From Rhodospirillaceae bacterium (GTDB taxonomy: Bacteria; Pseudomonadota; Alphaproteobacteria; GCA-2731375): a stretch of 43,132 nucleotides of DNA. The translations under genes were made by a program, and so were the position numbers. Positions 1-43,132 of the stretch are shown here, piece after piece (positions within the stretch are counted from its first letter, which is position 1; every line of letters starts with the position of its first letter). The notes under the pieces were generated by a model. The model was not told the DNA's origin and did no database searches. It saw only the letters and a program-made list of their open reading frames with translations. The stretch spans positions 1-43,132 of the forward strand of contig JABJKS010000093.1 of NCBI GenBank assembly GCA_018660265.1, read 5' to 3'.

Positions 1-125
1 ATCTGGTCGAAAACTACTTCGCCAAGATCAAGGAATTCCGGGGCATTGCCACCAGATACGACAAGACAGATACAAGCTATGCCGCTAACCTAAACCTCGT
101 CGCAGCGATCATCGCCGCAAGATAA
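1..125 (+). CDS. IS5-family transposase, C-terminal fragment (cut by window edge)
   Basis: Reading from base 3, the frame gives about 40 residues ending at TAA 123-125. It contains VENYFAKIKEFRGIATRYDK and then SYAANLNLVAAIIAAR. I recognise this as the C-terminal end of IS5-family DDE transposases: the ENxFxxxKxxR-x-IATRYDK region carries the last catalytic Glu, followed by a helix ending close to the terminal inverted repeat. Everything upstream lies outside the window, so I cannot tell whether the transposase is intact or made from two frames. The identification is by motif memory only. The Glu-Asn and RIATRYDKT-like block make another family unlikely. Confidence 0.85.
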   Translation, partial: LVENYFAKIKEFRGIATRYDKTDTSYAANLNLVAAIIAAR

Positions 126-142
126 ATGTCCACGGGCCCTAA
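1..142 (+). mobile_element. Right end of an IS5-like insertion sequence
   Basis: The transposase stop (123-125) is followed at once by ATGTCCACGGGCCCTAA (about 126-142), which looks like an IS5-family terminal inverted repeat read outward. The junction carries CTAA, compatible with the YTAR/TA-type targets of several IS5 subgroups. The element abuts the stop codon of tyrA (143-145). The other terminus is outside the window, so the exact end and the target duplication cannot be proven here. Confidence 0.7.
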
Positions 143-1096
143 CTAATCTGAATTATCTGGGGACTCCGTACGGCGTCCGAAATCCGCCGCACCCGTGTCC
201 TGGCCGGCCTGGATAATGCGATGGCGGATATCCCGGGACTGGCTGAAAACCTCCAACAACTTATCCCCTTCACCCCAGCGGATGGACCGTTGCAAGGCGA
301 TCAGATCCTCGGTGAAGCGGCCAAGGGTTTCCAGCACCGCATCCCGATTGTTCAGAAAGACATCGCGCCAGAATTCTGGATCGGAAGCGGCAATGCGGGT
401 GAAATCACGAAAGCCGCCGGCAGAATATTTCACCACTTCGCCTTGCGTCACCGTTTCCATATCGTCCGCCGTGCTGACGATGTTATAGGCAATCAAATGC
501 GGCAGATGAGAGGTAATTGCCAGAACCAGATCATGACGGTCGGCCGCCATGATCTCAACCCGGCTGCCGAGTGCGAGAACGAAATTCTTCAGGCGCAGTA
601 CGACATCCTGGTCCGCGCCCTCACCCGGCGTCAAAATCCACCAACGATTATCAAACAGTTCCGCAAAACCAGCCTCGGGTCCGGTTTTTTCGCTGCCCGA
701 AACCGGATGGCCGGGCACCAGATGCACACCGGCGGGAATATGGGGACCCAGATCCCGCGCCACGCAGCCCTTAACCGAACCCACATCAGTGACAATGGCA
801 CCAGGTGCCAGGCTGGACGACATCGCCGCGCCCACTGTTGCATAACTGCCCAGATGCGAGCAGACGATCACCAGATCAGCCCCGGCTACCGTCTCGGCAG
901 GATCTTCATACATGGCATCAACGATACCAAGTTCCATCGCCTTGTCGCGGGTTTTTGCCGTTCGGGCGCAGCCCACGATGGAGCCCACCAGATTGGCCCG
1001 GCGCGCGGCGCGGGCAATGGAGGAGCCGATCAGACCGACGCCGATCAGGGCCATACGCTCAAATTTAGGAGAGGTCGTGTCTGTTTCAGGCGCCAT
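143..1096 (-). CDS. tyrA: Prephenate (or arogenate) dehydrogenase
   Basis: This 317-residue cytosolic enzyme oxidatively decarboxylates prephenate (or arogenate) towards tyrosine. An N-terminal Rossmann fold is visible: GVGLIGSSIARAAR at about residues 19-32. HPVSGSEKTGPEAG and the SHLPHLIAY helix-domain block follow, as in TyrA/PDH proteins. Length is normal for a stand-alone TyrA without an ACT domain. The ATG at 1096 overlaps the end of hisC by 11 bases, so it is the last gene of a minus-strand CM-hisC-tyrA operon. The final codons run to the edge of the IS, and the TAG stop lies in the junction bases, so the last residues may have been altered by the insertion. Cofactor choice (NAD or NADP) and substrate choice cannot be decided from what I see. 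Confidence 0.93.
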   Translation of the reverse strand: MAPETDTTSPKFERMALIGVGLIGSSIARAARRANLVGSIVGCARTAKTRDKAMELGIVDAMYEDPAETVAGADLVIVCSHLGSYATVGAAMSSSLAPGAIVTDVGSVKGCVARDLGPHIPAGVHLVPGHPVSGSEKTGPEAGFAELFDNRWWILTPGEGADQDVVLRLKNFVLALGSRVEIMAADRHDLVLAITSHLPHLIAYNIVSTADDMETVTQGEVVKYSAGGFRDFTRIAASDPEFWRDVFLNNRDAVLETLGRFTEDLIALQRSIRWGEGDKLLEVFSQSRDIRHRIIQAGQDTGAADFGRRTESPDNSD

Positions 1097-2189
1097 CAGT
1101 CGTTTCCAAAAATTCTTCTATGGCCGCGATGACCAGACGGTTTTCGTCTTCCAGGCCAATGGTGAAGCGTAAGTAGGCCGCCAGACCATAGGCCGCGATG
1201 CCACGGGGCAATATCCCCCGGGCGCTCAAAAATTCCTGCGCTGCCGCCGCCGAACCGGGCCCCGCATCATCGAACTTAATGGTCAGGAAGTTCCCGACGC
1301 TGGGAATAAAGGACAGTTGCAGCCGGTTGCATTCGTCCTGCATCCAGGCCAGCCATTGATCATTATGGGCCCGTGCCGCGTCCGTATGGGCCACATCGAG
1401 GAGGGCCGCCAGACCAGCCGCCAAGGCACCGGCGTTGACGTTGAACGGCCCGCGCACGCGATGGAAGACCATGGCAATTTCTTCCGGGCAATAGGCCCAA
1501 CCAAGGCGCAAGCCACCCAGGCCATAGATCTTTGAAAAAGTCCTAGTCATGACCACATTATCATGCGCCTCGACCATCTCAATGCCCGCATTGTAGTCGT
1601 TGCGGCTGACGAATTCGGCATAGGCGCTGTCAATCACCAGCATGACATCATCGGGCAAACCGGCGCGCAGGCGCTGCATCTCGGCATTCGAAATATACGT
1701 GCCCGTGGGATTGTTGGGATTGGCCACAAAGACCATTTTCGTCCGGTCCGTCACCACGCCCAATATAGCATCTACAGATGTAGTGAAATCATCCTCCGCC
1801 GCCTTCACCGGCGTCGCACCGGAGGCCATGGCACCGAGGGGATACATCAGGAAACCATGTTCCGGATAGACAACTTCGTCACCGGCACCGGCGTAGGAAT
1901 GGATCAGGTGGCTGATAATTTCGTCAGAACCGTTGCCGCAAATGATGCCGTTTATGTTCAAGCCATACTTTTCCGCCAGGGCAGCCCGCAGATCCGCGGA
2001 ACTGCCGTCGGGATAACGGTGCAGGTTCTCCGCGACTTCGCGAAATGCCGCCTTTGCCTTCGGCGAGGCACCGGTCGCCCCTTCGTTCGAGGACAGCTTC
2101 ACAACCCGGGCCAAACCTTCCACAGATGCGTCGCCGCCCACGTAGGGGGTGATATCAAGAATGCCCTGAATAGGCGTCGGTGTGGTCAT
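1086..2189 (-). CDS. hisC: Histidinol-phosphate / aromatic aminotransferase (PLP, fold type I)
   Basis: This is a 367-residue aminotransferase of the HisC family. SSNEGATGASPKA near residues 33-45, the GNGSDE phosphate-site motif, NPNNPTGTY and TFSKIYGLGGLRLGW (Schiff-base lysine about K220) are all present. HisC proteins transfer amino groups between glutamate and imidazole-acetol phosphate, and many also act on phenylpyruvate, hydroxyphenylpyruvate or prephenate. Its position between chorismate mutase (4-base gap upstream) and tyrA (11-base overlap) suggests that its main work is aromatic transamination. There is no other his gene in the window. The start at 2189 (ATG) agrees with the family N-terminus. 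The symbol follows the family name; the role is inferred from context. Confidence 0.9.
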   Translation of the reverse strand: MTTPTPIQGILDITPYVGGDASVEGLARVVKLSSNEGATGASPKAKAAFREVAENLHRYPDGSSADLRAALAEKYGLNINGIICGNGSDEIISHLIHSYAGAGDEVVYPEHGFLMYPLGAMASGATPVKAAEDDFTTSVDAILGVVTDRTKMVFVANPNNPTGTYISNAEMQRLRAGLPDDVMLVIDSAYAEFVSRNDYNAGIEMVEAHDNVVMTRTFSKIYGLGGLRLGWAYCPEEIAMVFHRVRGPFNVNAGALAAGLAALLDVAHTDAARAHNDQWLAWMQDECNRLQLSFIPSVGNFLTIKFDDAGPGSAAAAQEFLSARGILPRGIAAYGLAAYLRFTIGLEDENRLVIAAIEEFLETTDGA

Positions 2190-2193
2190 CAGA

Positions 2194-3072
2194 TTACTCC
2201 GCCCGGCCCTCGATCAGGGCCTTTGGATAGGCGCCAAGGATGGAAAGCCGGAACAGACCTTCGGCCATAACCTCTTGAAACTTGGCCAGGCCCGGATCCT
2301 CGTGGCTGATCATGCCGTCGATTTCGAATAATTGCAGACGCTGGTGCCGGGCTTCCTGTTCCTGTACCGCCAAGGGGTGAACACTGAAGCCGCATTTGCC
2401 CAATTGATCCACCACCCGGGCCAATGAGACATCCCTGTCGGTTTCCACGGCCAACAAGGTCGCGTCTTCGCCGCTTGCCTCTGGCGCCAGATTGGCAACG
2501 GCAAGGGATTCCAGCTGTTCAAACCGGCCCGTGGCCGAGGCGAAGAATGGCAAACGCCAAATCACCCGCGGGCCCTCTTGCCCATCAGCCTGGGATGCCA
2601 GTGCCGGCCACCAGGGATTGTCTTCACCGTTTTGCGGGAACGGCAATAAACCGATCACACCCGGTTCATCATCGACCATGCGCAGCACCAATGACGGCGA
2701 AGTATGCAATGTCATGGGCACGGAGGAGCCGAAATGATTGCGTGCCATATCCCAATAACCCACGGAGCGTTCCGGCGCGCAGACGGCAACGCTTAACGGG
2801 CCTTGCAATGCGGTGGCGCTGTTTATCAGTTCACGCCAGATACGCACCACCGTCGCGGTTTGCAGTTGTCCCGCGTCGCGTTTCGCCAGATTGCGCACCA
2901 GGGTGGCTTCCCGGTTCGGGCGCATGGCAACCGCCCCACCGCTGCCCAGCTGCTTTGCATGGGCAACCTGATCGATCAAAGCGATCCGCTGTACAATCTT
3001 TTCATGCAGCTCCGCATCGATGGCGTCAATTTGGTTACGCAGGCTTTCCAGGTCGGGTATATCGTTCGGCAT
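2194..3072 (-). CDS. Chorismate mutase with C-terminal prephenate-dehydratase-like / ACT-like region
   Basis: This 292-residue protein is first in the minus-strand aromatic operon. Residues about 6-90 form an AroQ-type chorismate mutase (LESLRNQIDAIDAELHEKI, then RPNREATLVRNL and IWRELI), which converts chorismate to prephenate. The remainder resembles a prephenate dehydratase that has lost its signature: GYWDMARNHFG and VIGLLPFPQNGED echo the substrate-binding lobes, but the conserved Thr-Arg-Phe catalytic motif is missing (the corresponding stretch reads ATGRFEQLESL). ATLLAVETDRDVSLARVVDQ and FSVHPLAV are ACT-like and may bind Phe or Tyr. I chose the ATG at 3072 because the frame upstream (to 3141) encodes nothing family-like. 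It is probably a regulated mutase rather than a working P-protein. Confidence 0.8.
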   Translation of the reverse strand: MPNDIPDLESLRNQIDAIDAELHEKIVQRIALIDQVAHAKQLGSGGAVAMRPNREATLVRNLAKRDAGQLQTATVVRIWRELINSATALQGPLSVAVCAPERSVGYWDMARNHFGSSVPMTLHTSPSLVLRMVDDEPGVIGLLPFPQNGEDNPWWPALASQADGQEGPRVIWRLPFFASATGRFEQLESLAVANLAPEASGEDATLLAVETDRDVSLARVVDQLGKCGFSVHPLAVQEQEARHQRLQLFEIDGMISHEDPGLAKFQEVMAEGLFRLSILGAYPKALIEGRAE

Positions 3073-3175
3073 TGTTATGATCCGTCGGATTGTATGGTGG
3101 GTCCGGATGGCGGTGATACACGTACCCAATAGCATGGGCAAGTCAAAGACGGAGGTATTTTTCGCAAAGATTACG

Positions 3176-3282
3176 TTGACACTACTATAGGCCCTGCATA
3201 GCTATGTTCGGGTTCCGTAGATAATTTATGCAAAAAACCACCGGTACTAATCGATCCGGGACGAAATTCAGCACCGGTTTTT
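3176..3282 (+). promoter_or_regulatory. Possible metX promoter and structured leader
   Basis: TTGACA at 3176-3181 is a good -35 box, but no strong -10 sits at the usual distance. A perfect 10-base palindrome CATAGCTATG (3197-3206) lies just downstream and could be an operator. ACCGGT occurs at 3240-3245 and again at 3273-3278; it is self-complementary, so the two copies can pair. The second copy runs into five T residues (3278-3282) just before the GGAG ribosome site of metX, an attenuator-like arrangement with a 6-base stem. Methionine genes of alphaproteobacteria often carry SAM-binding leaders here. I could not fit the known SAM-II core to this sequence. Confidence 0.3.
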
Positions 3283-3293
3283 GGAGAATATGA
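3228..3293 (+). CDS. Possible 21-codon upstream ORF coupled to metX
   Basis: ATG 3228 opens a 21-codon frame that ends at TGA 3291-3293 and overlaps the metX start codon (ATG 3290-3292) in ATGA style. The peptide is Thr/Lys/Arg-rich with one Trp and two Phe, and has no run of a regulatory amino acid. The ribosome site is weak. It may be chance, or it may couple translation into metX. No homology is recognised. Confidence 0.2.
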
Positions 3294-4498
3294 CTATAGC
3301 ATCCGAAACAGAAATCGGACCGGATAGGTTGTTGGAAAGCGGCATGGCCGATGCCACGACCGCGTCTCAGGGAACCTTCGTTATCACAGAGGCGCAACCC
3401 CTGACCCTGGATTCCGGACGCACCCTGGCCCCTGTAAAAGTGGCCTATCAGACCCAAGGCGTCCTGAACGAGGATAAATCCAACGCCATCCTGGTTTGTC
3501 ATGCCCTGACGGGCGATCAATATTTTTCCGGTCGTAATCTTCTGACGGACCGGCCTGGTTGGTGGGAGACCATGATCGGGCCCGGCAAGACCCTGGACGC
3601 CGATCGTTATTTCATCATCTGTTCCAACGTCCTGGGCGGTTGCATGGGGACCACGGGGCCGAAAGACATTAATGTCGAGACCGGCAAACCATTCGGCCTG
3701 AATTTTCCGGTCATTACCATTGCCGACATGGTGCGCCTGCAAAAGCGCCTGATCGATCATCTGGGCATCAAGCAACTGTTCTGCGTAACGGGTGGTTCCA
3801 TGGGCGGGATGCAGGTCTTGCAATGGGCCGCCAATTATCCCGAAGCAGTCTATGTCGCAGTCCCCATCGCGACCGCGGCCCGCCATTCGGCCCAAAACAT
3901 CGCCTTTCACGAAGTGGGCCGCCAAGCCATCATGGCCGATCCGGACTGGCATGGCGGAGATTATTATGCCCAAGGCGTGGTACCGAAACGCGGCTTGGCC
4001 GTGGCCCGCATGGCGGCCCATATCACCTATCTGTCAGAGGCCGCCCTGCAGGACAAATTTGACCGTAATTTGCAGGACCGGGCCGAAGTTTCCTTCGGTT
4101 TTGACGCGGATTTCCAGGTAGAGAGCTATTTACGCCACCAGGGATCATCCTTCGTGGATCGCTTTGACGCCAATTCCTACCTTTATATCACCCGGGCTAT
4201 GGATTATTTCGACCTGGCCGCGGAATATGACGGCGTTTTGGCGAATGCCTTTCGGGCCAGGGGTGCGGTGGAAACCGAATTCTGCATTGTCTCCTTCACA
4301 TCCGACTGGCTGTATCCAACGGCAGAAAATAAGGCGGTGGTCCGGGCCCTGAATGCAGCCGCCGCGAAAGTATCCTTCGTTGAAGTGGAAAGCGACAAGG
4401 GCCACGACGCCTTTTTGTTGGACGAGCCGGAAATGTTCACCACCCTGGGCGGTTTTCTGCGCGCTGCAGCGGTACGGCGGGGATTGGCGGGGCGATGA
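3290..4498 (+). CDS. metX: Homoserine O-acyltransferase (MetX type)
   Basis: This alpha/beta-hydrolase transfers an acetyl (or succinyl) group to homoserine, the first committed step of methionine synthesis. The fold markers are clear: [23 protein letters not shown] (nucleophile about S170), the [11 protein letters not shown] block typical of Met[12 protein letters not shown] (acid Asp) and [10 protein letters not shown] (His). Length (402 residues) is normal. I chose ATG 3290, preceded by GGAG at 3283-3286, over the longer frame beginning with TTG 3281. The spacing is short, so a later ATG near 3344 is possible. The stop overlaps metW by ATGA, the standard metX-metW pair. Acetyl versus succinyl specificity cannot be read safely from sequence alone. 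Confidence 0.94.
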
Positions 4499-5184
4499 GC
4501 AGCAGCACCAATGAAACCATGGAGATGCCACCCTTTCGGGCAGGCGAGGCCCCCCGTTTGCGCCTGACCGGACTTCGCGCTGATTTTCCCATTCTTGCGG
4601 GCATGGTGAAAACGGGGGGCAAAGTTCTGGATATCGGCTGTGGCGATGGGGATCTGCTGCATTTCCTGGCCCTGGAACGGGACGTCGATGGCCGTGGCAT
4701 GGAATTGAGCCAGGACGGGGTCAATGCCTCCGTCAGCCGGGGTTTGGCGGTTGTTCAGGGCGATGCGGATACGGATCTGATGGATTACCCCGACGCTGCC
4801 TTTGACGTGGTGATTTTAAGCCAAAGCCTGCAAGTCCTGCATTATCCCCGCAAGGTGTTGGAGCAAATGCTGCGTATCGGCCACCAGGCCATCGTATCCT
4901 TCCCCAATTTCGGCTATTGGCGTGTGCGTTGGGATCTGGCCCGCCGGGGCCGCATGCCCTTAACCTCTGATCTGCCCGTACCCTGGTACGAAACCGCCAA
5001 TATTCACCTGTGCACCATTCTCGATTTTATGGAAATGTGTGAAGATATGCAGCTGTCAATCGAACAGGGGCTGACCCTGGACCGGAAGGGCAATGCCAAG
5101 GCGATTGGCACCATACCCGGATTTGGGCCTGGTTGGGCCAACCTGATGGGCGAACAGGGCGTATTTTTGCTGCAGAAAAAGTAA
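4495..5184 (+). CDS. metW: MetW, methyltransferase-fold partner of MetX
   Basis: This 229-residue protein has a class I SAM-binding motif, [12 protein letters not shown] (about residues 44-55). It also has the MetW blocks [47 protein letters not shown] and [22 protein letters not shown]. MetW is found almost always beside metX and is required for homoserine acylation in several proteobacteria. Its own catalytic activity is not established. The start codon overlaps the metX stop (ATGA), so the two are translationally coupled. The N-terminal 30 residues are an extension before the fold, which is common in this group. Confidence 0.94.
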
Positions 5185-5201
5185 CTCGATAGGATATTGA
5201 T

Positions 5202-5417
5202 ATGACCGTTAGCTCCATCGTCAAAAAACACGTAGAGGCCGCCGTGGCCGAAGCCGGCGAACAGGGCCACCCGCCCGAGAACGTGGCCCGCAGCATGCTG
5301 TCCTTTGTCATCGCCATCTATCGCGAAAATCGCGACGTTGCCGATATCATCGAAGAACTGCAATACTCAATCAACAACCTGGATCCGGACCAGGAATACG
5401 AGTTCATGCGGCCCTAA
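5202..5417 (+). CDS. Small acidic protein of unknown function
   Basis: This 71-residue soluble protein has no signal peptide or membrane segment. It is predicted helical (VKKHVEAAVAEAGEQG, ARSMLSFVIAIYRENRDVADIIEELQYSINNLD) and acidic towards the C-terminus. I do not recognise the family. It begins 17 bases after metW, with AGGA at 5191-5194 about 7 bases ahead of the ATG, so it is probably cotranscribed with metX-metW. The frame is intact, the codon use is like its neighbours, and a gene of the same strand follows 18 bases later. These points support a real gene. Its role is unknown. Confidence 0.65.
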   Translation: MTVSSIVKKHVEAAVAEAGEQGHPPENVARSMLSFVIAIYRENRDVADIIEELQYSINNLDPDQEYEFMRP

Positions 5418-5435
5418 CGATAGAAAGTTCTTCCA

Positions 5436-5813
5436 ATGCAAACACAGCAAACATATCGGGGCAGCTGTCATTGCGGCACGGTTCAGTTTGAGGTTGATAC
5501 GGTGCTGGACAAGGCAGCCCAGTGCAATTGTTCCATTTGCATCCGGCGCAATGCTGTGATGCACCGGGTACGGCCTGAGAACCTGCGCGTCCTGTCAGGT
5601 GAAGACAACCTGCAGCTCTATCAATTCAACACCAAAACGGCGAAGCATTATTTCTGCAAAACCTGCGGCATTTATCCTTTTCACCGACCGCGCGTCGCGC
5701 CGGACATGGTCACGGTCAATGTCTTCTGCCTTGAAGGTGTCACCCGGGAGACCCTGGGCGAGATGGAGATCGGTGTTTTTGACGGTCGGACATTCTCCAC
5801 CGTAGAAGATTAG
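5436..5813 (+). CDS. GFA / CENP-V family zinc protein
   Basis: This 125-residue protein has the GFA-domain cysteine pattern: GSCHCG (C11, C13), CNCSIC (C30, C32, C35) and YFCKTCG further on. Together these form the two zinc sites of the fold seen in glutathione-dependent formaldehyde-activating enzyme. Most members are not proven to act on S-hydroxymethylglutathione, so only the fold is certain. It closes the plus-strand metX-metW group and converges on the DAHP synthase gene with 6 bases between stops. A second, different GFA gene lies at 35545-36024. Confidence 0.88.
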   Translation: MQTQQTYRGSCHCGTVQFEVDTVLDKAAQCNCSICIRRNAVMHRVRPENLRVLSGEDNLQLYQFNTKTAKHYFCKTCGIYPFHRPRVAPDMVTVNVFCLEGVTRETLGEMEIGVFDGRTFSTVED

Positions 5814-5819
5814 CGCCCA

Positions 5820-6881
5820 TCAGCTGCCCTGCTTCCGCCTTTCGACCACCGCTTCGGCCAGGCCTTCCAGCACTTGAACTGAAGTATCCCAGTCGATGCA
5901 GCCGTCCGTAATGCTCTGCCCATAGGTCAGGGGTTGCCCTTCAATCAAGTCCTGCCGTCCGGCGACAAGATGGCTTTCGATCATTACGCCGACGATACGA
6001 CCCTCTCCACCTGCGATTTGCCGGGCCACATCCGCCATAACCTTTGGCTGATTTTCCGGGTCCTTGGCGCTGTTGGCATGGCTGGCATCGATGATCAGCG
6101 CCTCTGCCTGGCCGGCAGTCCGGGCCACGTCGCAGGCGGCTTCAACGCTTACGGCATCAAAGTTCGGGGTTTTGCCGCCGCGCAGAATGACGTGGCAGTC
6201 CGGGTTGCCAAGGGTGGCGGCGATGGCAGAACGCCCGTCTTTCGTGACGGCCAGAAAATGATGCGGTTGGGAGGCCGAGGCCACGGCATCCACGGCGATT
6301 TTCACGTCCCCATTGGTGCCATTCTTGAAACCCACGGGGCAGGAGGTGCCGGATGCCAGTTCCCGGTGCACCTGGCTTTCCGTGGTGCGCGCGCCAATGG
6401 CGGCCCAGGACACTAAGTCCGAGATATATTGCGGAATGGTCATGTCCAGATGTTCACAACCCGCAGGCAGCCCTAGGTTATTGATATCCAACAACAGTTT
6501 CCGGGCCAGGCGTAATCCGCGCTCAATCTCGAAACTGCCGTCCAGGTTCGGATCGTTGATCAAACCCTTCCAGCCCACCGTGGTACGCGGCTTGGCGAAG
6601 TAAACCCGCATGACGATTTCCAATTGATCGCCCAGTCGGTCGCGTAGTTCGGCCAAGCGCGCCGCGTAATCCATCGCAGCCTCCGGGTCGTGGATCGAAC
6701 AGGGACCGATCACCACCAACAGGCGGTCGTCCCGGCGATGCACGATATCCTGCACCGCCTGGCGCGCCTGGGTCACGGTGCCGGCCGCCGTCTGTGTCGC
6801 GGGGTAGGCGCGAATGATCTCGCCCGGTGTATTCAGTTCCGTCATGTCCCTGATACGGACATCGTCATTTGTTTCCAGCAT
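5820..6881 (-). CDS. aroG: 3-deoxy-7-phosphoheptulonate (DAHP) synthase, class I
   Basis: This enzyme condenses phosphoenolpyruvate with erythrose 4-phosphate, the entry to the shikimate pathway. The 353-residue protein carries the class I alpha motifs VVIGPCSIHDPEAAMDYA, MRVYFAKPRTTVGWKG, HFLAVTKDGRSAIAATLGN, HVILRGGKTPNFD and IDASHANSAKD. AGGGAG about 10 bases before ATG 6881 supports the start. The gene stands behind a leader peptide and terminator (6935-7074) that indicate control by Tyr and Phe supply. Class I enzymes are also usually inhibited by an aromatic amino acid. I cannot decide between AroF, AroG and AroH type sensitivity, so the symbol denotes the function only. Confidence 0.94.
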   Translation of the reverse strand: MLETNDDVRIRDMTELNTPGEIIRAYPATQTAAGTVTQARQAVQDIVHRRDDRLLVVIGPCSIHDPEAAMDYAARLAELRDRLGDQLEIVMRVYFAKPRTTVGWKGLINDPNLDGSFEIERGLRLARKLLLDINNLGLPAGCEHLDMTIPQYISDLVSWAAIGARTTESQVHRELASGTSCPVGFKNGTNGDVKIAVDAVASASQPHHFLAVTKDGRSAIAATLGNPDCHVILRGGKTPNFDAVSVEAACDVARTAGQAEALIIDASHANSAKDPENQPKVMADVARQIAGGEGRIVGVMIESHLVAGRQDLIEGQPLTYGQSITDGCIDWDTSVQVLEGLAEAVVERRKQGS

Positions 6882-6934
6882 CGCGCGTAGCTCCCTGTTT
6901 TCTTCCTGGAACCAACGTCATTCAAGGACGGCAC

Positions 6935-6960
6935 AAAAAAACCGCCATGGTCTGGCGGTT
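6935..6960 (-). terminator. Attenuator terminator in the aroG leader
   Basis: On the minus strand AACCGCCA (6960-6953) pairs with TGGCGGTT (6947-6940) around a 5-base loop and runs into seven T residues (6941-6935). It lies after the leader-peptide stop and before aroG. Its left arm, CCGCCAG (6958-6952), can pair instead with CTGGCGG at 7020-7014, which would form the antiterminator. That upstream arm can in turn pair with GCCGCCA at 7062-7056 inside the leader frame. Confidence 0.9.
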
Positions 6961-6987
6961 GGTTTTGAGTTGTTATGTGATCAAGCC

Positions 6988-7074
6988 TTAGATCAAACGT
7001 ACCCCTACTCCCGCCGCCAGTGGCATCGGATAGCTAAAATAGTAAAAGAAATATGTGGCGGCAGTTGCGTTCAT
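6988..7074 (-). CDS. Tyr/Phe-rich leader peptide of the aroG attenuator (28 residues)
   Basis: ATG 7074-7072 opens a 28-codon frame ending at TAA 6990-6988. Codons 8-15 read Y-F-F-Y-Y-F-S-Y, seven aromatic codons out of eight, a composition expected only for a regulatory leader. Arm 1 (7062-7056) covers codons 5-7, just ahead of this run. Arm 2 (7020-7014) lies in codons 19-21. The stop lies between arm 2 and arm 3 (6958-6952). A ribosome stalled on the Tyr/Phe codons would cover arm 1 and let 2 pair with 3 (read-through). A ribosome reaching the stop would shield arm 2 and let the 3:4 terminator form. This matches the trp/phe attenuation logic known from enterobacteria. Confidence 0.85.
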   Translation of the reverse strand: MNATAATYFFYYFSYPMPLAAGVGVRLI

Positions 7075-7081
7075 GACTGAG

Positions 7082-7110
7082 CGTATATATCAGCTAATTC
7101 GATTTGTCAC
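7082..7110 (-). promoter_or_regulatory. Probable promoter of the aroG leader transcript
   Basis: On the minus strand GTGACA (7110-7105) resembles a -35 box. TATATA (7089-7084) or TATACG (7087-7082) follows as a -10 at 15 or 17 bases. The leader ATG is only 7-9 bases after the -10, and no Shine-Dalgarno sequence is seen. Transcription may therefore start at or within a few bases of the AUG (leaderless translation). Confidence 0.5.
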
Positions 7111-7157
7111 GGCGTTTTCCGGGCGTCGTCACATCTGAGCGCATAAAAGGGCGTGAA

Positions 7158-7784
7158 TTAGAGGAGATCGTGGACCCGGCGGTAGAGGTTCATCAGCATG
7201 CCTGCGGTGGCACCCCAGATGTAGAATTCGCCGTAGGGCATGGCGTAGTATTGCCGGGCGCGGCCGTTTAATTCGCGGCTGTGGCGCTGATGGTTTTTTG
7301 GATCGAACAAAAATTCCAGGGGCACTTCAAATACTTCCGCCACCTCGAAGTCATCCACATTCAGTTCAAACCCCAGGCGCACAAAGCCCACCACCGGGGT
7401 GACGTGAAAGCCGGTGCCGGTTTCGTAATCGTCCAGATAGCCGACGGTTTCGATGTAGGAACGGTTCAGGCCGATTTCCTCCTCCGTCTCGCGCAGGGCT
7501 GTGTCGATCACGTCCAGGTCATCCTCTTCCACCCGGCCGCCGGGGAAGCTGACTTGACCCGCATGATGATGCAGATGGTCCGTGCGCTTGGTCAATAACA
7601 CTGTCAGGCCGCTGTTATGCTCGACCAGGGGGACCAAAACAGCAGCGGGCTTCAGGCGTTCGGCGGGATCAATCCAATCCTGCATGAACGGGTTCAGGTC
7701 ATGATCGCCCGTGCTGGGCCGCAAATCATCATGGGCACGGGAATCCGCCATGGGAAGAAGTTTGGATACAATTCGATCGCGCAA
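7158..7784 (-). CDS. Nudix hydrolase, CoA pyrophosphatase (NudL-like)
   Basis: This 208-residue protein has LLTKRTDHLHHHAGQVSFPG (about residues 63-82) followed by the Nudix box GGRVEEDDLDVIDTALRE and TEEEIGL. That combination marks the YeaB/NudL group, which cleaves coenzyme A or related diphosphates with a divalent metal. The start is a TTG at 7784, favoured by AAGGAG 6 bases upstream. The first ATG, at 7751, has no ribosome site. It follows the DUF1285 gene by 33 bases on the same strand, a common alphaproteobacterial pair. I do not see the CCA-adding tRNA nucleotidyltransferase gene that in my memory often follows. Confidence 0.88.
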   Translation of the reverse strand: MRDRIVSKLLPMADSRAHDDLRPSTGDHDLNPFMQDWIDPAERLKPAAVLVPLVEHNSGLTVLLTKRTDHLHHHAGQVSFPGGRVEEDDLDVIDTALRETEEEIGLNRSYIETVGYLDDYETGTGFHVTPVVGFVRLGFELNVDDFEVAEVFEVPLEFLFDPKNHQRHSRELNGRARQYYAMPYGEFYIWGATAGMLMNLYRRVHDLL

Positions 7785-7817
7785 CAGTGGCTCCTTACTG
7801 GTTTTGCCGATTGGTGA

Positions 7818-8378
7818 TTATAACGGCGGGCCGACCTGAAAAAACACCCCCGCGCTCCAAATACCGAACCGGACCTCATCATTCGAGGTTTCTTCCACCC
7901 CTAAATCAATAAGATCATAGAAGATGGCACGGGAGATCAATGCTTCCAAGCCCGCGCGTATATGAATGTAGGGCGACGGCTCCTCCGTCTCGGGGTCAAT
8001 CTCCACCCGAATGGCATGCTCCGGGCCCGCCATCACCTCATCATCGACGTTGGTGCGAAAGGTCAGAACCTGGTCCCGGCCGGTGCCATGGACAGCCATC
8101 GCCACAGCCTGAAACGGGGCATCTTCGACCACAATGGAATACTTTTCCACCGGGGTGACCAGATAATACCGATCATCGGGGTCATGACGCAAAATTGATG
8201 CGAACATTTTCACCATTGCCGGGCGTTTAATGGGGCTGCCCAGATAGTGCCAGCTGCCGTCACGGGCGATGCGCATGTCCAGTTCGCCGCTGTAATCCGG
8301 GTCCCACAACTCAACCGGTGGCGCCTTGCCCTTTGGCAATTGTGCTGCGATGGCGGCGATAGCATCGTCTTTTGGCAC
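7818..8378 (-). CDS. DUF1285 family protein
   Basis: This 186-residue soluble protein matches the DUF1285 pattern: DMRIARDGSWHYLGSPIKRPAMVKMFASILRHD, YYLVTPVEKYSIVVEDAPFQAVAM, and a C-terminal domain ending EVRFGIWSAGVFFQVG. The biochemical function is not known. The start is a GTG at 8378 with GAGGAAG about 10 bases upstream. It is transcribed with the Nudix gene downstream and lies head-to-head with moxR across a 96-base gap that must hold both promoters. Confidence 0.88.
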   Translation of the reverse strand: MPKDDAIAAIAAQLPKGKAPPVELWDPDYSGELDMRIARDGSWHYLGSPIKRPAMVKMFASILRHDPDDRYYLVTPVEKYSIVVEDAPFQAVAMAVHGTGRDQVLTFRTNVDDEVMAGPEHAIRVEIDPETEEPSPYIHIRAGLEALISRAIFYDLIDLGVEETSNDEVRFGIWSAGVFFQVGPPL

Positions 8379-8474
8379 CGTATGTCTTCCTCTCGTTCCG
8401 CTAGCCCTTCGCGCCTGTAGACGTTACCCTCACGATGTGGAATTACGTTACGGCTTCTTAATATAGTGGACAAC

Positions 8475-9485
8475 ATGGCATTCGTCAGTGAAACCGACAA
8501 AGAATTGATGACAAACATCGAGGCTGCGGCCGAAACCGCCGTTATGCAGGTGGCCAAGGTACGGGCCATGATCGGCAGGGTTATTTTCGGCCAGGAAGCG
8601 GTCGTCGATGAAGCCCTGATAACCCTTCTGGCAGGTGGCCATGGTCTTCTGATCGGCGTGCCGGGCCTGGCCAAAACACGGCTGGTGGAAACTTTGGGCA
8701 CCGTTTTGGGTTTGGCCGAGAAACGGGTGCAGTTCACCCCGGATCTGATGCCAGCCGATATTCTCGGCTCGGAGGTGTTGGAGGAGGCGGACAACGGCAA
8801 ACGCGCCTTTCGCTTTATCCCCGGCCCGGTGTTCTGCCAGCTGTTAATGGCGGATGAGATCAACCGCGCCAGCCCACGCACCCAATCCGCCCTGTTGCAG
8901 GCCATGCAGGAACAGGTGGTCACCATCGCCGGGCAGCATCACCCCCTACCAAAACCCTTCCAGGTCCTCGCCACCCAGAACCCGCTGGAGCAGGAGGGTA
9001 CCTATCCCCTACCGGAGGCGCAGTTGGACCGTTTTCTGCTGCAGATTGATGTGGACTATCCCGACCGGGAGGCGGAACGCCGCATGCTTGTCGCCACCAC
9101 CGGCGGCGACGAAACGGCGATTGAGGCGGTGATGGATGCCGGACAATTGTTGGAGATCCAAAAACTGATCCGCCACATTCCCGTGGGCGATAGCGTGGTT
9201 GAAGCCATTTTGACCCTGGTCCGCAATGGCCGCCCCGAAGACAGCGACCTGGCAGGTATCCGGGAACAGGTTGCCTGGGGCCCGGGGCCACGGGCCAGCC
9301 AGGCCATGATGCTGGCGGTGCGGGCCCGGGCCTTGTTGGATGGCCGCCTGGCACCATCTGTTGATGATGTGCTGGCCCTGGCACGACCGGTCCTGCGCCA
9401 CCGTATGGCCTTGACCTTTGCCGCCCGCGCCGACGGTATTACCCTGGCCGGGGTGATCGATCGTCTGTCAGAGCCTTTGGCCTAG
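8475..9485 (+). CDS. MoxR-type AAA+ ATPase
   Basis: This 336-residue ATPase has Walker A GVPGLAKT (residues 61-68), Walker B LLMADEINRA (about 123-132), and sensor region ATQNPLEQEGTYPLPEAQLDRFL, diagnostic of the MoxR group. MoxR proteins work as chaperone-like remodelers together with DUF58 and von Willebrand A-type proteins encoded next to them. I chose ATG 8475. The frame is open from GTG 8466, but neither start has a strong ribosome site. It is first of a four-gene plus-strand unit (8475-15390). The client of this group in alphaproteobacteria is not established. Confidence 0.93.
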   Translation: MAFVSETDKELMTNIEAAAETAVMQVAKVRAMIGRVIFGQEAVVDEALITLLAGGHGLLIGVPGLAKTRLVETLGTVLGLAEKRVQFTPDLMPADILGSEVLEEADNGKRAFRFIPGPVFCQLLMADEINRASPRTQSALLQAMQEQVVTIAGQHHPLPKPFQVLATQNPLEQEGTYPLPEAQLDRFLLQIDVDYPDREAERRMLVATTGGDETAIEAVMDAGQLLEIQKLIRHIPVGDSVVEAILTLVRNGRPEDSDLAGIREQVAWGPGPRASQAMMLAVRARALLDGRLAPSVDDVLALARPVLRHRMALTFAARADGITLAGVIDRLSEPLA

Positions 9486-9490
9486 ACGCA

Positions 9491-10411
9491 ATGGCAATCG
9501 CCGCCGCACACAATTCCGGACATCGGGCGGAGCAACTGGCGTCAGGCATGCCGGCCCTGCTGGTGGCCGCCGAACGGGTCGCGGCCACAATAGTGCAAGG
9601 GGTGCATGGCCGCCGCCGGGTCGGCAGTGGCGAAACATTCTGGCAATACCGGCGTTATCAAAGCGGCGACAGCGCCGGCGCCATCGACTGGCGGCAGTCG
9701 GGCAAAAGCCAGAAGGTTTTTGTCCGGGAAAACGAATGGGAAGCAGCCCAGAGCATCTGGCTGTGGCGGGACGGCTCCCCGTCCATGGACTATCAATCCA
9801 ATGCGGCACAGGAGCCGAAAATTGATCGGGCCAATCTGTTGTTACTGGCCTTGGCCTCGTTATTGCTGCGCGGCGGTGAACACGTGGGGCTGTACGGCCG
9901 GGACGGGAACGCCACCGGGGCTAGCGGTGGCAGGGCCACCCTGAACCGTCTGGGCGCGCACTTAATGACAGAGCAAAACCAGGCGGCCCAAAACCAAGCA
10001 ACGGATTTGCCGGAACCGGGGCGGCTGCCGCGCTTTGCCCAGATGGTGTTGTTCGGGGATTTCCTTTGCCCCATGGAACAGATTGAGAAAACCGTCAAGC
10101 GCTTCGCCGATCAAGGTGCCCGGGGCCATCTGTTGCAAATCCTGGATCCATCCGAAGAGGATCTGCCGTTCCGGGGCCGCACGGAATTTGAAGGCCTGGA
10201 GGGTGAGGGCCGCTTGATCATTGGCCGTGTGGAAAGCCTGCGTGATGACTATCAACGCCGCATGGCCGATCGCCGCGCCGCCTTGGTGGAGATTACCCGC
10301 GGGGCCGGTTGGGGCTTTACCCCCCATCGCACGGACAGACCGCCACAGACTGCTTTGCTGGCATTGTACAATGCCCTCAGCGGTATGTTGGATCCGCAGA
10401 CGGGACCCTAG
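9491..10411 (+). CDS. DUF58 domain protein (MoxR partner)
   Basis: This 306-residue protein contains the DUF58 core: QGVHGRRRVGSGETFWQYRRYQ-x-GDS-x(3)-IDWRQSGKSQKVFVRENEWEAAQSIWLWRDGSPSM. DUF58 proteins have a von Willebrand A-like fold. DGSPSM corresponds to the DxSxSM metal-site motif, here with Gly at the second position. No membrane segment is seen. It begins 5 bases after the moxR stop and is followed 3 bases later by the DUF4159 gene, so all are cotranscribed. It probably links the ATPase to the membrane proteins encoded downstream. Confidence 0.92.
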   Translation: MAIAAAHNSGHRAEQLASGMPALLVAAERVAATIVQGVHGRRRVGSGETFWQYRRYQSGDSAGAIDWRQSGKSQKVFVRENEWEAAQSIWLWRDGSPSMDYQSNAAQEPKIDRANLLLLALASLLLRGGEHVGLYGRDGNATGASGGRATLNRLGAHLMTEQNQAAQNQATDLPEPGRLPRFAQMVLFGDFLCPMEQIEKTVKRFADQGARGHLLQILDPSEEDLPFRGRTEFEGLEGEGRLIIGRVESLRDDYQRRMADRRAALVEITRGAGWGFTPHRTDRPPQTALLALYNALSGMLDPQTGP

Positions 10412-10414
10412 GTC

Positions 10415-13267
10415 ATGTTGTCTCTTGGACCCATCGCACCCATTGCTTTGGCAGCACCCTGGATGTTGCTGGGTCTGATAACGCTACCTGTGATCTGGTG
10501 GTTATTGCGGATAACCCCGCCAACGCCGCAACGGGTGCCCTTCCCCCCGATCCGTATTCTGCTGGGCCTGGGTGGGGAGGAAGAAACCCCCGCCAAGACG
10601 CCGCTTTGGCTGGCCCTGCTGCGGATGTTGCTGGCGACCCTGGCGGTGCTGGCCCTGGCCCACCCCCTGTTGCACCCCAATGCGGATCTGTCCGGCGATG
10701 GGCCGGTGCTGTTGGTGATTGACGACGGCTGGGCCGCAGCCCCCAACTGGCCCCTGCGACAGCAAGCCGCCCTGGGTCTGGTCGAACAGGCAAAGCGGCA
10801 ACAGCGCCCGGTCATAATTCTAACGACGGCACCGCCTATTGGCGGTGGCCCTGTCCGCGCCAGCGGTCTGTTGCAGGCGGCTGAAGCCGAACCCATCTTG
10901 CGCGCCCTACAGCCAAAGCCGTGGGCCACGGACCGGGCGGCGGCGGCTGTGGCGGTGGACAACCTGTCGCTGGCGCAACCACCGACAGTGGTTTGGCTGG
11001 GCGATGGCATCGATGGTCCCGGACGGGCGGGCCTGGCCGCGAACCTGGCTGCATTGGGGCCGGCGCAACAGTTGCGGTTGGCACAACAACCCTTGTCGCA
11101 ACGGGCCATGGCCCTGTTGCCGCCAACCCTGACCCGGCAAGGTTTGGCCGCGACCGTTCTACGGGCCGACAACGCAGGAGCCGGCGGGTTGGCATCCGTG
11201 TCCGTGCGGGCGGTTGGCGAACGAGGCCGGGTCCTGGGCCAAGCCAGCGCGCAATTTCTGGCCGGGGATGATCGCGCCGTAGCGGATATTCCCCTGACTG
11301 GTGAGCTGCGCAACCGAACCCTGCGCCTGGATTTGGTCGGGCCCGGTTCGGCTGCCGCCTCGATCCTGTTGGATGAACGCTGGCGGCGGCGGCCCGTGGG
11401 CCTGGTTTCAGGCGGCGGGGTGGAGGAGCGCTCCCAACCCCTGCTGTCCAATCTGTATTATCTGGAGCGGGCCCTCGCACCCTTTGCCGAAGTACGACAT
11501 GGCGAGATCGATGGCCTGTTGCAACGCCCCCTGGCGGTTCTGGCGCTGGCGGATATTGGCCGCCTCTCCGGCACGGAACGAACCGAGGTGAAACAATGGG
11601 TCCAGGGCGGCGGTATGCTGATCCGTTTTGCCGGGCCGCATTTGGCGCAGTCTTCAGAAGCCGCATCCGTTGGCGCAGCAGTTGGAAGGTCGGGTGGTAC
11701 ATCTGGGGGAACTGCCGACGACCTGGTTCCGACACCCCTGCGCCAAGGTGGCCGCGACTTGGGCGGTTCGCTGTCGTGGGCGAAGCCGGCAGGGCTGGCA
11801 ACCTTTCCCAAGCACAGCCCGTTTTTTGGACTGCAGGTCCCAGGTGATGTTTTAATCCGGCGACAGGTTTTGGCGCAACCATCCCAGGATCTGTCCCAAC
11901 GCACCTGGGCCAGCCTGGTGGATGGCACGCCATTGGTAACGGCGGCACCCCAGGGTCAGGGTTGGTTGGTATTGTTTCACACCACCGCGAATGCCGCCTG
12001 GTCCAACCTGCCCCTGTCGGGATTGTTCGTTGAGATGATGCACCGTTTGGTCGATATGTCCCGTGGCGTCAGCAACGATAGCGATGAAGCCGGTGCCGGG
12101 CGGGAACTGCCGCCCCTGGCCAGCCTGGACGGATTTGCCCGTCTGGGCCCGCCCCTGTCAGGTGCCGCGCCCCTGGCGGCGCAGGCAATCGCCAAGGCCG
12201 AGGCTGGACCAAAATCACCGCCCGGATACTACGGATTGCAGGACGACCGCCGGGCCCTGAACTTGAGCCAGAACTGGCAGGCCCTGCGCGCCATCACCGA
12301 ACTGTCCGTACCGGCGGAGATGACCAGCTACCAGCAAACCAGTGAATTCGATTTAAAACCCTGGCTGTTGACGGCTGCGGTGGTGTTGGCATTGATTGAT
12401 CTGCTGGCCGTCCTGGCCTTACGCGGGCTGTTGTGGCCCAGCACCCGCCTGACCGCCATAGTCCTGGGCGCACTGTTGTTGTTGCCCGATAGCACGGGCG
12501 TGGCAGAGGCCCAGCAACTCTCCGCCGCTGACAAATTCGCCATGAGCGCGGCCCTGGATACCCGGCTGGCCTATGTCCTGACCGGCAACGCCCGGGTCGA
12601 CGAGATGAGCCGCGCCGGCCTGACGGGCCTAAGTGAAATTCTGCGCCTGCGTACATCAATCGAGCCGGAAGCCCCCATGGCCGTGGATATAGAGCGCGCA
12701 CCCCTGGTACTGTTTCCCATTCTGTATTGGCCCATGGTCGCCACCCAGCCAGCGTTGAGCGAACGGGCCATTGCCAAAGTATCCCGCTTCATGCGTACAG
12801 GCGGCACCATCGTCCTGGACAGCCGGGATGGCGGCAGCAGTATGCCCGCCTTGCGCCGCCAGTTGGGGCTGGAGGGCGGCAGCGGTGCCGGACGCCTGCG
12901 ATCCCTGTTGTCCCGGTTGGACCTGCCCCCCCTGGCGCCTGTGCCCCAGGGTCACGTCCTGACCAAATCGTTCTACTTGCTGCAGGGTTTCCCCGGCCGC
13001 TATGCGGGTGGCTCGGTCTGGGTGGAGCGGCGACCAGGCGGCATCAACGATGGTGTTTCCGCATTGGTCATCGGCGGCAATGATTGGGCTGCCGCCTGGG
13101 CCACGGACAAGCGGCACAAACCCCTGGTCCTGCCAACGCCCGGCGGCTCCCGCCAGCGGGAAATGGCCTATCGCTTCGGGGTCAATTTGGTGATGTATGC
13201 CCTGACCGGCAATTATAAGGCGGATCAGGTGCATATCCGCGATATTCTGGAACGGTTGGGGCAATGA
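10415..13267 (+). CDS. DUF4159 membrane protein with BatA-like N-terminus
   Basis: This is a 950-residue protein. The N-terminus has two hydrophobic segments (IALAAPWMLLGLITLPVIWWLL and LLRMLLATLAVLALAHPLL), flanking the short arginine/proline stretch typical of BatA-type aerotolerance proteins. A long periplasmic or cytosolic middle follows. A membrane segment near residues 650-670 (WLLTAAVVLALIDLLAVLAL) and a second at about 680 come before the DUF4159 domain (about 710-945; VLFPILYWPMVATQPALSE, FMRTGGTIVLDSRDGG, YRFGVNLVMYALTGNYKADQVH). Its stop overlaps the next start (ATGA). Function is unknown; the cluster suggests a MoxR-driven envelope complex. Confidence 0.9.
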   Translation: MLSLGPIAPIALAAPWMLLGLITLPVIWWLLRITPPTPQRVPFPPIRILLGLGGEEETPAKTPLWLALLRMLLATLAVLALAHPLLHPNADLSGDGPVLLVIDDGWAAAPNWPLRQQAALGLVEQAKRQQRPVIILTTAPPIGGGPVRASGLLQAAEAEPILRALQPKPWATDRAAAAVAVDNLSLAQPPTVVWLGDGIDGPGRAGLAANLAALGPAQQLRLAQQPLSQRAMALLPPTLTRQGLAATVLRADNAGAGGLASVSVRAVGERGRVLGQASAQFLAGDDRAVADIPLTGELRNRTLRLDLVGPGSAAASILLDERWRRRPVGLVSGGGVEERSQPLLSNLYYLERALAPFAEVRHGEIDGLLQRPLAVLALADIGRLSGTERTEVKQWVQGGGMLIRFAGPHLAQSSEAASVGAAVGRSGGTSGGTADDLVPTPLRQGGRDLGGSLSWAKPAGLATFPKHSPFFGLQVPGDVLIRRQVLAQPSQDLSQRTWASLVDGTPLVTAAPQGQGWLVLFHTTANAAWSNLPLSGLFVEMMHRLVDMSRGVSNDSDEAGAGRELPPLASLDGFARLGPPLSGAAPLAAQAIAKAEAGPKSPPGYYGLQDDRRALNLSQNWQALRAITELSVPAEMTSYQQTSEFDLKPWLLTAAVVLALIDLLAVLALRGLLWPSTRLTAIVLGALLLLPDSTGVAEAQQLSAADKFAMSAALDTRLAYVLTGNARVDEMSRAGLTGLSEILRLRTSIEPEAPMAVDIERAPLVLFPILYWPMVATQPALSERAIAKVSRFMRTGGTIVLDSRDGGSSMPALRRQLGLEGGSGAGRLRSLLSRLDLPPLAPVPQGHVLTKSFYLLQGFPGRYAGGSVWVERRPGGINDGVSALVIGGNDWAAAWATDKRHKPLVLPTPGGSRQREMAYRFGVNLVMYALTGNYKADQVHIRDILERLGQ

Positions 13268-15390
13268 CCACCTTCGCGCGCATCAGCTTTGATCCCGCCT
13301 TGCCTTTGTGGCTGCTGACGGCTTTGGCCGTGTTCGCGGCGGCATTACTGGCCCTGGCCTATTGGCGGCGTTCGGGCGGTGTGACATGGCGGCTGGGAGC
13401 AATTGCGGCAGCGCTTTTGACCCTGGCCAATCCATCATTGGTGCAGGAGCAACGCAATCCCGTACCCGACGTGGCCTTGATCGTGGTCGATCAATCCATC
13501 AGCCAGCGGATTGCCGGGCGGGCGGTGCAATCGGAAACAGCCCTGGAAAAATTGGAACAACGGTTGGCCGGGCGGCCCGATTTGGAAGTGCGGGTGATCC
13601 GCGCCGGCATGGGCACGGCATCCGATCGTTTTCTGCCCGAAGGCACCCACTTGTTCGGTGCCATCCGGGCCGGTTTGCGGGATGTTCCAAAACAGCGCCT
13701 GGCCGGCATAATCGTCATCTCTGACGGGCAGGTCCACGATCTGCCAAAAGTGGATGTTGATGCCACCGGCGGCACGGATTTTGGTGGTCCGGTACACCTG
13801 TTATTGACCGGCCAGCGGGGTGAGCGGGACCGGCGTTTGGTGGTGGTCAAGGCACCAAGCTACGGCATCGTGGGGGAGACATTGAACCTAAGCCTGGCGG
13901 TGGAAGACAGCGCCGACGACCGGACGGGCAGTACGGTGGGCAGCACGGCCAACGCCGGTCGGGCCCGCCTAAGCCTGCGCCGGGACGGCGGCATTGCCGA
14001 TAGCCGCAGCATACCGGTTGGCAAAACCCGCAACTTTCCCTTTCGCCTCAACCACGCCGGCGCAACAGTGTTGGAGTTGGAAATCGATGCGGGCCCTGAA
14101 GAACTGACCGAGAAAAACAACCGCGCCGTCGTCATCGTCAACGGCGTGCGGGAGCGGGTGCGGGTGCTGCTGGTATCGGGCGAACCCCATGCCGGTGAGC
14201 GGACTTGGCGCAATATTCTGAAATCCGATCCCTCCGTGGACCTGGTGCACTTCACAATATTGCGACCGCCCCACAAACAGGATGGCACACCCATCAACGA
14301 ACTTTCCCTGATCGCCTTTCCGACAAGGGAATTGTTTCAGGACAAGTTGGATGAATTTGATCTGATCATCTTTGACCGCTATCGCCGCCGGGGCGTTCTG
14401 CCGGACATCTACCTGCAAAACGTCGCCGAATATGTGCGTCGCGGGGGCGCGGTTCTAACGGCGGTGGGCCGGGATTTCGCAACCTTGCCGATCTCTCTCT
14501 CCCGCACACCCCTTGGCGCGATCCTGCCCTCCAAACCCACAGGCACAATTCGCGAGGCCGGCTTTCGTCCCCTGCCCACCGACAAGGGCCGCCGCCATCC
14601 GGTTACCGCCATGCTGGAGGGGATCGGCGAGCCGGGCAGCCCGCCAACCTGGGGCCGGTGGTTTCGTCAAATCGACGTTGAAGATGTCAAAGGCGATGTC
14701 CTGTTGCATGGCGCCGGGCAGCAACCATTGTTGATTATGGATCGGGTCGGCGATGGCCGGGTGGCGCAATTGCTGTCTGACCATGCCTGGTTATGGACTC
14801 GCGGTTTTGAGGGCGGCGGACCACAGGCTGAATTGCTGCGCCGCATGGCCCATTGGTTGATGCAGGAACCCGACTTGGAGGAAGAGGACCTGCGGGCCCG
14901 TGCCGTGGGTAGCCAATTGCTGATCCAGCGCCGCAGCCTGAATCCGCTGGGCAAGGATATTCAGATCACCACCCCGTCAGGCGAGGTGGCGAGCATCGCC
15001 CTGACAGATAATGGCCGGGGGATGGAAACAGGGGCCATGGCGGTGATGGAGCCGGGCCTGTACCGCCTCAACGACGGTGCCCACCGGGCCATCGCCGCAG
15101 CGGGTGATATCAACCCCCTGGAATATGCCGACATGCGCGCCTCGCCAACAAAGTTTCTGCCCTTGCTGGAACAAAGCGGCGGCGGCGCATTTTGGCTGGC
15201 CGACGGTATGCCGGACGTACGCCGGATTAAACCGGGCCGGATCAACCGTGGCCACAACTGGTTGGGTCTGCGGGCCAGCGGTGACTACACAGTCAGCGGC
15301 GTGGCACAAACACCGCTGCTACCGGCCCTGTTGGTGTTGATCCTGTTCCTGGGCCTGACCATGCTGGCCTGGCATCGGGAAGGGCGATAG
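13264..15390 (+). CDS. Large membrane protein of the MoxR cluster, glutamine-amidotransferase-like
   Basis: This 708-residue protein is anchored by N-terminal segments (LPLWLLTALAVFAAALLALAYW and a second at about 40-60) and one at the very C-terminus (LLPALLVLILFLGLTML). The central part has VWA-like character (VALIVVDQSIS, a DxS-like motif) and then a class I amidotransferase-like fold (VRVLLVSGEPHAGERTWRNIL, FDLIIFDRYRRRG, VRRGGAVLTAVGRDF) without an obvious catalytic Cys. This is the usual fourth member after DUF4159 in alphaproteobacteria. It is coupled to the upstream gene by ATGA. Its function is not known. It could form the membrane partner of the DUF4159 protein. Confidence 0.85.
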   Translation: MTTFARISFDPALPLWLLTALAVFAAALLALAYWRRSGGVTWRLGAIAAALLTLANPSLVQEQRNPVPDVALIVVDQSISQRIAGRAVQSETALEKLEQRLAGRPDLEVRVIRAGMGTASDRFLPEGTHLFGAIRAGLRDVPKQRLAGIIVISDGQVHDLPKVDVDATGGTDFGGPVHLLLTGQRGERDRRLVVVKAPSYGIVGETLNLSLAVEDSADDRTGSTVGSTANAGRARLSLRRDGGIADSRSIPVGKTRNFPFRLNHAGATVLELEIDAGPEELTEKNNRAVVIVNGVRERVRVLLVSGEPHAGERTWRNILKSDPSVDLVHFTILRPPHKQDGTPINELSLIAFPTRELFQDKLDEFDLIIFDRYRRRGVLPDIYLQNVAEYVRRGGAVLTAVGRDFATLPISLSRTPLGAILPSKPTGTIREAGFRPLPTDKGRRHPVTAMLEGIGEPGSPPTWGRWFRQIDVEDVKGDVLLHGAGQQPLLIMDRVGDGRVAQLLSDHAWLWTRGFEGGGPQAELLRRMAHWLMQEPDLEEEDLRARAVGSQLLIQRRSLNPLGKDIQITTPSGEVASIALTDNGRGMETGAMAVMEPGLYRLNDGAHRAIAAAGDINPLEYADMRASPTKFLPLLEQSGGGAFWLADGMPDVRRIKPGRINRGHNWLGLRASGDYTVSGVAQTPLLPALLVLILFLGLTMLAWHREGR

Positions 15391-15391
15391 A

Positions 15392-15411
15392 TTTTTGTCG
15401 AAGGACAAAAT
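15392..15411. terminator. Hairpin between convergent genes
   Basis: TTTTGTC (15393-15399) and GACAAAA (15404-15410) form a 7-base stem with a GAAG loop, flanked by further A/T bases. It lies directly after the stop of the MoxR cluster and faces the convergent minus-strand gene at 15461. The stem is A/T-rich, so its strength as a terminator is uncertain. Confidence 0.45.
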
Positions 15412-15460
15412 TCCAGGCCACCCAGCGATGGGCGTCAGTCGAAAACTTTCCCTTTAACCG

Positions 15461-16558
15461 CTATTTCGGCATGCCCGCCATATCGACCGGTGGATAATAA
15501 TAGCTATCCCCCAGTGCATTGACCCGGGCCCAGAATTCAGGGCCGGCGGCCAGGCCCGTGTCGTTGGTTTCCGCCGCCTGTCGCCAAATATTCCAGGAGG
15601 CCGGATGCAGGCGGGAGGCCTCGACCAGATTTTCCTGGCCCTCGTCCACCCGATCATGGCGCAACAGATATTGGCCCAGACGGAAATGGCAATGGGCCTG
15701 GGCAATCTCCGCACTGGGCAGGGCGGTATGGGCGCGGGCCTGTTCCGCATCGAAGACATGACCACTGTCTTTGCCCGACAACACCCAGTCACGCACCGCC
15801 TGAACATACGTCGCCTTGGCGGCGGCGGCCGTTTGCTGTTTGCCTTCCGGCACGGTCATGGTCTCGAAGTTGAGGGAGCGGAAAGCCTCAAACGCGCCGG
15901 CATTTTCCGCCGGTCGGACAATGCGCCCGGCCTCGTCGATCCAGACGGCCTGGGGTACGTTGACCATGTTGTACAGCTCCGAAAGACGGTGATCCCGGTC
16001 AATCAGCGCGGGATAGCTTGGTGCTGCATTTTCGATCCAGGAACGGGCCGCGTCCGCACGGGCATCCATAGCAACGGCGATAACGATGAAGTTATTGTCT
16101 CTTAGTTCGTCATAGAGTTTTTGCCACACGGACAAATCAGCACGACAGCCTCACCAGGACGCCCAGGTGGCAAGCAGTACTTTCTTGCCGCGGTGTTCCG
16201 ACAGGCTGTGCATGGCGCCATCCAGATCGGGCAAAGAGAAATCCGGCGCGTCCAGGGATTGCAGGCTGTCGGCGCGACTATTCGCCCCTTCACCCAAGGC
16301 CCAGACATCACCGCCCTTGGTCTGCGCGGCGGGCATACCAAGATGATGCCAAAACGCCGCCATATTGACCTTACCGTCAGAGACGAAGTCCGTCGTCCTA
16401 TCGCTGGGCACAGGCACGCAGACATCGCCCCGGCAAAGCCCTTCAGGGCGCAGTGACCAGCCCGTCGCGGTTGCCGCATCATCAGGCGTCAGCCACAGAC
16501 CATCGCCTTCTATTGCGGTGATATCGAAGTCACCCAGATTTGTAAGTACCGTCGTCAT
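15461..16558 (-). CDS. Probable selenocysteine-containing ResA/TlpA-like thioredoxin-fold protein
   Basis: Read through one in-frame TGA (16153-16151), this gene gives 365 residues with selenocysteine at 136. The N-terminal part (GLWLTPDDAATATGWSLRPEGL, then CRGDVCVPV) precedes a redoxin domain: FSLPDLDGAMHSLSEHRGKKV, LLATWASW-U-GCRADLSVWQKLYDELRD, then VIAVAMDARADAARSWIE, YPALIDRDHRLSELYNMVNVP (the cis-Pro loop) and AVWIDEAGRIV. A helical TPR-like tail (AHCHFRLGQYLLRHDRVDEGQENLVEASRLHP) ends it. Related proteins carry Cys at the U position. ATG 16558 is preceded by GGGAGGGGAATGGGAA. It lies downstream of the VOC gene. The alternative is a recent Cys-to-stop mutation. About 230 codons of clean downstream frame argue against old decay. 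Confidence 0.72.
16151..16153 (-). other. In-frame UGA, probable selenocysteine codon
   Basis: The codon order on the minus strand is TGG GCG TCC TGG TGA GGC TGT CGT, giving W-A-S-W-U-G-C-R. UGA takes the place of the first Cys of the redox motif. A weak stem begins 8 bases downstream (TGCTG 16142-16138 with TGGCA 16126-16122, two G-U pairs, 11-base loop). It may be a bacterial SECIS but is not convincing alone. Confidence 0.65.
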
Positions 16559-16593
16559 TTCCCATTCCCCTCCCATTCCCCATTGTTAAACAA

Positions 16594-17130
16594 TTAGCCG
16601 TCGATCATCTTGACCATGGTCGTGCGGCGTTCTTTGGCTGAGATGAAACCCTCTTTGCTTTGGCACAAGGCCTCTGTCTGGGCCATGATCTCGTCATTAG
16701 ACAGGTCCAGATCAAACGGCACCCCCATGGGCTGGGGTACGTACCAAGGCGTATGGGTATAGATTTCCAGGGTGTTGCCTTCCGGATCGGTGAAATAGAA
16801 CGACCAGGCATTGCCATGGGTTACCACACGGAGAACCGTCAACCCTTCTGCCACTATTCTGTCGCGCATCTCGCGCACCTCATCCAAGGAATTCACCAGA
16901 AATGAAATCTGCTGCGCCACATTCGCTGTTGCCGCATCAGGGCGACCCGCGACCAGAACCACCTGATGATGCTCACCGGGATTGGCTGACATAAAAACCA
17001 TATCCAGGTGGAAGTCCGGCGGCCCGCCCGCGTCCGTTACCGTCAGACCAAAGACCTCGGTAAAGAAACGCCGCATCTTGGCCAAATCATCGACGTAGAT
17101 ACCAACGTGGGTAAGTTGTGGCTTGATCAT
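16594..17130 (-). CDS. VOC / extradiol-dioxygenase-like metalloprotein
   Basis: This 178-residue vicinal-oxygen-chelate protein is of the glyoxalase/bleomycin-resistance/dioxygenase type. The three expected metal ligands can be placed: H8 in LTHVGIYVDDL, H54 or H55 in GEHHQVVLV, and E122 in DPEGNTLEIYTHTPWYV. The TPWYVPQP ending resembles catechol 2,3-dioxygenase-like members. The substrate is unknown. I chose the internal ATG at 17130, because the upstream extension to 17178 is unlike the family and the domain starts at MIKPQLTHVG. It is followed 35 bases later by the probable selenoprotein gene on the same strand and preceded by two strong inverted repeats. Confidence 0.87.
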   Translation of the reverse strand: MIKPQLTHVGIYVDDLAKMRRFFTEVFGLTVTDAGGPPDFHLDMVFMSANPGEHHQVVLVAGRPDAATANVAQQISFLVNSLDEVREMRDRIVAEGLTVLRVVTHGNAWSFYFTDPEGNTLEIYTHTPWYVPQPMGVPFDLDLSNDEIMAQTEALCQSKEGFISAKERRTTMVKMIDG

Positions 17131-17162
17131 GCAATTATCCCCAATGCGCCGCCAGGTCACGA

Positions 17163-17253
17163 GAGCATGGTTATTCAAAACATGCTCAGGCCCTTAAGAA
17201 TCGTGGTGCGCGAGACACGAAACAGAAGGACTCTTCTGTTTCGCTCGCACCAC
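17163..17253. repeat. Two adjacent inverted repeats between MFS and VOC genes
   Basis: The first repeat is GAGCATG (17163-17169) with CATGCTC (17181-17187), loop 11. The second is long: outer GTGGTGCG (17203-17210) with CGCACCAC (17246-17253), and inner CGAAACAGAAG (17218-17228) with CTTCTGTTTCG (17233-17243) around a GACT loop. No T-run follows on either strand. The second may terminate or stabilise the MFS transcript, or be a dispersed palindromic element. Confidence 0.7.
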
Positions 17254-17262
17254 TTGATCGAA

Positions 17263-18477
17263 CTATAACCCCAGACGGGCCCGGCGCAAAAGGACGAATG
17301 CTATTGCCATATTCAGCAGATTAAAGCCAATGGCATTGATAAAGGCCAATCGATAAGAGCCGGTCCAATCATATAAAAGGCCGGCCATCCAACCGCCCAG
17401 GGCCATGCCCAGCAAGGTCAGGGACAGGACCAGGGAAATGCGCCAGCCGGCTTGACCGGGCACGAAATAGCGCCGGGCGATGATGGCATAGGACGGCACG
17501 ATGCCGCCTTGGCTGAGCCCGAACAGCGCCGCCATAAGATACAGGCTGGCCAAAGATTCCGCGAACATGAAGCCGAACAACATCAGGGCCTGTAAACTGC
17601 CCCCCAACAACAATGTCGGCAGGCCGCCGATCCGGTCTGATATCCAGCCAAAGGCCAGGCGGCTGATGATACCCGTAGCCAGCATAACCGCCAGCATTTC
17701 TGCCCCGCGCTGGGCCGCATGGCCAAGATCCGTGGCAAGGGCGACGATGTGGACTTGCGGCACGGCCATGGCGACACAACAGGCAATGCCTGCGACGCAT
17801 AACAATCCGTGCAGGCCGTTGGGGCTTATGCCCAGGGGCCGGTCGGTGTCCGCCTCTATGCCCGAGGCGGCAGCCATGACGCTGGGCGCGCGCCGACGCA
17901 GGATTAGGCAGAGGGGCGGTATGGCCAGCAAACAGAAAATGCCGATGCGGGTATATGTGGTACGCCAATCGGTCAGATCGATGGAATATTGAATAATGGG
18001 CGGCCACACCACCCCGGCCAGATAATTGCCCGAGGCGACGATAGCCACCGCGATCCCCCGGCGTCGATGGAACCACAAGGTGGTATCGGCCACCAAGGGC
18101 GCAAATAGCCCGGCGTTGCCCAACATACCAATCAGCAATCCCTGGGCCAGATAGAGTTGGAAAAGGTTTTCCGCCTGTGCGGCCAAGACGAAACCCAGAG
18201 CCAGCATGACGCTGCCCAAAAGACATGGCCACATCACCCCGACGCGATCGGACCAACGGCCCATGATCACGCCGCCAACGCCAAAGCCGATCATCGTGAC
18301 CGCATAAGCTATGGAGGCATCGGACCTGGTTGAGCCGAATTCAGCCGCGATGGGTTTCAATGCCACGACAATGGCGTACATGCCCACGGTACCAAAAGTC
18401 ATGATGGTCAGGGACGCGGCCAACCGAATATAGGCGTAGGAGGATTCGCGCTCCGCCGATGCAGCGTCAACAACCAT
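17263..18477 (-). CDS. MFS transporter (monocarboxylate/OFA-like)
   Basis: This 404-residue protein has about twelve hydrophobic segments in two halves. The N-terminal half shows IAYAVTMIGFGVGGVIMGRWSDRVGVMWP, the MFS loop 2-3 signature (GxxxDRxG form). The C-terminal half repeats it as RLAFGWISDRIGGLPTLL. Overall it resembles monocarboxylate porters and the oxalate/formate antiporter group, but the substrate cannot be assigned. It starts with ATG 18477. It is upstream of, but separated by 132 bases of hairpins from, the VOC gene, so cotranscription is uncertain. Confidence 0.9.
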   Translation of the reverse strand: MVVDAASAERESSYAYIRLAASLTIMTFGTVGMYAIVVALKPIAAEFGSTRSDASIAYAVTMIGFGVGGVIMGRWSDRVGVMWPCLLGSVMLALGFVLAAQAENLFQLYLAQGLLIGMLGNAGLFAPLVADTTLWFHRRRGIAVAIVASGNYLAGVVWPPIIQYSIDLTDWRTTYTRIGIFCLLAIPPLCLILRRRAPSVMAAASGIEADTDRPLGISPNGLHGLLCVAGIACCVAMAVPQVHIVALATDLGHAAQRGAEMLAVMLATGIISRLAFGWISDRIGGLPTLLLGGSLQALMLFGFMFAESLASLYLMAALFGLSQGGIVPSYAIIARRYFVPGQAGWRISLVLSLTLLGMALGGWMAGLLYDWTGSYRLAFINAIGFNLLNMAIAFVLLRRARLGL

Positions 18478-18667
18478 GCTGGATCAATCTTTCAATAAAC
18501 TATGGAGCGACCCGAAAGGGGTTTTGCCGCCGGCAGGAATTTCGAAACCGATCATAACCATTAGTGTGGCCGGGGCAGAGACAATTTTTGCGAAGCGGGC
18601 ACGTTTTCCACTATTATATTTCCGTGTAAACGAGTTGCCGCCATGAACTTATCAAGGGCCAAGCCAG

Positions 18668-19462
18668 ATGTTTTTTTCCGCCGGCAAGATATTCTGGATC
18701 ATCGCCCAGCCTTTGAACCTGGCCTTGATCCTATTGTTGCTGGCGACCCTGCTTTTGTGGTCCCGCTGGCGACGCCTTGGTGTCTGGCTGACCAGTCTGG
18801 TTGCCCTTACCCTGTTGTCGGTTGCCGTATTGCCTATTGGGCATTGGTTGCTGACGCCCCTGGCCAGGCAATTCGCGCCCTATGATATTGCTGCCCATGC
18901 GAACGAAAGTGCACCAGCAGGTATTATCCTGCTATCCGGCGCGGCCATAAATCTGGCTGTATCCCACCAGGTTGGGCATACGGTGCCGGGCCATGCCGCC
19001 GGTCGTATGGTGGAATACCTGCGCCTGGCAAAAGTTTACCCAAAGGCGCGGCTATTGATCTGCGGCGGCAATAGGGGTCCCGGCGCGCCTGAGGCCACAA
19101 TGATTGCCGATTACCTGATCAGCCAGGGCATCGCGCGCGACCGCCTTTTGGTTGAGGATCGTTCGGTGGATACCTTTGAGAACGCCGTATTTGGACGGGC
19201 CCTGGCCAAACCCCAGACAGATGAGCGTTGGTTGCTGGTCACATCCGCCTGGCATATGCCGCGTGCCATGGGGGTCTTTCGCACCCAGGGCTGGCCGGTG
19301 GTTGCCGCACCCGCGATGCGGCAGCATACAATCGGTACCCTTGGCTTCAAGTTGTCGAGCAGAATGCGCCTGACCAATAAGGCCCTGCATGAATATATGG
19401 GACTGTTGGCTTATTGGCTGAAAGGCCGCAGCGAAACCCTTTGGCCGACGCCGGTAGGCTGA
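18668..19462 (+). CDS. YdcF/ElyC-like DUF218 membrane protein
   Basis: This 264-residue protein has two N-terminal membrane segments (IIAQPLNLALILLLLATLLLW and GVWLTSLVALTLLSVAVLPIG). A DUF218 domain follows: GIILLSGAAIN, RMVEYLRLAKVYPKARLLICGGNRG, EATMIADYLISQGIARDRLLVEDRSVDTFENAVF and WLLVTSAWHMPRAMGVF. ElyC and SanA relatives affect envelope polysaccharide or peptidoglycan precursor metabolism in E. coli; the reaction is not known. AAGGG lies about 9 bases before ATG 18668. The gene converges on the D,D-carboxypeptidase gene with 5 bases between stops. Confidence 0.88.
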   Translation: MFFSAGKIFWIIAQPLNLALILLLLATLLLWSRWRRLGVWLTSLVALTLLSVAVLPIGHWLLTPLARQFAPYDIAAHANESAPAGIILLSGAAINLAVSHQVGHTVPGHAAGRMVEYLRLAKVYPKARLLICGGNRGPGAPEATMIADYLISQGIARDRLLVEDRSVDTFENAVFGRALAKPQTDERWLLVTSAWHMPRAMGVFRTQGWPVVAAPAMRQHTIGTLGFKLSSRMRLTNKALHEYMGLLAYWLKGRSETLWPTPVG

Positions 19463-19467
19463 TCGCA

Positions 19468-20835
19468 CTAGCCGCGATAGGTTCCGGCAGCGACGGAGGC
19501 TTCTGTCGGCGCGATGGTCAGACAATCGAAATTGGCGCTTTTCAGGCGGCGGCACAATTCATGGGCCTGAAACTCGCTCATCCCATGCAGACGGGCGCGA
19601 TATTGTATGGCCGACCCATTTGTTACCGATGCGTTTTCCACCGTCACAATGGAAACCTTGGCCTGGGACATCAGGTCTGGCAGGGCGCCTGACAGTTTGT
19701 GCAGATGGGAGCGGGCCGAGGCAACCCGGTTGAAGGCACCGATCTGCACGGACCAGGCAAAGCCGAAATCAGGCGCGCGGCGATGGCCACGTGTATCGTT
19801 GGGCCCCATATCGCTAGATGGTACATCACCCGATAGCACATTATTGGGCACCAAGGCTGCCTGGCGCAGGGGTTTCTGCCTGGGCACCGGGACATGGCCA
19901 AAGCCATCCAGGCGACCCCGGGGGCGGACGAATTTATTCGGCAGGCCCCGCCCATCATAACTTTGCAGGCGCACGAAACCATTAGCCAGAAGATTGCGCA
20001 TCCGCGCATCCCGGCTGTTTGCGGAACGACCGCCGAACAACACCCCGACAAGGCGTCCTTCGGGACGGGAGGCAGAGGCGACAAGATTAAAGCCCGAGGC
20101 GCGAATATAGCCGGTCTTGATGCCATCAACACCATTTACGCTGCCGATCAGGTTGTTGTGATTGCGGAAAACCTTGCCCCGGTAAGCGAATGATGTTCTG
20201 GAGAAATATTCAAAATGCTGCGGAAAATCCCTACGGATGGCCAGGGCCAGACGGGTCATATCCCGCGCGGTGGAGAGTTGACGGCGGTTCGGCAGGCCGG
20301 AGGCATTGCGAAATGTTGTCTTGCTCATCCCGAGATCCCGGGCCCGGCGGGTCATCTGCAGGGCAAACTTGAACTCTGTGCCGCCGATGGCTTCCGCCAC
20401 AATTGTCGCGACATCGTTGGCCGATTTCGTCACCAGCGCCATAATGGCCTGACGCACGGTAATCGGCTCGCCCCGGCGCAATCCCAGTTTCGAGGGTGGT
20501 TGACCGACGGCCCGGCGGGAGGCGATCAGGGTTTGATCCAAGTGCAATTTGCCATTTTCCAGTGCCTCGAACACCATATAGAGAGTCATGATCTTGGTCA
20601 GAGAAGCGGGATACTTACGGGCATCGGCATTGCGGGCCACCAAAACCCGGCCACTTTCCCCATCCACGACCATTTCGGCATGGCGGGAGCGGGCAATAGA
20701 CGGTGACGTGACCGAGGCGATCAACAAAACAACCGCCAATATGGCCAACAGACGTTTCCCCACAAATCCAGTGGGGCCCGAAAGACCATTGCGGGAACCG
20801 GGCCCGAATATCACAGATATACTGCGGCGGCTCAT
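19468..20835 (-). CDS. D-alanyl-D-alanine carboxypeptidase with SPOR-like C-terminus
   Basis: This 455-residue exported penicillin-binding protein belongs to the S11 (DacA/PBP5) family, which trims the terminal D-Ala from peptidoglycan stem peptides. A hydrophobic signal segment lies at about 28-48 (RLLAILAVVLLIASVTSPSIA). The active-site motifs are present: SLTK (S78-K81), SAN in TKSANDVA, and KTG in DGIKTGYIRASG. After a basic/proline linker, residues about 370-450 (FAWSVQIGAFNRVASARSHLHKL, then IQYRARLHGMSEFQAHELCRRLK) form a SPOR-like domain that would bind septal, denuded glycan. This S11-SPOR design is common in alphaproteobacteria. The ATG at 20835 leaves a long N-terminal region before the signal; a later start is possible. 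Confidence 0.93.
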   Translation of the reverse strand: MSRRSISVIFGPGSRNGLSGPTGFVGKRLLAILAVVLLIASVTSPSIARSRHAEMVVDGESGRVLVARNADARKYPASLTKIMTLYMVFEALENGKLHLDQTLIASRRAVGQPPSKLGLRRGEPITVRQAIMALVTKSANDVATIVAEAIGGTEFKFALQMTRRARDLGMSKTTFRNASGLPNRRQLSTARDMTRLALAIRRDFPQHFEYFSRTSFAYRGKVFRNHNNLIGSVNGVDGIKTGYIRASGFNLVASASRPEGRLVGVLFGGRSANSRDARMRNLLANGFVRLQSYDGRGLPNKFVRPRGRLDGFGHVPVPRQKPLRQAALVPNNVLSGDVPSSDMGPNDTRGHRRAPDFGFAWSVQIGAFNRVASARSHLHKLSGALPDLMSQAKVSIVTVENASVTNGSAIQYRARLHGMSEFQAHELCRRLKSANFDCLTIAPTEASVAAGTYRG

Positions 20836-21069
20836 AAAGCTGCAGCAGACATGTTTTCGAAAGATATGGCGGATGAAAGCAACACAGGTCGTCCAATAAT
20901 TGTGAGAGCCAGGGTCACGTTAATCGAATCATGGTGAATAATAGGTAAATAGAGCCCCCATGGGCAATAAAGTTTCTGCATTCAACAGTTTGGTGGCGGT
21001 TGTTGTCAAATACATTTCCCTATAACGACCTTGTCGATGGCTCACCTATTACGCCAAATCGAAAATGCG
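20836..21069. other. Upstream intergenic region, carboxypeptidase side
   Basis: No coding frame of known type is seen here. This A/T-rich stretch separates the minus-strand carboxypeptidase gene from the plus-strand phasin promoter and should hold the promoter of the former. I could not pick out a convincing -35/-10 pair. Confidence 0.5.
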
Positions 21070-21157
21070 GCAGTGCAGAAAATAATTTTGCTGCACTGCA
21101 CAATAATCATTGACATCCGTCCGTAAATACCTATTTTCACCTCATGTTGCATTGCAG
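21070..21157 (+). promoter_or_regulatory. Phasin promoter with two PhaR-like operators
   Basis: TTGACA (21110-21115) and TATTTT (21132-21137) with a 16-base spacer make a good promoter, with a start expected near 21144. A near-perfect palindrome sits just upstream (21070-21099: GCAGTGCAG, A/T centre, CTGCACTGC). A second TGC-rich site, TTGCATTGCAG (21147-21157), lies right after the expected start. Both resemble the CTGC-N3-GCAG type sites bound by the polyhydroxyalkanoate regulator PhaR (AniA). Binding is inferred, not shown. Confidence 0.6.
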
Positions 21158-21304
21158 CATACGAAATTTCCGCGACGTATTTTCCGCGCGGTATTCGATA
21201 GCTCTTTTGGACCCGGGCCGCTGAACAGCCGGACCAATTCCAGAAAGAACCGTTGGATAGCGCTTGAAACAAACGAACCTGAACAGATAGAGAGAGATTT
21301 TATT

Positions 21305-21823
21305 ATGACTGCCAAATCGACAAAACAGGACAAAACCGCCGCCGACACTGCTGCCAAGGCAGCCGAGACCATGGCGTCCGCCGGTCAGGAAGCCTTACGT
21401 AATTTCGCCAAAGCCGGCACGGAGAGCTATGAGCAAGCTTTTTCAGGCTTGCGTGGCAAGACCGATGAAATGACCAAGGGTTATGAAGACCTGGCCGCCA
21501 GCGGCAAGGAAACCATGGAAGCCTGGAATGCCGCCGGCACTGCATATGGCAAAGGCATGGAAGCCATCGGTGGCGAACTGATGAATTTCGCCAAGCGTAT
21601 GATGGAAAGCAACGTCGAGGCAACGAAGGCTGTTCTGGGTGCCAAATCCTTGAACGAAGCCATGGACCTGCAGTCCGAATTCGCCCACAACAGCTTTGAA
21701 GGCATGATGACCCAGGGCACCAAGGTTGGTGAGCTGGCGACCAAGGTCGCACAGGACACGGCAGAGCCCATCAGCGCCCAGTTCACGGCGTCCGTCGAGA
21801 AATGGCGCACCAAAGCTGCCTAA
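21305..21823 (+). CDS. Phasin (polyhydroxyalkanoate granule-associated protein)
   Basis: This 172-residue protein is hydrophilic and almost wholly helical, rich in Ala, Lys, Glu and Met, with no signal peptide. The central part (SYEQAFSGLRGKTDEMTKGYEDLAASGKETMEAW) and the C-terminal ESNVEATKAVLGAKSLNEAMDLQSEFAHNSFEGMMTQGTKVGELATKVAQDTAEPI match the alphaproteobacterial phasin type. These proteins coat PHA granules and control their number. The ATG at 21305 follows a purine-rich AGAGAGAGA. The frame is open back to 21110, but that region carries the promoter. The gene has its own promoter and a tandem terminator, so it is a single-gene transcript. Confidence 0.9.
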   Translation: MTAKSTKQDKTAADTAAKAAETMASAGQEALRNFAKAGTESYEQAFSGLRGKTDEMTKGYEDLAASGKETMEAWNAAGTAYGKGMEAIGGELMNFAKRMMESNVEATKAVLGAKSLNEAMDLQSEFAHNSFEGMMTQGTKVGELATKVAQDTAEPISAQFTASVEKWRTKAA

Positions 21824-21851
21824 TCCAGGCACATTGTAAATATAAAACGCC

Positions 21852-21992
21852 TCAGCCAAATTTGGTGAAGGCTGATATAGAGACGGGTCCGGATCTCCTC
21901 CCACCGGACCCGTCGTCTAAGTCTAGGGCGCATTCAGGCAAGACCTGTTTGCGCCCTAGCTTTTTGTCCCGGCTATAGGCCGGGATTTTTTT
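21852..21992 (+). terminator. Four tandem hairpins with double terminator after the phasin gene
   Basis: Hairpin A is TCAGCC (21852-21857) with GGCTGA (21870-21875). Hairpin B is GACGGGTCCGG (21882-21892) with CCGGACCCGTC (21904-21914). Hairpin C is CTAGGGCGC (21923-21931) with GCGCCCTAG (21951-21959), followed by TTTTT (21961-21965). Hairpin D is CCCGGC (21968-21973) with GCCGGG (21979-21984), followed by seven T residues. C and D are classical terminators in tandem. A and B lack T-runs. Confidence 0.88.
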
Positions 21993-22144
21993 GTATTTTT
22001 AACGATATTTGTTTCATAATCAGGCCGAAAACCCTCTTTCAATTTCTTGGCATTGGCCAATATGATAGGGGGATGTCATACTTCGTCTCTGTATGGGCGT
22101 TGTTTGGGCAGAGTTGGAAGGCAAATTGGATTTCTGGGACACGT

Positions 22145-22543
22145 ATGGGCGATCCGAACGACATAATTGGAATGGCCAGAAGCAGCAACCGTGGCGGCAA
22201 CCGTGGCGGCAACCATGGCAGCAGCCTTAGTGGCAGTGGCGGCGGTGATGGCGGCACCGGTGTCGCGACCAAGACCAAGCCGAAGACGAAAAAGCCGTCC
22301 ATGTATCGCGTCCTGTTGATGAACGATGACTATACACCAATGGAATTCGTCATTCATGTGTTGGAGCGGTATTTCAACAAAGACAGTCAGGAAGCGACGC
22401 AAATCATGCTGCACGTACACCAAAAGGGCATTGGAGTTTGTGGCATATTTCCGTACGAAATAGCGGAAACAAAAGTGATGCAGGTGACCGATCTCGCCCG
22501 CAAGAATCAGCATCCACTCCAATGCACCATGGAAAAAGTCTAG
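22145..22543 (+). CDS. clpS: ClpS, N-end-rule adaptor for ClpA
   Basis: ClpS delivers proteins with bulky hydrophobic N-terminal residues to ClpAP. The conserved core is complete: [30 protein letters not shown] (acidic N-degron pocket ND/D and the gatekeeper Met), [22 protein letters not shown] and [15 protein letters not shown]. The N-terminal tail before it is Gly/Ser/Asn-rich and contains a threefold 12-base DNA repeat (22187-22222). The start is uncertain. ATG 22145 has GGGA upstream and gives 132 residues. ATG 22073 gives 156 residues and ATG 22172 gives 123. clpA follows 12 bases later. Confidence 0.92.
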
Positions 22544-22555
22544 GGAATAAATCCA

Positions 22556-24943
22556 GTGGCATCATTCGCATCAGAACTTGAACAAACCCTGCACCGGGCC
22601 CTGCGTAGCGCCAACGAACGTCGCCACGAATTCGCGACTCTGGAACATTTGTTACTGTCCTTGTGCGACGACAACGATGCCCGTTCCGTGCTGCGTGCCT
22701 GCAATGTGGACATCGATACGTTGCGGGAACAACTTTCGAATTACCTGGATGAAGACCTTTCCTCCCTGGCCATTGAAGAGGAGGAGGAGGCGAAACCCAC
22801 CGCCGGCTTCCAGCGAGTCATTCAACGAGCGGTCTATCACGTGCAGTCTTCGGGCCGGGATGAAGTGACCGGGGCAAATGTTCTGGTCGCCGTCTTTGCC
22901 GAACGGGAAAGCCATGCGGTCTATTTCCTGCAGGAACAGGACATGACCCGCCTTGATGCAGTCAGCTACATCTCCCACGGTGTGGCCAAGACCCCGGGCA
23001 TGAGCACGGAACGCACCGTGCACGGAACAGAGGAAAAAGAAGAAGAGGAAAATGGCGTCAAATCCGGCGACGAGGCGTTGGAAGCCTATTGCGTTGATTT
23101 GAACGACAAAGCCCGCAGTGGCCGCATTGACCCGGTCATCGGCCGGGAGGAGGAGCTGGAGCGGACCATTCAAATTCTCTGCCGACGACAAAAAAACAAC
23201 CCCCTGCTGGTGGGCGATCCCGGCGTAGGCAAGACCGCCATAGCCGAAGGCCTGGCCCGGCGTGTTGTCCTGGGCGAAGTGCCCGAGGTTTTGCGCGATA
23301 CCACGATCTACTCCCTGGATATGGGTGCCTTGTTGGCCGGAACCCGCTATCGCGGTGATTTCGAAGAACGCCTGAAGGCGGTAATCTCGGAATTGGAAAA
23401 CCACGACGACGCCATTTTGTTCATTGATGAAATTCACACCGTAATCGGTGCCGGTGCCACATCAGGTGGGGCCATGGATGCCTCCAACATGTTGAAGCCA
23501 GCCCTGGCCAGCGGCACCATTCGCTGCATGGGCTCCACCACCTACAAGGAATATCGCGGCTACATCGAAAAAGACCGGGCCCTGTTGCGCCGGTTCCAGA
23601 AAATCGATGTCAACGAACCCAACGTTACCGATGCCGTCAAGATCCTGAAGGGTCTGAAGCCGTATTTTGAGGATTATCATAAAATCCGCTACACCAACGA
23701 CGCCATCAAGGCTGCGGTGGAACTATCGTCGAAATACATCAACGACAGAAAACTACCCGATAAAGCCATCGACGTGATCGATGAAGTGGGCGCGGCGCAA
23801 ATGCTGTTGCCCGAACACCGACGGAAAAAGACCATTTCGGTCAAGGATATCGAAAACGTGGTGGCCAAGATCGCGCGGATCCCGCCGAAAACCGTTTCCA
23901 AGGACGACCGGGCCAGCCTGGCCAATCTGGAAGGCGAATTGAAGGATGTGGTGTTTGGCCAGGATCAGGCCATCGATGCCCTGGCAACGGCCTTAAAGAT
24001 GTCCCGCGCCGGGTTGCGGGAGCCGGAAAAACCCATCGGCAGCTATCTCTTTTCCGGCCCCACGGGTGTCGGCAAAACAGAGGTCGCGCGGCAACTGGCA
24101 AACATCATGGGCATGGAAATGGTCCGTTTCGATATGTCCGAATATATGGAACGGCATACGGTCAGCCGCCTGATCGGTGCACCGCCTGGCTATGTCGGGT
24201 TCGACCAGGGCGGCATGTTGACCGATGCCATTGACCAGAACCCCCATGCGGTCCTGCTGTTGGATGAGATCGAAAAGGCCCATCCTGATCTGTTCAACAT
24301 TCTGTTGCAGATCATGGACTACGGCAAACTGACGGACCACAACGGCAAGCATATTGATTTCCGCAACGTGGTCTTGATCATGACCACCAACGCAGGCGCG
24401 TCGGAAATGTCCAAGATGGCCATTGGTTTTGGCCGGGAAAACAACGTTGGCGCGGATGAAGAAGCGATCAACCGCCTCTTTACCCCCGAATTCCGCAACC
24501 GGTTGGACGCCACCATTTCCTTCTCTGCCCTGCCGCCGGAAGTGATCTCCAAGGTCGTCGATAAGTTCATCGGCGAATTGGACGCACAATTAGGCGAACG
24601 CAAGGTTTCCATCTCGCTCAGTACGGCAGCGCGGGAATGGTTGGCCGAAAAAGGCTATGACCACCTCTATGGTGCCCGCCCGTTGAGCCGCATCATCCAG
24701 GAAAAGGTCAAAAAGCCCCTGGCCGACGAATTGTTGTTCGGCAAACTGGCCAAGGGTGGCCAGGTCATCATCGAAGTGGTGGACGGGGCGTTAAGCTTTG
24801 AGTTCCAGGCCAAGGAAAAACCGCCCCGGCCCGGGAAAAACGGCGGCGGCAAGGATAGCGGAAAAGACAGCGGAAAAGATGGCGGCGGCCCCGCCGATCC
24901 GGAAACCCCCAGCGGCGATAAAATTCCTGAGCTGGTGACCTGA
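22556..24943 (+). CDS. clpA: ATP-dependent Clp protease ATPase subunit ClpA
   Basis: This 795-residue unfoldase feeds substrates to ClpP. It has the N-terminal repeat domain ([33 protein letters not shown]), a first AAA+ module with Walker A GDPGVGKT (about 218-225), and a second with [10 protein letters not shown] (about 498-507). An IGF loop ([10 protein letters not shown], about 620) is suitable for docking on ClpP. The start is a GTG at 22556 with AGGGA at a good distance. The C-terminus carries a low-complexity tail of about 45 residues with repeated [13 protein letters not shown], absent from E. coli ClpA. A strong terminator follows at 24987. clpS and clpA form one operon. Confidence 0.96.
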
Positions 24944-24986
24944 GCCAGGCACCGCCAACGCCTACTGTACGTTATATCGCAGACAC

Positions 24987-25025
24987 AACCGCCAGAGCCG
25001 GAAAATCCGCTCTGGCGGTTTTTTT
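24987..25025 (+). terminator. Intrinsic terminator after clpA
   Basis: CCGCCAGAGC (24989-24998) pairs with GCTCTGGCGG (25009-25018) across a 10-base loop and is followed by seven T residues (25019-25025). The matching AA before the stem (24987-24988) extends pairing into the T-run. Confidence 0.93.
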
Positions 25026-25309
25026 GCCTGGCTTGTCCATTCGCCGTCAATGGCGATCGAAAAAGCACAGAAAGTCAGAATACGTTCTGAATGGAACGCC
25101 ATCGGGGCATTCAAGGACGTCGCCGGCGTGCACGGACATCTTTGCCGCGACGATAAATGCCGCAAAGAGAACGGATAAGAAATCTGGTGTTAACCACGTA
25201 TTACAATTGCTTAGCGTGCACCCGACAGGATATATAGCTAATAATGTATAAACAATAATTGCTGCGCTTTCAAAGACAGCGGCGGCGCAATAATTTGGTG
25301 TTAAGCGAT
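25026..25309 (+). other. Intergenic region upstream of the FecR-domain gene, with a possible promoter
   Basis: I see no gene here. TTGCTT (25207-25212) and TATATA (25231-25236) with an 18-base spacer could be the promoter of the FecR-domain gene. GGTGTTAA occurs near 25190 and again near 25297. The region is A/T-rich towards the gene. The frame of the downstream gene is open back to TTG 25259, but no ribosome site supports a start there. Confidence 0.35.
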
Positions 25310-28306
25310 ATGGTTGGATTTATTTTGCGTCGGTTCGTTGCTGGTATTTTTCTATTGTCCGCTTTTTCACTACTAAGTTCCGTTCCGGCCCAGGCTGAAC
25401 TGCCATCCATCGGCGTTCCGGCAGCCGTGCGCCCGGATGCCCTGGGCACACCGCCCGGCGCTGAAGAACGTATTCTGCAGGTCGGGCTGGGTCTTGTCGC
25501 CGACGAAACCATTAGCACCGGCCCTACCGGACAGACCCATCTGTTGTTTGTTGACGGCTCCACCATCTCCATCGGGCCGAATTCATCGCTCAGTTTGGAT
25601 AAGTTTGTCTATGACCCGAAGGTAAAAAAGGGCGAGTTGGTGGTTAGCGTCTCCAAAGGCCTGTTCCGTTTCGTTGGCGGCCGGATTTCGAAAAAGACGC
25701 CGGTATTGTTCAAATCGCCCACCGCCGTCATCGGTATCCGCGGCGGCGTCGCCATCGTGCAGGTGAACAGCCCGGCGCAAATCCAACAGGCACAAAACCG
25801 GGGCCAAAACCTGCCACCCGCATCCGCCACCATGTTGTTCGGTGATCAGGTCACCATGCGATCAGGGGGTCAGCAACAAACCATGACCCGGCCTGGCTTT
25901 ACCGTCACACAGACCTCTGGCGGCGGGGTCAGCACACCGCAACCAACCACCCAGGCGCAGCTGACACAGGTATTGTCCGGTCTGGAAGATCCCCAAACAC
26001 CACCCGGCGGTGACAATGGCGATGGTGGCCCACAAACCCCGCAACAACTTGCGGCCATCGCACCGGCGGCAGGTGGCGGCGTAGCCTCGATTACCAACGA
26101 TGATGTCAGCGACAACCAGGTATCGGGCCTGAACTCCGACCAGACACCAAACATTGTAAACCTGGTCGTACCGATCACGGCGTTGGATCCCATCATTACG
26201 ACAACAACGACCGTCGCCAGTATTATCACAACGGACGCCAGCCAAACCCCCCTGCCCATCTGTACGGAGCCAGGCCAGACCGGTTGTATCGAACCGGTCG
26301 AAGAGACAGCGCAGGTGACGACTGAATCCTCTGCCAGCAGCGGGAGTTTGACGGCATTTGTAGGAGCCGCCGAACCGTTCGCTACAATTGGAGTCCCGGG
26401 GGGTTTGACGCTAGCAGGCAATTTTTCAGGGCGCGTAAAGTACGCTACAAACCCTGCTCTGGGGACCGATGATGGCAATGCCGCCTTCAATTTAAGCTAT
26501 CAAGGCGCAACGTTGATCGACGGCTTCTTCAGCACAGGGAATTTCAGCGCTCTCATTGACGATATTGTTACGAATTCTGACGGCAGCCGTGATTTTTCAG
26601 TATTATCGCTCGGCAACCCATTCGGTGCGTTCGGTGCGCCCGGCTTTGTCTCACGTGTGGGCGAGCTGTCTGGCACGGGTTTCATTGCACCGAACGACGA
26701 TTTTTTGTTTTACGGGCTGGAGGATCAGGTTGACGGCCAAAGAGTTTTTGGCTGGGCCGGTATTCCGTACACGGGCGCCCTCCCCACCAGCGGGGCGACG
26801 TTCTATGACCTGCAGAATGATTTTGTCCTCGGCTCCATGATACCTTTCGTAAATGCGACATCGGGCGGCGCACTAACGCCAAATTACGGCATCGGCGAAG
26901 GTGACAGCGTCATAATGTGGGATGTATCCAATGCCCCGTCGGCCCAACGGGCGTTTGGGCATATGTCGCTATCCGTTCGTGATGGTCAGGCCGGCGAAGC
27001 AATAAGCCTTATATTGGGTGAGGTCCTGCTGGATGAAAACGGACGGCCTTTCATCTCGGGCGAAATGCGTGGCAGCTCACGGCTGGCGCCGGGCCAATTG
27101 ACACATCAGTTCAATGGTTATGTGGCCAGCCAGGATGACGATAGTGGCTTTGATTTCTTTGGCGCGACCGGCCCCAGCTTTTTCAGCCTTGAAGGGGCCA
27201 TCGCCAACGAGACAACGGACGCTCAAACACAAGCCGGTGTTGTGGATCAGTTTGGCGACCTGGCCAACAACTTCGCCGTACAACCCAACAATGTGGCTAT
27301 ACCCATCGCGGAGACACTGGACCCGCGTACATCCCGTAACATGATCGGCTACACCTCTGGTATTTTTCAGCCGACCCTGAATGATGCCAGTTTTTCCAGT
27401 ACGGCGGTATTCGAAACCTTTTTAACAAACCCCTTGGGGGTTCGGATCCGCACCAGCGCAGAAACCAACAAGATCCAAGGCTATATCAAATATAACGAAA
27501 TGGGATTCTCATCAGAGGACACCCAGTTGTTTTTCGGTGACCTTGATAGTTTCGCATTCGGTGACGAAGGGGTCACGTCCGGGCAAAGCATTTTCGTTGA
27601 TGATGGTGGTTACGGGGCAATTGAAGCAGCAACCCAATTCAGCCAGACCAATGGCGATCCGATTACGACGGAGAATCTTTATCTTGTATCTTCCGGTGCT
27701 GCGGATTTTCCCGCCGGGACATTGCCCACCGGCGTAAGCATGTGTGATTGCCAATACCTGAACTGGGGGTTCTGGGGCGGCAGTGTCTATCGCGCCGCTG
27801 GCGAAATCGGCTTTTACCGCGAAGATTTCCATTTGGCAACCTGGGTTGTGGGTGATGTACAGGACATGGCCACCATTTCCGGCATGACGGGTACGGCAAC
27901 CTATTCGGGCCATGTGATCGGTTCGGTTTCCACCCCCGCCGGGGTTCGCACCCGAATTGGCAACCTTGCCTACAGCCTGGACTTTAGCAACCGGACCTTC
28001 ACTGATGGTGGCATACTTTTTCTGGGGTCGAACGGCAGCATCACCAATTTCGATGGCGGGAATTATGATTTGGGTACCATCGAAGTGCAGAGCGTAACCG
28101 AATCCATGACGGGCGACCGGCACAGATTCTCAGGTGCCATATCAGCCGCCACTGGTACGGATGCCAGCCGCACGGGAGGCTTCACCGGCTCCTTCATGGC
28201 CGGGGGCGGTGACGGTGCCGCTGAAATGGGTGGACAGTTCAATATCGCAGGAACAGACTATCAAAGCGCCGGGATATTCGCCGGGAAGAAGACGCTCGAA
28301 CCATAG
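25310..28306 (+). CDS. Large secreted FecR-domain protein with TbpB-like C-terminal barrel
   Basis: This is a 998-residue exported protein. The signal peptide is MVGFILRRFVAGIFLLSAFS followed by LLSSVPAQA. A FecR domain at about residues 40-170 shows GLGLVADETISTGPTGQTHLLF, DGSTISIGPNSSLSL and SPTAVIGIRGGVAIV. A Pro/Gln/Thr-rich linker follows (about 200-350). A long beta-rich region ends in ATGTDASRTGGFTGSFMAGG and AAEMGGQFNIAGTDYQSAGIFAGKK, which looks like the barrel ending of transferrin-binding-protein-B-like proteins. I chose ATG 25310, which starts the signal peptide. There is no lipobox, so it is not a lipoprotein. Its partner and ligand are unknown. Stand-alone FecR domains of this kind are common in alphaproteobacteria and need not be linked to iron. 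Confidence 0.82.
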   Translation: MVGFILRRFVAGIFLLSAFSLLSSVPAQAELPSIGVPAAVRPDALGTPPGAEERILQVGLGLVADETISTGPTGQTHLLFVDGSTISIGPNSSLSLDKFVYDPKVKKGELVVSVSKGLFRFVGGRISKKTPVLFKSPTAVIGIRGGVAIVQVNSPAQIQQAQNRGQNLPPASATMLFGDQVTMRSGGQQQTMTRPGFTVTQTSGGGVSTPQPTTQAQLTQVLSGLEDPQTPPGGDNGDGGPQTPQQLAAIAPAAGGGVASITNDDVSDNQVSGLNSDQTPNIVNLVVPITALDPIITTTTTVASIITTDASQTPLPICTEPGQTGCIEPVEETAQVTTESSASSGSLTAFVGAAEPFATIGVPGGLTLAGNFSGRVKYATNPALGTDDGNAAFNLSYQGATLIDGFFSTGNFSALIDDIVTNSDGSRDFSVLSLGNPFGAFGAPGFVSRVGELSGTGFIAPNDDFLFYGLEDQVDGQRVFGWAGIPYTGALPTSGATFYDLQNDFVLGSMIPFVNATSGGALTPNYGIGEGDSVIMWDVSNAPSAQRAFGHMSLSVRDGQAGEAISLILGEVLLDENGRPFISGEMRGSSRLAPGQLTHQFNGYVASQDDDSGFDFFGATGPSFFSLEGAIANETTDAQTQAGVVDQFGDLANNFAVQPNNVAIPIAETLDPRTSRNMIGYTSGIFQPTLNDASFSSTAVFETFLTNPLGVRIRTSAETNKIQGYIKYNEMGFSSEDTQLFFGDLDSFAFGDEGVTSGQSIFVDDGGYGAIEAATQFSQTNGDPITTENLYLVSSGAADFPAGTLPTGVSMCDCQYLNWGFWGGSVYRAAGEIGFYREDFHLATWVVGDVQDMATISGMTGTATYSGHVIGSVSTPAGVRTRIGNLAYSLDFSNRTFTDGGILFLGSNGSITNFDGGNYDLGTIEVQSVTESMTGDRHRFSGAISAATGTDASRTGGFTGSFMAGGGDGAAEMGGQFNIAGTDYQSAGIFAGKKTLEP

Positions 28307-28317
28307 GAGTCATTGGC

Positions 28318-28647
28318 ATGTCTGATGCACCGAAATATCTGTTGATCGTCAACGCCGAAATAGATCCATCGGTCGAGGACGCCTGGAACCAATGGTATAA
28401 TGAAGTGCACCTGCCCGAAGCGTTGGCCTGTCCCGGTGTTTTGGCGGGCAATCGTTATCGCTCAGTTGGTGATGCCAGCCTGACCAAGGACGGCGGCAAA
28501 TCACAATCTTCCGGCCGGGCCTATGTTGCCGTGTATGAGTTGAGTGGACCGGAGGCGTTGGACACGCCGGAATTTATTGAGATGCGGGGCTGGTACCATT
28601 TCACCGATAAAATCACCGCCCGCACCCAGGTTTACGAAGCGCTATAA
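28318..28647 (+). CDS. Small dimeric alpha/beta-barrel (EthD/DUF4286-like) protein
   Basis: This 109-residue protein shows a ferredoxin-like barrel pattern: YLLIVNAEIDPSVEDAWNQWYNEVHLPEALACPGVLAGNRYRSV, then RAYVAVYELSGPEALDTPEF. The WNQWYNEVHLPE helix with a conserved His is typical of EthD-like or DUF4286-like proteins. These are often accessory to degradation of aromatic or lipid compounds, mostly without proven activity. GGAG stands about 9 bases ahead of ATG 28318, 11 bases after the FecR-domain gene. It converges on the phytanoyl-CoA dioxygenase-like gene (7 bases between stops), which may be the more relevant neighbour. Confidence 0.75.
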   Translation: MSDAPKYLLIVNAEIDPSVEDAWNQWYNEVHLPEALACPGVLAGNRYRSVGDASLTKDGGKSQSSGRAYVAVYELSGPEALDTPEFIEMRGWYHFTDKITARTQVYEAL

Positions 28648-28654
28648 CAACGCC

Positions 28655-29551
28655 CTAATTTTCCGAACCGGCGGATTCCTGCCCAATCACCGTGAAGAAC
28701 GAGGCGGATTTGGGCTGTTGCGGCAATTCCACCTCCAACGGGATCATCCGGGCCGTGGCGCTGGCCTGACCGCGCACTATGGTGCCTTCCAGGGTTGAGG
28801 GCATAGGGTTGCGGGCAATAGGCACTGCATCCGCCGCGCTGTAGACACAAAGATAAATGGCGCGGCGACGGCCTGCCGATTTGTTCGCTTCACTACCATG
28901 CTGCAGGCGGGTGTGCATCAAACAGACGGCACCTGCCTTACCCTCGATAGGAACCTGACGGGAGAGATAAGCTTTTTCCAAATCTGGCGCCACCATGCCC
29001 GTGAAGGCACCATCCTGGAACAAGCTGTCAATTGACCCCCGATGGGTGCCCGGTACCACCATCAAACAGCCGTTGCCTGCATCCACATCATCCAATAGCA
29101 ACAATGCGGTGATGACATCATCGTTGGTGTGCGGGGTATAGGAGAAATCCTGATGATAACGCACCACGGTCTGGCTGCCGGGCAGCTTGGTGTTGATCTT
29201 GCAATGGTGATACTTCACATTCGGGCCGATCAGGTCGGCGACCATATCGACCATGGGCGCATCGGTCATAACGGCGTTGAAATCGTCGGAAACCTCGCAC
29301 GGGTTGTTGATCCGGCGCAAGGCCGGGCGTTCCGGTGAATGTTCCGCCCCCATGTCAAAGCGCGGCCGCCCGTCCACGGTGGGGGTGCCGTAAGGCTCGG
29401 TGTGGCCACGGCTTTCGTCGTCCCAGTCATCCATTTGCCGGCGCAGGCGCGCCAACGTATCAGGATCAACCGCACCGTCCACGATGATATAGCCGTCCCG
29501 CCAGAACTGGTCCTGCTGTACCTGGGAAAGAACAATGCCGTTGGTTGTCAT
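28655..29551 (-). CDS. Phytanoyl-CoA dioxygenase family protein (Fe(II)/2-oxoglutarate)
   Basis: This 298-residue protein has the PhyH facial triad: H and D in VVRYHQDFSYTPHTNDDVITALLLLDDVD and the distal H in HTRLQHGSEANKSAGRRRAIYLCVYSA, with an Arg for 2-oxoglutarate nearby. GCLMVVPGTHRGS is also typical. Such enzymes hydroxylate acyl-CoAs or a wide range of small molecules; the substrate cannot be told. It is transcribed away from the SDR gene across a 203-base gap. The pairing of a hydroxylase with a dehydrogenase is suggestive but unproven. Confidence 0.9.
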   Translation of the reverse strand: MTTNGIVLSQVQQDQFWRDGYIIVDGAVDPDTLARLRRQMDDWDDESRGHTEPYGTPTVDGRPRFDMGAEHSPERPALRRINNPCEVSDDFNAVMTDAPMVDMVADLIGPNVKYHHCKINTKLPGSQTVVRYHQDFSYTPHTNDDVITALLLLDDVDAGNGCLMVVPGTHRGSIDSLFQDGAFTGMVAPDLEKAYLSRQVPIEGKAGAVCLMHTRLQHGSEANKSAGRRRAIYLCVYSAADAVPIARNPMPSTLEGTIVRGQASATARMIPLEVELPQQPKSASFFTVIGQESAGSEN

Positions 29552-29754
29552 GGCCTACCGCCTCCAAATTTACGTCCGCATATTTATCCATCAAGTCATC
29601 GCCAGGGTCCAGGGGCGTTGTAGGCTGCGTTGATTTGGCGCAGCAAAAGGCGAATTCCCACTGTTGCGGGCAGGCTGAAGTACGTATGATCGGGACAGCA
29701 AAATTGAACTTCGAACAAATACTTAAACACAAATACTTCAAGGGAGAGCTATCA

Positions 29755-30654
29755 ATGTCAGGTCTATGTGAAAGTCGAATAGCCATCGTAACCGGTGCGG
29801 CCCGCGGCGTGGGGCGGGAAAATGCCCTGCTGTTGGCCAAGGAAGGCGCCAAAGTGGTTGTCAATGATCTGGGCGGGGCCGTGGATGGCAGTGGTGCCGA
29901 TAAAACCCCAGCACAACAAGTCGCAGACGAAATAATTGCCGCCGGCGGCGAGGCCGTGGTGAACGGCGATGATGTCTCCTCCTGGAATGGTGCCAAGAAC
30001 ATGATCGACCAGGCTGTCGATACATTTGGCAAGCTGGACATTCTGGTCAATAACGCGGGCATCCTACGCGACCGTATGCTGGTCAATATGACCGAGGAAG
30101 AATGGGATTCAGTCATTCAGGTGCATCTGAAAGGCACTTTCGCCCCGGCCCGTCACGCAGCCAGTTATTGGCGGGGACGGTCAAAGGAAATCGATGGCCC
30201 GGTTCACGGACGGATCATCAACACCACCTCCACCTCCGGCATCTATGGCAACGTCGGGCAAACCAACTATGGCGCCGCCAAGGCCGGCATCGCCGCCTTT
30301 ACCATCATCGCAGCGCGGGAATTGCGCCGTATCGGCGTCACCGTCAATGCCGTTTCACCTTCCGCCTACACTCGCATGACAGATAGCCTGCGGGAATATA
30401 CGGAGGAAGATATTGCAATGCGTCACCCCCGCTGGGTCGCGCCGACCGTCGTATATCTAGCCAGCGAAGAAGCCCAGGATATCTCGGGCCGGATCATCCA
30501 GGCCGGTGCGGGCATGGTCGCGGTCTGTGAGGGCTGGCGTCGCGGTGCCGAGATAGAGCAGATAGCCGACCCGTCCGAGCTGGGCCCCGAAATCCGCAAA
30601 ATGTGCGAAATCGCCCGGAAGAACTCCGGCATGGACGGTATGGAGCTGGATTAG
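29755..30654 (+). CDS. Short-chain dehydrogenase/reductase (3-hydroxyacyl-CoA dehydrogenase-like)
   Basis: This 299-residue SDR has the cofactor motif TGAARGVGRENA (about 14-25), NDLGGAVDGSG with an Asp selecting NAD, NNAGILRDRML, and catalytic Ser-Tyr-Lys with TSTSGIYGNVGQTNYGAAKAG. The NDLGG and GILRDR features recall the dehydrogenase part of peroxisomal multifunctional enzyme type 2, so it may act on 3-hydroxyacyl-CoA. I chose ATG 29755, preceded by AAGGGAG. The open frame upstream to 29545 overlaps the divergent promoter region and does not look like protein. A terminator follows at 30700. Confidence 0.9.
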   Translation: MSGLCESRIAIVTGAARGVGRENALLLAKEGAKVVVNDLGGAVDGSGADKTPAQQVADEIIAAGGEAVVNGDDVSSWNGAKNMIDQAVDTFGKLDILVNNAGILRDRMLVNMTEEEWDSVIQVHLKGTFAPARHAASYWRGRSKEIDGPVHGRIINTTSTSGIYGNVGQTNYGAAKAGIAAFTIIAARELRRIGVTVNAVSPSAYTRMTDSLREYTEEDIAMRHPRWVAPTVVYLASEEAQDISGRIIQAGAGMVAVCEGWRRGAEIEQIADPSELGPEIRKMCEIARKNSGMDGMELD

Positions 30655-30662
30655 GGGAACCC

Positions 30663-30739
30663 GAACAGCATCGCTGTTCATTATAAACCTATAGCTATAG
30701 GGCTGCCTGCTTCCCATGGAGGCGAGCAGCCCTTTGTTT
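30663..30739. terminator. Hairpins between convergent SDR and cyclase genes
   Basis: GAACAGC (30663-30669) and GCTGTTC (30673-30679) form a tight hairpin. GGGCTGC (30700-30706) and GCAGCCC (30726-30732) form a second, followed by TTTGTTT. The second is a likely terminator for the SDR gene. The pair may serve both strands. Confidence 0.7.
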
Positions 30740-30776
30740 ATTGCAGACGTTGAGCCATTGGGCGTTTGAGGTCACA

Positions 30777-32138
30777 TCAGGCCAATAAGACAACCAGGTC
30801 CATCGGTTCGCCGGTGCCTTCGATGGGGCGTTTGGCGCGATGTTCCAGGGTCGGTGGAGGCTGGTAGCCTTGAGCTTCGGCAATTTCCAAGGTAGCGGCG
30901 GTGGTCAGGGCGGCCACGGCCTCGGCCTTGTTGGCTTTTTCAAGCTTGGCAGCAAGATTGACCGGTTCACCGATCACCGTGAATTCCAACCGCTCCCCAT
31001 CACCGACCGCGCCAAAAACCAGGGGCCCGGCGCTGACGGCAAAGCCGATGTCCAGGGGCATTTCGCCGCCGCGCTGGCGTTCATCGTGCCAGGCCTGGGC
31101 GGCGCGCCCCAGATCTTCAATACAGCGCAAGGCATCAGCGGCATAGGTTTCCGTTGGCAAGGCTGCGCCAAAAGTCGCCATGATGCCGTCGCCCATGAAC
31201 TTATCAATGCTGCCGCCATGGTCCTGAATGACCCTGACCATGCGGCTTTGATAGTCGGCCAGTAACTTCATCAGATAGTCCGGGTCCATGCCCATGGCCA
31301 TGGGTGTGAAGCCGCGAATATCACAAACCAAAATGGCGGCCCGGCGCACCTCACCCTGGCCGGCCTCTATCCGTTGTTCCGCATGAACGATCTGATGCGC
31401 GATCTCCGGCGCGAAAAACCGCTCCAAATCAGAATGGGCCTGGCTCTCCACCACGGACTGCACCAACAACCGCCGGGCCCGCCACAAGGCAATGGCCAGA
31501 ATGGCGGTGGACAACAATATGGCAATGACTTTATCGAACTCTGCCCCGATCAGGATCTTGTTCGATGTCATGTAGGCGACATAGTCCCGGGTCACCCCCA
31601 TGTTCTCCGCCTGGGAGGTCGACATGGCATAATACAACATCAACAACCAACTGAACGCCGCCGCCACCCCCGCCAATATGACAAACCCGGCAGAAAACCT
31701 TAGGGCCCGCAAGGCGATGAAGATGAAGACATACAGCAAAGTCGGTGCCTTCAGATAGAACGATGCTGGCTGTTCATACTGGATATGGAAGCTCCAAATC
31801 AGGCCCATAAGAATGGCCATATCCACCAGTACCGACAGGGCCAGAAACCAGGTCGCTGCAAAGCCGCGATACGCCAGTACCAGCCGCAAAATTGAAAATG
31901 CCAGGTATGAGGCAAGAGCGATTGGCACCGGTTCGATCATCGCCGTCGCCGTAGACGTCTTTGGGGCCAGGGCGTAAAGACTGGCCCAGGTAGCTCCGAC
32001 CAGCAATTGCGCCCAGGCAATCATGATTTCGCTTTGTAGCTGATGCGCCCGGATGGCGCCTGCAACCCGGGGCGGCAGCGTCTTGTTGCGGCGTAATTTG
32101 TCCCGGGCCCCCCGCAAATTCAGGGTCTGCAAATTCAT
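30777..32138 (-). CDS. Membrane-bound class III adenylate/guanylate cyclase
   Basis: This 453-residue protein has an N-terminal half with about six hydrophobic segments (for example LAFSILRLVLAYRGF, TWFLALSVLVDMAILMGLIW, LLYVFIFIALRALRFSAGFV). A short coil (HSDLERFFAPEIAHQIVHAE) leads to a cyclase domain at about 260-445. That domain has metal Asp residues in AAILVCDIRGFT and KFMGDGIMATFG, and LEFTVIGEPVNLAAKLEKAN. The Lys and Thr at the specificity positions look like an ATP-using enzyme, not certain. It would make cAMP in response to a membrane signal. It is transcribed after, and 4 bases from, the methyltransferase gene. Confidence 0.9.
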   Translation of the reverse strand: MNLQTLNLRGARDKLRRNKTLPPRVAGAIRAHQLQSEIMIAWAQLLVGATWASLYALAPKTSTATAMIEPVPIALASYLAFSILRLVLAYRGFAATWFLALSVLVDMAILMGLIWSFHIQYEQPASFYLKAPTLLYVFIFIALRALRFSAGFVILAGVAAAFSWLLMLYYAMSTSQAENMGVTRDYVAYMTSNKILIGAEFDKVIAILLSTAILAIALWRARRLLVQSVVESQAHSDLERFFAPEIAHQIVHAEQRIEAGQGEVRRAAILVCDIRGFTPMAMGMDPDYLMKLLADYQSRMVRVIQDHGGSIDKFMGDGIMATFGAALPTETYAADALRCIEDLGRAAQAWHDERQRGGEMPLDIGFAVSAGPLVFGAVGDGERLEFTVIGEPVNLAAKLEKANKAEAVAALTTAATLEIAEAQGYQPPPTLEHRAKRPIEGTGEPMDLVVLLA

Positions 32139-32142
32139 GGCG

Positions 32143-32991
32143 CTATTTCTTCCTTAGCCATAACGAGGCGGGCAGGCTGTCCGTTTTACCCGGCAGGCGG
32201 CCCACGGCCGATGCCGCCACCGCCGCGGCCATGCGCGTGGCCACGTAGTTAGAGGCAAATAAAATCTCAAACGCCCCGCCGGCCAGCATTGGCGCCACAC
32301 CCAATTGTTCGTTATATCCGCGCCAATCCCAAATCATGGGGTAGTCGTCGGGCAGAAAAATATCATGAATATGAACAAGTGCGCCGGGCGGCAGGGTCGG
32401 GATCACCCGATTGAACAAGTCATCCACATCACTGCCGGGCATGAGAATGTGGGAGGAGTCTATGAACAGGATATCGCCGGCCGCCAGATCGGAGAAGATA
32501 TTCAGATCGACGCCGCTAAGGGTGGTTTTCAAAAACTCTATATCTAGGCGATCCACATAGCGTCTGGGTTGGGGGTCAATGGCTATGATGTGGGTGTCCA
32601 GGCCGCCATCATCCACGGCCCGCTTCATAAACCGGGTGGAATGGCCGGATCCAACTTCGATAATACGCTTTGGTGCCAGGGTCCGCACCAGGGCATAGGC
32701 TGCGGTGGCATCCAGGGTGGGAAACCAGTCCTGGGCCAGGCGGGGGGCGGGCGGCGGTTCATCCGCCATGACCGCGAGGGCATTTTCGAAACGATCAATA
32801 TCTTGCAACAGCGCGGTAAACGTCGGCTCTGCCGCCGTCATCAATTCGGCCAACGACGGATAGGTCGGATTGCGGCCCGGATGGGGCAGGGTATCAGCAT
32901 AACGATAGGGAATGAAAAACCCACGACGGGCCAGACCCAGCACCGTCAATAGACCCAACCGCATACTGCGCCTATGCATTCCGCCCCTCAT
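32143..32991 (-). CDS. Class I SAM-dependent methyltransferase-like protein (Methyltransf_24)
   Basis: This 282-residue protein has RIIEVGSGHSTRFMKRAV (SAM motif I), IIAIDPQPRRYVDRL, DILFIDSSHILMPGSDVDDLFNRVIPTLPPGALVHIHDIFLPDDYP and EILFASNYVATRM. This is the Methyltransf_24 type also found in glycan and surface-polysaccharide gene sets. The N-terminus is basic (MHRRSMRLG). Several ATG codons near 32991 make the start uncertain. It is followed 4 bases later by the cyclase gene. The substrate is unknown. Confidence 0.82.
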   Translation of the reverse strand: MRGGMHRRSMRLGLLTVLGLARRGFFIPYRYADTLPHPGRNPTYPSLAELMTAAEPTFTALLQDIDRFENALAVMADEPPPAPRLAQDWFPTLDATAAYALVRTLAPKRIIEVGSGHSTRFMKRAVDDGGLDTHIIAIDPQPRRYVDRLDIEFLKTTLSGVDLNIFSDLAAGDILFIDSSHILMPGSDVDDLFNRVIPTLPPGALVHIHDIFLPDDYPMIWDWRGYNEQLGVAPMLAGGAFEILFASNYVATRMAAAVAASAVGRLPGKTDSLPASLWLRKK

Positions 32992-33169
32992 ACACCGCCA
33001 TGGCTATGGCCACTGCCATGGCCATTTTCGCCTGCGGCAAAGTGAAATTATTATTGTTATTAAATTAACACAAATGCTGTCTGAGCGCATGCGAAGAAAA
33101 AGCGCTCAAACTATGATGGCGGCTCAAAGGCACTAAAAATGCGGCCACAGTCAGCAAGGGTTTCAGTGC

Positions 33170-34072
33170 TTAACCCGTGGGCACTGCCTGACGCCGGACA
33201 CGGCTTTGGCCAATGGAGGCGTCCACCTCCAGCATTTTGGGGCGCAGGGTCATACCTTCCCGGGCGACAAGGGTGCCCGGGCGGCGGGCCTCCGCAGCCT
33301 CGGCAATGCCGTCCATGAAAACGTCGTCGTGATCAGGGTCATGATGGAAAATCACGAACTGGGGCACGCCGGCGGCATCACAAAGATCCGCGCCCGCCTG
33401 CCATGTGGAGTGGCCCCAACCAACGCAGTTCTTGTATTCGTCTTCGGTAAACATGGAATCGTAAATCACGATGTCGGCACCATCAATGAGTTCCAGGATG
33501 GCCTGGTCCAGCTCGCCCGCCACATGCTCCGTATCCGTCAAATAGCAGATAGCCTGACCGTTATATTCAACCCGATAGCCCGAAGCCCCGTCAGGGTGGT
33601 TCAACGAAGCGGTGCGCACGACCACGTCGGGCCCGGCATTCAAAGTATCGCCGACCAGGAAGTCATGAAATTCAATCTTGGATTGGAATATTTCCAGAGG
33701 CACGGGAAACAGCGGCGATGTCATCAAATTGCACAACACGGCCCGTAGATCGGTTTCCGGCAACAGATGCCCGGCGCGCAGGCGAAAGGTATTCTGGGGA
33801 TTGAAGAATGGTTTAAAAAATGGGATGCCGCAAATATGGTCGTAATGGGTGTGGGTGAGAAACAGATCGGCGTTTACTATTTCGCCGCTTTCCACCAACT
33901 CGTTGCCGAAATATCGCAGGCCCGATCCGGCATCAAATATAAGCAGGCGGTCGCCGCAACGAACTTCAAGGCAGGATGTGTTGCCGCCGTAGCGGACGGA
34001 ATTGGGGTCCGAGATCGAGATGCTGCCTCGAACGCCCCAAAATTTTACACTGAAATCGCAATGCTCCGACAT
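33170..34072 (-). CDS. Metallo-beta-lactamase fold hydrolase
   Basis: This 300-residue protein begins FSVKFWGVRGSISISDPNSVRYGGNTSC. The metal-binding HTHYDH lies in FLTHTHYDHICGIPFFKPF (about 95-100), and later ligands are LTDTEHV, IYDSMF and GHSTW. The WGVRGS and YGGNTSC start marks a subgroup often annotated as MBL-fold proteins near two-component or cyclic nucleotide signalling genes; related members include phosphodiesterase-like hydrolases. With a cyclase gene 1 kb away, a role in cyclic nucleotide turnover is possible but only an inference. It is preceded by an A/T-rich 185-base gap without recognisable genes. Confidence 0.87.
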   Translation of the reverse strand: MSEHCDFSVKFWGVRGSISISDPNSVRYGGNTSCLEVRCGDRLLIFDAGSGLRYFGNELVESGEIVNADLFLTHTHYDHICGIPFFKPFFNPQNTFRLRAGHLLPETDLRAVLCNLMTSPLFPVPLEIFQSKIEFHDFLVGDTLNAGPDVVVRTASLNHPDGASGYRVEYNGQAICYLTDTEHVAGELDQAILELIDGADIVIYDSMFTEDEYKNCVGWGHSTWQAGADLCDAAGVPQFVIFHHDPDHDDVFMDGIAEAAEARRPGTLVAREGMTLRPKMLEVDASIGQSRVRRQAVPTG

Positions 34073-34257
34073 AACCCAGCACTTTCGAAATTGATCAACC
34101 GATACTAACCGGCTGAGGTTAACGTTTCATTCAATTGCTACGGTCCTCAACAGATCGTTTTGTATTATATCGTTTCGATATATGTCAACTTAACTATATT
34201 ACGTCTAATATGTTGGGCTTGTAAACCCCTATATCAAGGGAAAAGACATGTAGGGAT

Positions 34258-35142
34258 TTACAGCCCCATCTGGCGCAGGATCATCTGGCTGAGGGCCGCT
34301 TCCGGATCGTTCAGCTGATCAACTATGGAAAAATGATTCTGATCCGGCAAAACAACCACCTCCACGTCAACGCCCTGGGCCCGCCAGGCAGCGGCATGGT
34401 CTTCGCTTTGACGCAGATACTCCGGCCCCTCGTCGCCGCCAACGGTCAACAACAACGGCCCGCGTGTGGCGGGTGCCAAATCCGTGGGGCTGTTGCGCGC
34501 GGCCTCCGCGACCCCCAGCTTCAAATCATCGTTCAGGAAACAAAGACGGATCGGCTCCAAATCATAGAGGCCGGAAATACCGCAACCCCCTCCTATCAGG
34601 TCCACCGGCAAATCCGGTGAGCCGCCATCAAAGGCGGGCCAGTCCGTCGCCATCATCATGGCTACCAAATGGCCTCCCGCCGAATGGCCGGAAATAAAAA
34701 TGCGCTCCGGGTCACCACCAAAGCTGGCGGCATTGCGATAGGTCCAGGCAAGGGCGGCCCGACACTGGCGCACCAACTCATCCATATCGATAGTGGGGAT
34801 CAGGCCATAGTTGACCACCACGGTCGCCGCCCCCTTCGGTGAGAAAGCCCGCGCCACGTATGAGAATTCATCCTTCGACAGCATCTTCCAATAGCCGCCA
34901 TGGATAAAGACCTGGATTGGGGCTGGTCCGGGCGTGCCCTCGGCTGCTGGGAAGACATCCAATACCTCGTCCACGCCAGGGCCAAACCGGATGTCCCGTT
35001 GGCCTGCCAGCTGTTGGCGTAAGTCGGCACTGTCATCGGCAAAGCTTTTCATGAAACCCAAAGCGCCCGCCACCTTGTTGCGATTGTCGTATTCCCGATC
35101 CAGACCGGCCTGATCATATGTTCCGTAAACAATTTCACTCAC
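34258..35142 (-). CDS. Alpha/beta hydrolase, kynurenine-formamidase/esterase-like
   Basis: This 294-residue hydrolase has HGGYWKML (oxyanion hole HGGxW), the nucleophile elbow GHSAGGH, and a late acid/His pair (VVVLPDQNHFSIVDQL). HGGYW and GHSAGG are the pattern of the arylformamidase/carboxylesterase subgroup. The substrate could be N-formylkynurenine or an ester; kyn genes are not nearby, so I leave the name open. The start is a GTG at 35142 that overlaps the stop of the XRE gene (GTGA), so the two are translationally coupled. Confidence 0.88.
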   Translation of the reverse strand: MSEIVYGTYDQAGLDREYDNRNKVAGALGFMKSFADDSADLRQQLAGQRDIRFGPGVDEVLDVFPAAEGTPGPAPIQVFIHGGYWKMLSKDEFSYVARAFSPKGAATVVVNYGLIPTIDMDELVRQCRAALAWTYRNAASFGGDPERIFISGHSAGGHLVAMMMATDWPAFDGGSPDLPVDLIGGGCGISGLYDLEPIRLCFLNDDLKLGVAEAARNSPTDLAPATRGPLLLTVGGDEGPEYLRQSEDHAAAWRAQGVDVEVVVLPDQNHFSIVDQLNDPEAALSQMILRQMGL

Positions 35143-35540
35143 GCCTGTTCTCCCGATTTGCCGGCCGTCATCACGGCCAGCATTTGTTTTATTTTATCGA
35201 CCGCTAGATCGTTGATGCCTTCGGCCAGGCGATTGGCCAGCTCTGTCGCCTCCGGCCCGGTCTCTGTCGTATCTATCACCACCCGTGGGTGGCTGAGTTT
35301 TGCCAGGCGGCGCACCGCATCCGCCTCATCCCAGATAATGTGAAAATAGCCGCAGATCTGGTCCACCAGGATGGGCGAGGGTCGGCCCCGGTGGCCCCGC
35401 TCCAAGGCCGACAGGTAGGCGGCCGAGATTTGCAGATCCGCCGCCATCTGTTTCTGGCTAACGCCCTGGGCCTGTCGCAGATCCCGAATACGCACGCCAA
35501 ATGGTGTCAATCCGGTAGTCTGCGACGGCCCCGCACTCAT
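35139..35540 (-). CDS. XRE-family transcriptional regulator
   Basis: This 133-residue protein has a Cro/CI helix-turn-helix: FGVRIRDLRQAQGVSQKQMAADLQISAAYLSALERGHRG (about 12-50). The C-terminal part has no recognised domain. The start at 35540 is supported by GGGGGAGGA just upstream; the longer frame to 35684 overlaps the GFA gene. It may regulate the coupled hydrolase gene or the local operon, but no operator was identified. Confidence 0.87.
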   Translation of the reverse strand: MSAGPSQTTGLTPFGVRIRDLRQAQGVSQKQMAADLQISAAYLSALERGHRGRPSPILVDQICGYFHIIWDEADAVRRLAKLSHPRVVIDTTETGPEATELANRLAEGINDLAVDKIKQMLAVMTAGKSGEQA

Positions 35541-35544
35541 GGTA

Positions 35545-36024
35545 TCAGTCCTCCCCCTGCCACAAGCCATAACCTTTGTGCCAGTCCTCGATGGATTGAT
35601 TGGGATATTCGGCGCAGAGTTCAATGTTTTCCCCTCCATGCAGGGCCACCCAAGGGGCGGCGCTGTCCAGCATGATATCGACAAAATGTTCCGGCCGGGG
35701 CAATGGCGTATCTATAATGGATGCCAGGGGGTGGATCAGGTCGGGCCAGTTTTCATTCCAGGCCCACATATGGCTGCCGCACTTCTTGCAAAAATACCGC
35801 CTGTGCTTTGACGGCTGGCCGTCGTTCAAGGCCTGATAAACGGACAGGTTTTTCTTGCCCGTAATCTTCATGCTGTTGTTGTCAGCGAGGAGATTAATAG
35901 CGAAGCCCCCCGCACCGCCCGCCTTTCGGCAGATGGAGCAATAACATCGTTGATAGGGCTGGGGCCCAGGGCTGTCGACCGTGAAGTGGACGGCACCGCA
36001 ATGACAGGATCCTTGCAACTGCAT
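35545..36024 (-). CDS. GFA family zinc protein (second copy)
   Basis: This 159-residue protein has GSCHCGAVHF, CYCSICRKAGGAGGF and RYFCKKCGSHMWAWN, the paired zinc-cysteine sites of the GFA fold, with a longer C-terminal part (DIMLDSAAPWVALHGGENIELCAEYPNQSIEDWH). It differs greatly from the copy at 5436-5813, so the two are not a recent duplication. It lies between smr (27-base gap) and the XRE gene (4 bases). The substrate is unknown. Confidence 0.88.
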   Translation of the reverse strand: MQLQGSCHCGAVHFTVDSPGPQPYQRCYCSICRKAGGAGGFAINLLADNNSMKITGKKNLSVYQALNDGQPSKHRRYFCKKCGSHMWAWNENWPDLIHPLASIIDTPLPRPEHFVDIMLDSAAPWVALHGGENIELCAEYPNQSIEDWHKGYGLWQGED

Positions 36025-36051
36025 GTTTCAACCTCTCCCGAATAAATTGCT

Positions 36052-36657
36052 TCAGCGTTTTCGCCGTAGCAGGACATAGTAGGCACCTTCGCCGCCATGT
36101 TGCGGCCTGGCGCTTTGCAAACGCAAGATCATATTTCGTACCGCGGGCTCTCCCAACCAACGGGGCAGATTGCGGCGCAGAACGCCACTGTCCCGGTCCG
36201 GCATAAATCCACTATCGAAATCGTCCCGCGGCCCGCCCTTGCCGGTGATGATCAAGACGCAGCGTTTGCCGGAGCGATAACCGGCGGCGACAAAGGCATG
36301 CACCGCACGGTGCGCATCGGCCTGGGTATGGCCATGTAAATCCAAGCGCGCATCGATGACCATCTGCCCCCGGCGCAGGCGTTCCGCGCTGCGTTTATCC
36401 AGTCCACTGCTGAGGCCTCCATCGCCGTTCGCGTTTACAGGCAGCGGTGCCTTGGCGACAGAGTGCCTAATTGCGGGCCGGGCAGCCTTAACAGGTTTTG
36501 CCCCGGTTCGTGTGCCGGCTGGGCGCGCCGCCGTCTTTGGTGGGATACGTGGTGGCCGGGATGGCCGCCCCTTCAATGGTTCCGCGTCACGCACAGCCGC
36601 CTCAAACAGCGCGGCGTCGTCGATGGCGACTTTGTGCTTCTTACCCGGTTTCGTCAT
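36052..36657 (-). CDS. Smr-domain protein
   Basis: This 201-residue protein has a basic, Pro/Ala-rich disordered N-terminal half followed by an Smr domain (about 100-200) with LDLHGHTQADAHRAVHAF (LDLHG at 105-109) and IITGKGG (TGKG at 138-141). Smr domains bind or nick nucleic acids (MutS2-type). In alphaproteobacteria this short form commonly sits downstream of mltA and a Tim44-domain gene. Here the lut operon lies between them, and the smr start overlaps the end of lutC by 17 bases. Confidence 0.9.
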   Translation of the reverse strand: MTKPGKKHKVAIDDAALFEAAVRDAEPLKGRPSRPPRIPPKTAARPAGTRTGAKPVKAARPAIRHSVAKAPLPVNANGDGGLSSGLDKRSAERLRRGQMVIDARLDLHGHTQADAHRAVHAFVAAGYRSGKRCVLIITGKGGPRDDFDSGFMPDRDSGVLRRNLPRWLGEPAVRNMILRLQSARPQHGGEGAYYVLLRRKR

Positions 36658-37342
36658 CGATCAGAACAATGTGCAGGCTACGGGGCCCATGGGCACCCAG
36701 TTCGATGGTCAACGCAATATCAGCGGTGCGCGACGGCCCGGTGATCATGTTCACCGTACGCGGCATGGTGAAACCGCGCCCTTGCTTGTTGGCCTTGCGC
36801 AACTTCGCCCAGACATCTTCATAGGCGCCGACCACTTGGGATTTGCGTAGGGCGACCACATGATAGTCAGGCACGAAATTCAAGGTCGTGGGGTGGTTCG
36901 CACCGGACAGGGCCACCAAAGTCCCGGTTTCCGCCACAGCGGCAAAGGCCGGCGTGACCGAGACAAGATCATCAATACCCGCCGCGCCCTGTTTCGTGTC
37001 CAGCAGATGTTGGCCATCCCAATCCAGGCCGGTCAGCCAGTCGTCCGGTGCCAACGTCACCTGTGTTGGTAAATTATTGGCGCGGAGATAATCCGCCACC
37101 GCAGCCGGCACCGCAGTCTCGTCCGCGACAACGACCACGGTACACGATGCCGCCGCCGCCATTTCCTGGAAGCGTTCAACCAATTCACCGTGCTCTCCCT
37201 TGCCACGGGCCGGCACCAGGTTGGATCGATGCTTGGTGATATGTTCATTCAGATCTTTTTTGGCATCTGTGCTAAGCGCCGGGCGTCCCAGGGATTGACG
37301 GATGGAGCCCAAAATAGCGTCCCGCCCTGATTTCGCAGTCAT
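36641..37342 (-). CDS. lutC: Lactate utilisation protein C (LUD domain)
   Basis: This 233-residue LUD-domain protein has ILGSIRQSLGRPALS at the N-terminus, then AAGIDDLVSVTPAFAAVAETGTLVALSG, PDYHVVALRKSQVVGAYEDVW and NMITGPSRTADIALTIELGAHGPRSLHIVL. With LutA and LutB it forms the L-lactate dehydrogenase complex first described in Bacillus and widespread in bacteria. Its start overlaps the lutB stop (ATGA). Confidence 0.9.
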   Translation of the reverse strand: MTAKSGRDAILGSIRQSLGRPALSTDAKKDLNEHITKHRSNLVPARGKGEHGELVERFQEMAAAASCTVVVVADETAVPAAVADYLRANNLPTQVTLAPDDWLTGLDWDGQHLLDTKQGAAGIDDLVSVTPAFAAVAETGTLVALSGANHPTTLNFVPDYHVVALRKSQVVGAYEDVWAKLRKANKQGRGFTMPRTVNMITGPSRTADIALTIELGAHGPRSLHIVLIDDETG

Positions 37343-38778
37343 GAGAATTTCCTCTCACGCTGTTGTTTGCGCCAGCGCTCCTGAAACGTCTGCCCCTCGG
37401 GCGCGGGCAGGTCACGGCCCTTGGTCCAGCCCCCCGCGAACCACAGGTTCCGCATGCGGCCCTGCTTGCGGCCCAGAAAGGCCAGGCCGCGCATGGCCAG
37501 ACGTGCGCCGGCACCATATAGCCAGGGGCGTTTCGCGAAAAAGGCCCAGGCGGATAGGCCCCAACGTTCCATTGCCGGCACGTCGCCGGCCTCAAAACTG
37601 CGTTGCCGCCATTGCCGCAGCAAATGCGGCAGGGGAATAGAGACGGGGCAGACTTCTTCACAGCGCCCGCAAAAGGTCGATGCACAGGGCAGATGCTTGG
37701 TCTCGCTGACGCCGAGCAAGGCCGGCGACAAGACAGCACCCATGGGCCCCACGTAGACCGTGCCATAGGTATGGCCGCCAACCGATTGATAGACGGGGCA
37801 ATGGTTCATGCAGGCACCGCAACGAATACAGCGCAGCATATCCTGAACTTCCGTACCCAGCATGGCGGAGCGGCCATTGTCCAACAAGATCACATGATAT
37901 TCGCCGGGCCCATCCACGTCATCGTCCCGGCGCGCGCCGGTAGAGATTGTGGTGTAGGCGGAGAATTCCTGACCCGTGGCAGAGCGCGCGAGAATACGCA
38001 GAAATGTTGTTGCGTCTTCCAGGGTGGGGACAACTTTTTCCAACGACGCCACCACGATGTGGATCTTGGGCAGGGTCTGGGTCAGATCGCCGTTGCCTTC
38101 GTTGGTGACGATGATGGAGCTGCCGGTTTCCGCGATCAGATAATTGGCACCGGTGATGCCGACGTCGGCATCAAAGTATTTCTGCCGTAGAATTTCCCGC
38201 GCCTCGTTGACCATCTTCGGCGGCTCGGTCTGACGTTCCGTGCGGCCCAACTTGGCATGATGTTTCAGAAACAGGTCAGAGACCTGATCCTTGGTTTTGT
38301 GGATAGCGGGCCCGATGATGTGAGAGGGGGGTTCTTCCGCCAACTGGATAATGTATTCGCCCAGGTCTGTTTCAACAGGTTCGATGTCGTGCTTTTCCAG
38401 GAAATCGTTTAGGTGAATTTCCTCGGCAATCATGGATTTGCCCTTGGTCACCGTTGTCGCATCGACGGATTGGCAAATCTTCAGAACGGCCTGGCGGGCG
38501 TCTTCCGGTGTTGAACACCAATGCACCTGGCCGCCGGCGGCTTTGCAATTACGTTCGAAGCGTTCCAGATAAAAATCCAGATGGCCCAACACATGGTCCT
38601 TCAACTCCCGCCCGCGCTGAGACAGTTTTTCAAATTCCGGCAGTTTGTCCACGGCCCCCTGGCGGTTGGGGATCATACCGCTGTTAATCATCGCCATGGC
38701 ATCACGAAGATCCGGATCGGCGATGGCCTTGTTGGCGTTTTCCTTAAAGGCACCGGGCTTCATAAATTCCATAGCCAT
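37339..38778 (-). CDS. lutB: Lactate utilisation iron-sulfur protein B
   Basis: This 479-residue protein combines an N-terminal LUD-like domain (about 60-300; KGKSMIAEEIHLNDFL, VGITGANYLIAETGSSIIVTNEG) with two 4Fe-4S motifs, CIRCGACMNHCPVY (about 315-328) and CGRCEEVCPVSIP (about 370-382). It is the electron-transfer subunit of LutABC. I chose ATG 38778, with GGGGAAGG upstream, 4 bases after the lutA stop. The frame is open to 38814, which would overlap lutA by 32 bases. Confidence 0.93.
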   Translation of the reverse strand: MAMEFMKPGAFKENANKAIADPDLRDAMAMINSGMIPNRQGAVDKLPEFEKLSQRGRELKDHVLGHLDFYLERFERNCKAAGGQVHWCSTPEDARQAVLKICQSVDATTVTKGKSMIAEEIHLNDFLEKHDIEPVETDLGEYIIQLAEEPPSHIIGPAIHKTKDQVSDLFLKHHAKLGRTERQTEPPKMVNEAREILRQKYFDADVGITGANYLIAETGSSIIVTNEGNGDLTQTLPKIHIVVASLEKVVPTLEDATTFLRILARSATGQEFSAYTTISTGARRDDDVDGPGEYHVILLDNGRSAMLGTEVQDMLRCIRCGACMNHCPVYQSVGGHTYGTVYVGPMGAVLSPALLGVSETKHLPCASTFCGRCEEVCPVSIPLPHLLRQWRQRSFEAGDVPAMERWGLSAWAFFAKRPWLYGAGARLAMRGLAFLGRKQGRMRNLWFAGGWTKGRDLPAPEGQTFQERWRKQQRERKFS

Positions 38779-38782
38779 GGCC

Positions 38783-39595
38783 CTAGCCTTCCCCGCCAGT
38801 TTCGCCAGCTTCACCGATGGGCGGGACCTGGTCGGTCATGCCGGCCAGAACTTCTGCCACATGACGCACCTGCACGGAGGAGCCTTCCCGTTTCAGGCGA
38901 CCGGCGATATTTAACAGGCAACCCAGATCGCCGGCCAGCAGCAAGTCGGCCCCGGTCTTCACCACATTGGCGGTCTTGCGCGATACGATGTCGGTGGAAA
39001 TTTCCCCATACTTCACACAAAAGGTACCACCGAAACCGCAACAGGCTTCGGTCTCCGCCATCTCTTCCACCGCCAGGCCATCGACACCGGCCAGCAGTTC
39101 CCGGGGCTGATCCCGCACGCCCAGCTCCCGCAACCCGGCGCAGGCATCGTGATACGTCGCCGTGCCGTCGTAATGCGCAGTCACGCCTTCTATTTTCATG
39201 ATATCGGCCAGAAAAGTCGTCAGCTCAAACGTCTTGGCGGCCAGGGCCCGGGCCCGACGGCTCCATTCCGGATCATCGGCAAAAAGCTCCGGGTAGTGCA
39301 CGGCAATCATACCGCCGCAGGAGCCGGAGGGGGCTACCACGTAATCAAAACGTTCAAACGTTTCGATCACCTGGCGGGCGATTTGTCGGGTGTTGTTTCG
39401 GTCACCGGAATTATGGGCCGGCTGGCCGCAACAGGTTTGATCCGGCACATGCACGGTACAGCCCGCAGCCTCGATCAATTGCGCCGCAGCGAAACCAACC
39501 GTGGGTCGGAACAAATCAACCAGGCAAGTGGCAAACAGCCCCACATTGATGGGCGCGCTGCCTGTTTTAGGACTATTTGTTTTTTCGTCTGCCAT
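38783..39595 (-). CDS. lutA: Lactate utilisation protein A (CCG domain)
   Basis: This 270-residue protein has two cysteine-rich CCG domains: TCCGQPAHNSGDRNN (about 56-70) and EACCGFGGTFCVKYGEIS. LFATCLVDLFRPTVGFAAAQLIEAAG is near the start and VAPSGSCGGMI is in the middle, the pattern shared with GlcF/heterodisulfide reductase subunits. It is the probable catalytic FeS subunit of the lactate-oxidising complex. It is the first gene of lutABC, separated by about 70 bases from mltA on the same strand. Confidence 0.93.
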   Translation of the reverse strand: MADEKTNSPKTGSAPINVGLFATCLVDLFRPTVGFAAAQLIEAAGCTVHVPDQTCCGQPAHNSGDRNNTRQIARQVIETFERFDYVVAPSGSCGGMIAVHYPELFADDPEWSRRARALAAKTFELTTFLADIMKIEGVTAHYDGTATYHDACAGLRELGVRDQPRELLAGVDGLAVEEMAETEACCGFGGTFCVKYGEISTDIVSRKTANVVKTGADLLLAGDLGCLLNIAGRLKREGSSVQVRHVAEVLAGMTDQVPPIGEAGETGGEG

Positions 39596-39664
39596 ATCTA
39601 AACCGTCTAACCGCCCAAAAGCCTTTTCGAATTCAGCTGCGGTTATAGCACCACCCGTGCAGGA

Positions 39665-40900
39665 TTACAGCCGGTCTGCGACCGGGATTGGCAATAACAG
39701 GAACCAACGGCCTGCATTTTTCATGCGCCCGGCAATTGCGGCGGCATCTGCGCCATGGCCCCAAAAGACATCGCCCCGCACGCCGCCCTTAATCGCGCCG
39801 CCGGTGTCCTGGGCGATCAACAGGCGGTTCAGACTATGCGCTGCCTGATCCGGGTCCACGCCGGGATGGCTGGACTGTAACCATATCGGCGCACCAAGGG
39901 GCATAAGGCCACGATCCACGGCGATGGAACGCCCTGGCGTCAACGGCGCGCCCATGGCCCCAAGCGGCCCCGGCCCCACCAATTCACGGAAGAAAATAAA
40001 TGACGGGTTCATCTCCATCAGCGCCCGGCCTTTTGCGGGGTTGTTGCTTAACCAGGCCCGGATCGATTGCATGGAGACGTTTTCCCGGGTCAGGATCCCG
40101 CGCTTGATCAATTCCCGGCCAATAGCGTAGTAGCGTCGGCCATTGCCGCCCGCATAGCCCAGGCGCATTTCACCGCCATCATCCAAACGCACCCGGCCCG
40201 AGCCCTGAATATGCAGGAAGAAGGCGTCCGTGGGGTCATCGACGAAAACCAGTTCCAACCCCCGCCCGGCCAAGGCCCCGGCAGCGATCTGATCCCGTTC
40301 ATAGTAGGGACGCAACCTGTCGCCGACCCCGTCATGGGTCAGGCGACCGACAATGCGTTTGCCTTTCAGGCTTTCGCTGAACTCGCCTAGGTCAACCTTC
40401 ACCAGATCCTTCGGCAGACCATATAATGGTGTAGTGTAAGGGCCCTGCCGGCTGCGGCTGCCGTTCAGTTCGGGTTCGTAATAGCCGGTAAAAAGACCAT
40501 TCTTCTGGCCACCATGGTTGATCGCAAAGGCGCGAAAGTTCTGTTCGAAAAAATGCCGGGCAAGGCCGGGCTTTGCGACGGTAACACCGCCTGCCCGGCG
40601 GCAAACGTCTAACCAATCAGCCGCCGAACCGCCGATCCGGTCCCTGCCGCCCAACGACCGCTGCTTCGGCCATTTGGCAAAACGTTCGCAACTTCGCAAA
40701 AATGCATTGAGAGCCGCACCATGATCGTCAACCGCCCAGCCATCCAGGGCAATAAACGGCACGGCGCGATACGTCATCCGATCTTCGGGTGCAATGCCGT
40801 CGGGGGGCACCAAGGGGCCGGGCCGGGTCATCCACCACAGCAACAGACCCAAGGCCACCAGCAACGTGCCGGCCCAGAGAATGGCAATGCGACCGGTCAT
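39665..40900 (-). CDS. mltA: Membrane-bound lytic murein transglycosylase A
   Basis: This 411-residue protein has one N-terminal hydrophobic segment (IAILWAGTLLVALGLLLWWM) and no clear lipobox, so it is anchored or secreted. The MltA domain has NGLFTGYYEPELNGSR and LVFVDDPTDAFFLHIQGSGRVRL. The 3D domain is SIAVDRGLMPLGAPIWLQS and DTGGAIKGGVRGDVFWGHG, containing catalytic Asp residues. It cleaves peptidoglycan to 1,6-anhydromuropeptides. It follows the Tim44-domain gene by 14 bases, a standard alphaproteobacterial pair. Confidence 0.94.
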   Translation of the reverse strand: MTGRIAILWAGTLLVALGLLLWWMTRPGPLVPPDGIAPEDRMTYRAVPFIALDGWAVDDHGAALNAFLRSCERFAKWPKQRSLGGRDRIGGSAADWLDVCRRAGGVTVAKPGLARHFFEQNFRAFAINHGGQKNGLFTGYYEPELNGSRSRQGPYTTPLYGLPKDLVKVDLGEFSESLKGKRIVGRLTHDGVGDRLRPYYERDQIAAGALAGRGLELVFVDDPTDAFFLHIQGSGRVRLDDGGEMRLGYAGGNGRRYYAIGRELIKRGILTRENVSMQSIRAWLSNNPAKGRALMEMNPSFIFFRELVGPGPLGAMGAPLTPGRSIAVDRGLMPLGAPIWLQSSHPGVDPDQAAHSLNRLLIAQDTGGAIKGGVRGDVFWGHGADAAAIAGRMKNAGRWFLLLPIPVADRL

Positions 40901-40914
40901 AGCAGCCTAAAAAG

Positions 40915-41658
40915 TCAATTCTCGCCGTGGGTTTCGACAAGCTGCCAATTGGGGTCGCGGTTGCGGGTGTCGCGGGCAAAGGTCCAGATATCCGTGACCT
41001 CGCGGGTACCGCTTGGTTGATCGGGCAGCATTTCGCCATCTTCATCCCGGCTGACGGAAACCATTTCCGAGATGAATTTGATGGTTACTTCGGCCACTTT
41101 ATCCTTCAATTCCGCGTCAACAATTTCCGCAGCGTTGAGAGAGACAATCGTGGTTTCCAAGGTATGCCCTTTGTCTTCCCGGTCGTCTATGGCCCCAACA
41201 AAGTTTTCATAGACCTGATCGTTCAGCAAAGGACGCAAGGCATCGCGATTACCATTGGCAAAGGCGTCCACAATCATTTCATATGCGCCACGCGCGCCTT
41301 CCGTAAAAGTGGAAGGCTCGAAATGATGATCGGCCAGCTTAATTTTTGTCAGACCCGCACCAACCGGAGAATCTTCGGCCCAAAGGGCGGCCTCTTCCTC
41401 CTGTCTGATATTGCTGTCTTCAACCTCATCGCCATCATCGTTCGAAGCCGGTTTAACCCGGCCCCGGTCGGAGAGAGAAACCACGTTGTCTTCAGCATCG
41501 GTGTCATCGCTATCGACCCGTTTGCTCAATTGATCAGGCTGTTGGTCGGGCCGCGGTTCGTTCCCCGTGCGCCGGCCAAGAACGCCGCGCAGGCGAAAGA
41601 AGATAAAGCCCGCCACCATGGCCAGGAAAATGATATCGAGAAAACTACCCTCGCCCAT
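40915..41658 (-). CDS. Tim44-domain protein
   Basis: This 247-residue protein has an N-terminal membrane segment FLDIIFLAMVAGFIFFRLRGVLG, an acidic linker (about 35-90) and a Tim44-like domain (FTEGARGAYEMIVDAFANGNRDALRPLLNDQVYENF, VTIKFISEMVSVSRDEDGE, DIWTFARDTRNRDPNWQLVET). It is related to mitochondrial Tim44 and to TimA of Caulobacter. I chose ATG 41658 because the membrane segment starts there. The frame to 41763 is not family-like. It is divergent from fxsA across a 208-base A/T-rich gap. Confidence 0.92.
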   Translation of the reverse strand: MGEGSFLDIIFLAMVAGFIFFRLRGVLGRRTGNEPRPDQQPDQLSKRVDSDDTDAEDNVVSLSDRGRVKPASNDDGDEVEDSNIRQEEEAALWAEDSPVGAGLTKIKLADHHFEPSTFTEGARGAYEMIVDAFANGNRDALRPLLNDQVYENFVGAIDDREDKGHTLETTIVSLNAAEIVDAELKDKVAEVTIKFISEMVSVSRDEDGEMLPDQPSGTREVTDIWTFARDTRNRDPNWQLVETHGEN

Positions 41659-41866
41659 AAAATTCGTCTGTCCTGCCGGGTCGTTGATCCTGGTGGATGT
41701 TCTATCCTGACTGTCAGGTCGCCGCCCGCTACCAGCAACCACACAGCCTACACTTCGGCGCAAAACGTACCTTACGGCCCGTATATAGCACAGTACATTG
41801 GCATCACTATCTATTTATACTGTACTAAATAGGCGTTGCAGAGGCAGGGAGCAAGTGGCTTAGAAC

Positions 41867-42439
41867 ATGGGCTTTATTATTCTTTTAGCGTTTATCGCCA
41901 TTCCTTTGATCGAAATTGCCGTGTTTATCGAAGTTGGCGGTTATATCGGGCTGTGGTGGACCTTGGCGATTGTCGTGGGGACCGCCCTGGGCGGGACTTA
42001 TATGTTACGCCGTCAGGGCCTGGCCACGTTGCACCGGGCCCAGGCCAATATGGCAGAAGGGCGCATGCCCCTGCGGGAAGTCTTTGACGGATTGTGCCTG
42101 TTAATCGCCGGTGCCTTATTGCTAACACCGGGATTTGTCACGGATTTGACCGGCGCTTTATTGTTGATGCCCCCGGTTCGGGGTTTTCTGGGCACATTGG
42201 TTGCCAGCCATATTGTGGAAAGCGGCCAATTTCAGGCCCAGGCGGGCGGTACAGCGTTTCACAGCACCAATCAACATAGCGGTTTCCATAGGGCGGGCAA
42301 CGCGCCTGACCCGGAACAGCGTGACCATGGCAACAACGATATCATCGATGTGGACTTTGAGGAGGTTGTAACCAAGGACCCGGATGTTGACAGCTACATT
42401 CTTGACCGCACCGACGATGACCCGGATAAAACGAGCTAA
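41867..42439 (+). CDS. fxsA: FxsA family membrane protein
   Basis: This 190-residue protein has FIILLAFIAIPLIEIAVFIEVGGYIGLWWTLAIVVGTALGGTYMLRRQG, a further membrane segment (LCLLIAGALLLTPGFVTDLTGALLLM-PPVRG), then a hydrophilic tail rich in His, Asn and Asp. The FxsA core is standard. E. coli FxsA affects exclusion of phage T7 by the F plasmid when overproduced, and its normal role is unknown. GGGAG stands 13-17 bases before the ATG. Confidence 0.9.
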   Translation: MGFIILLAFIAIPLIEIAVFIEVGGYIGLWWTLAIVVGTALGGTYMLRRQGLATLHRAQANMAEGRMPLREVFDGLCLLIAGALLLTPGFVTDLTGALLLMPPVRGFLGTLVASHIVESGQFQAQAGGTAFHSTNQHSGFHRAGNAPDPEQRDHGNNDIIDVDFEEVVTKDPDVDSYILDRTDDDPDKTS

Positions 42440-42440
42440 G

Positions 42441-42500
42441 CTCACCTTGCTGCCCTGCCGCAGACGTGATAGCCACGCCTGCAGTGAATTCAAGGGTGAG
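42441..42500 (+). other. Long-range inverted repeat between fxsA and secB
   Basis: CTCACCTTG (42441-42449) can pair, with a one-base bulge, with CAAGGGTGAG (42491-42500). The right arm overlaps the purine-rich GGGTGAG that precedes the secB ATG (42512) at about 13 bases, so pairing could hide the ribosome site. The stem is short relative to the 41-base loop. Confidence 0.3.
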
Positions 42501-42511
42501 ATACAGCCATC

Positions 42512-43018
42512 ATGACCGATACCACAGCCGGCGATCAAAACGTAAGCGCCTCCACGGATGCCCCCCACGTTCAGGTTCATGCCCAATACGTCAAGGATCT
42601 TTCGTTTGAGAATCCAGAGGCACCCCACAGCCTGTCCAATCAAAGTACGCCGCCAAAAATTGAGGTTTCCGTCGATGTGGGCGCGCGCGGACTGTCTGCC
42701 AGCCAGTTTGAAGTGGAGCTGCGGATTACGGCCCATGCTGAACAGGACGATAAAAAGGCCTTTGTGGTTGAGGTGCAATATGCCGGCGTATTCACCTTGC
42801 ACAATGTGGATGAAAGCAACCTAAAACAGGTTTGTCTGATCGAATGTCCCCGCCTGTTGTTCCCCTTTGCCAGACGGATCGTAGCGGATGCCACACGGGA
42901 CGGCGGCTTTCCCCCCTTGTTGCTGGAACCCATCGATTTTGCCACCCTGTATGTACAATCGGCCGACAGAGTTCAGGAAGGTCCGACAAATGGCAGCAAT
43001 GGGGCTGGCGAGGCCTAG
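42512..43018 (+). CDS. secB: Protein-export chaperone SecB
   Basis: This 168-residue chaperone keeps preproteins unfolded for SecA. The family blocks are present: VHAQYVKDLSFENPEAPHSL, EVELRITAHAEQDDKKAFVVEVQYAGVFTL, CLIECPRLLFPFARRIVADATRDGGFPPLLLEPIDFATLY. The C-terminal tail is short and acidic/Gly-rich. The ATG at 42512 fits the family. It stands at the fxsA/Tim44 locus as in many Rhodospirillales and Rhizobiales. Confidence 0.95.
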   Translation: MTDTTAGDQNVSASTDAPHVQVHAQYVKDLSFENPEAPHSLSNQSTPPKIEVSVDVGARGLSASQFEVELRITAHAEQDDKKAFVVEVQYAGVFTLHNVDESNLKQVCLIECPRLLFPFARRIVADATRDGGFPPLLLEPIDFATLYVQSADRVQEGPTNGSNGAGEA

Positions 43019-43033
43019 TGTCCTGGTTCAGAA

Positions 43034-43132
43034 ATACGCCGTATTTAGGACGGCCTAAGAGGCCCCTCGGCTAGGCGTGTGGCCCGTCGTGATGTGTTGC
43101 ATCATGAGGGCCGCACAACGACGTCCGAGGGG
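43034..43132 (+). repeat. Series of inverted repeats at the window edge, including one large stem-loop
   Basis: AAATAC-GCC-GTATTT forms a small palindrome at about 43032-43046, and GGCC-taaga-GGCC lies at about 43052-43064. The main structure is CCCCTCGG (43063-43070) with CCGAGGGG (43125-43132). Within it, GTGTGGCCC (43077-43085) pairs with GGGCCGCAC (43108-43116, one G-U), and GTGATG (43089-43094) with CATCAT (43100-43105). It starts after the secB stop. It is not 4.5S RNA (no tetraloop signature). It may be an IS end, a repeat element or part of a structured RNA cut by the window. Confidence 0.6.

Follow-up and report, generated by a model that had tools for sequence, protein, structure and literature searches.

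Aromatic amino acid synthesis is gated by DAHP synthase, whose textbook control in enteric bacteria is repression by TyrR and TrpR together with feedback inhibition. The locus described here raises the question of whether the aroG gene of an alphaproteobacterium is under ribosome-mediated transcription attenuation by an aromatic leader peptide. Based on the window (the whole stretch of DNA analysed, 43,132 nucleotides) and on its relatives, we consider this reading very probable, at roughly nine chances in ten. On the minus strand of the window, a nudix hydrolase gene is followed by promoter-like elements, the leader ORF, a terminator and aroG:

7784-7158, minus strand: nudix hydrolase gene, with its 3′ end 83 nt upstream of the leader.
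7105..7110, minus strand: -35-like element GTGACA, with a 17-nt spacer to the -10; a GAC-type -35 recurs among relatives.
7082..7087, minus strand: -10-like element TATACG, 7 nt upstream of the leader ATG.
6988..7074, minus strand: leader ORF of 28 codons plus stop, MNATAATYFFYYFSYPMPLAAGVGVRLI; the predicted +1 is the A of the ATG (7074).
7030..7053, minus strand: control codons 8-15, Y F F Y Y F S Y, as read from the sequence.
7056..7064, minus strand: segment 1, CTGCCGCCA, with nine pairs to 7019-7011 in the leader fold.
7011..7020, minus strand: segment 2, CTGGCGGCGG, which could partner segment 1 via 7019-7011 or segment 3 via 7020-7014 (CTGGCGG).
6990-6988, minus strand: leader stop codon, between segments 2 and 3.
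6952..6958, minus strand: segment 3, CCGCCAG, overlapping the terminator arm 6960-6953.
6940..6947, minus strand: segment 4, TGGCGGTT, the 3′ arm of the terminator (terminator scan; covariation in the family).
6935..6941, minus strand: run of seven T closing the intrinsic terminator (sequence and terminator scan).
5820..6881, minus strand: aroG, the presumed regulated gene, encoding a class I (AroG/F/H type) DAHP synthase of 353 aa (TIGR00034, PF00793).

The coordinates given in a preliminary description of this region for the leader, its codons 8-15 (YFFYYFSY), the segments and the seven T residues check out, as does its placement of the stop codon between segments 2 and 3; the segment 1 of that description (7062-7056, GCCGCCA) lies inside the one listed here. 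The T run is separated by 53 nt from aroG, whose protein scores 521.9 bits against TIGR00034 (cut-off 173.2) and also matches PF00793, its best NCBIfam model being AroG at 541.7 bits, under that model's own cut-off of 568. The genome of the window holds a single match to the AroG protein. On both strands of the 43-kb window, the leader is the sole ORF of 8-60 aa with at least six (and also with at least seven) F/Y/W residues per eight codons. A terminator scan of 6850-7250 gave two sites (both strands, one repeat) against a shuffle mean of 0.3, and recovered the hairpin 6940-6960 with eight pairs. The fold of 6930-7110 alone is unexceptional (z -1.16, 24 of 200 shuffles being as good), and the case therefore stands on layout and conservation. 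The features used for it (leader, segments, terminator, linkage to aroG, conservation, covariation of 3:4, the preference of 1:2 for its own partner and promoter-like elements at a constant position) are read from the sequence.

For the comparison, aroG loci were taken from 61 neighbourhood genomes, 13 of which have the gene (the window's included), and 80 more from named genomes; after eight duplicates were dropped, 85 distinct loci were left, the window among them. At 83 of the 85, an aromatic run lies in a short ORF and a CCGCC...GGCGG terminator comes after it, stem and T run having been a requirement of the search itself. One of the two misses ends at a contig edge (L018), and in its genome (G007) the leader is found on a different contig; at the other (L090), no leader with terminator was found. 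According to the record titles, the loci include Devosia, Kaistia, Labrys, Bradyrhizobium, Achromobacter, Bordetella, Pigmentiphaga, Lautropia, Massilia, Duganella, Xanthomonas, Stenotrophomonas, Dyella and Rhodanobacter. The aromatic-codon frame conserved at these 83 loci supports the earlier reading of the region as an attenuator. Moreover, the predicted aroG attenuator recurs in many alpha-, beta- and gammaproteobacteria and is not peculiar to alphaproteobacteria. In a quick tree of AroG (112 of 122 loci, those with a usable protein), most alphaproteobacterial rows lie to one side of the midpoint and five to the other; neither horizontal transfer nor vertical descent is claimed on this basis. 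The 80 loci of named genomes are the best AroG matches among those listed and do not form a random sample, so the distribution was tested separately, as given further below.

From these features we infer where transcription starts, that the leader is translated, that ribosomes stall in it and that this affects aroG; the steps would combine as follows. RNA polymerase would start at or near the leader AUG, and the first ribosome would probably load on a leaderless 5′ end. When charged tRNA-Tyr or tRNA-Phe is scarce (in many relatives, tRNA-Trp too), this ribosome would stall in the aromatic run, just past segment 1, covering segment 1 and freeing segment 2, which would pair with segment 3 ahead of the synthesis of segment 4, so that the terminator would be held off and aroG transcribed. 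When aromatics are plentiful, the ribosome would run on to the stop codon, which lies past segment 2 and before segment 3, 1:2 would re-form behind it, 3:4 would then form, and transcription would end in the T run, about 140 nt from the start. In the E. coli trp leader, the ribosome at the stop codon covers segment 2. The aroG leader would differ in this detail, because with the stop codon past segment 2 the ribosome there would leave that segment uncovered behind it, and termination would come about through the re-forming of 1:2 and not through covering.

The start site proposed in this mechanism was approached through an alignment of the 60 nt that precede the leader ATG; it covers 46 of the 47 non-redundant loci, the remaining one (L075) starting at a contig end. 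A TA step is found at -14 to -12 in 43 of the 46 loci, the other 3-nt bins holding 0-5 except those that overlap the element, and a GAC-type -35 is found at -37 to -34 in 31 of the 46 (other bins, 0-3). The -10-like element ends 6-8 nt before the ATG in most loci, and this nearness suggests that the leader mRNA is probably leaderless, with its +1 at or close to the AUG. A simple search for Shine-Dalgarno-like words (AGGA, GGAG, GAGG, AAGG) gave none in the 46 loci. With a -10 weight matrix run over the same 60 nt, the best site falls 6-9 nt before the ATG in 21 of the 46 loci (shuffle mean 3.7, maximum 10); since the matrix slips between overlapping TATA-like hexamers, the plain positional count was added.

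The alternative that survives best concerns this start only: the attenuator would be as described, with a conventional 5′ UTR, and the -10-like element at the ATG would not be the promoter in use. A strict promoter scan of 6850-7250 finds no promoter in the window, which would fit such an arrangement, and three loci lack the TA at -14 to -12. Two of them, from Massilia and Duganella (L066, L067), have TATAGT 24-26 nt upstream of the ATG, and their attenuators probably carry a short 5′ UTR and offer a natural comparison for those predicted to be leaderless; in the third (L062), an ATG three bases earlier would restore the usual -10 distance. Also, the leaders L163-L166 of family f216 (MSAKFYFYFF..., MTAKFYFYFF...) show no promoter-like element at the leaderless position; theirs, if any, would lie further upstream, and their start mode may be different. 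At that same position, leaders of family f193 have TACATT-type elements. Nonetheless, the TA step of the 43 loci, the -35 at a fitting distance in 31 and the lack of any Shine-Dalgarno-like word in all 46 argue against a conventional 5′ UTR, and a leaderless attenuator has a precedent in Sinorhizobium meliloti trpL (rnTrpL), whose leader mRNA starts at the AUG according to passages of two sources (PMC7298713, PMC10117765). As described there, this is an alphaproteobacterial system, ribosome-mediated and leaderless as the aroG attenuator would be, although it senses Trp only and controls trpE(G). We therefore regard a conventional 5′ UTR as unlikely for the family at large, and retain the probable leaderless start.

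Regarding what the leader would sense, Phe and Tyr codons occur in all 47 non-redundant runs and Trp codons in 30 of them, Trp being absent from the run of the window; the Tyr/Phe character given to the leader in the preliminary description holds for the window itself, and most relatives add Trp. The aromatic windows of the 47 leaders contain 141 Phe, 121 Tyr and 30 Trp codons and not one TAA, TAG or TGA, with a mean of 6.2 F/Y/W per eight codons in frame versus 1.9 in each other frame, a comparison in which the in-frame count is favoured because the 8-codon window was picked in frame. In 26 of the 47 leaders, the aromatic codons begin at codon 8. Past the aromatic run, what is kept is the RNA of the predicted segment 2 rather than the peptide tail, the CTGGCGG word being read in three frames: CTG-GCG-G in most leaders, C-TGG-CGG in L028 and GCT-GGC-GGA in L031. 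The leader stop codon lies at a median of 27 nt upstream of segment 3 and 23 nt past the GGCGG of segment 2. In TnaC, a peptide-ribosome arrest detects a free aromatic amino acid, and an arrest of this kind, instead of slow decoding, could be the sensor of an otherwise real attenuation at aroG, for which the similar C-terminal PLAE-G-R of many leaders might speak. However, this C-terminal peptide shifts in frame or sequence in some leaders in which segment 2 is kept as RNA, and the run varies among F, Y and W, as sensing by tRNA would predict. Thus an arrest peptide appears very unlikely, and slow decoding by a ribosome short of charged tRNA is the sensor that we favour.

The pairings 1:2, 2:3 and 3:4 on which this sensor would act are present as predicted, mutually exclusive helices, 1:2 being conserved as an outer helix only. 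In the 3:4 terminator, 92.8% of the cells of the alignment are paired and three pairs are changed on both sides; there are 22 double-change cells, 18 of them at one pair (G-C vs A-U), a level reached by 0 of 500 shuffles, and slid-control alignments give 0-2. The 2:3 core has 92.7% of cells paired and is nearly invariant; it shows no double change, which is complementarity without covariation. For 1:2 the alignment was too loose, and a partner-swap test was used, where each sequence's own partner is compared with the partners of the other 46 in 5000 permutations. The outer (distal) helix of 1:2, formed by the ORF start with the 17 nt after GGCGG, has -13.0 kcal/mol with its own partner and -11.4 kcal/mol with swapped ones (0 of 5000 permutations; stronger in 36 of the 47 sequences), whereas for the core pairing of 1:2 it is the swapped partners that give the stronger helix (4998 of 5000). 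The 1:2 of the preliminary description exists in the window, but it is not the pairing of the family, a place taken by the outer helix. In the same test, 2:3 gave 11 (whole), 1 (core) and 65 (distal) of 5000 and 3:4 gave 0 of 5000, the controls being 195 for segment 1 with distal 3, 104 for segment 1 with 4, and 4817 for distal 2 with 4. These permutations take no account of relatedness between the sequences, and the two mildly low controls (195 and 104) show that relatedness alone shifts the swap test somewhat. Altered outer helices are found in Bordetella (L025, GCGTCCC/GGGACGC), in Pigmentiphaga (L077, CGCTTCC/GGAAGCG), in L062 (GCGACC/GGTCGC) and in L031 (GCAACC/GGTTGC); in L031, L062, L064 and L082, the outer-helix stretch also pairs with the part of the leader that precedes segment 3, as the switch requires. 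Compensatory change, which had been suggested as a check on the three stems, is therefore seen as covariation in 3:4 and as a preference for the own partner in the outer helix of 1:2, the 2:3 core being nearly invariant.

Simulated stalls, in which the assumed footprint of the ribosome is masked, were also folded. In the window, a ribosome at codons 10-15 makes the antiterminator the best fold, and one at codons 8, 9 or 16 leaves the terminator. In the other six of the seven sequences simulated, the complete transcript folds as terminator at every stall tried; for the RNA of those six up to segment 3, with the stall at codons 10-13, the best fold has about -20 to -28 kcal/mol. Static folding was therefore not taken as evidence that the switch works, being uninformative in six of seven cases, the finished transcript preferring the terminator whatever is masked. 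Since the finished RNA favours the terminator, antitermination would need the order of synthesis, with 2:3 formed before segment 4. That the terminator wins these static folds even under a stall could instead point to a switch acting on translation or through Rho-dependent termination and not at the intrinsic terminator. Nevertheless, stem and T run are there in 83 of 85 loci (as the search demanded), the stem covaries, and the AroG match begins 38-146 nt beyond the end of the leader match, so far that masking of the aroG ribosome site by the hairpin is unlikely; we consider such a switch highly improbable and keep to control at the intrinsic terminator.

A further step, which we regard as possible but rather doubtful, is that all these leaders form one old family of leaderless pan-aromatic attenuators in Alpha-, Beta- and Gammaproteobacteria, each a one-shot sensor of total aromatic supply. 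If this was true, the AUG start would be part of the device, and a mixed run of Phe, Tyr and often Trp would gate the entry of the shikimate pathway. The idea of one ribosome per transcript comes from the outer 1:2 helix, which, when it takes in the start codon, would allow no second ribosome to load. The start codon is paired in the forced 1:2 duplex of 26 of the 47 leaders and in the best whole-leader fold of 11 of the 47, and the one-shot reading is given lower odds because of this last count.

The distribution was tested with R1, a covariance model made from the 47 non-redundant leaders with the terminator stem as the only structure given. Among 385 alphaproteobacterial genomes, 69 have some R1 match at E 1e-3, of which 14 have a strong, full-length match (48.9 to 132.6 bits). 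The matches of the remaining 55 reach at most 33.2 bits (E 1e-3 to 7.6e-6), many spanning only the 3′ part of the model; these 55 genomes were all left uncounted, two of them (G202, G215) being inspected, and the cut between 48.9 and 33.2 bits was set after the score list was known. A search of the same 385 genomes with the AroG protein (E 1e-60) gave 14 genomes, identical to the 14 with a strong R1 match, at least four of which (G000, G005, G010, G043) were rows of the model. The leader is directly upstream of aroG on the same strand in 13 of the 14, leader and gene being on different contigs in G007. Another reading is that the hairpin is just the terminator of the nudix gene, a same-strand neighbour whose end is 83 nt from the leader, and that the aromatic ORF is a chance product of a U-rich tract, such tracts yielding TTT codons. 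This is scarcely credible: 83 of 85 loci retain leader plus terminator in front of aroG, 151 of the 292 F/Y/W codons in 47 runs are Tyr or Trp, with no in-frame stop, and the strong R1 matches adjoin aroG.

Across 398 genomes of the phylum, 55 have an R1 match at E 1e-5, and 48 of these matches sit 38-146 nt upstream of an AroG match. The seven others comprise three before pheS, three before pheA and a partial one without a fitting leader (G485). The three pheS-linked matches (G542, G711, G732) share one leader sequence, and the gene downstream was assigned by TIGR00468 in G542 and G711 and by a near-identical downstream protein start in G732; the pheA-linked ones are in G746, G724 and G585. 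According to a passage of PMC11802643, pheA and pheST are attenuated in E. coli, so these six matches serve as unplanned positive controls. The gammaproteobacterial pheA and pheST attenuators follow the same logic with Phe-rich leaders, six of which R1 recovers, although they precede other genes and their runs are mainly Phe. Five named genomes (Achromobacter, Xanthomonas, Dyella, Massilia, Labrys) have one R1 match each at E 1e-6.

The association of the leader is confined to part of the AroG family. In the phylum set, it is present at 37 of the 39 AroG matches with at least 64% identity (exceptions, G685 and G714) and in 11 further genomes whose AroG has 59-60% identity. An AroG/F/H-type gene occurs in 225 of the 398 genomes, and 48 have an R1 match beside it, most being without a match. 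Inspection of 11 stretches upstream of AroG-type genes lacking an R1 match revealed no aromatic leader with terminator in any of the 11; five of them have weak ORFs in which four of eight residues are aromatic, but no T run follows these ORFs. The large R1 searches scored eight candidates per genome under strict filters, which makes their absences soft; in G599, a leader is found by eye (L234) and yet there is no R1 match at E 1e-5, and the phylum counts are thus lower bounds.

With respect to known systems, the leader families of Rfam include Phe, Trp, His, Leu and Thr leaders. No match at gathering level was found in the window or in 16 loci, and for 6880-7130 at E up to 5 only RNAI appeared, at 16.6 bits against 47. 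The main text of the survey by Naville and Gautheret does not mention aroG, aroF or DAHP. In Corynebacterium glutamicum, the aroR leader before aroF was reportedly described by Neshat et al. in 2014. Passages of PMC11802643 and PMC4046766 present aroR as a Phe-Tyr-Phe leader that attenuates the DAHP synthase gene aroF and that answers Phe limitation, not Tyr limitation. By this description, aroR resembles the proposed aroG attenuator as a peptide with Phe/Tyr codons in transcription attenuation of a DAHP synthase, whereas it has only Phe-Tyr-Phe and belongs to an actinobacterium. The remark in the preliminary description that such control of a class I DAHP synthase is not a textbook case hence needs this aroR-aroF system as a qualifier (PMC11802643 and PMC4046766, in the passages just mentioned). 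A second comparable system, uORFC-13-1 before Acholeplasma aroF, appears in passages of PMC8632094 as a predicted motif with 24 examples, from Acholeplasma and environmental sequences only; it is similarly a uORF with at least one Phe codon and a terminator before a DAHP synthase gene, but has a ribosome-binding site. The same passages cite an earlier attenuation hypothesis for E. coli aroF. Also, Table 7 of PMC1173090 lists putative attenuators before aroA(I-alpha-Y)-tyrA in Vibrio parahaemolyticus and V. vulnificus, which are likewise predicted before a class I-alpha DAHP synthase gene; these are, however, structure-based web-database entries in a tyrA operon, with no leader described in the passages of that source. 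Among the open-access matches listed, in their titles, abstract starts and passages, no leader-peptide attenuator before a proteobacterial aroG is described. Attenuation of DAHP synthase by a leader peptide is thus already known in kind, and the aroG leader family itself is new and widespread, its particular traits being a predicted mixed aromatic sensing and a probable leaderless start.

With a conserved aroG attenuator in Bradyrhizobium, Devosia, Burkholderiales and xanthomonads, many Proteobacteria would control the gate via charged tRNAs, and this control would often read several kinds of tRNA at once. Moreover, the aroG leaders would offer a natural set of variants in which to study the coupling of a leaderless leader to RNA polymerase.

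Three side observations concern other genes. The genome of the window also encodes a class II DAHP synthase (G000:C119:48312-49631, PF01474, 701 bits); the window leader is the only R1 match in this genome, and the class I and class II enzymes would seemingly be under different control. Two of the pheA-linked leaders (L195 in G746, L196 in G724) are Phe leaders before pheA genes encoding 667 and 650 aa, where DAHP synthase models of the B. subtilis type match behind the prephenate dehydratase part, so that these PheA proteins are apparently a fusion of entry and branch enzyme. Finally, one of the inspected weak matches (L203, G215:C1, about 1459600-1459000, minus strand) is an alphaproteobacterial leader, MIHAANYYYWFISSHTGGAQGFV, with a GC hairpin and no T run, which adjoins a 109-aa ORF weakly like the C-terminal domain of tyrosyl-tRNA synthetase (PF22421, E 0.0025, below the cut-off), and is possibly another aromatic leader.
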